From the NCBI GenBank assembly GCA_024762395.1, contig JANTHP010000013.1:1-32202 (forward strand): a stretch of 32,202 bases of DNA, read 5' to 3'. Under the pieces are notes generated by a model. The model worked only from the letters and a program-made list of their open reading frames with translations, searched no databases and was not told where the DNA came from. The position numbers were made by a program, and so were the translations under genes. Source of the DNA: Anaerolineae bacterium. Its GTDB lineage: Bacteria > Chloroflexota > Anaerolineae > Promineifilales > Promineifilaceae. Positions within the stretch are counted from its first letter, which is position 1; every line of letters starts with the position of its first letter. Below, one piece after another: positions 1-32,202 of the stretch.

Positions 1-383
1 ACTTCGCTGAGATTGGAGATTTGAGATTGGAGATTCGCGGTTAATTTCTGATCTTCAATCTCTAATCCCTCCTCAAATGCCGCCACATCCAGCCAGTAAT
101 CGCTCTCATGGTTGAAGGCGATGGTTTGCCGGGTGACGATGAGGTAAGGCTTGAGTTTGCGCCGCAAGCCGGAGAGGAGGGAGCGCAGGTTGGCTAAAGC
201 CTGCTCCTGCGGGCGGTCGTCCCACAGTAAATCGGCCAGAACTTCACGGGGAAACGGCCGTTGCTGCATAACCAGATACGCCAACAAAGCCTCCGCCTTG
301 CGCGTCCCCAGCCCCGTCACCGGCTTGTCCCCGCGCGTTATGGTCACGCCCCCCAATAAAGAAATTTTTAACTGCTCCGCCAT
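1..383 (-). CDS. SARP/BTAD-type transcriptional regulator, N-terminal part (partial)
   Basis: The minus strand is open from an ATG at 383-381 to the left edge of the window (about 127 codons, no stop), so the C-terminal part is missing. The protein begins MAEQLKISLLGGVTITRGDK and continues with features of the OmpR-like winged helix of SARP/BTAD regulators: TRKAEALLAYLV, then FPREVLADLLWDD, then ANLRSLLSGLRRKL. These regulators bind DNA through this domain, and the following BTAD domain is expected past the edge. Residues from about 104 on (EIEDQKLTANLQSQISNL) are written by a 7-bp repeat array rather than by family-conserved sequence, which is odd. The gene is divergent from the membrane protein at 664. 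The family call is fairly safe; the target genes are unknown. Confidence 0.8.
   Translation of the reverse strand, partial: MAEQLKISLLGGVTITRGDKPVTGLGTRKAEALLAYLVMQQRPFPREVLADLLWDDRPQEQALANLRSLLSGLRRKLKPYLIVTRQTIAFNHESDYWLDVAAFEEGLEIEDQKLTANLQSQISNLSE
11..72. repeat. Heptanucleotide array with inverted partner (GATTGGA family)
   Basis: Positions 11-38 read as four consecutive 7-bp units (GATTGGA, GATTTGA, GATTGGA, GATTCGC). Positions 52-72 carry the complementary word in three units (TCTTCAA, TCTCTAA, TCCCTCC). The two halves can pair as an imperfect hairpin. The array lies inside the SARP-type gene and keeps its frame open. The same word family recurs inside moeA at 22314-22382. Confidence 0.8.
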
Positions 384-396
384 ATTGTAATCTTTT

Positions 397-414
397 GATC
401 GTTTTTCGATCGTT
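397..414 (-). promoter_or_regulatory. Possible SARP binding box: heptamer direct repeat, 11-bp period
   Basis: Just upstream of the regulator start, GATCGTT occurs at 397-403 and again at 408-414, separated by four bases. Seven-base direct repeats spaced by one helical turn are the known architecture of SARP operators in Streptomyces. The pair also contains the palindrome GATCG-ttttt-CGATC. Autoregulation is an inference; no clear -35/-10 pair was found here. Confidence 0.3.
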
Positions 415-634
415 TGTTTTTTACACTGTTTTCGATGTGTTGGAATAGGTAATCGTTCGCGCTCCCAATTGTATTGGAAACCAGGGCGTTTTCGCCAACA
501 TAATGCATAGAGTTAACGATTTGCCTTAACGGATGTTAATCGAGAGTGTCTATACAACGCTGTCGAGAAAATTTGTTAAATTTTTTTAGCACGATCGGGC
601 GTTTGCCAGGCTAAATTTGACAAATCTAAGAGAA

Positions 635-650
635 CGCCTTTAGCAAGGCG
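635..650 (+). promoter_or_regulatory. Small hairpin just before the ribosome binding site of the 664 gene
   Basis: CGCCTT at 635-640 pairs perfectly with AAGGCG at 645-650 over a TAGC loop, and the likely Shine-Dalgarno AAAGG follows at 651-655, eight bases before the ATG at 664. It could affect translation initiation. The rest of 384-634 is AT-rich with TTAACG-like direct repeats at 513-542 but no promoter I could call with confidence. Confidence 0.25.
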
Positions 651-663
651 AAAGGTATCACAT

Positions 664-1269
664 ATGAACGATCAAACCCCGAAACCGCCTGCCGCAGGCG
701 CCAATCCCAAAGCCATCATCATTGGCGGCCTGGCCATCATTCTTTTTTTTGGTTACATCATGGCCTTTTTGTTGGCCGATGTCATTCAAAACGCACGCCC
801 GCCAAAATCCATGACATTGAGCGACGCCGCCAGTGAAGCCGCCGATGAGCAAATATGGGTGGCTATAGAAGATGGCGTTTACGACTGTGACAGTATCACT
901 TATGTGTACGGCCGTTCAGCCACCAATCCCCAAGTCAGAGAAATACGCAACACAGAGATATTCCGTACAGATGAAACAGGCGAAATCGTCCTGTTTGTTA
1001 CATTGTCTGGCCGCCAATCATGCCAAGAAATCCAAAACGCCCCCCTCAAAGGATACTTGACCCGGATGAGCGCCGGACAGCGGCAAGCATTAACAAACGA
1101 AGTCCGGCTAGCTAAATACATTAACGCCAGCGCCTACCTGGAGATTTGCGGTTACTGCGGGCCTGCAAATTCCTGGCTGGGGTTAGCGATAAGTTCAGTC
1201 GCCCTCCTTATCGGGTTGGCGCTCTTAGTCGTCGGCCTACGCCTGCGCCGCCACCAGCAAAGAGAATAA
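664..1269 (+). CDS. Small membrane protein with two transmembrane segments, unknown function
   Basis: This 201-residue protein has a proline-rich cytoplasmic start, a transmembrane helix at about residues 15-40 (IIIGGLAIILFFGYIMAFLL), a soluble domain of about 125 residues, and a second helix near the C-terminus (LGLAISSVALLIGLALLVVG) followed by a basic tail RLRRHQQRE. The topology suggests a hairpin-anchored protein with an external loop. The loop holds several Cys residues (CDSITY, SCQEIQ, EICGYCG), so disulphide bonds are possible. AAAGG at 651-655 supports the start. It precedes the giant exported protein by 59 bp on the same strand, so it may be co-transcribed with it. I do not recognise a family. 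Confidence 0.75.
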   Translation: MNDQTPKPPAAGANPKAIIIGGLAIILFFGYIMAFLLADVIQNARPPKSMTLSDAASEAADEQIWVAIEDGVYDCDSITYVYGRSATNPQVREIRNTEIFRTDETGEIVLFVTLSGRQSCQEIQNAPLKGYLTRMSAGQRQALTNEVRLAKYINASAYLEICGYCGPANSWLGLAISSVALLIGLALLVVGLRLRRHQQRE

Positions 1270-1283
1270 AAACAGACCGGTTT

Positions 1284-1318
1284 TTCATAATTCATCCTTC
1301 ATAATTCATAATTTTCAT
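1284..1318 (+). repeat. Heptanucleotide array (TTCATAA family)
   Basis: Four 7-bp units (TTCATAA, TTCATCC, TTCATAA, TTCATAA) run from 1284 to 1311, with a degenerate fifth to 1318. They fill the gap between the membrane protein and the giant gene. The ribosome binding site AGGAGA of the next gene follows directly. Confidence 0.8.
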
Positions 1319-1328
1319 AGGAGACACA

Positions 1329-4300
1329 ATGAGACACAATAGCAAATTTTACCGATTGACATCAACCCTTGTTGCAATAACAATGTTATTGCAATTATTT
1401 GTACCAATAACGATTGTGCCAGCGGCGATTATGCCGCCGGCAACGGCCGTACAAGCCGCCCCGCCAGCCAATCCACAATCCGCCACGCCCAATTCGCCGC
1501 TCATAATGAACAACGCCCCTATCTCCCTGGCGCGTACCCAATCCGGCGCGTCATCCGACGAAACCATTGTTGTCTCCTACATCGTCACCAATAACCAGCC
1601 GCCAACTTTGGATACCGCCATACCGGAGGGGACAACCATCACCGATACAGTTGCCATCCTGTCTGTGTTAGACCCGGCTGAGGACATGAACACCTTGCAT
1701 GACAGCGAACTGGTCATGACATTGACCAACGGGACACTGGTTGACGCCAACGGCGCCAGCCAAAACGGCAATACATTAACCTGGACGCTGGGCGATATTT
1801 TACCGATGGAAAGCAAACTGATTACCATGACGGTAGCTGCGCCCGCCGCCGCCCCCGATTTTGTCGAATTAGATGACGGGGCGCAGGCAACGGCCGTTCT
1901 CTGGAACAATCCCATCGCCACAACCGCCCGCCCCGCCCTTGTCATCCCCGATGCCGTTGACCCGACCTTCGTCGCCGCAACCGTAGACGCCGACAGCGCC
2001 GACGAAGACATGCTCTGGGCCGCATCCGCCTTCACCCAAGACCCCCTCGCCGCCTTTGCCATGGTGCAAAATTTCGCCTTTGACCCGTACAAAGGCTCAC
2101 TGCGCGGCACACGCGGCACACTGTGGGGCGAAGCCGGCAACAGCCTGGACCAATCCAGCGCCCTCATCGCCATGCTCCGCGCCGCCGGCGTGCCTGCCCG
2201 CTACCGGCACGGCACGCTGGACATTGCCGACGCCCAAACCCTGCTCGCCAGCATGTTTGACGCCCCTCAAGGCGTCGCGGGCTACCTGCCTGCCGACGCC
2301 GTTCTCGCCGACCCGCTTAACGACCCCGCCCTCATCGCCCTGGCCCAAGACCATTGGTGGGTAGAGGCGTACCTGCCCGGCATCGGCTGGACTGATTTAG
2401 ACCCGACATTTCCGGGAACGGCCGTTGGCGACATCATCGCCACCCCCGGAACCAACGACCAAATCGCCGAAATACCCGACACCCTGCGTCACAAAGTCCA
2501 CATGGAACTGGAAATCGAACAGTACAACAGTTTCCCCATCGGCGGAACCAACCTCTCCACCTCCATTCCCCTCACCGCCACCTTCGCCGCCGCCCAGGTT
2601 GCCAGCAAAGCCGTCATCCTCGGCCACCTGCTCGAAACCGACGACCCCGGCGGATTAGTCTTCACCAGCGTCGAACACACCTACACCCCCTACTTCGGCA
2701 TCAACGGCGACCAATACGTCGAATTGGGCCAGCCATTTAGCGACTTGATGACCTCCTTCCCGCTGGCTTCCCACTTCACCACCGCCGCCTGGATACATTT
2801 TGAACTCACCGACGCCGACGGCGACAGCCAAACCTTCACCCGCGAAGTCAAAGATACGATTGGCATCGCCACCCGCTTATTGGGCGGCGTACTCGACATC
2901 ACTTCCCCGGCCGATAACGCCCCCTTCATCAGTTCGGAAGATGCGTTCGTGGCCGATTTTCTGCCCAATTTAGTGCGTAACACCGATTACGCCGCCCGCC
3001 ACGAAGCTGAATTGCAATATGATGTGCTGGAACTGGCGCAAGAAACAGAAGCCCTGCCCAAAGATGATTTAACCACGCCGGAAGCAGAAGAGCAGGCCGG
3101 CGAAGCACGCTACCGCGGCGAAATTGCCCGCGCCCTGCTGTACAGCCTGTCCGGGCTTGACTTTGCCTTCCGCGCCGACAGCCTCACCGACACGCTGGCT
3201 GAAAATCTGCGCGTGAATCTGTTTTATGACAAGTCGCGCGTCATCGTCATGCACGGAGCCAGCGTGGAAGACAGCGCAGTGCGTACCGTTGACCTACGCA
3301 ACACAGACGCCCGGGCGATTGCCGCCCCCGGACAGGCGGAAACGGCCGTTCGCACAGCCCAATGGGTCAAAGCGGTGGCCGAATCCTACTTTGAAGGGGA
3401 TGCGCTGCGCGATGCCAGCGGCCTCGAACCCATCACCACCGCCCGTATTTTTGAAGAAGCGCAGGCGCAGGGCATTGACTTTGTCTACGTCACGCCCGAT
3501 CAGCTTGATTTGCTCGATTTGTACCTGCCCGACCCCGACGCCTACGGCCACGCCGCCGCCGCGTTGATTGCCGGGCAGGAGGTATTGATTCCCACTGAGC
3601 CGGTGTTGATTGACGGTGAGTACCGTCTGGGCTGGTGGGCAATTGATCCGGAAACGGGCACGGCCGTTTCCGTCCTCGACAATGGGCTGCATGGCGCGTT
3701 AATGGAATACGCCACCATGATCAAGAAAATCGTCGGCAAGCTGAAAAAAACCTGGAAAAATTTCGGCAAATCTGTAGACCAACTCTGGAACGACTGCCTT
3801 GTGGATAATGTTGTGCCTGCATTGCAAGGAGGCCCCGCCGGATCGGGCGGAGCCTGTTTGGATAACTGGAAACCGCCCAGCGGTGGGCCGCTGCGTGCGC
3901 CGCTGGCTCCCTCCACCCCCTGGTACTACCTGCCCGACCATTTATGCCCCACCGATAACTGCGGCCTGGAACAATTCTTGCTAGATGGGTACGACCATGC
4001 CAACATGCCGCTGCCGGAAACCATCTTCCAGTATGCGGACGATCAATTACCGGCCCAAGCGTATATCGGGCAGCTTATTTCTGTAACGGATAACGGCGGC
4101 GGGGGCGATCCGGACTTCACTTTAACCCCATCCGGCGCCGGAACCATCACCCCGCTGCAAACATACGGCCTGGACATTGCCGCTTCAGCCAATTTTGACG
4201 GCGATTTAGAAGTATGGACGTATGCCCCGGATGGGTGGAGCGTCGGTTTTGTGGATGATACCCAAACACAAGTGCAAATCGTCGCCCCGGAAAACACCCC

Positions 4301-7300
4301 CGCCGGCAGCTATACCATCCTCGTAACCGGCCAATCCAGCGATAATCGCACGCTCATCGCCACCGCCGAGCATATCGTTACCGTCCCGACACAAGAATCA
4401 ATCGTACTGGCTTATGAAACAGAGCCAAACATCACCGTCAATTTAGGCGCGCCGGCCTACGATGCCGTCTCCAACCAAACCAACGACGGCGAGGCGGAGA
4501 TTCCCGATTCAGCCTTTAAGCTGCGGGTGGCCAATTTCAGCGCCATCACCAAAACCATCACCCTGTCCGTGAGCGGCGCGCCCGCGGGATGGGTTGTGCT
4601 GGACGGCGCGGAACAAACAACGACCAGCGTCACACTCGCTCCATTCAGCCGCACCCGTGCTGGGCTTTATGTCAAGCCGGATACGTTTCCCGCGCCCGGA
4701 ACCAGCTTCACGATGGACGTGGTCGCCGACGACGGCGGCAGTTTGTCCGACAGCGTGTCTATTTCCTGGACAATGCCGGGGCAGGCGCACAACTTCTTGC
4801 AAATTGAACCGCAAACAATGTACGTCGCCGTAGACGGCAATGTCGAATTCGATCTATCCATGACCAATGTCGGCAATGCGTCCGGTTCGTTCCCCATCAC
4901 CGCCACTGTACCCATTTCCACCTGGAATGTGAGCGGTTTGCCCGCCGACATGACATTGGCGGTGGATGAATCGAGCAGCGCGACAGGAACGCTAAACATC
5001 GTCGGCGGCACATTGGGACGCGAATATCCGTTGGTGTTTGCCAGCTCCGCGCCCGGCAGCTACACCCAGTACGAATTGGCAACGGCCGTCGTCGTCTCCC
5101 CCCTCACCGGCCCTATCTTCGGCGCATCCGAAAGCTGCACGGTGGGCAGCGACGCGCTTTCAGCCGCCTTTGAATCGCTCGCCTTTGCCGTCAGCGATTT
5201 GGAAAATAGCTGCAACGCCGGAAGCTGCAACCTGGATTTACGCGACACGGCCGTAACCGCCGCCAACAACGCCGCCAACTACGCCCGCCTCGCCTCCCCC
5301 TTCGTCAGCGAATACGCCAATCTGGAAACCATCGCCGCCGATTTGGCCGGACACACGGACGATGCCGACATCATGGCCGATTTGACAGCAATGAGTACGG
5401 CCGTTACCGTCCTCAGCGCCGAACTGTGCGTCATCGAAGAACACGCCCCGTCGGCCAAATTCACCCCCTACGTGGACGCCATCCTGCTGGGCGACAGCGT
5501 CGGCTTCAGCCTGGACGTGACCAACGAAGGCACAATCGCCACCACCTACGCCATCACCGTAACCGGCTTGCCCGGCGGCAGCCAGTTCTTCAACGAAACC
5601 ATCGCCCCCGGCGCAACGCTGAATCTACCCGTCAACGACACGCCCGCCGCCATGGGCGCGTTCGATGTTGAGGCCGCTGTGACCTATGCCGATTTGACGG
5701 ATACGGCCGTTGCCCGGCTCAACGTCGTAGACAAATTCGTCCAAATCACCCAGGTACGCGCCACTCCCGATTTTGTCGAAACCGGCGTCAGTTCCACCGA
5801 CTTGAGCGTCGAAATCGCCAACATCTCCGGCGTGGCGCAGGATGGGAATGCACGCACGGCCGTTCTCGCCCCCGATGGCAGTACCGAATGGACGCAGGAC
5901 ATCCCCCTCACCGCGCTGGCGGGCAACCCCCGCTGGTACGATCTGGCGACGGTAGACACCTCCGGATGGGCCGAAGGAACCTACACCGTCACCGTAAACT
6001 TTCTCGATGGAACCGGCGCGCTCATCCCCGACGGCAGCGGCTATGGCTACTTCAACGTCGGGCAAGGGCTGGTTGCCAGTCAAGCTGTCACGCCCGCTAT
6101 CGTCGCTCCCGGCGACATCACCGTCACAACGATCATCACAACCGAATTGACGCAGGTTTCATTGCCGCCCGATCCGTTAGGGCCAGTGAACAGTGATCAG
6201 TTATCAGTGAACAGTGAGCCGGTTTATCCGGCGGCGTTTTTAGCGACGCTGCCCGCCGTTGACAGCGACAGCCTGTTAAACGGCCTGCCATTAGCGGAGT
6301 TGTACGCGGAATGGGAACAACAATTCACAATTCACAATTCACAATTCACAACTCACAATTCCCATCCGTTAACCCCTGTCTACGCGCCGCCCATCACAGA
6401 AACAACGGAAACGGCCGTCGCCGAACCCGCTTCACAAGTCACAATTCACAATCCACAACTCACAATTAATTCCGTCTTCACCCGCACCGAACAGGATGAT
6501 ACGGCCGTCGTCTACGCCGGAACCTGGAGCAATGTCAATGTCAACAAAGCCAGCGGCGGCAGCTACCTCCGCGCCGACACAGCCGGCGAAACGGCCGAAC
6601 TCAGTTTCACCGGCAGTTGGCTCAACATCGGCTTCATCGGCAGCAGCTTCGGCGGCTACGCCGAAATCTTCATTGACGGCGTCAGCCAGGGCACAGTTGA
6701 CTTGTACCGCCGGGATGAAACGGCCGTCAGCTATCTCTACGACGGCCTGACCAACGCCCCCCACACCGTCACCGTTGCCGCTTTGGACACAAGCAACCCC
6801 AATTCCAGCAACGATTACGTCCAGCTAGACTACTTCGACGCCTGGGATGGCAGCGCCCTGCCCGACGGAACCTTCGAGCAAAACGACGCCCGCGTCATCC
6901 GCAGCGGCGGCTGGTTCACCCACACCGACGCCATCGCCAGCGGCGGCAGCTACATCCGCAGCAGCAGCGGAACCGCCTGGTTCCCCTTCAGCGGCGACAG
7001 CTTCAACTACCAGGCCATCAACCGCAGCGGCGGCGTTCAACACACCCGCCTTTACGTAGACGGCCAATTTCTCACCGACCTCAGCACCTTCAACTACGAT
7101 ACCATCACCAACACCTATTCCTTCAACGGCTTCGGCAGCGGTCCCCACATCCTGCAAATCAACGCCTACCGGAACGATACCAACTTCGACGCCGTAACGA
7201 CGCCCGGAACCGCCCCCTTCACCGACCCCAACCCGGTCGGCAGCTACACCCGCTACGAAGAAGACAACCCCGCCTGGCTTTACAACGGCGTCCCGTTCAC

Positions 7301-10300
7301 CCAGACAGCGACAAGCTGGGTGCGTTACAACTTCTCCGCCGCCGCCTTGTCCAGCGACGGGCAGGCTGTTCGCAGCAGCACGGCCGGGGATACGGCCGTT
7401 ATCACCGTCAACGGCCAATGGATCGCGCTCGGCTTCGCGGGCGACAGCAGCAGCGGCAGCGCCGACATCTACCTGGACGGCGTCTACCAGCGTACCGTCA
7501 ACCTCTACCGCAACAGCGACAGCGTAACCAGCGAATTCTTCCCCGCCCTCAGCGCCGGGAACCATACCATCAGCGTCACCGTTGTCGGCGACGGCCGTGT
7601 CTGGATTGATTACGCCGATGTGTGGGACGGTACAACGCTGCCCGACGGGACTTTTGAAGATTTCCCCGGCCGTTTCTACTTAAACACCCCCTGGAGCCGC
7701 ATCACCGACGCCGACGCCGTGAACGGCAGCTACCTGCGCGCCAACAGCGGAACCGTCTGGTTCCCCTTCACCGGCGACAGCGTCAGCTACCGCGCCTTCG
7801 CCTACAGCGGGGCGGATGACGGCCGTCTCTACCTCGACGACCAGTTCATCGGTACCTTAGACCTTTTCAACAGTACAGACATCAGCCGCACCTTCTCCCT
7901 AGCTCCAGCCGGTTTAGGCGCCGGCGTCCACCTGCTGCGCCTGGAACAGCATCACGGCAACGTCACCCTGGAAGATTTCGCCACGCCCGGCAGCGCCCCC
8001 TTCTACAATCCCCCCGCGCCCACCGGCGTCATTCGCTACGAAGAAGATGATCCGGCGCTGCGCTACAACGGCGTCCCCCTCACCCAAACCGTCAGCAGTT
8101 GGGGCGGCAGCTATGCCGAACTGTACGCCAGCGACGGCTACTACGCCCGCTCCAGTAATCCTGGCGACAACGTAAGCCTGACCTTCGACGGAACCTGGGT
8201 CGGCATCGGCTTTCTCACCTGGCGCACGCGCGGCATCGCCGATGTGTACCTGGACGGCGTTCTGATTGACAACGTAGACCTTTTCACCCACAGCGAAGAC
8301 AGTAAAAGCGTCTACTACGACGGGTTGACGGCCGGTACGCACACCATCAGCGTCACCGTCAGCGGCAGCAGCCACCCCAACGCCACCGACACCAGAATCG
8401 CCGTTGATTACTTCGACGTGTGGGACGGTACAGCGGAAGCGGATGGCGTTTTTGAAGAAACCGACCGCAGCCGCATCTTCTACAGCCTCGGCTGGACATA
8501 CAACAGCGAAGCGGCGGCCAGCGGCGGCGGCTACGCCGACACCAGTCTCAGCAGCGACAACACCGCCTGGTTCCCTTTCACCGGCGATTCCGTCAGCTTC
8601 CAGGCCTGGGCGCGGCGGGATACGCACGAAATGGAAATCAAGATAGACGGGGTCAGTTACGGCCGTTTCGACATCTTCGCCGACGTACCCGTAACCCGCA
8701 CCTTCTCCTTCGACGGCTTGGGCGCAGGGCCGCACATCATGGAAATCAACAGCTACCGGGCCGATCTCACCCTGGACAACTTCGCCACGCCCGGCACAGC
8801 CCCCTTCTACACGCCGCCCCCCGCCCCCACCGGCATCATCCGCTACGAAGAAGACAATCCGGCGCTGCTCTACAATGGCTACCCCTTTGAGCAAACCGAA
8901 TACTGCTTCCTGAATTGTTGGTTTATGTCCTGGTGGCGCAGCTCCAGCGACGCTTATGTAGCTGAATCGCGCCAACCGGGCGACTGGGTAGAATTGGAAT
9001 TCTTCGGCAGTTGGGCCGGCGTCGGCTTTGGCGTCGGCGGTTCCGGCGGCATCGCCGAGGTGTTCATTGATGGCGTATCGCAAGGCACGGTAGACCTTTC
9101 CGTCGGCCAAGACGTGAAAAGCGTCTACTACGGCGATTTGATCACCGGCACGCACACCATCTCGGTCACATCATTGTCAGGCAATCTCTACCTCGACTTC
9201 TTCGATGTGTGGGATGGCACGCCAATGGACGACGGCTGGTTTGACGCCAACCTGAACGAACACGACGGCCCCTACTACTACACCGCCCTCGATTCCTGGT
9301 ACACGCAAGAACCGGCCACCTTCCACGAACGAATCGCCTTCGCCCGCGAGAAGGATGTGGTCAGCCGGGCGACGATTAGCTACAACACCCACATGTGGTT
9401 TGCCTTCACGGGTAATGACCTGGAATTTTTGCCTGTGCAAAAGGCAGGCGATACGGTGGAACTGTTTATTGACGGCGTGAGTCAAGGCGTGATTGACCTG
9501 ACGGCCGAATACTCCGAACAACCCTTCGCCTACTACTACACCAACCTGGGGAACGGCCCCCACGTTGTCCGCGTCAACGCCGTAGACGGCCCCTACATTG
9601 ACGCCTTCCAGGTCAATCCGCCCGACCTCTTGCCCTACACGCCGCAGGTGGAATGGATGAGTCCCGCCCCCACCGACATCTACACCGACACCTACCCCTC
9701 CGGCGGCGTCGTTTCCTCTGCCGCTATCGGCGATTTGGAAGGCGATGGGCTGGTGGAGATCGTCCTCCCCGCCGCTAACGGGCAACTGTACGTCTACCGC
9801 GGCGACGGGCAGGACACGGGGGATGGCGATCCCATTCTCTGGCAAAGCGATTTGGTGGGCGCCGGCGCCGAGCCGACGCTGGTAGACCTGGACGGCGACG
9901 GCAGCGCCGAAATCATCGTCATGGGCACAGAAGGCACGGCCGCTTTCCACGCCGATGGTTCCGTTTACTGGTTCACCGACGCCATCAAATCAGAAGTTGA
10001 AAATGTGGGCTGGGCCGGTTCTTCCGTGGGCAACCTCGACCTGGAGCCGGGGCCGGAAATTGTTCTGGCGGCGATAAATGACGCCATGTACGTGCTGGAC
10101 CATGACGGTACGGTGTTGTTCAGCGAACCAACGGGCGATCTGCCAGCTATACCAACGCTGGCCGACGTAACCGGCGACGGCATCCTGGACATCATCTTTG
10201 CCCAAGACCACACCATCACCGCGTTTGACGCTTTCAACGGCTTCAACATCATCTGGTCGTACACCCACACGTATCCAGGCTTTTATGGGCAGGCATTTGG

Positions 10301-12893
10301 TTCGCCCGCCGTTGTGGATGTGGATGGCAAGCAGCCCGGCGGCGACGATGGCCCCGAAATTGTCATCAACTGGGGGCATTATGTGGATGTGTTGGACGCC
10401 GACGGCACGTTCTTGTGGAATTATTACCTGGGCGACGACAACTATCGCCGCCCCAGCCCCGTCACCGTAGCCGATGTGGATGGCGATAATGAGATTGAAA
10501 TCTTGACCGCCTCCGCTTTCCAATCCGGTTTCCTGGTCCTTCATCACCTGCTGGCAGCGCTCAACGCTGACGGCTCGCTGTTGTGGAGCCAGGAGATGGG
10601 CGACACGACCGCCTCGGCCTCCGGCGTGGCAACGCAGGATTTGGACGGCGATGGCGTGTGGGAGGTGCTTTGGAACGGGTTCGTGGAAGGGTTCACCATT
10701 ATGGACGGCCCGACGGGTGAGAAGGTATTCAACGAAACGTTCACCGAATCGGGGACGGTTGTGGATTATCCGACACTGGGTGATGTGGACGGCGACGGGT
10801 ATGCCGAGGTTGTTGCCAGTGGGATGAACGGGATGTTTGTGATTGGGTATGACGCGGTGTGGGGGGATTCACGGCCGTTATGGAACCAACACAACTATCA
10901 CGTCACCAACATCAACGACGATTGGAGCGTCCCCATCAACGAACCGAATGCGTGGGAAATCCACAACACCTACCGCACCCAAACGCCGGATCGTAACCCG
11001 ACGCCCGTTTACCAGGTGTCTATCACGTACACGGCAGGCATCAACAACGTGACGGTGTTGACGGATACGGCTTCCATGCCGTTGACGGCGACGCCGCCAA
11101 CTTACACCTGGTCGTACAGTCAAGAATGGTACAACCCGGTGATCACAACCACTTTCGACTCGCTGCTGACCGACATGCAGCCGGGCGAGGTGCGGATGGT
11201 GTCGCAAGGGACGCAAATCGGGTATGAACTGCCCAGCGGCATTAACTACCTGACGCTGCCGCCGATGTATGTGGCTGCGCCACGCATCGTCACGATGAGT
11301 CCGGCGGAAGCGACGGCGGCGGCGGGCAGCACGGCCGTTTTCGACATCGCCCTCTTCAATCCCAGCCCAACCAGCGGGGATGTGTACGCGCTGGCTGTCA
11401 GCGGCATCCCCGACGGCTGGGCCAGTTACCCGGCGTCGGTCAATCTGGCGGCGGGCGAGACGGCTACCGTCACGTTGAGCGTCGCCATCCCGGCGGGCGC
11501 GGCGGCGGATACGCTGCCGCTGATTGTGGATGTGACGAACGCCGCCAGCGGAACTGACCAGACGATGGCTTCGCTGACGATTATTGCCGGGGTAGAGGCT
11601 GCGATTACGCCGGAAACGCAAACGGCCGTTCCCAACCAGCCCGTCACCTACACCCTTACCATCACCAACTACGAGAGCATTGGGCAAACCTTCACGCTGA
11701 CGGCGACCGGCCTGGCCGATGTGACCCTGCCGCCCACCGTCGTCGTAGGGCCGGGCGGCGTGGTGACGATTGAAATCGTCGTCTCGTCGGGCAATCCGGG
11801 GCCGCAGCCGTTCACGATTATTGTTGTGGGCGACAATGGCGCCGAAACCAGCGTGGATGCTGTGTTGGATTTGTCTGATGCAGCGGACGTGGCTTTGACG
11901 TTAGAGCCTGATCCAATTGTGGCGGGGCCGGGCAGTACGGCCGTTCTCACCGCCACAGTAACTAATCTGGGCAGTCTGGCGGACAGTTTTAACTTGAGCG
12001 TGACGGCTCCGGCGGGCTGGACGGCTGAATTGCAGCAAAATGGCGCGGCCGTTTCTCAGGTCAACCTACCGCCCAACCTGTTCAATTCCAATGAGCTGCT
12101 GCTGCTGGTTACGCCGGATGCGGGCGCGGCAATGGGGGATTACGAGGTGGAGGTAACGGCCGTTTCGCAAACGGATCCCGCCGTTACGGCCGTTGTCACC
12201 GGAACCGTGCAGATTGGCGGTCATGGCGTGCAGGTGTCCATCATCTCCGGGCCGACGACGCTGGATCCGCGCGACGTTGGCGTGTGGGATGTGCGCATTA
12301 CCAACACCGGCAGCGCGGCCGACACGTTCGACTTACAGGCGGCCGGCTTAATCGCTGCCGCCGGGCAGTTCTCGGCCGATTCCGTCTCGCTTAATCCCGG
12401 CCAATCGCAAACGGTGCAGTTAACGGCCGATAATCTGGACTTTGTTTTGCCGCAGACCTATCCCGTCATCGCCGCCGCCGCATCGCAGGGCAACCCGCAA
12501 ATCCAGCATCAGGATATGACCGATGTGACGTTCATCGAATACGAAGCGGTGGAAGTGGCCTGGCAGCCGCCCACCCAGACGATAACGGACTCGTTGACGG
12601 CGCAGTTCACATTGGTTTTCACTAACACGGGCAACATCCCGACGGAGTATCAACTGGATGTGTCTGCGCCCGGCGGCGCGGTGAACACGTTAGGGCTTAA
12701 CAGTCTGCTCCTGCCGGTGCACAGCTCAGGCCGGGTTTTGGTGGGGGTGACGGTTCCCAGCGATGGCACGTACACGATTGAAGCGGTGGTTAGTTCGACA
12801 AGCAGCGGGGTTAGTGGCAGTGATACGGCCGTACTGATTGTTGAAGAAGCGTTCCCGAATAAAGTGTATATACCCATCATGATAAAAAATTAG
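1329..12893 (+). CDS. Giant exported multi-domain protein (TGase-like, jelly-roll-like repeats, FG-GAP propeller, Ig-like)
   Basis: The 3854-residue protein starts at ATG 1329, preceded by AGGAGA. Domains in order: Sec signal peptide (about 1-44, hydrophobic LVAITMLLQLFVPITIV); DUF11/Ig-like segment (about 60-190); transglutaminase-like domain (about 230-365) with H342 and D358 in DHWWVEAY and WTDLDPT but Ser272 where the catalytic Cys is expected; long beta-rich and partly unassigned region with Ig-like pieces (about 520-1700); four tandem jelly-roll-like units of about 260 residues (about 1718-2761); FG-GAP/VCBS propeller with Asp-rich calcium-binding turns such as DLDGDGSAE (about 2790-3180); Ig/NEW3-like domains (about 3318-3830); C-terminal VYIPIMIKN. 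Likely a surface or secreted adhesin or carbohydrate-binding protein. Heptanucleotide repeats interrupt it near residues 1620-1715. Exact function unknown. Confidence 0.85.
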   Translation: MRHNSKFYRLTSTLVAITMLLQLFVPITIVPAAIMPPATAVQAAPPANPQSATPNSPLIMNNAPISLARTQSGASSDETIVVSYIVTNNQPPTLDTAIPEGTTITDTVAILSVLDPAEDMNTLHDSELVMTLTNGTLVDANGASQNGNTLTWTLGDILPMESKLITMTVAAPAAAPDFVELDDGAQATAVLWNNPIATTARPALVIPDAVDPTFVAATVDADSADEDMLWAASAFTQDPLAAFAMVQNFAFDPYKGSLRGTRGTLWGEAGNSLDQSSALIAMLRAAGVPARYRHGTLDIADAQTLLASMFDAPQGVAGYLPADAVLADPLNDPALIALAQDHWWVEAYLPGIGWTDLDPTFPGTAVGDIIATPGTNDQIAEIPDTLRHKVHMELEIEQYNSFPIGGTNLSTSIPLTATFAAAQVASKAVILGHLLETDDPGGLVFTSVEHTYTPYFGINGDQYVELGQPFSDLMTSFPLASHFTTAAWIHFELTDADGDSQTFTREVKDTIGIATRLLGGVLDITSPADNAPFISSEDAFVADFLPNLVRNTDYAARHEAELQYDVLELAQETEALPKDDLTTPEAEEQAGEARYRGEIARALLYSLSGLDFAFRADSLTDTLAENLRVNLFYDKSRVIVMHGASVEDSAVRTVDLRNTDARAIAAPGQAETAVRTAQWVKAVAESYFEGDALRDASGLEPITTARIFEEAQAQGIDFVYVTPDQLDLLDLYLPDPDAYGHAAAALIAGQEVLIPTEPVLIDGEYRLGWWAIDPETGTAVSVLDNGLHGALMEYATMIKKIVGKLKKTWKNFGKSVDQLWNDCLVDNVVPALQGGPAGSGGACLDNWKPPSGGPLRAPLAPSTPWYYLPDHLCPTDNCGLEQFLLDGYDHANMPLPETIFQYADDQLPAQAYIGQLISVTDNGGGGDPDFTLTPSGAGTITPLQTYGLDIAASANFDGDLEVWTYAPDGWSVGFVDDTQTQVQIVAPENTPAGSYTILVTGQSSDNRTLIATAEHIVTVPTQESIVLAYETEPNITVNLGAPAYDAVSNQTNDGEAEIPDSAFKLRVANFSAITKTITLSVSGAPAGWVVLDGAEQTTTSVTLAPFSRTRAGLYVKPDTFPAPGTSFTMDVVADDGGSLSDSVSISWTMPGQAHNFLQIEPQTMYVAVDGNVEFDLSMTNVGNASGSFPITATVPISTWNVSGLPADMTLAVDESSSATGTLNIVGGTLGREYPLVFASSAPGSYTQYELATAVVVSPLTGPIFGASESCTVGSDALSAAFESLAFAVSDLENSCNAGSCNLDLRDTAVTAANNAANYARLASPFVSEYANLETIAADLAGHTDDADIMADLTAMSTAVTVLSAELCVIEEHAPSAKFTPYVDAILLGDSVGFSLDVTNEGTIATTYAITVTGLPGGSQFFNETIAPGATLNLPVNDTPAAMGAFDVEAAVTYADLTDTAVARLNVVDKFVQITQVRATPDFVETGVSSTDLSVEIANISGVAQDGNARTAVLAPDGSTEWTQDIPLTALAGNPRWYDLATVDTSGWAEGTYTVTVNFLDGTGALIPDGSGYGYFNVGQGLVASQAVTPAIVAPGDITVTTIITTELTQVSLPPDPLGPVNSDQLSVNSEPVYPAAFLATLPAVDSDSLLNGLPLAELYAEWEQQFTIHNSQFTTHNSHPLTPVYAPPITETTETAVAEPASQVTIHNPQLTINSVFTRTEQDDTAVVYAGTWSNVNVNKASGGSYLRADTAGETAELSFTGSWLNIGFIGSSFGGYAEIFIDGVSQGTVDLYRRDETAVSYLYDGLTNAPHTVTVAALDTSNPNSSNDYVQLDYFDAWDGSALPDGTFEQNDARVIRSGGWFTHTDAIASGGSYIRSSSGTAWFPFSGDSFNYQAINRSGGVQHTRLYVDGQFLTDLSTFNYDTITNTYSFNGFGSGPHILQINAYRNDTNFDAVTTPGTAPFTDPNPVGSYTRYEEDNPAWLYNGVPFTQTATSWVRYNFSAAALSSDGQAVRSSTAGDTAVITVNGQWIALGFAGDSSSGSADIYLDGVYQRTVNLYRNSDSVTSEFFPALSAGNHTISVTVVGDGRVWIDYADVWDGTTLPDGTFEDFPGRFYLNTPWSRITDADAVNGSYLRANSGTVWFPFTGDSVSYRAFAYSGADDGRLYLDDQFIGTLDLFNSTDISRTFSLAPAGLGAGVHLLRLEQHHGNVTLEDFATPGSAPFYNPPAPTGVIRYEEDDPALRYNGVPLTQTVSSWGGSYAELYASDGYYARSSNPGDNVSLTFDGTWVGIGFLTWRTRGIADVYLDGVLIDNVDLFTHSEDSKSVYYDGLTAGTHTISVTVSGSSHPNATDTRIAVDYFDVWDGTAEADGVFEETDRSRIFYSLGWTYNSEAAASGGGYADTSLSSDNTAWFPFTGDSVSFQAWARRDTHEMEIKIDGVSYGRFDIFADVPVTRTFSFDGLGAGPHIMEINSYRADLTLDNFATPGTAPFYTPPPAPTGIIRYEEDNPALLYNGYPFEQTEYCFLNCWFMSWWRSSSDAYVAESRQPGDWVELEFFGSWAGVGFGVGGSGGIAEVFIDGVSQGTVDLSVGQDVKSVYYGDLITGTHTISVTSLSGNLYLDFFDVWDGTPMDDGWFDANLNEHDGPYYYTALDSWYTQEPATFHERIAFAREKDVVSRATISYNTHMWFAFTGNDLEFLPVQKAGDTVELFIDGVSQGVIDLTAEYSEQPFAYYYTNLGNGPHVVRVNAVDGPYIDAFQVNPPDLLPYTPQVEWMSPAPTDIYTDTYPSGGVVSSAAIGDLEGDGLVEIVLPAANGQLYVYRGDGQDTGDGDPILWQSDLVGAGAEPTLVDLDGDGSAEIIVMGTEGTAAFHADGSVYWFTDAIKSEVENVGWAGSSVGNLDLEPGPEIVLAAINDAMYVLDHDGTVLFSEPTGDLPAIPTLADVTGDGILDIIFAQDHTITAFDAFNGFNIIWSYTHTYPGFYGQAFGSPAVVDVDGKQPGGDDGPEIVINWGHYVDVLDADGTFLWNYYLGDDNYRRPSPVTVADVDGDNEIEILTASAFQSGFLVLHHLLAALNADGSLLWSQEMGDTTASASGVATQDLDGDGVWEVLWNGFVEGFTIMDGPTGEKVFNETFTESGTVVDYPTLGDVDGDGYAEVVASGMNGMFVIGYDAVWGDSRPLWNQHNYHVTNINDDWSVPINEPNAWEIHNTYRTQTPDRNPTPVYQVSITYTAGINNVTVLTDTASMPLTATPPTYTWSYSQEWYNPVITTTFDSLLTDMQPGEVRMVSQGTQIGYELPSGINYLTLPPMYVAAPRIVTMSPAEATAAAGSTAVFDIALFNPSPTSGDVYALAVSGIPDGWASYPASVNLAAGETATVTLSVAIPAGAAADTLPLIVDVTNAASGTDQTMASLTIIAGVEAAITPETQTAVPNQPVTYTLTITNYESIGQTFTLTATGLADVTLPPTVVVGPGGVVTIEIVVSSGNPGPQPFTIIVVGDNGAETSVDAVLDLSDAADVALTLEPDPIVAGPGSTAVLTATVTNLGSLADSFNLSVTAPAGWTAELQQNGAAVSQVNLPPNLFNSNELLLLVTPDAGAAMGDYEVEVTAVSQTDPAVTAVVTGTVQIGGHGVQVSIISGPTTLDPRDVGVWDVRITNTGSAADTFDLQAAGLIAAAGQFSADSVSLNPGQSQTVQLTADNLDFVLPQTYPVIAAAASQGNPQIQHQDMTDVTFIEYEAVEVAWQPPTQTITDSLTAQFTLVFTNTGNIPTEYQLDVSAPGGAVNTLGLNSLLLPVHSSGRVLVGVTVPSDGTYTIEAVVSSTSSGVSGSDTAVLIVEEAFPNKVYIPIMIKN
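6184..6218 (+). repeat. Heptanucleotide array inside the giant gene (CAGTGAA family)
   Basis: Five 7-bp units (CAGTGAA, CAGTGAT, CAGTTAT, CAGTGAA, CAGTGAG) are translated in frame as SDQLSVNSEP-like residues. The composition is unlike the flanking GC-rich code, which suggests an insertion tolerated in a linker. Confidence 0.8.
6322..6363 (+). repeat. Heptanucleotide array inside the giant gene (AATTCAC family), copy 1
   Basis: Six 7-bp units (AATTCAC four times, then AACTCAC and AATTCCC) total 42 bp. Because three units are 21 bp, the translation repeats every seven residues (QFTIHNS, QFTTHNS). The reading frame stays open. Confidence 0.85.
6436..6466 (+). repeat. Heptanucleotide array inside the giant gene (AATTCAC family), copy 2
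   Basis: Four degenerate units (AAGTCAC, AATTCAC, AATCCAC, AACTCAC) followed by AATT give a second in-frame insertion, translated as VTIHNPQLTIN. It lies 72 bp after the end of copy 1 and directly before the first jelly-roll-like unit. Confidence 0.8.
6481..9610 (+). repeat. Four tandem protein-coding units of about 260 codons
   Basis: Units begin near 6481, 7234, 8020 and 8830. Each opens with RYEEDxPALxYNG or a variant, contains a first half with GSWxxIGF, then xxVFIDGVSQGTVDL and GTHTISVTV, then DVWDG, and a second half with WFPFTGDSVSY and GxGPHxLxI, ending in TPGTAPF. The paired halves look like two beta-sandwich (carbohydrate-binding-module-like) domains per unit. The units are diverged, so the duplication is old. 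Confidence 0.75.
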
Positions 12894-12923
12894 AGGGCCT
12901 TTCGGACTTCATGGGATTTGGTG

Positions 12924-12978
12924 TAATGCGTAATGCGTGATGAACCTCTGGTTACATATCACGTATTACGCATCACGC
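12924..12978. repeat. Heptanucleotide hairpin (TAATGCG family) downstream of the giant gene
   Basis: The left arm has units TAATGCG, TAATGCG, TGATGAA from 12924. The right arm has CATATCA, CGTATTA, CGCATCA from 12955 to 12975. Bases 12923-12941 and 12960-12978 are reverse complementary at about 17 of 19 positions. It could act as a terminator or mRNA-stabilising stem after the giant gene, but no T-tract follows. Confidence 0.7.
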
Positions 12979-13022
12979 TGTGATTGCGAAGATTGAAATC
13001 CCCAAGAGGTTAAGGATTATTA

Positions 13023-14162
13023 ATGGAAATTTTCAAAACTGTTTTTAAGGTATGGGGGAAAGGTGTTGTAGGGATTTTTGGCGTACTAATCGTCGGTTTT
13101 ATCGGTTTTACCATCTTCAAAGGCGTCATTCAGCCACGAACGGCGGCGCTGGGGACGTGTTTAACTGAATCGGGCTGTTTGTATACGGCCGTTAACGGCA
13201 GCAACAGCGTGCGCGTCATCGGCTTTTCGGCAGATGGTTCCCGGCTAATGACACGAGCCGGCGGCGGCGATACGCTGATTCACGACGCAGCCAGCGGCGA
13301 GCGCATCAAAAAGCTCGATCCGACGTTTGAGCCGTTCTCGGCCGAGTTTACCGGCAGCGCGCCTGAAATTGCCGCCGTGGGCAAAGAAAGCATCGCGTTT
13401 TTCGACCTTGATGGCGAGCTGCTGCGCACATGGCAAGCCGACCCCGGCGAAAAAACCGGCGAGTTTGCCGCGCTGCCTACTGTTGAGGGATTTGCTCTGG
13501 CGCAGGCAGACGGCATTAACTTGTACCGGATGTCGGATGGGATGCAGTTTACCCAACTGCCGGAGTCGGCCGGGATGAGTAATATCACTGCTTCGGCTGA
13601 CGGCCGTTACCTGGCCGCCTGGAACGCTGAGAATGAAACCGTGCATATCTGGCCGCTGGAAAACATCGCCGCGTCCATCACCATCAACGAAGTTGCCGCC
13701 GCCAAAAGTTTGCAGCTAAGTGCAGATGGTGCGTTGGCAGCTGCATTTAATGATGCGGGTGCATTTGTTTGGAACACAGAAAATGGCGACCTGATTGCAT
13801 CGGCGCTGAATCCTGAGTTTACCGTCAGCGCGATCTCACTCTCGGCTGATGGTTCCCGTCTGGCAGTCGGTTATGCGGATGGATTTGTTGAGATTTGGTC
13901 GGTTGCCGACGACGCTTTGCTGCAGCAGTTTGAGCATCCGCAAAAGCTGTTAGGTATTGCGCTCTCACCGGATGGTTCCCAGTTGGCGGTGGGGCTTCAG
14001 GATGATGCCGTTGTTACCCGCATCACGGCGCAGGAACGCTGGCGAGCACAGCAGCAGGCAAAGCGCGGGCTTCACACTGGCGGCGATGAGTTCCTCAGTC
14101 CGAATACAACTTATGTTGACACAAAACCAGGATTTGCCATTGTGTGGGCTGTTACGCCCTGA
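13023..14162 (+). CDS. Membrane-anchored WD40-like beta-propeller protein
   Basis: The 379-residue protein has one N-terminal transmembrane helix (about residues 12-34, GKGVVGIFGVLIVGFIGFTIF) followed by a propeller of WD40-like blades. Recognisable blade ends are VRVIGFSADGSRLMTRA, ISLSADGSRLAVGYADGFV followed by EIWSV, and LGIALSPDGSQLAVGLQDD. The short stretch AALGTCLTESGC after the helix holds two Cys. The orientation suggests a propeller outside the membrane, probably a binding scaffold. TTAAGGA before the ATG supports the start. It follows the giant gene by 129 bp and precedes the lipoprotein by 49 bp. No catalytic residues are seen; the ligand is unknown. Confidence 0.8.
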   Translation: MEIFKTVFKVWGKGVVGIFGVLIVGFIGFTIFKGVIQPRTAALGTCLTESGCLYTAVNGSNSVRVIGFSADGSRLMTRAGGGDTLIHDAASGERIKKLDPTFEPFSAEFTGSAPEIAAVGKESIAFFDLDGELLRTWQADPGEKTGEFAALPTVEGFALAQADGINLYRMSDGMQFTQLPESAGMSNITASADGRYLAAWNAENETVHIWPLENIAASITINEVAAAKSLQLSADGALAAAFNDAGAFVWNTENGDLIASALNPEFTVSAISLSADGSRLAVGYADGFVEIWSVADDALLQQFEHPQKLLGIALSPDGSQLAVGLQDDAVVTRITAQERWRAQQQAKRGLHTGGDEFLSPNTTYVDTKPGFAIVWAVTP

Positions 14163-14211
14163 TTTTAGCTTTATGCTTCTTGATTTTTCTTTTTTGTGAG
14201 GTGAAATTGTA

Positions 14212-15771
14212 ATGAAACGACACTTTTTTTTGATGATTATACTGTTGGCATTGGCAACGGCCGTTACCGCATGTAGCAGCCCCGAACCAGAATTAGAGCC
14301 AACGCCAACACCACTAACCGATACGGCCGTTGCTCCCACCGATGTTCCTATTCCGGCTACAGAAGCGCTAGTTGTTCCTACCGATACACCAGAACCATCG
14401 CCAACGCCGGTAGAACTGCTGCAACAATGGGCCATTGACGCCGTTGCCAGCTCCGAATACGGAAGCGACGATTGGACTGCTCAACAAGCGACAGGTCAGC
14501 CAAACACATCTGAATGCAACGATTTAGGAACAGCTTGGGCCTCTCGAACCCGTTCAAACATAGACTTACTGGATGTGTACTACGAGACGCCCGTTCATGC
14601 CACCGCCATCAACATTTACCAAAGTTATAATCCCGATCAGGTTGTGCAGGTGGATATGATTGATTTGAGCGGGGAAATCATTCCCGCGTACACACAAGAA
14701 CCGTCCGGCATAACAGACGAGTGTCCTTATGTTCTGACGATAGATGTGGATCAGACAGATTTTCTGGTGCAAGGTGTGCGAATTACCGTTGATCAATCCT
14801 TTCTGAAATCCCGGAATGAAATTGATGCCGTTGAATTAGTGGGCGTTGCAGGCGAAGGCGAATCCGTTCGCCCAGCTCCTCCAATAGCGCCGCCGATTAC
14901 CTTCGATCCACCGGCCGGGTTCCTCTGGCGGGATGGCGGCAAGGACGATTTCGCTTTTCTGGGCGGCATGGATGCCTCAGCCGATGGACTGGTTTACATA
15001 ACGGATAATATCAATGGCATTTGGGTTTATGACACAGATGGTAATCAGGTAGGCGTTATTGACCATAATGAGTTGAACAATCCCACTGATGTAAAAGTTG
15101 GCCCGGATGGCAATCTGTATGTAGCGTCCTGGGGAGCAGATCAGGTATTTGTGTTCTCGCCAGATGGCGCTTTGATTACCCAATTTGGCGAAGAAGGCAC
15201 CGGGGATGGACAGTTTGGTACGTTTAGCCCGTCGGCGCTGGCGGTTGGGCCGGACGGCATGGTTTATGTGCTTGATGAGAATGAGGATGATGCGGGCGAA
15301 AATTATACGCGCGTGCAAAAATTCACATCAAACGGCGCGTTTGTCAGTTGGTTCCCCATTGAGGAGGACTTTTTCGCCGCCTCTGGTATGGATGTTGGTC
15401 CGGATGGCAACTTGTATGTTGCCGGATTTGTCGGTGGTTACATTATGAAGATGGATAGCGACGGGAATGTGCTGGAACGCCTGGGTGAGGATGCGCTGGA
15501 TTTTGCTGGCCCGCAGCATGTGGCATTGGATGCTGATGGAAATATGTTTGTAAGCATTTGGACTGAAGCTGGTGTGGTGAAATTAGACCCGGCAGGCAAT
15601 CTGGTGGCACGGTTTGGCGTAGAGGTAGAACCAGGGGAGCGTGACTGGTCGGGCGGCGGCTTTAGTACGCCAGAAGGTGTGGCCGTTTTGCCCGATGGCT
15701 CAATGGCGTTTGCTTCGGATGGGTCGGGGACATATTCCTACATTACAGGTTTTATGTTTGTAGAAGAGTAG
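14212..15771 (+). CDS. NHL-repeat lipoprotein with discoidin-like domain
   Basis: The 519-residue protein has a lipoprotein signal peptide ending VTAC, with Cys21 as the lipidated residue. A Pro/Thr-rich linker follows (about 22-64). A domain of about 145 residues (about 72-215, AVASSEYGSDDWTAQQATG to NEIDAVELVG) resembles discoidin/F5-8C-like binding modules. The C-terminal half is a six-bladed NHL-type propeller with blades such as PTDVKVGPDGNLYVASWGAD and SALAVGPDGMVYVLDE. It is anchored on the outer face of the cytoplasmic membrane and probably binds polysaccharide or protein. GAGGTG lies before the ATG. The palindrome ACGGCCGT at 14257 encodes part of the lipobox region. It is the last gene of the plus-strand block. 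Confidence 0.85.
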   Translation: MKRHFFLMIILLALATAVTACSSPEPELEPTPTPLTDTAVAPTDVPIPATEALVVPTDTPEPSPTPVELLQQWAIDAVASSEYGSDDWTAQQATGQPNTSECNDLGTAWASRTRSNIDLLDVYYETPVHATAINIYQSYNPDQVVQVDMIDLSGEIIPAYTQEPSGITDECPYVLTIDVDQTDFLVQGVRITVDQSFLKSRNEIDAVELVGVAGEGESVRPAPPIAPPITFDPPAGFLWRDGGKDDFAFLGGMDASADGLVYITDNINGIWVYDTDGNQVGVIDHNELNNPTDVKVGPDGNLYVASWGADQVFVFSPDGALITQFGEEGTGDGQFGTFSPSALAVGPDGMVYVLDENEDDAGENYTRVQKFTSNGAFVSWFPIEEDFFAASGMDVGPDGNLYVAGFVGGYIMKMDSDGNVLERLGEDALDFAGPQHVALDADGNMFVSIWTEAGVVKLDPAGNLVARFGVEVEPGERDWSGGGFSTPEGVAVLPDGSMAFASDGSGTYSYITGFMFVEE

Positions 15772-15792
15772 TCAGGCTGTAATTGGGACAAT

Positions 15793-15821
15793 CCTCCCGG
15801 AGGCTTGGAGCCTCCGGGAGG
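15793..15821. terminator. Strong hairpin between convergent genes
   Basis: A perfect 13-bp stem (15793-15805 with 15809-15821) surrounds a 3-base loop, 22 bp after the lipoprotein stop and 8 bp before the PHP gene stop on the other strand. There is no long T-tract on either side. It most likely serves as a bidirectional terminator. Confidence 0.7.
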
Positions 15822-15828
15822 GTGAAAT

Positions 15829-16749
15829 TCAAATTTCTAGTTTTTCTAACAACGCATCCAACTCATCTTGCGAAACACCGGTCACGCCTAACGGCCGTTC
15901 CACCCGATCATGGCAGTCCGACCCGCCAGTCATCATCAAGCCGTACTTTTGCGCCCATTCGGCCATCAACGCTTCATGTTCCGGGGCGTGGCCGGGGTAA
16001 TGCACTTCCAGGCCGTCTAATCCCAGAATATTCTCGTCCAGATATTCCGGCATGAGCCTGTCCACAATCTCGATTGGGGGCAGCACTTCGTTGTACAAAC
16101 TCTCGCCGGGGAATGAACCGGCGGCGGGATGGGCAAAAACGCGCACTAATTGGGGATATTTCTTCAACAGCGGCGTCAACTGCGTCATGTCAATACCTGA
16201 TGGGACGTAGGAACGGCTGTCGTTGCCGATCAACTCATTGATTTGGCCCCGATCCAGGCCGTGATTTTCTTTTAGCGCCATGGCAAAATGGCGGCGGGTG
16301 ACGTTGGGGGACAAACTCTCGATTTCTGCGGCGGTCAGCTCTTGTTTGAGCAGGGGGGTTTTGCCATTGGGGCCGAATTCTTCGTTGATGGCGGTGACGC
16401 GGGCGCGTACCAGCCCGGCGCCGCGCCCCTGACCGAAGATACCCATCGCCATCTCGCGGAATTCGGCGTCGTCCAGCAGGGCGTAGGGGATGTAGAGCAG
16501 GTAGTGCAGCGTGCCGGTGAAGTAGTCGCGGCGGAAGCGCAGCGATACTTCCACGCCGGGGACGACGCGGATGCCGGCTTCTTTACCGGCGGCCAGCGCT
16601 TCGTCCAGGCCGTTCAATGTGTCGTGGTCGGTGACGCCGATGGCTTGCAGCCCCAAATCGCGGGCGGCCAGAACCAATTCGGTGGGGGTATATTCGCCAT
16701 CAGAGGCGTTGGTGTGATTATGTAAATCAGCTATAAAGTTGAGTGTCAT
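15829..16749 (-). CDS. PHP-domain metal-dependent phosphoesterase
   Basis: The 306-residue protein shows the PHP motifs in order: DLHNHTNASDG (residues 8-18), VTDHDTLNG (about 39-47), PGVEVSLRF (about 64-72), FAHPAAG and, near the C-terminus, GGSDCHD. These His and Asp residues bind the trinuclear metal site of PHP hydrolases. The closest known types are the YciV/TrpH family, which includes 3',5'-nucleoside bisphosphate phosphatases and 5'-3' exonucleases, but substrate cannot be decided here. GAAGGA before the ATG supports the start. It is convergent with the lipoprotein gene. Confidence 0.9.
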   Translation of the reverse strand: MTLNFIADLHNHTNASDGEYTPTELVLAARDLGLQAIGVTDHDTLNGLDEALAAGKEAGIRVVPGVEVSLRFRRDYFTGTLHYLLYIPYALLDDAEFREMAMGIFGQGRGAGLVRARVTAINEEFGPNGKTPLLKQELTAAEIESLSPNVTRRHFAMALKENHGLDRGQINELIGNDSRSYVPSGIDMTQLTPLLKKYPQLVRVFAHPAAGSFPGESLYNEVLPPIEIVDRLMPEYLDENILGLDGLEVHYPGHAPEHEALMAEWAQKYGLMMTGGSDCHDRVERPLGVTGVSQDELDALLEKLEI

Positions 16750-16827
16750 ATTTCATCCTTCGTAAGTTGGTTTTACCGTTTACCATTTTTGCCTGGGAAT
16801 CTGTCGTTTGGGGTTACGGCCGTAAAC

Positions 16828-16860
16828 AAAAAAAGGCTGCTACCTTTGACAGCAGCAGCC
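16828..16860 (-). terminator. Rho-independent terminator of the 16936 gene
   Basis: On the minus strand GGCTGCT (16860-16854) pairs with AGCAGCC (16841-16835), followed by a run of seven T residues (complement of 16834-16828). It lies 76 bp after the stop of the small exported protein and before the PHP gene. The adjacent 16769-16790 also shows a two-unit 7-bp repeat (ATGGTAA, ACGGTAA on the minus strand). Confidence 0.8.
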
Positions 16861-16935
16861 ACTATAACAGGATTAGACAGGGGAAACAAACGGCCAATCC
16901 GCTAAAAATTATTAATTTTGTGAGGCGAGCAGAGT

Positions 16936-17445
16936 TTATTGGTGCAATGGTTGCTCAATAGTCACCACACTGCCAGGAATTGTGGGCAAATAGAATGGGT
17001 CGCTAACTGTTAGCAGCGGTCCGCCTTGCTTCTGGTAGACCAGCCAGCGGAACGGGCCTGTACCCAAATCCTCTTCACCGGCCCACCATTCCTTAACGCC
17101 GACCCAGCCAGATTCTGTTTCGGAAATTGAATCGAGCGTTCCCTGCCACCCGGTCACATCAAACCAGTTGCCTTTATCATCGGCCCATTGCACAGAGACC
17201 CAGACATCCTGCCACTTCATCTTTTCCCAGGGCCAGTCGGCGCTGAATTGTGCGTGCAGTTGCAGCCGACCGCCGACCGGGACGACTGGCGCAGGCGCCG
17301 CTCCTGGTGTGTCTCCTGGCGAAGTTCCTCTCGGAGGGAGGCCGTAATCAGCCAGTGATGTGCTGACGATGGAAAGTACCATGAGTATTCCCAGGCCAAC
17401 CAAAGCAATTAAAAAGTAGTGGTAAATATGTTGTTTATTCATCAT
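16936..17445 (-). CDS. Small exported or membrane-anchored protein of unknown function
   Basis: The 169-residue protein has an N-terminal hydrophobic segment (about residues 9-30, YHYFLIALVGLGILMVLSIV) that acts as signal peptide or anchor, then a Pro/Gly-rich linker (GTSPGDTPGAAPAPVV) and a compact Trp-rich domain (about 58-165) with repeated WxxVxxxW patterns. Two adjacent Met codons can start; GAGGTGAAGA precedes them. It lies 45 bp after the cadherin-like gene on the same strand and is followed by its own terminator, so the two are probably one transcript. I do not recognise the domain. Confidence 0.7.
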   Translation of the reverse strand: MMNKQHIYHYFLIALVGLGILMVLSIVSTSLADYGLPPRGTSPGDTPGAAPAPVVPVGGRLQLHAQFSADWPWEKMKWQDVWVSVQWADDKGNWFDVTGWQGTLDSISETESGWVGVKEWWAGEEDLGTGPFRWLVYQKQGGPLLTVSDPFYLPTIPGSVVTIEQPLHQ

Positions 17446-17490
17446 TTCTTCACCTCGTCACATCATGTTCATCATCCAGACTTGTTAGAG

Positions 17491-20400
17491 TTAGTCGGCG
17501 GTAGCTGGTGCGCTAACGTTGTTATAAGATGTGCCGTATATTTCATGCGTTTCTAAAATAGCGCCATAATCCGAACCGGCACGGGCAGAGTCCACCTGGG
17601 CATAAATGGGGGTACCGGCCGACAACGACCCGGAAAAGAGGCTGTTTTCCGGTGAAAAGTATAGATTGGGCGCGCCGGGGACTGTGCTGTAAGTTAAGGT
17701 CAACTGTTCTCCGGCGGCCAGCGGCACGGTAATGCCCCAGGCGATGCCTTCGCTGGATAATTCAGGCCATTCCTGGTTGGCTGCGGTGGGGACGGGGTTG
17801 GGATCAATGTAAAAGTCTACCCAGAATCCGCTGTCTGTGCTGGCGCTGCCTTGATTTTGGATGACGACTTCGACGGCGTCGCTGGACGCGGTAACGCTGT
17901 TGACGACCAAATCGGGGGCGGGGGTGTAGTTGTTTAGCATGACCGGCAAGAATATGGCGTAGCTTCCTGGGTTGACGGTTACGTTGACTGTGGCGGTGTC
18001 GCTGCCGCCGGCGCCGTCGGCAATGGTATATGTGAAGGCGTCGCTGCCGGAAAAGCCGGCGTCGGGGGTGTAGGTGAGTGTGCCGTCGCCATTGTTGACC
18101 ACAGCGCCGTTGGCCCCTTGGGTGATATTGGAGACGGTCAGGATGTCGGCGGTGTCCGGGTCGTCGTCGTTATCGAGTACGGGGATGGTAACGGCCGTTC
18201 CTTCCAACGTCGTCGTTGTATCATCATTGGCAGTCGGGTTGTCATTCACGCCGGTAACAGCAATACTGACAACGGCCGTATCCGTGAGCAGCCCATCTGT
18301 CATTGTGTAAGTGAACGTGTCTGTGACTATTGCCCCAACGCTTAACGCTTGCAGGGCAGTAACGGCCGTTGGGTCATACGAATAACCGCCATCAGCCGCC
18401 ACATTCACAACCGCGCCATACGCGCTGGCCGCATCACTGCCAGAGACCGTAACCGTATCGCCCGCATCCTCATCCGAATCATTGCTCAACACCCCGGCGG
18501 CGGGTACTGTCAAAACAGTATCCTCATCCGTTGCGCCAATATCGTCAATGGCGATGGGGGCATCATTCACATTGGTTACGGTGATGGTAAACGGTTTTTG
18601 GTACGTCAGACCGCCATTGTCGCTGGTTTCGATGCGGATGTGGTAGATATTTTGGGTTTCAAAGTTAAACATCTCGCCCGTCAACAGTTGGTCACCGCTG
18701 ATAGTGAAGGAACCATTATCGTTGTCGCCTGTTCCGGCCACCAGCGCGTAGGTGTGACTATCGCCCACGTCCGGGTCAGTCGTGGTGAAATTGCCGACGA
18801 AGGCCCCGGCGGGCTGATTTTCGGCGACGCTGCTGTTGTCTAGTATGATGTTGGTGGGAGCGTCATTATCGGCCGTTATCAAAATGGTGAATTGTTTCTC
18901 GAATGTACCGCCATTACCGTCATCCGTTTGGACGCGAATGCTGTAGCTGTTCTGGGTCTCATAATCGAAGATTTCGGCCGTTTCCAGTTGGTCGCCGTTG
19001 ATGGTGAAGGAACTATTATTATCATCGCCTGTTCCGGCCACGAGCGCGTAGGTGTGACTGTCGCCAGCATCCTGATCGGAAGTGGTGAACGTGCCGACCA
19101 ATGTGCCAATGGGCATATTTTCGGGGACGCTGTTGCTATCAATGGAAATGTTGGTGGGCGCGTCGTTGGCGTCAGTAACGGTGATGGTGAAGGGTTTTTC
19201 AAATGTGCCGCCGCTGCCGTCATCGGCTTGAACGCGGATGCTGTAGCTGTTTTGACCTTCAAAATCGAAGACAACGTTTGTTTGCAGCTCGCCGCCGCTA
19301 ATGGTAAAGGAAGCGTTGTCGGCGTCACCGGTTCCTTGAACCAGGGTGAAGGTGTGGCTGTCACCGATATTGGGGTCAGTGGCAGTGAAATTGCCAACGG
19401 CCGTTCCCGCCGGCATATTTTCGGCAATGATGTCGTTATCCAGGGCAATGTCGGTTGGCGGGTCGTTGCCATCAAGAACGGAGATGGTGAACACCTCTGC
19501 ATAGACGCCGCCATTGCCATCACTTACCTGGACGCGAATGCTGTAGCTGTTTTGCGTTTCAAAATCAAACTCTTCGGCTGTCAGCAGTTGATTATCTTCA
19601 ATATCAAAGGAACCGTTGCCCGTATCGCCCGTGCCTGGAACCAGCAAATAAGTGTGGATGTCCCCAGAGTCCTGGTCGCTGGCGCTGAAATTGCCAACCA
19701 ACGTTTCTTGCGGCTGATGCTCAAGAACAGTGCTATTGTCCAGGGCGATGTCGGTTGGCGCATCATTGATGTCGTTTACGGTGATGGTAAACACTTCTTC
19801 GTATGTGCCGCCGTTACCATCATCTGTTTGGACGCGGATGCTGTAACTGGATTGGGTTTCGTAGTCGAGAGAAACGGCCGTTACCAACTGATCGCCATTC
19901 GTACCAAAAGAACCATTACCCGAATCGCCAGCGCCAGCAACCAGCGTATACGTGTGCGTGTCGCCCACATCCGGGTCGGTTGTGCTAAAATTGCCAACGA
20001 CTGTGCCAATTGGTTGATTCTCATTCACATCGTTGTTATCCAGTGCAATATCTGTAGGCGGCTCATTGGCATTTGTAACATTGATCGTAATCGCCGCCGT
20101 ATCCGTCATAAACGAACTATCCGTCACTTCAACCGTCAAACTGTAGCTGGGCGTTGTTTCATAATCCAACTGCGAGCCGTCGGCAACAGTTATTTCACCG
20201 CTCAGTGCGTCAAGCGCAAAAATACCGGCTTCATTGCCTGCGGTAAAAACATAATTTAATTTATCGCCTGCATCGGGGTCTGTGGCGACAATTGTGCCTA
20301 CCACTGTGCCATTAGGGCTGTTTTCACTCACACTGAAGGTTTGATCATCTACCGTGGGCGGCTGATCAGCCTCAATTATCAAGGTGTATTCGCCAAAACA

Positions 20401-20994
20401 AAGCGGGTCGCCAGCGCCGCTGTCGCCCATTGTCAGCGTCCATATACCCAAAGGGTCTTCGCCATTGTAAGCCGAAAGCGGCTGTATCGGGCGAAATGTG
20501 CCGCTGGCCGGAGCCGGGCCGCCAACAACTGTCGCCGCCGTATCGTCAAAGAGTACCGTCGCGCTGCCTCCATAAACCTCACTGCTGGTGTATGTGTAGC
20601 CGGTCCCGCTGCCGCTGTTGTTGCCACTGTCTTCAATTAAAGCCACTTGCGTACCGGCAGGGCTGGTGAGAAAGGCGTAAATTTCCCGGTTAAACGGCCA
20701 ACCGCCGTCATGCGTGGGGCAGGTTCCGCTTATTTTTTCAAATGAGACGGAGAGATTGACATCGCTGATCACTGAGCCTGTCGCAAAATCGCTCGTGGTA
20801 AATGTCACATCGCGCGTGAGTGCGCTGTTATCGGCAGAACCGGCCGTGTTATTGGTTTTGGATACGATGGATAAAGTGGACGCCTGACTGCTTGCGGCCA
20901 GAATGCTCAAAGTAAAAATGGCAAACATAGCAGCTATCATGCGCTTTGTTAAAACGTTGTTTATGATTGAGTTGCCCAAATTTGATGTATTCAT
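17491..20994 (-). CDS. Exported P-domain and cadherin-repeat surface protein
   Basis: The 1167-residue protein has a signal peptide (hydrophobic MIAAMFAIFTLSILAASSQA, residues 19-38; the long start or Met19 at 20940 are both possible, no good Shine-Dalgarno at either). A proprotein-convertase P-domain follows (about 40-210), then six cadherin-like repeats (about 212-815) with calcium-binding motifs such as DPDVGD, DDGNGG and NDAPTDI, then two Ig/VCBS-like domains opening NDAPIAIDD and NDNPTANDD (about 812-1010), the hydrophobic motif YAIFLPVMLNN (about 1012-1022) and a CARDB-like domain to the end. It probably mediates calcium-dependent adhesion or cell-surface contact. No protease domain accompanies the P-domain. 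A 16-residue ATAD/APA tail closes the protein. Confidence 0.85.
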   Translation of the reverse strand: MNTSNLGNSIINNVLTKRMIAAMFAIFTLSILAASSQASTLSIVSKTNNTAGSADNSALTRDVTFTTSDFATGSVISDVNLSVSFEKISGTCPTHDGGWPFNREIYAFLTSPAGTQVALIEDSGNNSGSGTGYTYTSSEVYGGSATVLFDDTAATVVGGPAPASGTFRPIQPLSAYNGEDPLGIWTLTMGDSGAGDPLCFGEYTLIIEADQPPTVDDQTFSVSENSPNGTVVGTIVATDPDAGDKLNYVFTAGNEAGIFALDALSGEITVADGSQLDYETTPSYSLTVEVTDSSFMTDTAAITINVTNANEPPTDIALDNNDVNENQPIGTVVGNFSTTDPDVGDTHTYTLVAGAGDSGNGSFGTNGDQLVTAVSLDYETQSSYSIRVQTDDGNGGTYEEVFTITVNDINDAPTDIALDNSTVLEHQPQETLVGNFSASDQDSGDIHTYLLVPGTGDTGNGSFDIEDNQLLTAEEFDFETQNSYSIRVQVSDGNGGVYAEVFTISVLDGNDPPTDIALDNDIIAENMPAGTAVGNFTATDPNIGDSHTFTLVQGTGDADNASFTISGGELQTNVVFDFEGQNSYSIRVQADDGSGGTFEKPFTITVTDANDAPTNISIDSNSVPENMPIGTLVGTFTTSDQDAGDSHTYALVAGTGDDNNSSFTINGDQLETAEIFDYETQNSYSIRVQTDDGNGGTFEKQFTILITADNDAPTNIILDNSSVAENQPAGAFVGNFTTTDPDVGDSHTYALVAGTGDNDNGSFTISGDQLLTGEMFNFETQNIYHIRIETSDNGGLTYQKPFTITVTNVNDAPIAIDDIGATDEDTVLTVPAAGVLSNDSDEDAGDTVTVSGSDAASAYGAVVNVAADGGYSYDPTAVTALQALSVGAIVTDTFTYTMTDGLLTDTAVVSIAVTGVNDNPTANDDTTTTLEGTAVTIPVLDNDDDPDTADILTVSNITQGANGAVVNNGDGTLTYTPDAGFSGSDAFTYTIADGAGGSDTATVNVTVNPGSYAIFLPVMLNNYTPAPDLVVNSVTASSDAVEVVIQNQGSASTDSGFWVDFYIDPNPVPTAANQEWPELSSEGIAWGITVPLAAGEQLTLTYSTVPGAPNLYFSPENSLFSGSLSAGTPIYAQVDSARAGSDYGAILETHEIYGTSYNNVSAPATAD
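18561..20060 (-). repeat. Five tandem cadherin units with exact 300-bp period
   Basis: The conserved junction (GCxTCATT-type block encoding NDAPTDI or NANEPPTDI) falls at about 20060, 19760, 19460, 19160, 18860 and 18560, so five units are each exactly 300 bp (100 residues). They are diverged in sequence but show no net insertion or deletion at the junctions. Confidence 0.8.
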
Positions 20995-21103
20995 GGATAT
21001 TACCCGACTAGTTTTCCCTTAAATAACTTGCACTGATGCGGTAATGGTTATTTTGTTTTCTACTTCACATGAGGCAAGCAAAATGATTTACAATGCTAGT
21101 TGC

Positions 21104-21109
21104 ATTATA
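21104..21109 (-). promoter_or_regulatory. Possible -10 element for the cadherin-like gene
   Basis: A perfect TATAAT is found on the minus strand (21109 to 21104), about 110 bp before the first start codon. No good -35 hexamer lies 16-18 bp upstream. The remaining 20995-21180 contains nothing else I can name. Confidence 0.3.
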
Positions 21110-21181
21110 TTTTCACGAGCCATTCACGTACATGACGCATGGGTCATAGCGACATGGTACTAGCGCAAGCATTTTGGAATG

Positions 21182-21229
21182 AAAAACAGCCAATAATCAA
21201 TCTGAAATGATTAATTATTGGCTGTTTTT
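21182..21229. terminator. Terminator downstream of moeA, likely bidirectional
   Basis: A perfect 16-bp stem (21182-21197 with 21214-21229) continues with one mismatch into four more pairs over a small loop. The stem ends in a run of A on the left and T on the right, so each strand has a T-tract. It lies 30 bp after the moeA stop. Confidence 0.85.
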
Positions 21230-21258
21230 GCCGTTTCTGGCAGTTGTTGTAGGGAAAA

Positions 21259-23289
21259 TCAAGTAGTGAGGAATGTGACCTGGCCCATTGGGTGTACATC
21301 ATAACCAGGGAGGGCGGAAACGGCCGTCTTGAACCCATCATCATGCAGTAAATCGAGCAACGGCCGTAACAATTCACTCTCAAAATAGGCTTTAGGGATC
21401 ACAAGCTGGTACTGCTCATGCGCCAGAGGCACAAAATCCAGCGCCAACGCGCGCGCGGCGGCTCGAATACCCACTCCGGCGTCAGCCACACCCGAAGCCA
21501 CCGCCGCCGCCACTGCCAGATGCGTGTACTCCTCCCGTTCGTACCCCCGCACCTGCTCCGGCGCGATGCCGCGTTGAGATAGCTCATAATCAAACAAAAC
21601 CCGCGTCCCCGCGCCCCGCTGCCGGTTGACAATCTGCACATCCGGATTAGCTGCATCCGCCCAATCTGCCAAATTCTTTGGGTTGCCCGGCGACACAATC
21701 CAACCTTGTTCCCGTCCCACCAGCGTAACCAGCGCAATTTCCTGATTAGGTAAATAACGGCGGATATAACTTTCATTGTAGACGCCGGTTTCCGGGTCAA
21801 GCAAATGCGACCCGCCCAGATGCGCTTCGCCGCGCCGCAAAGCTACCAACCCGCCCAGACTGCCCACATTGGCCGATGCCAGCCGCCACGCGCCCTCTTT
21901 TTCGGCCAAAAATTGCGCCAACAAATCTAAAGTCAGGTCGTGGCTGCCGATGACGACAATGGTTTTTTCAATTTCGCGGGGAGTGCGGTACAGGTGAACG
22001 GTAACGGGGCTGCCCGCGTCGGCGCCTTCGCTGAAGCGGGGAATGCGGACAATGCCGTCGGCGCGCACCAGCGAGGTAATGACGCCCGCGCCTCGGCTAA
22101 GGGGCGTCGCCATCACATTGCCGCCGACTTTGCCGACGGCGACGCGCACAAAATCGTCATCGCCGGTGGGGGAGGCGAGTTTACGGGTGAGGGTCGCTTC
22201 CAGCGTGGGCGGCTCGTAAGCCGGTTGGCCTTGCCAGCGGGCCAGCAGCGGCTCGACGAAAATTTCGCCGGTCAGGGCGGCGCTAACGGGATAGCCGGGT
22301 ACGCCAATAATAGGAACTGGAGACTGGAGATTGGAGACTGGAGATTGCTCATCAGTCTCCAATCTCGAATCTCCAATCTCTATCATGCCCATGATGACGG
22401 GGTGACCGGGGCGGACGGCGACGCCGTGAACGATAAGCTGTCCTAACGCTTTGACGACGTGGGCGGTGTAATCTTCGCTGCCGGCGGAGGAACCGGCGTT
22501 GATGAGGATGAGGTCATGATTTTGGGCGGCCTGGGAAACGGCCGTCTTTATCGCCTCAAAATCATCCGGTACAATGGGCCAGCGGGTAGGAATACCGCCC
22601 CAGTTTTCAATTTGCGCGGCTAAAACGATGCTGTTGTATTCGATGATTTGACCGGGAGAGATGCCATTGGTAACGCCCCCTTCGACAGGCTCAGGGCAGG
22701 CCGTTTCCGCTGCGACCAACTCCGAACCGGTGGGGATAATGGCGACGCGCGGCCGGCGGTAAACGGGGATGACTGCATGACCGGAACCGGCCAACGCACC
22801 CAAATCCACCGGGCGCAGCTTGTGATTGGCGGGTAAAACCAGTTCCGTCGCCACCATATCCTCGCCCATAGGCCGCACGTGATGCCAGGGCGGCACAGAG
22901 GCGCGAATCTCAATGGCGGGCGCGCCTTCTACCTCAACCAACTGTGTATGTTCGATCATGATGACAGCATTGGCCCAGGGCGGCAGGGCATGGCCGGTGT
23001 TGATGGCGCGCGCCGTTCCTTCAACCAGCGGCAGTCGCAGCGGATTGGTTTCGGTGGCTCCATGCGTATCCTGGGCGCGCACGGCATAGCCGTCCATTGC
23101 GCCGGCATGGTAATGGGGGGAGGATATGTTGGCAAAAATGGCCTCGGCAGTGACACGGCCGTTCGCTGCCGTCACCGGAACCATCTCCATCTCCAACGGC
23201 TGCCAAAGGTTGTGGGATTGGAGAACGGCCGTTAGCGCTGCCTGCGCCTCATCAAGGGGAATATCTTCCAAATAAATGTGTCGTTTCAT
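21259..23289 (-). CDS. moeA: MoeA molybdopterin molybdotransferase fused to a PBP-like domain
   Basis: From the ATG at 23289 the protein has 676 residues. A start 15 codons further up exists, but those codons come from the hairpin and poly-A stretch, whereas MKRHIYLEDIPLDEAQA is a normal start and GCAGGG precedes it. MoeA inserts molybdate into adenylylated molybdopterin. Visible motifs are HAGAMDGYAV (about residue 60), IPTGSEL, the MPT-binding NAGSSAGSEDYT and GVPGYPVSA. After MoeA domain IV (to about 430) comes a periplasmic-binding-protein-like domain (about 445-676, IVVIGSHDLTLDLLAQFL to HPMGQVTFL) that in other bacteria is fused to MoeA or ModE-like proteins and may sense molybdate or another oxyanion. 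Two repeat insertions lie in frame, at about 22314-22382 and 22676-22700. Confidence 0.9.
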   Translation of the reverse strand: MKRHIYLEDIPLDEAQAALTAVLQSHNLWQPLEMEMVPVTAANGRVTAEAIFANISSPHYHAGAMDGYAVRAQDTHGATETNPLRLPLVEGTARAINTGHALPPWANAVIMIEHTQLVEVEGAPAIEIRASVPPWHHVRPMGEDMVATELVLPANHKLRPVDLGALAGSGHAVIPVYRRPRVAIIPTGSELVAAETACPEPVEGGVTNGISPGQIIEYNSIVLAAQIENWGGIPTRWPIVPDDFEAIKTAVSQAAQNHDLILINAGSSAGSEDYTAHVVKALGQLIVHGVAVRPGHPVIMGMIEIGDSRLETDEQSPVSNLQSPVPIIGVPGYPVSAALTGEIFVEPLLARWQGQPAYEPPTLEATLTRKLASPTGDDDFVRVAVGKVGGNVMATPLSRGAGVITSLVRADGIVRIPRFSEGADAGSPVTVHLYRTPREIEKTIVVIGSHDLTLDLLAQFLAEKEGAWRLASANVGSLGGLVALRRGEAHLGGSHLLDPETGVYNESYIRRYLPNQEIALVTLVGREQGWIVSPGNPKNLADWADAANPDVQIVNRQRGAGTRVLFDYELSQRGIAPEQVRGYEREEYTHLAVAAAVASGVADAGVGIRAAARALALDFVPLAHEQYQLVIPKAYFESELLRPLLDLLHDDGFKTAVSALPGYDVHPMGQVTFLTT
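22314..22382. repeat. Heptanucleotide array plus reverse complement inside moeA
   Basis: Five units (GAACTGG, AGACTGG, AGATTGG, AGACTGG, AGATTGC) run from 22314 to 22348, and four complementary units (GTCTCCA, ATCTCGA, ATCTCCA, ATCTCTA) from 22355 to 22382. The two arms can pair around a 6-base loop. The minus-strand translation is IEIGDSRLETDEQSPVSNLQ, inserted just before the conserved GVPGYPVSA. It is the same family as 11-72. Confidence 0.9.
22676..22700. repeat. REP-like element encoding PEPVEG inside moeA
   Basis: The plus strand carries TTCGACAGGCTCAGGG within 22676-22700; its complement reads CCCTGAGCCTGTCGAA. I recognise this as a repeat found dispersed in many bacterial genomes, often leaving PEPVEG, ALSLSKG or FDRLRAG in translated frames; all three appear in the frames here. 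In moeA it inserts CPEPVEG between ETA and GVTNG. Confidence 0.75.
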
Positions 23290-23300
23290 AAAAACCCTGC

Positions 23301-23350
23301 AAAAAGAAAAAAGGACTGAGGACTGAGTGGGCAACTCAGTCCTCAGTCCT
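23301..23350 (-). terminator. Terminator of tRNA-Lys built from a heptanucleotide hairpin
   Basis: A perfect 17-bp stem (23312-23328 with 23334-23350) surrounds a 5-base loop and is followed on the minus strand by a T-rich run (complement of 23301-23312). The arms are units AGGACTG, AGGACTG and CAGTCCT, CAGTCCT, with two more degenerate units to 23364. It sits between the tRNA and moeA. Confidence 0.8.
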
Positions 23351-23370
23351 CATCACTCAGAACTAAAAAG

Positions 23371-23443
23371 TGGGCCATGAGGGACTCGAACCCCCGACCA
23401 AGTGATTAAAAGTCACCTGCTCTGCCAACTGAGCTAATGGCCC
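23371..23443 (-). tRNA. tRNA-Lys (anticodon UUU)
   Basis: The 73-nt minus-strand sequence folds as a normal cloverleaf: acceptor stem GGGCCAT with ATGGCCC, D-arm AGCTCAGTTGGCAGAGCA, anticodon loop CTTTTAA on stem GTGA/TCAC, T-arm loop GGTTCGAGTCC, discriminator A. CCA is not encoded. It follows the nSTAND gene stop by about 90 bp. Confidence 0.95.
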
Positions 23444-23534
23444 GCAAGGACGCAAATTATAGCCTTGCTGGACTTGATTGGCAACTTGAAAACGGAGATT
23501 GGCGGAGAGGGAAAAGATATTGCCCATCCCCGCT

Positions 23535-26500
23535 TCAATTTCCAGTCAAACAAGGCTCACCGCGGAGATATTGTTCACATTCCTCCGGCGTCAACGTTCG
23601 CGTCATCCGCTCCAAACCACGCGTAAACAGGTCGCCAATCGGCGTTAGCTCAATGATGTGCGCTGTTTTGTCTACGCTGGCCGTTGCCAATCGAGTGCCG
23701 CCAGGGCTGAAGGTGACGCTGTTGACGGTGGAGGTGTGTCCCAGCAATGTCCGCAGCGCCTGACCGGTTTCGGCGTTCCATATTTTGGCTGTTTTGTCCA
23801 CGCTGGCGGTTGCCAATCGGGCGCCATCGGGACTAAGGGCGACGCTTAAAACAGCGCCGGTATGTCCGGCAAAGGTTCGTAGGGTCTCGCCGGTGGCGCT
23901 GTCCCACATTTTGGCGGTTCCGTCGCCGCCGGCGGAAATGAGGCGCGTACCGTCGGCGCTGAAGGCGATGTCGTTGACCGGCCCTTCGTGCCCGGTTAAG
24001 GTGAGCAGGGGAGCGCCGGTAACGCTGTCCCAGATGATGATTTGCCCGTTGTTAACGGCCGTTGCCACGCTTAACCCATCAGGACTAAAAACAGCATCGT
24101 TAACGGCCGTATCATGCTCCAATCGCAGCAAAAGTTGGCTGTCCGCTACACGCCAAATGCGCGCGTCCCCGTCAGCGCAAGCCGTTACCAACAGCGACCC
24201 ATCCGAATTCAACGCGACGCTGTTCACAGGTTCCGGGTGAACCAGCAGCGGAATTTGTACCGTCCCCGTCGTCATATCCCAAATGCGGGCATTGTAGTCA
24301 TCACTGGCCGTAATCACATGCACCCCATCCGGGCTAAAAGCCACATCATTAACCGTCGCATTATGGTCGGCAAACGTCATGAGCCTTTGGCCCGTTGCCG
24401 TATCCCATATCGCCGCCGTTGTATCCTCACTGGCGGATGCTGCCAGCGACCCATCGGCATTAAAAACGATGGCGCGGACGGGGGCGCTGTGTCCGGATAA
24501 AATGAGCGCATCCAGACCCGGCGTGGCATTCCACACCTTGGCCGTCCCGTCTTGACTGGCAGTGCCAATGCGCCGGCTGTCCGGGCTGAATGTGATGGCA
24601 TTGACGCCCCCGCTGTGACCGGACAGGGTGTAGATTGCTTGACCTGTCGCCGCATCCCATACTTTGGCCGTGCCATCACTGCTGGCTGTTGCCAGGCGGC
24701 TGCCATCGGGGCTAAAAGCGACATCCAGCACGCGACTGGCGTGGCCAAAAAGTGTCAGCAGCAGCTCGCCGCTCTTATAATCCCACATTTTGGCTGTGCC
24801 ATCGTCGTTGGCAGTGATGATGCGTTCGCCGTCGGAGCTGAAGGCGATGCCGTTGACGACAACAGGATCGTTGTCATCCGGGTTAAGCGGGTAAAGTGGG
24901 GAACCGGTTTCCATATCCCAGACAATGACACGGCCGTCTTCAGACGAACTGGCAAAATAAGCGCCATCAGGACTAAAAGCGACATCGGTTAAAGCGGCTT
25001 CGTGCCCAAACAGCCGGTACAACGATCGGCGCGTGGTCGTATTCCAAATTCGCACCGTCAAATCTTCATTAGCGGCGGCCAGATGGATGTTGTCGGGGCT
25101 GAAAGCCAACCCCTCAACAATGCCGTTATCATCATTAAAAACAGCCAGGCGGGTTCCGGTTTCGCTGTTCCAAATAATGATGAATCCATCGTTGCCGGCC
25201 GTTGCCAGACGCGCGCCATCGGGACTAAAGGCAACAGCTTTTACGCCGCGGCTGTGATCCGAAAGCGTAAGCAGTACCTGACCGGATTGGGCGTCCCATA
25301 CTTTTACGGTGTTATCCAGGCTGGCTGTCGCTAATTTGGCGCCATTAGGACTAAACGCAATATCGCTGACCCAATCGGTATGGCCTGATAATGTTAGCTG
25401 TAATTGAGAGGCTTGCAGCGCGCGGTAAAGCGCATCTTCGGCCTCGGCGGAGGCGGTTTGGTCAACGGCATAGGTTTTGTTAACGGCTTCCAGGGCTAAA
25501 AGCAGGCTTAATTGGGGATCGCTGCTTAATTGTTCAATGGCGGCGGCGGCTAATTCGCGGGCTGTGGCGAGCCGGTTTTGCGCTTCGGCTTCGCGGGCGT
25601 TGGCTTCGGCAATGGCTTGGGCGGCGGCGGCTTCGGCAGCGCTGGCAACGGCCGTTGCCCGGGCATTATCGGCTTCAATGGCATTTTGTTCAGCGACGGC
25701 TCGCTGCTGCACAGCAACGGCTTCGGCTGTAGCGCGGGCATTCGCATCGGCCAGAGCGGCATTTTGGGCGAAAACGGCCGTAGCCGCACTCGATTCGGCC
25801 GTAACACGAAGTTGTTCAGCTGCCGCCTGGTTCTCCATCGCCGTTTCTGCATTGGCTTTAGCAATACTACCATTACGGGCCGCTGTCAATGCTGCGACCA
25901 CAGCCAAAACAAAAACAACCGCCAACGTCGCTACCAACCAACTCAAACGTTGGGCAAAACGAGCGCTTTCCTGCGCTCGCCGCCGCTGCGCCTCAGCCAA
26001 TGCTTGAGCTTGTTCCAATTGGCGTTTCTGCTCCGCCTCTCGCTGTCGTTCTTCCTGGTGAGCAGCATCCAGACTGGCTTCAACAAAAGCAGCCTCATTT
26101 TCACTGAGGTCTTCATAACGCAACGCCTCTTCCAACAACAGCCCGCGCAGCAAAGCGCTGTCATCACGTCCCGACGACAGCCATTGCTCAGTCGTCGTAG
26201 TCAACCGTAACCGTCGCCGCTGCGTAACCCGTTCTTCCTCCAACCAGCCAGCCAGCCGGGGCCAAATGCGAATGAGCGATTCATGCGCCAACCCCACCAT
26301 ATCATCTTGGGGCGTCGTTCCCCGAATGAGACGCATAAGCCCCGCCTCAATTAGCCGATCAAGAATACGATCGACCCATTCACGAGCCAGACCAATATCA
26401 TACAACATCGGCCGTACAACCCGATCCCGCGTAATATCTAATTCAGCGCTGGGCCGAATAATCCGCAAGAAAATACGTCGAACCGAAATTTTGTCTTCAG

Positions 26501-27647
26501 GCGTTAAGCTGTTGTAAAAAGCATCGGCAGAATTGGCCAGGGCTTGCCGCCCGCCCCCCAGTTGACGATACGCCTCCCACGTAACCCGATTGCGATCCCG
26601 TTTTTCCCATAACTTCAGCAGCGTAAACTGAAGCAGTGGCAGCGCAGCCGGTTTACCAAGCACTTCTCGAATAAGCTCATCAACCAGATTCTCTTCAAAC
26701 TTCAGGCCAACTAAATCGGCCGGTTTTTCAATCGCCTCGCGTAGTTCAGACGCTTTCATGGCCGTCATCCGTACTTGAGATTGTTCATAAAAAGATTGCA
26801 GAATCGGCCATTGCACAACATTACTTTCCAGATCAGTGCGCATGGTAATGATGACAGTATGTCGTTCGCCAGGCATCTGGATGAGTTCAAGTAAGGTGTT
26901 AATGAACCCGCGCCGCATATCATCGTCACGACAAAAAGTGAATATCTCTTCAAACTGATCAACAATCAAAACCGCAGGTTGGTCACCCGCTTCATTGATA
27001 AGGCTGGCTAAATAAGTTGGATCGTGACGACTTCGTTCAGCCATACGCTGAACCCAACCAACGTCAGCCGCTTTCTCGGGATTGATGATACGAGCCAAAT
27101 TTGCCTGTGGGTCAGCTCCTGGCACCATTGGTTGATAATAGCGCCAATGCCGACTCCCGTGCAGCGCCCCTTTTTGTAATTGAGGCAGGAGACCGGCCAG
27201 CGCAGCAGATGACTTACCGCTGCCGGAAGGGCCGGCAATTGCCAAAAAGCGATTATATTTGAGCTTTTCGACCATTGAGTCGATGAGCAAACTGCGCCCA
27301 AAGAAAAAGGAATGCTTGTTGATGCCAAATGTTTCCAGTCCCAGGTAAGGCCGGAGATTGTCATCGAGTACAGGAGCGGAGTGAGAGTCGTAGTCAACTA
27401 ATGTGAAGTCCGGGGCATCCAGGCGAGCATGGTACAACTCATTGGCCCAATAGTTGAGCAGGTTTTGCGCCTGCCAGCGGTCACTGCGTGCATCCAGGAG
27501 TGTGCCGGTTAAACGCCCTTTTTCAATGAATGCGGTAACTTCAGCTAGATATTCGGTTGTTTCGCTGCCATCGCTGCGCCGTTCAAGCAATTTTTTATGT
27601 GCGGTTCGTAATGCAGTCAACGATGTAAAAGGCTTGCGTTGTGTCAT
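23535..27647 (-). CDS. nSTAND-type P-loop NTPase with transmembrane helix and 14 WD40 repeats
   Basis: The 1370-residue protein has a short N-terminal region (1-100), then YLGLETFGINKHSFFFGR, typical of novel STAND NTPases, Walker A GPSGSGKSS (139-147), Walker B AVLIVDQFEE (about 225-234) and a winged-helix/helical arm region to about 510. Next come a hydrophobic helix (about 565-590, LSWLVATLAVVFVLAVVAAL), an Ala-rich coiled coil (about 590-745) and fourteen WD40 repeats (about 752-1340), enough for two seven-bladed propellers. The tail has LTPEECEQYLRGEPC. STAND proteins are ATP-driven switches: the propeller senses a ligand and the N-terminus signals. No known effector domain is recognisable. 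The role could be signalling or phage defence; the trigger is unknown. Confidence 0.9.
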   Translation of the reverse strand: MTQRKPFTSLTALRTAHKKLLERRSDGSETTEYLAEVTAFIEKGRLTGTLLDARSDRWQAQNLLNYWANELYHARLDAPDFTLVDYDSHSAPVLDDNLRPYLGLETFGINKHSFFFGRSLLIDSMVEKLKYNRFLAIAGPSGSGKSSAALAGLLPQLQKGALHGSRHWRYYQPMVPGADPQANLARIINPEKAADVGWVQRMAERSRHDPTYLASLINEAGDQPAVLIVDQFEEIFTFCRDDDMRRGFINTLLELIQMPGERHTVIITMRTDLESNVVQWPILQSFYEQSQVRMTAMKASELREAIEKPADLVGLKFEENLVDELIREVLGKPAALPLLQFTLLKLWEKRDRNRVTWEAYRQLGGGRQALANSADAFYNSLTPEDKISVRRIFLRIIRPSAELDITRDRVVRPMLYDIGLAREWVDRILDRLIEAGLMRLIRGTTPQDDMVGLAHESLIRIWPRLAGWLEEERVTQRRRLRLTTTTEQWLSSGRDDSALLRGLLLEEALRYEDLSENEAAFVEASLDAAHQEERQREAEQKRQLEQAQALAEAQRRRAQESARFAQRLSWLVATLAVVFVLAVVAALTAARNGSIAKANAETAMENQAAAEQLRVTAESSAATAVFAQNAALADANARATAEAVAVQQRAVAEQNAIEADNARATAVASAAEAAAAQAIAEANAREAEAQNRLATARELAAAAIEQLSSDPQLSLLLALEAVNKTYAVDQTASAEAEDALYRALQASQLQLTLSGHTDWVSDIAFSPNGAKLATASLDNTVKVWDAQSGQVLLTLSDHSRGVKAVAFSPDGARLATAGNDGFIIIWNSETGTRLAVFNDDNGIVEGLAFSPDNIHLAAANEDLTVRIWNTTTRRSLYRLFGHEAALTDVAFSPDGAYFASSSEDGRVIVWDMETGSPLYPLNPDDNDPVVVNGIAFSSDGERIITANDDGTAKMWDYKSGELLLTLFGHASRVLDVAFSPDGSRLATASSDGTAKVWDAATGQAIYTLSGHSGGVNAITFSPDSRRIGTASQDGTAKVWNATPGLDALILSGHSAPVRAIVFNADGSLAASASEDTTAAIWDTATGQRLMTFADHNATVNDVAFSPDGVHVITASDDYNARIWDMTTGTVQIPLLVHPEPVNSVALNSDGSLLVTACADGDARIWRVADSQLLLRLEHDTAVNDAVFSPDGLSVATAVNNGQIIIWDSVTGAPLLTLTGHEGPVNDIAFSADGTRLISAGGDGTAKMWDSATGETLRTFAGHTGAVLSVALSPDGARLATASVDKTAKIWNAETGQALRTLLGHTSTVNSVTFSPGGTRLATASVDKTAHIIELTPIGDLFTRGLERMTRTLTPEECEQYLRGEPCLTGN

Positions 27648-27673
27648 ACTTCCAAGTCTGACCTTTTACGAAT

Positions 27674-27747
27674 GTAACTATTCAGGTGACAGTCATTTTC
27701 CACAATATTGAGTAAATGACTGTCATCTCTGGTAGCTGTATAGTTAC
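27674..27747. repeat. Palindromic intergenic element, CAGGTGACAGTCA family, copy 1
   Basis: Nested inverted repeats: GTAACTAT (27674-27681) with ATAGTTAC (27740-27747), and TGACAGTCATTT (27687-27698) with AAATGACTGTCA (27714-27725). The element begins 27 bp upstream of the nSTAND start. The second copy is at 30776-30842. It may form a cruciform or a transcript hairpin. Confidence 0.75.
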
Positions 27748-28107
27748 TTACGAATTTGATATTTTGTTCCCCAGTATCATACACAGGGGGTTGATGGTGG
27801 GGATGATACGGCAAGACGAGCTAATCATCAACTTGAGAGGCCATTCCAGCTGCGCTTGAATAGGTTTTTATGTTTGGCGCTAGTGGCGCGTAAACGCCTA
27901 CTTCACTTTGGCAAAGGCTTTATAGGTCTTAGCATCTGTGACGCAAAGATAGGTGGAAAAAATTGTAATGTGTTTTGTAATGGTAGTTTGTTAGGATGCA
28001 AGAAGATGTGGCGTCGCAATCACCAAGGCCGGTGAAAATGGCTCAATCGAGAAAAACTTGCGGCGCCACGACCATTTTTGTTTTTTGGACTCGTTTTCCC
28101 CGAGTTT
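27748..28107. other. Gene-free stretch with possible structured RNA
   Basis: No gene of convincing length is seen in 27748-28154. On the minus strand a 30-codon open fragment ends at a stop at 27900-27898 (…AKTYKAFAKVK) without a start codon I trust. On the plus strand, 28008-28019 pairs with 28058-28069 (12 bp, one G-U), enclosing TCACC/GGTGA at 28020-28034, and is followed by a T-rich run at 28074-28086. A second small hairpin ACTCG/CGAGT follows at 28089-28105. This could be a small RNA with its own terminator. I cannot assign a known riboswitch class. Confidence 0.35.
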
Positions 28108-28147
28108 ACTCCCCCTGTGGTAAAACCAACAGGGGGAGTGTTTTATT
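28108..28147. terminator. Terminator hairpin between the gene-free stretch and dodecin
   Basis: An 11-bp perfect stem ACTCCCCCTGT (28108-28118) with ACAGGGGGAGT (28129-28139) is followed on the plus strand by GTTTTATT. It lies 15 bp after the dodecin stop on the minus strand, so it may terminate both transcripts, although the T-tract is only on the plus side. Confidence 0.7.
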
Positions 28148-28154
28148 GAGAGGG

Positions 28155-28355
28155 TTATTCGTATTTGAATGATAGAGCTACTCTGGCTCGGTAGGCGACA
28201 AATTTACCGTCTTCCAGTTTGATGTCCAGCTCTTTGATTTCGGCAATGCGTAGGCCGCGAAGGGTTTCATCGGCTTTTTCGACGGCCTGTCTGGCGGCAT
28301 CTTCCCACGATTCCTGACTGGTTCCTATTAGTTCGACAACTTTGTAAACGCTCAT
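28155..28355 (-). CDS. Dodecin (flavin-binding small protein)
   Basis: The 66-residue protein MSVYKVVELIGTSQESWEDA matches dodecin in length and pattern: SWEDAARQAVEKADETLRGL forms the helix, and RIAEIKELDIKLEDGKFVAY with RARVALSFKYE forms the following strands. Dodecins assemble into 12-mers that store flavin (FMN, riboflavin or lumichrome). A strong AAGGAG lies just before the ATG. It is a single-gene unit with its own terminator. Confidence 0.95.
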   Translation of the reverse strand: MSVYKVVELIGTSQESWEDAARQAVEKADETLRGLRIAEIKELDIKLEDGKFVAYRARVALSFKYE

Positions 28356-28385
28356 AATTTTCTCTCCTTTTTAGGTAAGCATTCA

Positions 28386-28490
28386 GTTACACAGAGCTTC
28401 ACAGAGAATCACGGAAATTCACAGAGAAAAAAGAGAAAAACGCCCTTTTCTCAGTGTGACTCTGTGCAACCTCTGTGTAACTCTGTGTTC
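28386..28490. repeat. CACAGAG-word array with inverted partner
   Basis: The left side carries ACACAGAGC, TTCACAGAGAA, TCACGGAAA, TTCACAGAG units with a period near 11. The right side (28457-28490) carries CTCTGTGCAAC, CTCTGTGTAA, CTCTGTGTT. GTTACACAGAG (28386-28396) and CTCTGTGTAAC (28471-28481) are exact reverse complements. It lies between dodecin and the GNAT gene; the rest of 28491-28586 shows nothing. Confidence 0.75.
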
Positions 28491-28586
28491 CATCTGAACG
28501 GATACCTTGTTAGATGGATTTGTGGATAAAAAGGGGAGCGATGTGGGCAACATTGTTTACATGGTACACGATTGCTCATGAGTGGG

Positions 28587-29366
28587 TCAATACCCCCACG
28601 TACAGGCATGGGCATAGGTCAACAACTGAAAGCCGCGGCTGGCGGCAATCGGTGTATTCATGGGGCTGGCATCAATGGTGAGAAAGCGGTATCCGCGCTG
28701 GATGGCGGCCTGGACGCGGGCGGCCATCACGGCCGTATACAACCGCATCTTCCTGTACTTTGGAATTGTCGATCCGCCCCATAAACTGGCAAACTGGCTG
28801 TCTTCGTGAAAATAGATCCAGCCAGCGCTGGCTGGTTGATTGTCCGCATAGGCGACAAAAACAGTGGCAAATTCGGGGCGTAGACGCAAATCATCGCCCA
28901 GCACTGCCAGAACCCACTCATGCTCGTCATCGGGCCACACCTGGGACAGGACGGTGATAATGTCGTCAAGCTGCTCCGGCTGCGTCAGGCGACGCAAATC
29001 CACTGCCGGATCGGGTTGAAGCAGAAGATCGGGCGCTTCTTGCAAATCCAGAACCATGACGGCGTCTCGTTCGCGGACGTTGAAGTCGCAATTGGCCAGC
29101 CGCTGCCGCAAATCGGATGGCGAGTCGTGTTCGTAAACCTTCCACTCAAATGGGTGGCCGATACCGTCAAAATAGGCGATTTCCCGTTCGATGATGGCGT
29201 CGGCGTTTTCATCATTGAGGCTGCTGTACAGAATGAAGTTGTGGTTGGGGCGCGGCTGGCCGATGAAGCGGATGACTTCGCCCGCGTTTTCTTTACGCAA
29301 ATCAGGATATTGGACTTCGATGCGTTGTTCCCGGTCGTATAATTTTAGAATTTCTTTTGCTTTCAC
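28587..29366 (-). CDS. GNAT-family N-acetyltransferase
   Basis: From the GTG at 29366 the protein has 259 residues. The N-terminal half (LDREQRIEVQYPDLRKE onward) is a degenerate domain; the C-terminal half carries the GNAT core ASAGWIYFHEDSQFASLWG, then GGSTIPKYRKMRLYTAVMAA in the acetyl-CoA binding position (the usual V/IxxxxRGxGhG/A motif appears as KYRKMRLYTAV), and SPMNTPIAASRGFQLLT. Such proteins transfer acetyl from acetyl-CoA to a small molecule or protein N-terminus. An ATG at 29390 is upstream, but GTG at 29366 overlaps the preceding stop by four bases (GTGA) and is preceded by AAAGGAG, so GTG is preferred. Translationally coupled to the 29363 gene. Confidence 0.85.
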   Translation of the reverse strand: MKAKEILKLYDREQRIEVQYPDLRKENAGEVIRFIGQPRPNHNFILYSSLNDENADAIIEREIAYFDGIGHPFEWKVYEHDSPSDLRQRLANCDFNVRERDAVMVLDLQEAPDLLLQPDPAVDLRRLTQPEQLDDIITVLSQVWPDDEHEWVLAVLGDDLRLRPEFATVFVAYADNQPASAGWIYFHEDSQFASLWGGSTIPKYRKMRLYTAVMAARVQAAIQRGYRFLTIDASPMNTPIAASRGFQLLTYAHACTWGY

Positions 29367-30724
29367 TTCTCTCCTTTGAGCTGCGCCCACACGGCCATGT
29401 ACGGCGGCGCAACGGCGATGAAGTGCGCCCAGGAACCGGGTTCGGCGTGAATGTCAGGAGCGGTACGGCCGTAATCCTCCCACAATCCGCGCAGCACAAA
29501 ACCGCGTCCAATCAAACCGTTGATGATGCCGCCCAGCGTATGATTAAACTCTTTGGGGCCGACGATGCGCTGGATACGGCCGTCATCCCCTTCAACGGTC
29601 CAGACATCGCCATCCGGCCACATCTCTGCGCCTTCCACATAAGGTTTTTTGATGAGATAACCGCTGCCATGCCAATCCTCGTCGGTTAAACCGGCGCGGA
29701 AGGGGTTGTTGAACTGCAAGCGGTACAGGCCGCCGGGTCTCAACACGCGGCGCACCTCGTCAAAAACGGGGGTGAAGTCGGGGAAAAAGTTGATGGCGTA
29801 GGGATGCCAGACTAAATCAAAGCTGTCGTCCTCAAAAGCGCCCAGGTCGTCCATGCTGCCCTGCTCGATGCGGATGGGGTATTGGTAATGCGCGGCGGCT
29901 TGCCGGTCACGTTCCAACTGCGCGTCGGATAAATCGAGGATGGAAACGTTGGCGCCCAGCAGTCCGAAAACGGCCGTTTGCTGCCCCCCGCCGCTTGCCA
30001 AACACAACACATCCTTGCCGGCCCAATCGCTCGAACCGCCGCCGGGCAGCGTTCCAACCTGGCTGTTGAGCCATTCACGGGCCGTTTCCGGGGTCAAATC
30101 GAGCAGTGGTTGGGCGTAAGGGACGCCCGCTTCGGCCAGCGCGTTCCAACGGTCACGGTTGAAGGCCAGCAGGTCGGCGGGTTTTTCTACCGGATCTGAT
30201 TGACGCTCCCAATCCTCGCGGAAGATGCCCATGAACACCCAGTCTACGTAACGGCCGTTGCACCACTGCTGCCGCAAGAATCGCCCTTCCTCTTTGAAAC
30301 CAATGCCCAGATAAGCGCGGATAGCCCGTTCGTTATGGCTGCTGGTGGTCAAGGTCACTTTGCGCACATTGCGCAGGCGGAAGGCGTAATCGAGGAGGAG
30401 TTGAACGGCGTCACGGCCGTATCCTTTTCCCCAATAATCCTTATCCCCAATTTCGATGCCCAATTCGCAGGTCTGGTCGGCCTGGCGAAAATTATGCAAG
30501 CCGCATTTGCCGATGTATTTGCCATCGGCTTCAATGGCGAACCAGGCCGTCGGCTCTTCTTTTAGCCTTCGCTCAAAATCCTTCTCCATCCGTTCCAACG
30601 ACCAGGGGAGCGGCGGGTCAATCTGGGCCAGCAAACGTAGTTCGACATCGTTTTCAAATTCGGTAGCTCGTTCCAAATCTTCGCGGCGGAACGGCCGTAA
30701 AATCACTTTCTTTCCGTGCAGCAT
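29363..30724 (-). CDS. Fusion of RimJ/RimL-like GNAT and class I SAM methyltransferase
   Basis: The 453-residue protein has two complete domains. Residues 1-175 are a RimJ/RimL-type GNAT (VILRPFRREDLERATEFEN, GIEIGDKDYWGKGYGRDAVQ as the acetyl-CoA loop, TSSHNERAIRAYLGIGF). Residues about 185-450 are a class I methyltransferase: VLCLASGGGQQTA as SAM motif I, SILDLSDAQLERDR as motif II, DSFDLVWHPYAINFFPD and VRRVLRPGGLYRLQF. The two activities in one chain suggest they act on the same substrate, possibly acetylation and methylation of a small molecule or protein. Short linker SDPVEKPAD. AGAGGAAG precedes the ATG. Coupled to the following GNAT by a 4-bp overlap. Substrate unknown. Confidence 0.9.
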   Translation of the reverse strand: MLHGKKVILRPFRREDLERATEFENDVELRLLAQIDPPLPWSLERMEKDFERRLKEEPTAWFAIEADGKYIGKCGLHNFRQADQTCELGIEIGDKDYWGKGYGRDAVQLLLDYAFRLRNVRKVTLTTSSHNERAIRAYLGIGFKEEGRFLRQQWCNGRYVDWVFMGIFREDWERQSDPVEKPADLLAFNRDRWNALAEAGVPYAQPLLDLTPETAREWLNSQVGTLPGGGSSDWAGKDVLCLASGGGQQTAVFGLLGANVSILDLSDAQLERDRQAAAHYQYPIRIEQGSMDDLGAFEDDSFDLVWHPYAINFFPDFTPVFDEVRRVLRPGGLYRLQFNNPFRAGLTDEDWHGSGYLIKKPYVEGAEMWPDGDVWTVEGDDGRIQRIVGPKEFNHTLGGIINGLIGRGFVLRGLWEDYGRTAPDIHAEPGSWAHFIAVAPPYMAVWAQLKGEK

Positions 30725-30775
30725 ACTTCCTCTTGGGTCTTTGGTGCCTTATGGGGTTTACCGTGAGTATCTATA

Positions 30776-30842
30776 CAGGTGACAGTCACTTCTTCCAGAA
30801 GTATCAGCCGAAGCCATGATGTTGGAAAGTGACTGTCACCTG
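30776..30842. repeat. Palindromic intergenic element, CAGGTGACAGTCA family, copy 2
   Basis: A perfect 16-bp inverted repeat, CAGGTGACAGTCACTT (30776-30791) with AAGTGACTGTCACCTG (30827-30842), encloses 35 bp. It shares the CAGGTGACAGTCA core and the CTATxCAGGTGACAG flank with 27674-27747. It lies between the patatin gene stop and the GNAT-methyltransferase start. Confidence 0.8.
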
Positions 30843-30878
30843 AGTGGTTACGGCTAATCTAACTATTGAGCGACTTGG

Positions 30879-31655
30879 TCAGCATAAGCCTAAATCGGCA
30901 ATGATTTGGGGGAGTTTTTGCCGGGCGGCCTGTTCGCCGAGGGCGATGAAGGTTTCGCTCTTATTGAAATTCAGGAAGCTGTAATCATCAATGGGAGGCA
31001 CGATGAGGCAATCGGCGTCTGATACACCGCCGCCGGCATGGCGAATGAGCGTTTCGGCGGCTGAGAAGAGGAGACCTAACGGTCCCCAACGGCCGTCATA
31101 TTCGGGAGCAAACAAGTCTACACCAATCACGTAATCGGCGCCTAATTCACGGGCCGCGTCTACAGGCAGGTTGTCCGATATGCCGCCGTCGCAAAAGAGA
31201 CTGCCGTTTATCTCCACCGGCTCTACCACACCGGGAACAGAACTGCTGGCGCGGACGGCCGTTGCCAGCCGTCCCCGTGTATGCGTCACGCTTTTGCCCG
31301 TGTAAACATCGGTTGTGACAGCGGCAAACGGCAGCGCCAAATCGCTAATGTCCAACTCGCCCACAAAACTTTCCAGCCAGGGTTCCATGCGCTCAAAACT
31401 TACCAGGCCACGCTGCGGCCAAACCGGGGATGCAATATGCCCCCATCCCATTTGGGACGCCATCTCCCGCATTTTGGCCGCATCCAACCCAGCGCAGTAG
31501 GCGGCGCCGACGACGGAACCGGCGCTGGTTCCGGCAACGCAGTCAATGGGAACGCCGGCTTCTATCAGCACGGACAAGACGCCAATGTGGGCGGCTCCCC
31601 GCGCTACGCCGCCGCCTAACGCGAGACCGATTTGTGGACGGCCGTTCTTGGTCAT
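30879..31655 (-). CDS. Patatin-like phospholipase (NTE/RssA-type)
   Basis: The 258-residue protein has the patatin features in order: oxyanion loop GGGVARGAAHIGV (about residues 14-26), nucleophile GTSAGS with Ser in GxSxG (about 43-48), and the dyad Asp in CDGGISDNLPV (about 170-180). These enzymes hydrolyse acyl esters of phospholipids, usually at the membrane face. The length matches the minimal RssA/YlbK type. The start codon lies inside a heptanucleotide array (31648-31675), no Shine-Dalgarno is visible, and the motif follows within 13 residues, so this start is likely. It follows the SCP2-like gene by 27 bp on the same strand. Confidence 0.9.
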   Translation of the reverse strand: MTKNGRPQIGLALGGGVARGAAHIGVLSVLIEAGVPIDCVAGTSAGSVVGAAYCAGLDAAKMREMASQMGWGHIASPVWPQRGLVSFERMEPWLESFVGELDISDLALPFAAVTTDVYTGKSVTHTRGRLATAVRASSSVPGVVEPVEINGSLFCDGGISDNLPVDAARELGADYVIGVDLFAPEYDGRWGPLGLLFSAAETLIRHAGGGVSDADCLIVPPIDDYSFLNFNKSETFIALGEQAARQKLPQIIADLGLC

Positions 31656-31675
31656 TGGTTACTGGTCGTTGGCTG
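31648..31675. repeat. Heptanucleotide array over the patatin start codon (TTGGTCA family)
   Basis: Four units (TTGGTCA, TTGGTTA, CTGGTCG, TTGGCTG) run from 31648 to 31675. The complement provides the ATG at 31655-31653 and the first residues MTK. It replaces the position where a ribosome binding site is expected. Confidence 0.75.
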
Positions 31676-31682
31676 CCCGCCG

Positions 31683-32093
31683 CTATCCTGGATAAACCGT
31701 ATCAATCTGCGTACAGCATTCCACCATGGCGATAGCGGCTTTAGGCGCTTTCAGCACCTTCATTTTATTTCCTTTCAGCTTGAGCTTACCCGACATCATG
31801 CCGCGAATGGGATCCATTTTCTTTTCAAAAACGCTGCGCCATACCGATACAGGGGCGCTCATCACAAATTCGGGCGATTTTTCACCGGGATCGTCTACCT
31901 TGTACGCATCGCGGCATTGACCATGCCATAAATCCATGTACATGTACACGGGTTCAGCCAGTCCACCGCCGGCGTCAACGACAAAATAGAAATCGCCTTC
32001 CCATTTTTGAGCCGCTTTGGCATAGTTGTCGCTGGCGTTTAGTTCAGCCATTAACGCTTTAATCCATTCATCGGTCGCAAATTGAATTCCCAT
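31683..32093 (-). CDS. SCP2-type sterol/lipid-binding domain protein
   Basis: The 136-residue protein resembles bacterial SCP2 domains: WEGDFYFVVDAGGG, then AYKVDD, PEFVMSAPVSVWRSVF, DPIRGMMSGKLKLKGN and a final helix VLKAPKAAIAMVE. The domain binds hydrophobic ligands (lipids, fatty acyl groups) in a hydrophobic tunnel; DPIRGMMSGKLKLKGN is the classic segment. GAGGAG eight bases before the ATG supports the start. It stands 27 bp before the patatin gene, and both may act on lipids. The upstream side is the heptanucleotide array that reaches the window edge. Confidence 0.85.
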   Translation of the reverse strand: MGIQFATDEWIKALMAELNASDNYAKAAQKWEGDFYFVVDAGGGLAEPVYMYMDLWHGQCRDAYKVDDPGEKSPEFVMSAPVSVWRSVFEKKMDPIRGMMSGKLKLKGNKMKVLKAPKAAIAMVECCTQIDTVYPG

Positions 32094-32106
32094 AATGCCA
32101 ACTCCT

Positions 32107-32202
<96 letters not shown>

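Follow-up and report, generated by a model that had tools for sequence, protein, structure and literature searches.

According to earlier reports reviewed by MacGregor (2015, PMC4679880), heptanucleotide repeats were, in most of the genomes surveyed, the commonest of the longer repeats. In the Beggiatoaceae themselves, TAACTGA repeats occur upstream of start codons and some are translated as heptamers (LSVISYQ) at the peripheries of proteins (PMC4679880). Xanthomonas and Nostoc have G-rich heptamer repeats of variable copy number throughout their genomes (PMC4692102), and Chloroflexus aurantiacus has (GATAGRA)n heptamer satellites, a single unit family for which the available portion of the report describes no read-through into protein (PMC6749651). 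The Rickettsia palindromic elements are in-frame insertions found at one locus in orthologous proteins, sometimes with a different element group at that locus (PMC3767692).

The window analysed here, 32,202 nucleotides from an Anaerolineae bacterium, is one whole contig (C13) of a 4.9-Mb assembly (G000) in 500 contigs. Its genome resembles those of cyanobacteria (heptanucleotide LSSR/STRR) and Beggiatoaceae in having hundreds of 7-nt arrays, mostly intergenic and in some cases translated at protein peripheries, and as in STRR/LSSR these tandem repeats exceed chance genome-wide and lie mostly outside genes; a related unit is shared with the Beggiatoaceae, since CAGTTA here complements TAACTG. 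It differs from both in its many unit classes, its octamers, its polarised hairpins and the presence of arrays in the same enzyme loops across genera. Contigs of named Chloroflexota MAGs have arrays and the palindrome ACGGCCGT in common with this genome, and in the case of G001 also a contig end identical over 138 bp, in keeping with its placement in that phylum. The C. aurantiacus satellites are likewise heptamers in Chloroflexota, and those of Xanthomonas and Nostoc are likewise genome-wide, but the units of the latter form G-quadruplexes (GGGAATC) and are under-represented in coding regions, unlike the arrays described here. The original prediction had likened the arrays to Rickettsia palindromic elements. 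The likeness holds for their effect, DNA being inserted in frame into orthologous proteins at a shared locus (palindromic DNA in Rickettsia and in the MoeA gene here), and fails for their identity: those elements are a palindromic sequence family of 100-150 bp, whereas these are tandem arrays of many heptamer or octamer units that vary from species to species, and the arrays of the giant protein are not palindromic. The arrays act like Rickettsia palindromic elements, but belong as a variant to the bacterial heptamer repeats.

Arrays in the linker of a giant open reading frame

Three arrays lie within the linker of a giant ORF (Table 1) without closing its frame and, as had been predicted, jelly-roll-like units follow, residues 1748-1817 matching CE2_N (E 5.6e-22). 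The ORF also contains Transglut_core, FG-GAP and NEW3 domains, and its product is probably exported, to judge from a hydrophobic N-terminus. In an AlphaFold model with 25 aligned homologues, the linker (pLDDT ~30-44) is predicted to be disordered, and the beta-rich domain after it has pLDDT mostly of 80-95. The linker arrays encode PVNSDQLSVNSE, QQFTIHNSQFTTHNS and ASQVTIHNPQLTI, the peptide of array 2 being QFTIHNSQFTTHNS and that of array 3 QVTIHNPQLTI. None of 500 codon shuffles reached the best period-7 score of the linker, and a scan of the linker for periods 5, 6, 8, 9 and 10 found none. Array-encoded peptides, including QFTIHNSQFTTHNSHPLTPVY and the MoeA loop described below, would be part of the translated products, as they are read from open, conserved frames.

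Table 1. Repeat arrays of the window and the genes that contain them.
Feature	Position	Strand	Description
Array 1	6184-6217	+	Tandem Repeats Finder: unit CAGTGAA, 4.9 copies
Array 2	6320-6361	+	Tandem Repeats Finder: unit ACAATTC, 6.0 copies, 94% matches; purest of the three
Array 3	6431-6467	+	Tandem Repeats Finder: unit TTCACAA, 5.3 copies
Giant ORF	1329-12893	+	3854 aa, uninterrupted frame
Array-bearing linker	6147-6476	+	110 aa, between beta-rich domain and CE2_N-type jelly-roll units
MoeA-like gene	21259-23334	-	MoeA_N, MoCF_biosynth, MoeA_C, PBP_like
Inverted heptamer arrays in MoeA gene	22316-22347 and 22353-22380 (22316-22380)	-	
GAGATTG heptamer array	9-35	-	Inside partial ORF 3-383, paralogue of L045:2499-5525
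Intergenic TTCATAA array	1284-1313		5' of giant ORF
TCATTCA array	32106-32202		Pure, 13.9 copies; contig end

Since 3 x 7 = 21, such arrays give peptides with a seven-residue period, and this part of the prediction is arithmetically right; that they do so in whatever frame they enter is true of ACAATTC only when it is read on the coding strand, where every phase is stop-free. There is a TGA in the complement, GAATTGT, and likewise in the array 1 unit CAGTGAA, for which a variant copy is needed. Among the five copies of array 1, TGA can fall in frame in the third only, and array 1 is open because this sole critical copy departs from the unit: it is CAGTTAT, and 6201-6203 read TTA in place of an in-frame TGA. 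Translation would end in an array of perfect CAGTGAA copies; read-through depends on frame and strand. The MoeA array of a relative (G025) likewise has a variant at the in-frame phase (GAATGACGA replaced by GAATTACGA).

The giant-ORF region was sought in 79 relatives and is present in 24; the 24 homologous linkers extracted, that of the window included, are 42-141 aa long and align poorly, and their flanking domains align well. Period-7 arrays of varied units number 15 in the 6.6 kb of linker sequence, all in nine of the 24 linkers, and the 16.5 kb of conserved flanking sequence has none. The alignment of homologues had been proposed as a means of refutation, should the residues prove to be conserved parts of a domain; the flanking domains are conserved and the array residues are not, and because one linker site has different units in different lineages, the array peptides are not conserved domain residues. 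A related genus (G033) has counterparts of arrays 1 and 3, of the same unit class at the same place, and no counterpart of array 2, which is missing between 'EQ' and 'PLTPVY'; from this single comparison, array 2 probably arose later than the other two.

Arrays in the loops of conserved enzymes

The clearest case of heptamer arrays in the open frame of a conserved enzyme is the MoeA-like gene of the window. Here the inverted pair encodes the greater part of IEIGDSRLETDEQSPVSNLQSPV, an insertion of 19 aa that the solved MoeA structure 1UZ5 lacks, and this loop is the main hypervariable stretch in an alignment with 11 homologues (61-85% identity). Of the 25 family genomes, 15 have period-7 or period-8 arrays of varied units at this loop, as against none of five outgroups, and five of the arrays form strong hairpins (z -4.9 to -10.5 against codon shuffles). 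Between G000 and its congener G002, 26 of 29 stem pairs are retained, six of them by two-sided change: GAG recurrently became GGG in the 5' arm and CTCC became CCCC in the 3' arm. At approximately 22610-22720 (- strand), the gene of the window has a second in-frame insertion of about 8 aa (ACPEPVEGG), not found in the aligned homologues.

Arrays also occur in loops of MutS (6/19 family genomes versus 0/11 outgroups) and HypF (11/18 versus 0/2); when HypF is compared with the solved structure 3VTH, three of five arrays fall at gaps in the sequence of the structure. In MutS and diaminopimelate decarboxylase the array substitutes for a loop without lengthening it. Other hosts include a 2-oxoacid dehydrogenase acyltransferase, an HPr-enzyme I fusion, PabB-PabC and UvrD. 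AlphaFold models show the stretches that bear arrays as loops of low confidence. Gene calls were made by a simple codon-usage script, so that gene starts are approximate; counting only arrays more than 25 codons from gene ends, 31 internal arrays were found in 18 genes of the genome sample described below, scaling to ~72 genes per genome. The sense strand is stop-free in 29 of the 31, a figure that is partly built in, since an in-frame stop would prevent the calling of one ORF. At the left end of the window, positions 1-386 are 88% identical to L045:2496-2881, part of a paralogous BTAD/NB-ARC/TPR regulator gene, with an AATCTCC array at the same place. The prediction that protein sequence here is written by the repeat mechanism is supported by the different units found in the same linker and likewise in the MoeA, MutS and HypF loops.

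Genome-wide distribution and hairpin architecture

A 1.22-Mb sample of the window's own genome contains 64 exact period-7 runs of at least 14 and 47 period-8 runs, versus none of either in a first-order Markov control. Of 114 stronger arrays (score at least 16), 47 lie outside genes, 32 inside and 35 straddle gene boundaries, in a sample that is 82% coding. The arrays are mostly 25-100 bp in size with many different units, the ten commonest unit classes accounting for 59% of them; classes recur across loci and across phyla, and intergenic DNA carries the same units as genic arrays. In species-level comparison of the giant-ORF linker, MoeA and HypF, units and lengths differ between species. In samples of 20 kb, arrays abound within the tool-defined family, whereas other families of the order or class have almost none. 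A pure TCATTCA array both ends the window and starts contig C45 (L079:1-97), and arrays probably break the assembly.

Most neighbouring period-7 arrays are inverted relative to each other (36 of 41 pairs). The MoeA array is palindromic; those of the giant protein are single-arm, neither inverted nor palindromic. MITE-like sequences with TIR-like ends (CTCTTTGGGAATTCRCGGGGTT) around heptamer hairpins of differing units were seen at L042:3789-3911, L068:17115-17249 and L067:15494-15592, and octamers (TAGTCNNN / GACTANNN and others) make up long hairpins at L031:6122-6284, L046:16551-16704 and L077:8898-9040. A common hairpin-loop sequence marking one element was rejected, as the listed spacers differ. 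A RAYT/Y1 transposase was rejected as the array writer, its distribution not matching that of the arrays: array-poor outgroups have Y1, and a search for Y1_Tnp in G024, which has both MoeA and HypF arrays, found none. A plasmid origin for the region was also rejected, no match being found.

Other repeats were also noted. The palindrome ACGGCCGT has 1981 copies in 1.22 Mb, versus ~25 expected from base composition; it is mostly genic, most commonly in the frame that reads Thr-Ala-Val (e.g., at ~6410-6520 in the giant ORF), occurs often in several relatives but not at all in others, and resembles HIP1 of cyanobacteria. Positions 28390-28488 contain an inverted pair of period-10 arrays (CACAGAGATT / CTCTGTGTAA), and 18685-19251 two 300-bp direct repeats within ORF 17491-20994 (- strand).

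Origin and significance of the arrays

The explanation favoured here (probability roughly 0.72) is that a genome-wide repeat process makes and homogenises the arrays, which in genes are kept at tolerant, stop-free sites, translated, and later rewritten. In this bacterial family, the process would create, amplify and homogenise 7-nt (and 8-nt) tandem arrays, in many cases with two complementary arms that make a hairpin, and these would form or land everywhere. Within genes, they would persist only where the sense strand lacks an in-frame stop and added or exchanged residues can be accommodated by the protein, i.e., in disordered linkers, of which the giant-protein linker would be one, and in surface loops; there they would be translated as approximate heptapeptide repeats, and turnover of the units would later rewrite the peptide. 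We infer that the writer may be replication slippage within arrays together with template switching between hairpin arms, and that purifying selection may decide where arrays stay. Units common to many loci and phyla are not predicted by pure local slippage of random sequence, so that inter-locus copying or unit preference is needed. Further points count against the favoured explanation: some intergenic arrays sit inside multi-copy elements with conserved, TIR-like termini, and the polarity of the hairpins does not follow from it; nor does the coexistence of periods 7 and 8.

An unlikely alternative is the whole insertion of mobile palindromic elements (MITE- or RPE-like), of which genic arrays would be remnants and the heptamer stem only the interior. 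The hairpin architecture, the insertions at the same sites in orthologues and the proximity of TIR-like ends to arrays (25 of 41 TIR_A hits within 60 bp and 6 of 8 for TIR_B) all favour such insertion. However, the MoeA arrays adjoin conserved MoeA coding sequence without TIR-like ends, of 241 array clusters just 43 have a flank that recurs at another one and most flanks are unique, identical termini surround different heptamer units, and the G000 and G002 MoeA arms diverge by concerted substitutions with almost no gaps.

The purine-richer arm lies 5' in 34 of the 36 inverted pairs. It is rather improbable that a dedicated process (an enzyme or a template) imposes this polarity, writing and rewriting heptamer and octamer hairpins and so continually yielding lineage-specific peptide loops at fixed enzyme positions. 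The constant polarity is also a point for the very improbable view that selection keeps the arrays as regulatory or RNA-structural signals (binding sites, terminators or mRNA hairpins) and that their translation is incidental, as are the location of the Beggiatoaceae heptamers 5' of start codons (PMC4679880) and the slightly greater density of arrays in convergent regions (1.01 per kb, versus 0.56 in divergent regions), but the arrays have no one common location, close species have different units, and the giant-protein arrays have a single arm. A terminator role was set aside, the convergent bias being mild.

That these are ordinary low-complexity linkers, selected for flexibility and repeated at the codon level without a special DNA process, is scarcely credible: the giant-protein linker is predicted to be disordered and varies in length, and the LPDAAES peptide repeat in L094 is of the codon-level kind, but a period of 7 nt, which is no multiple of 3, largely refutes this view, and codon shuffles never reproduced the period, the units are identical to those of intergenic DNA, and loops of cytosolic enzymes have arrays too. 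An artefact of fragmented metagenome assembly or binning is extremely improbable, even though the assembly is in many contigs and that of the window ends in an array, as genic arrays lie within intact frames and recur site for site in many independent genomes, one in 3 contigs (G025) among them.

Heptamer repeats and their translation at protein peripheries were already known; the striking variant here is that, in one genus after another, they occupy corresponding loops of conserved enzymes, with many units and polarised hairpins. If a genome-wide repeat process writes the arrays as favoured above, loops and linkers of several proteins, conserved enzymes included, seem to be given their sequence by a DNA repeat process and not by protein selection. 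MoeA, MutS and HypF offer clean comparative cases in which such a process appears to set protein sequence at structurally mapped sites, with built-in controls in genera with different units, array-free outgroups and intergenic arrays of the same units. Two old questions thereby become testable: the source of the 7-nt period in the heptamer repeats of bacteria, and the tolerance of conserved proteins for foreign peptide segments.
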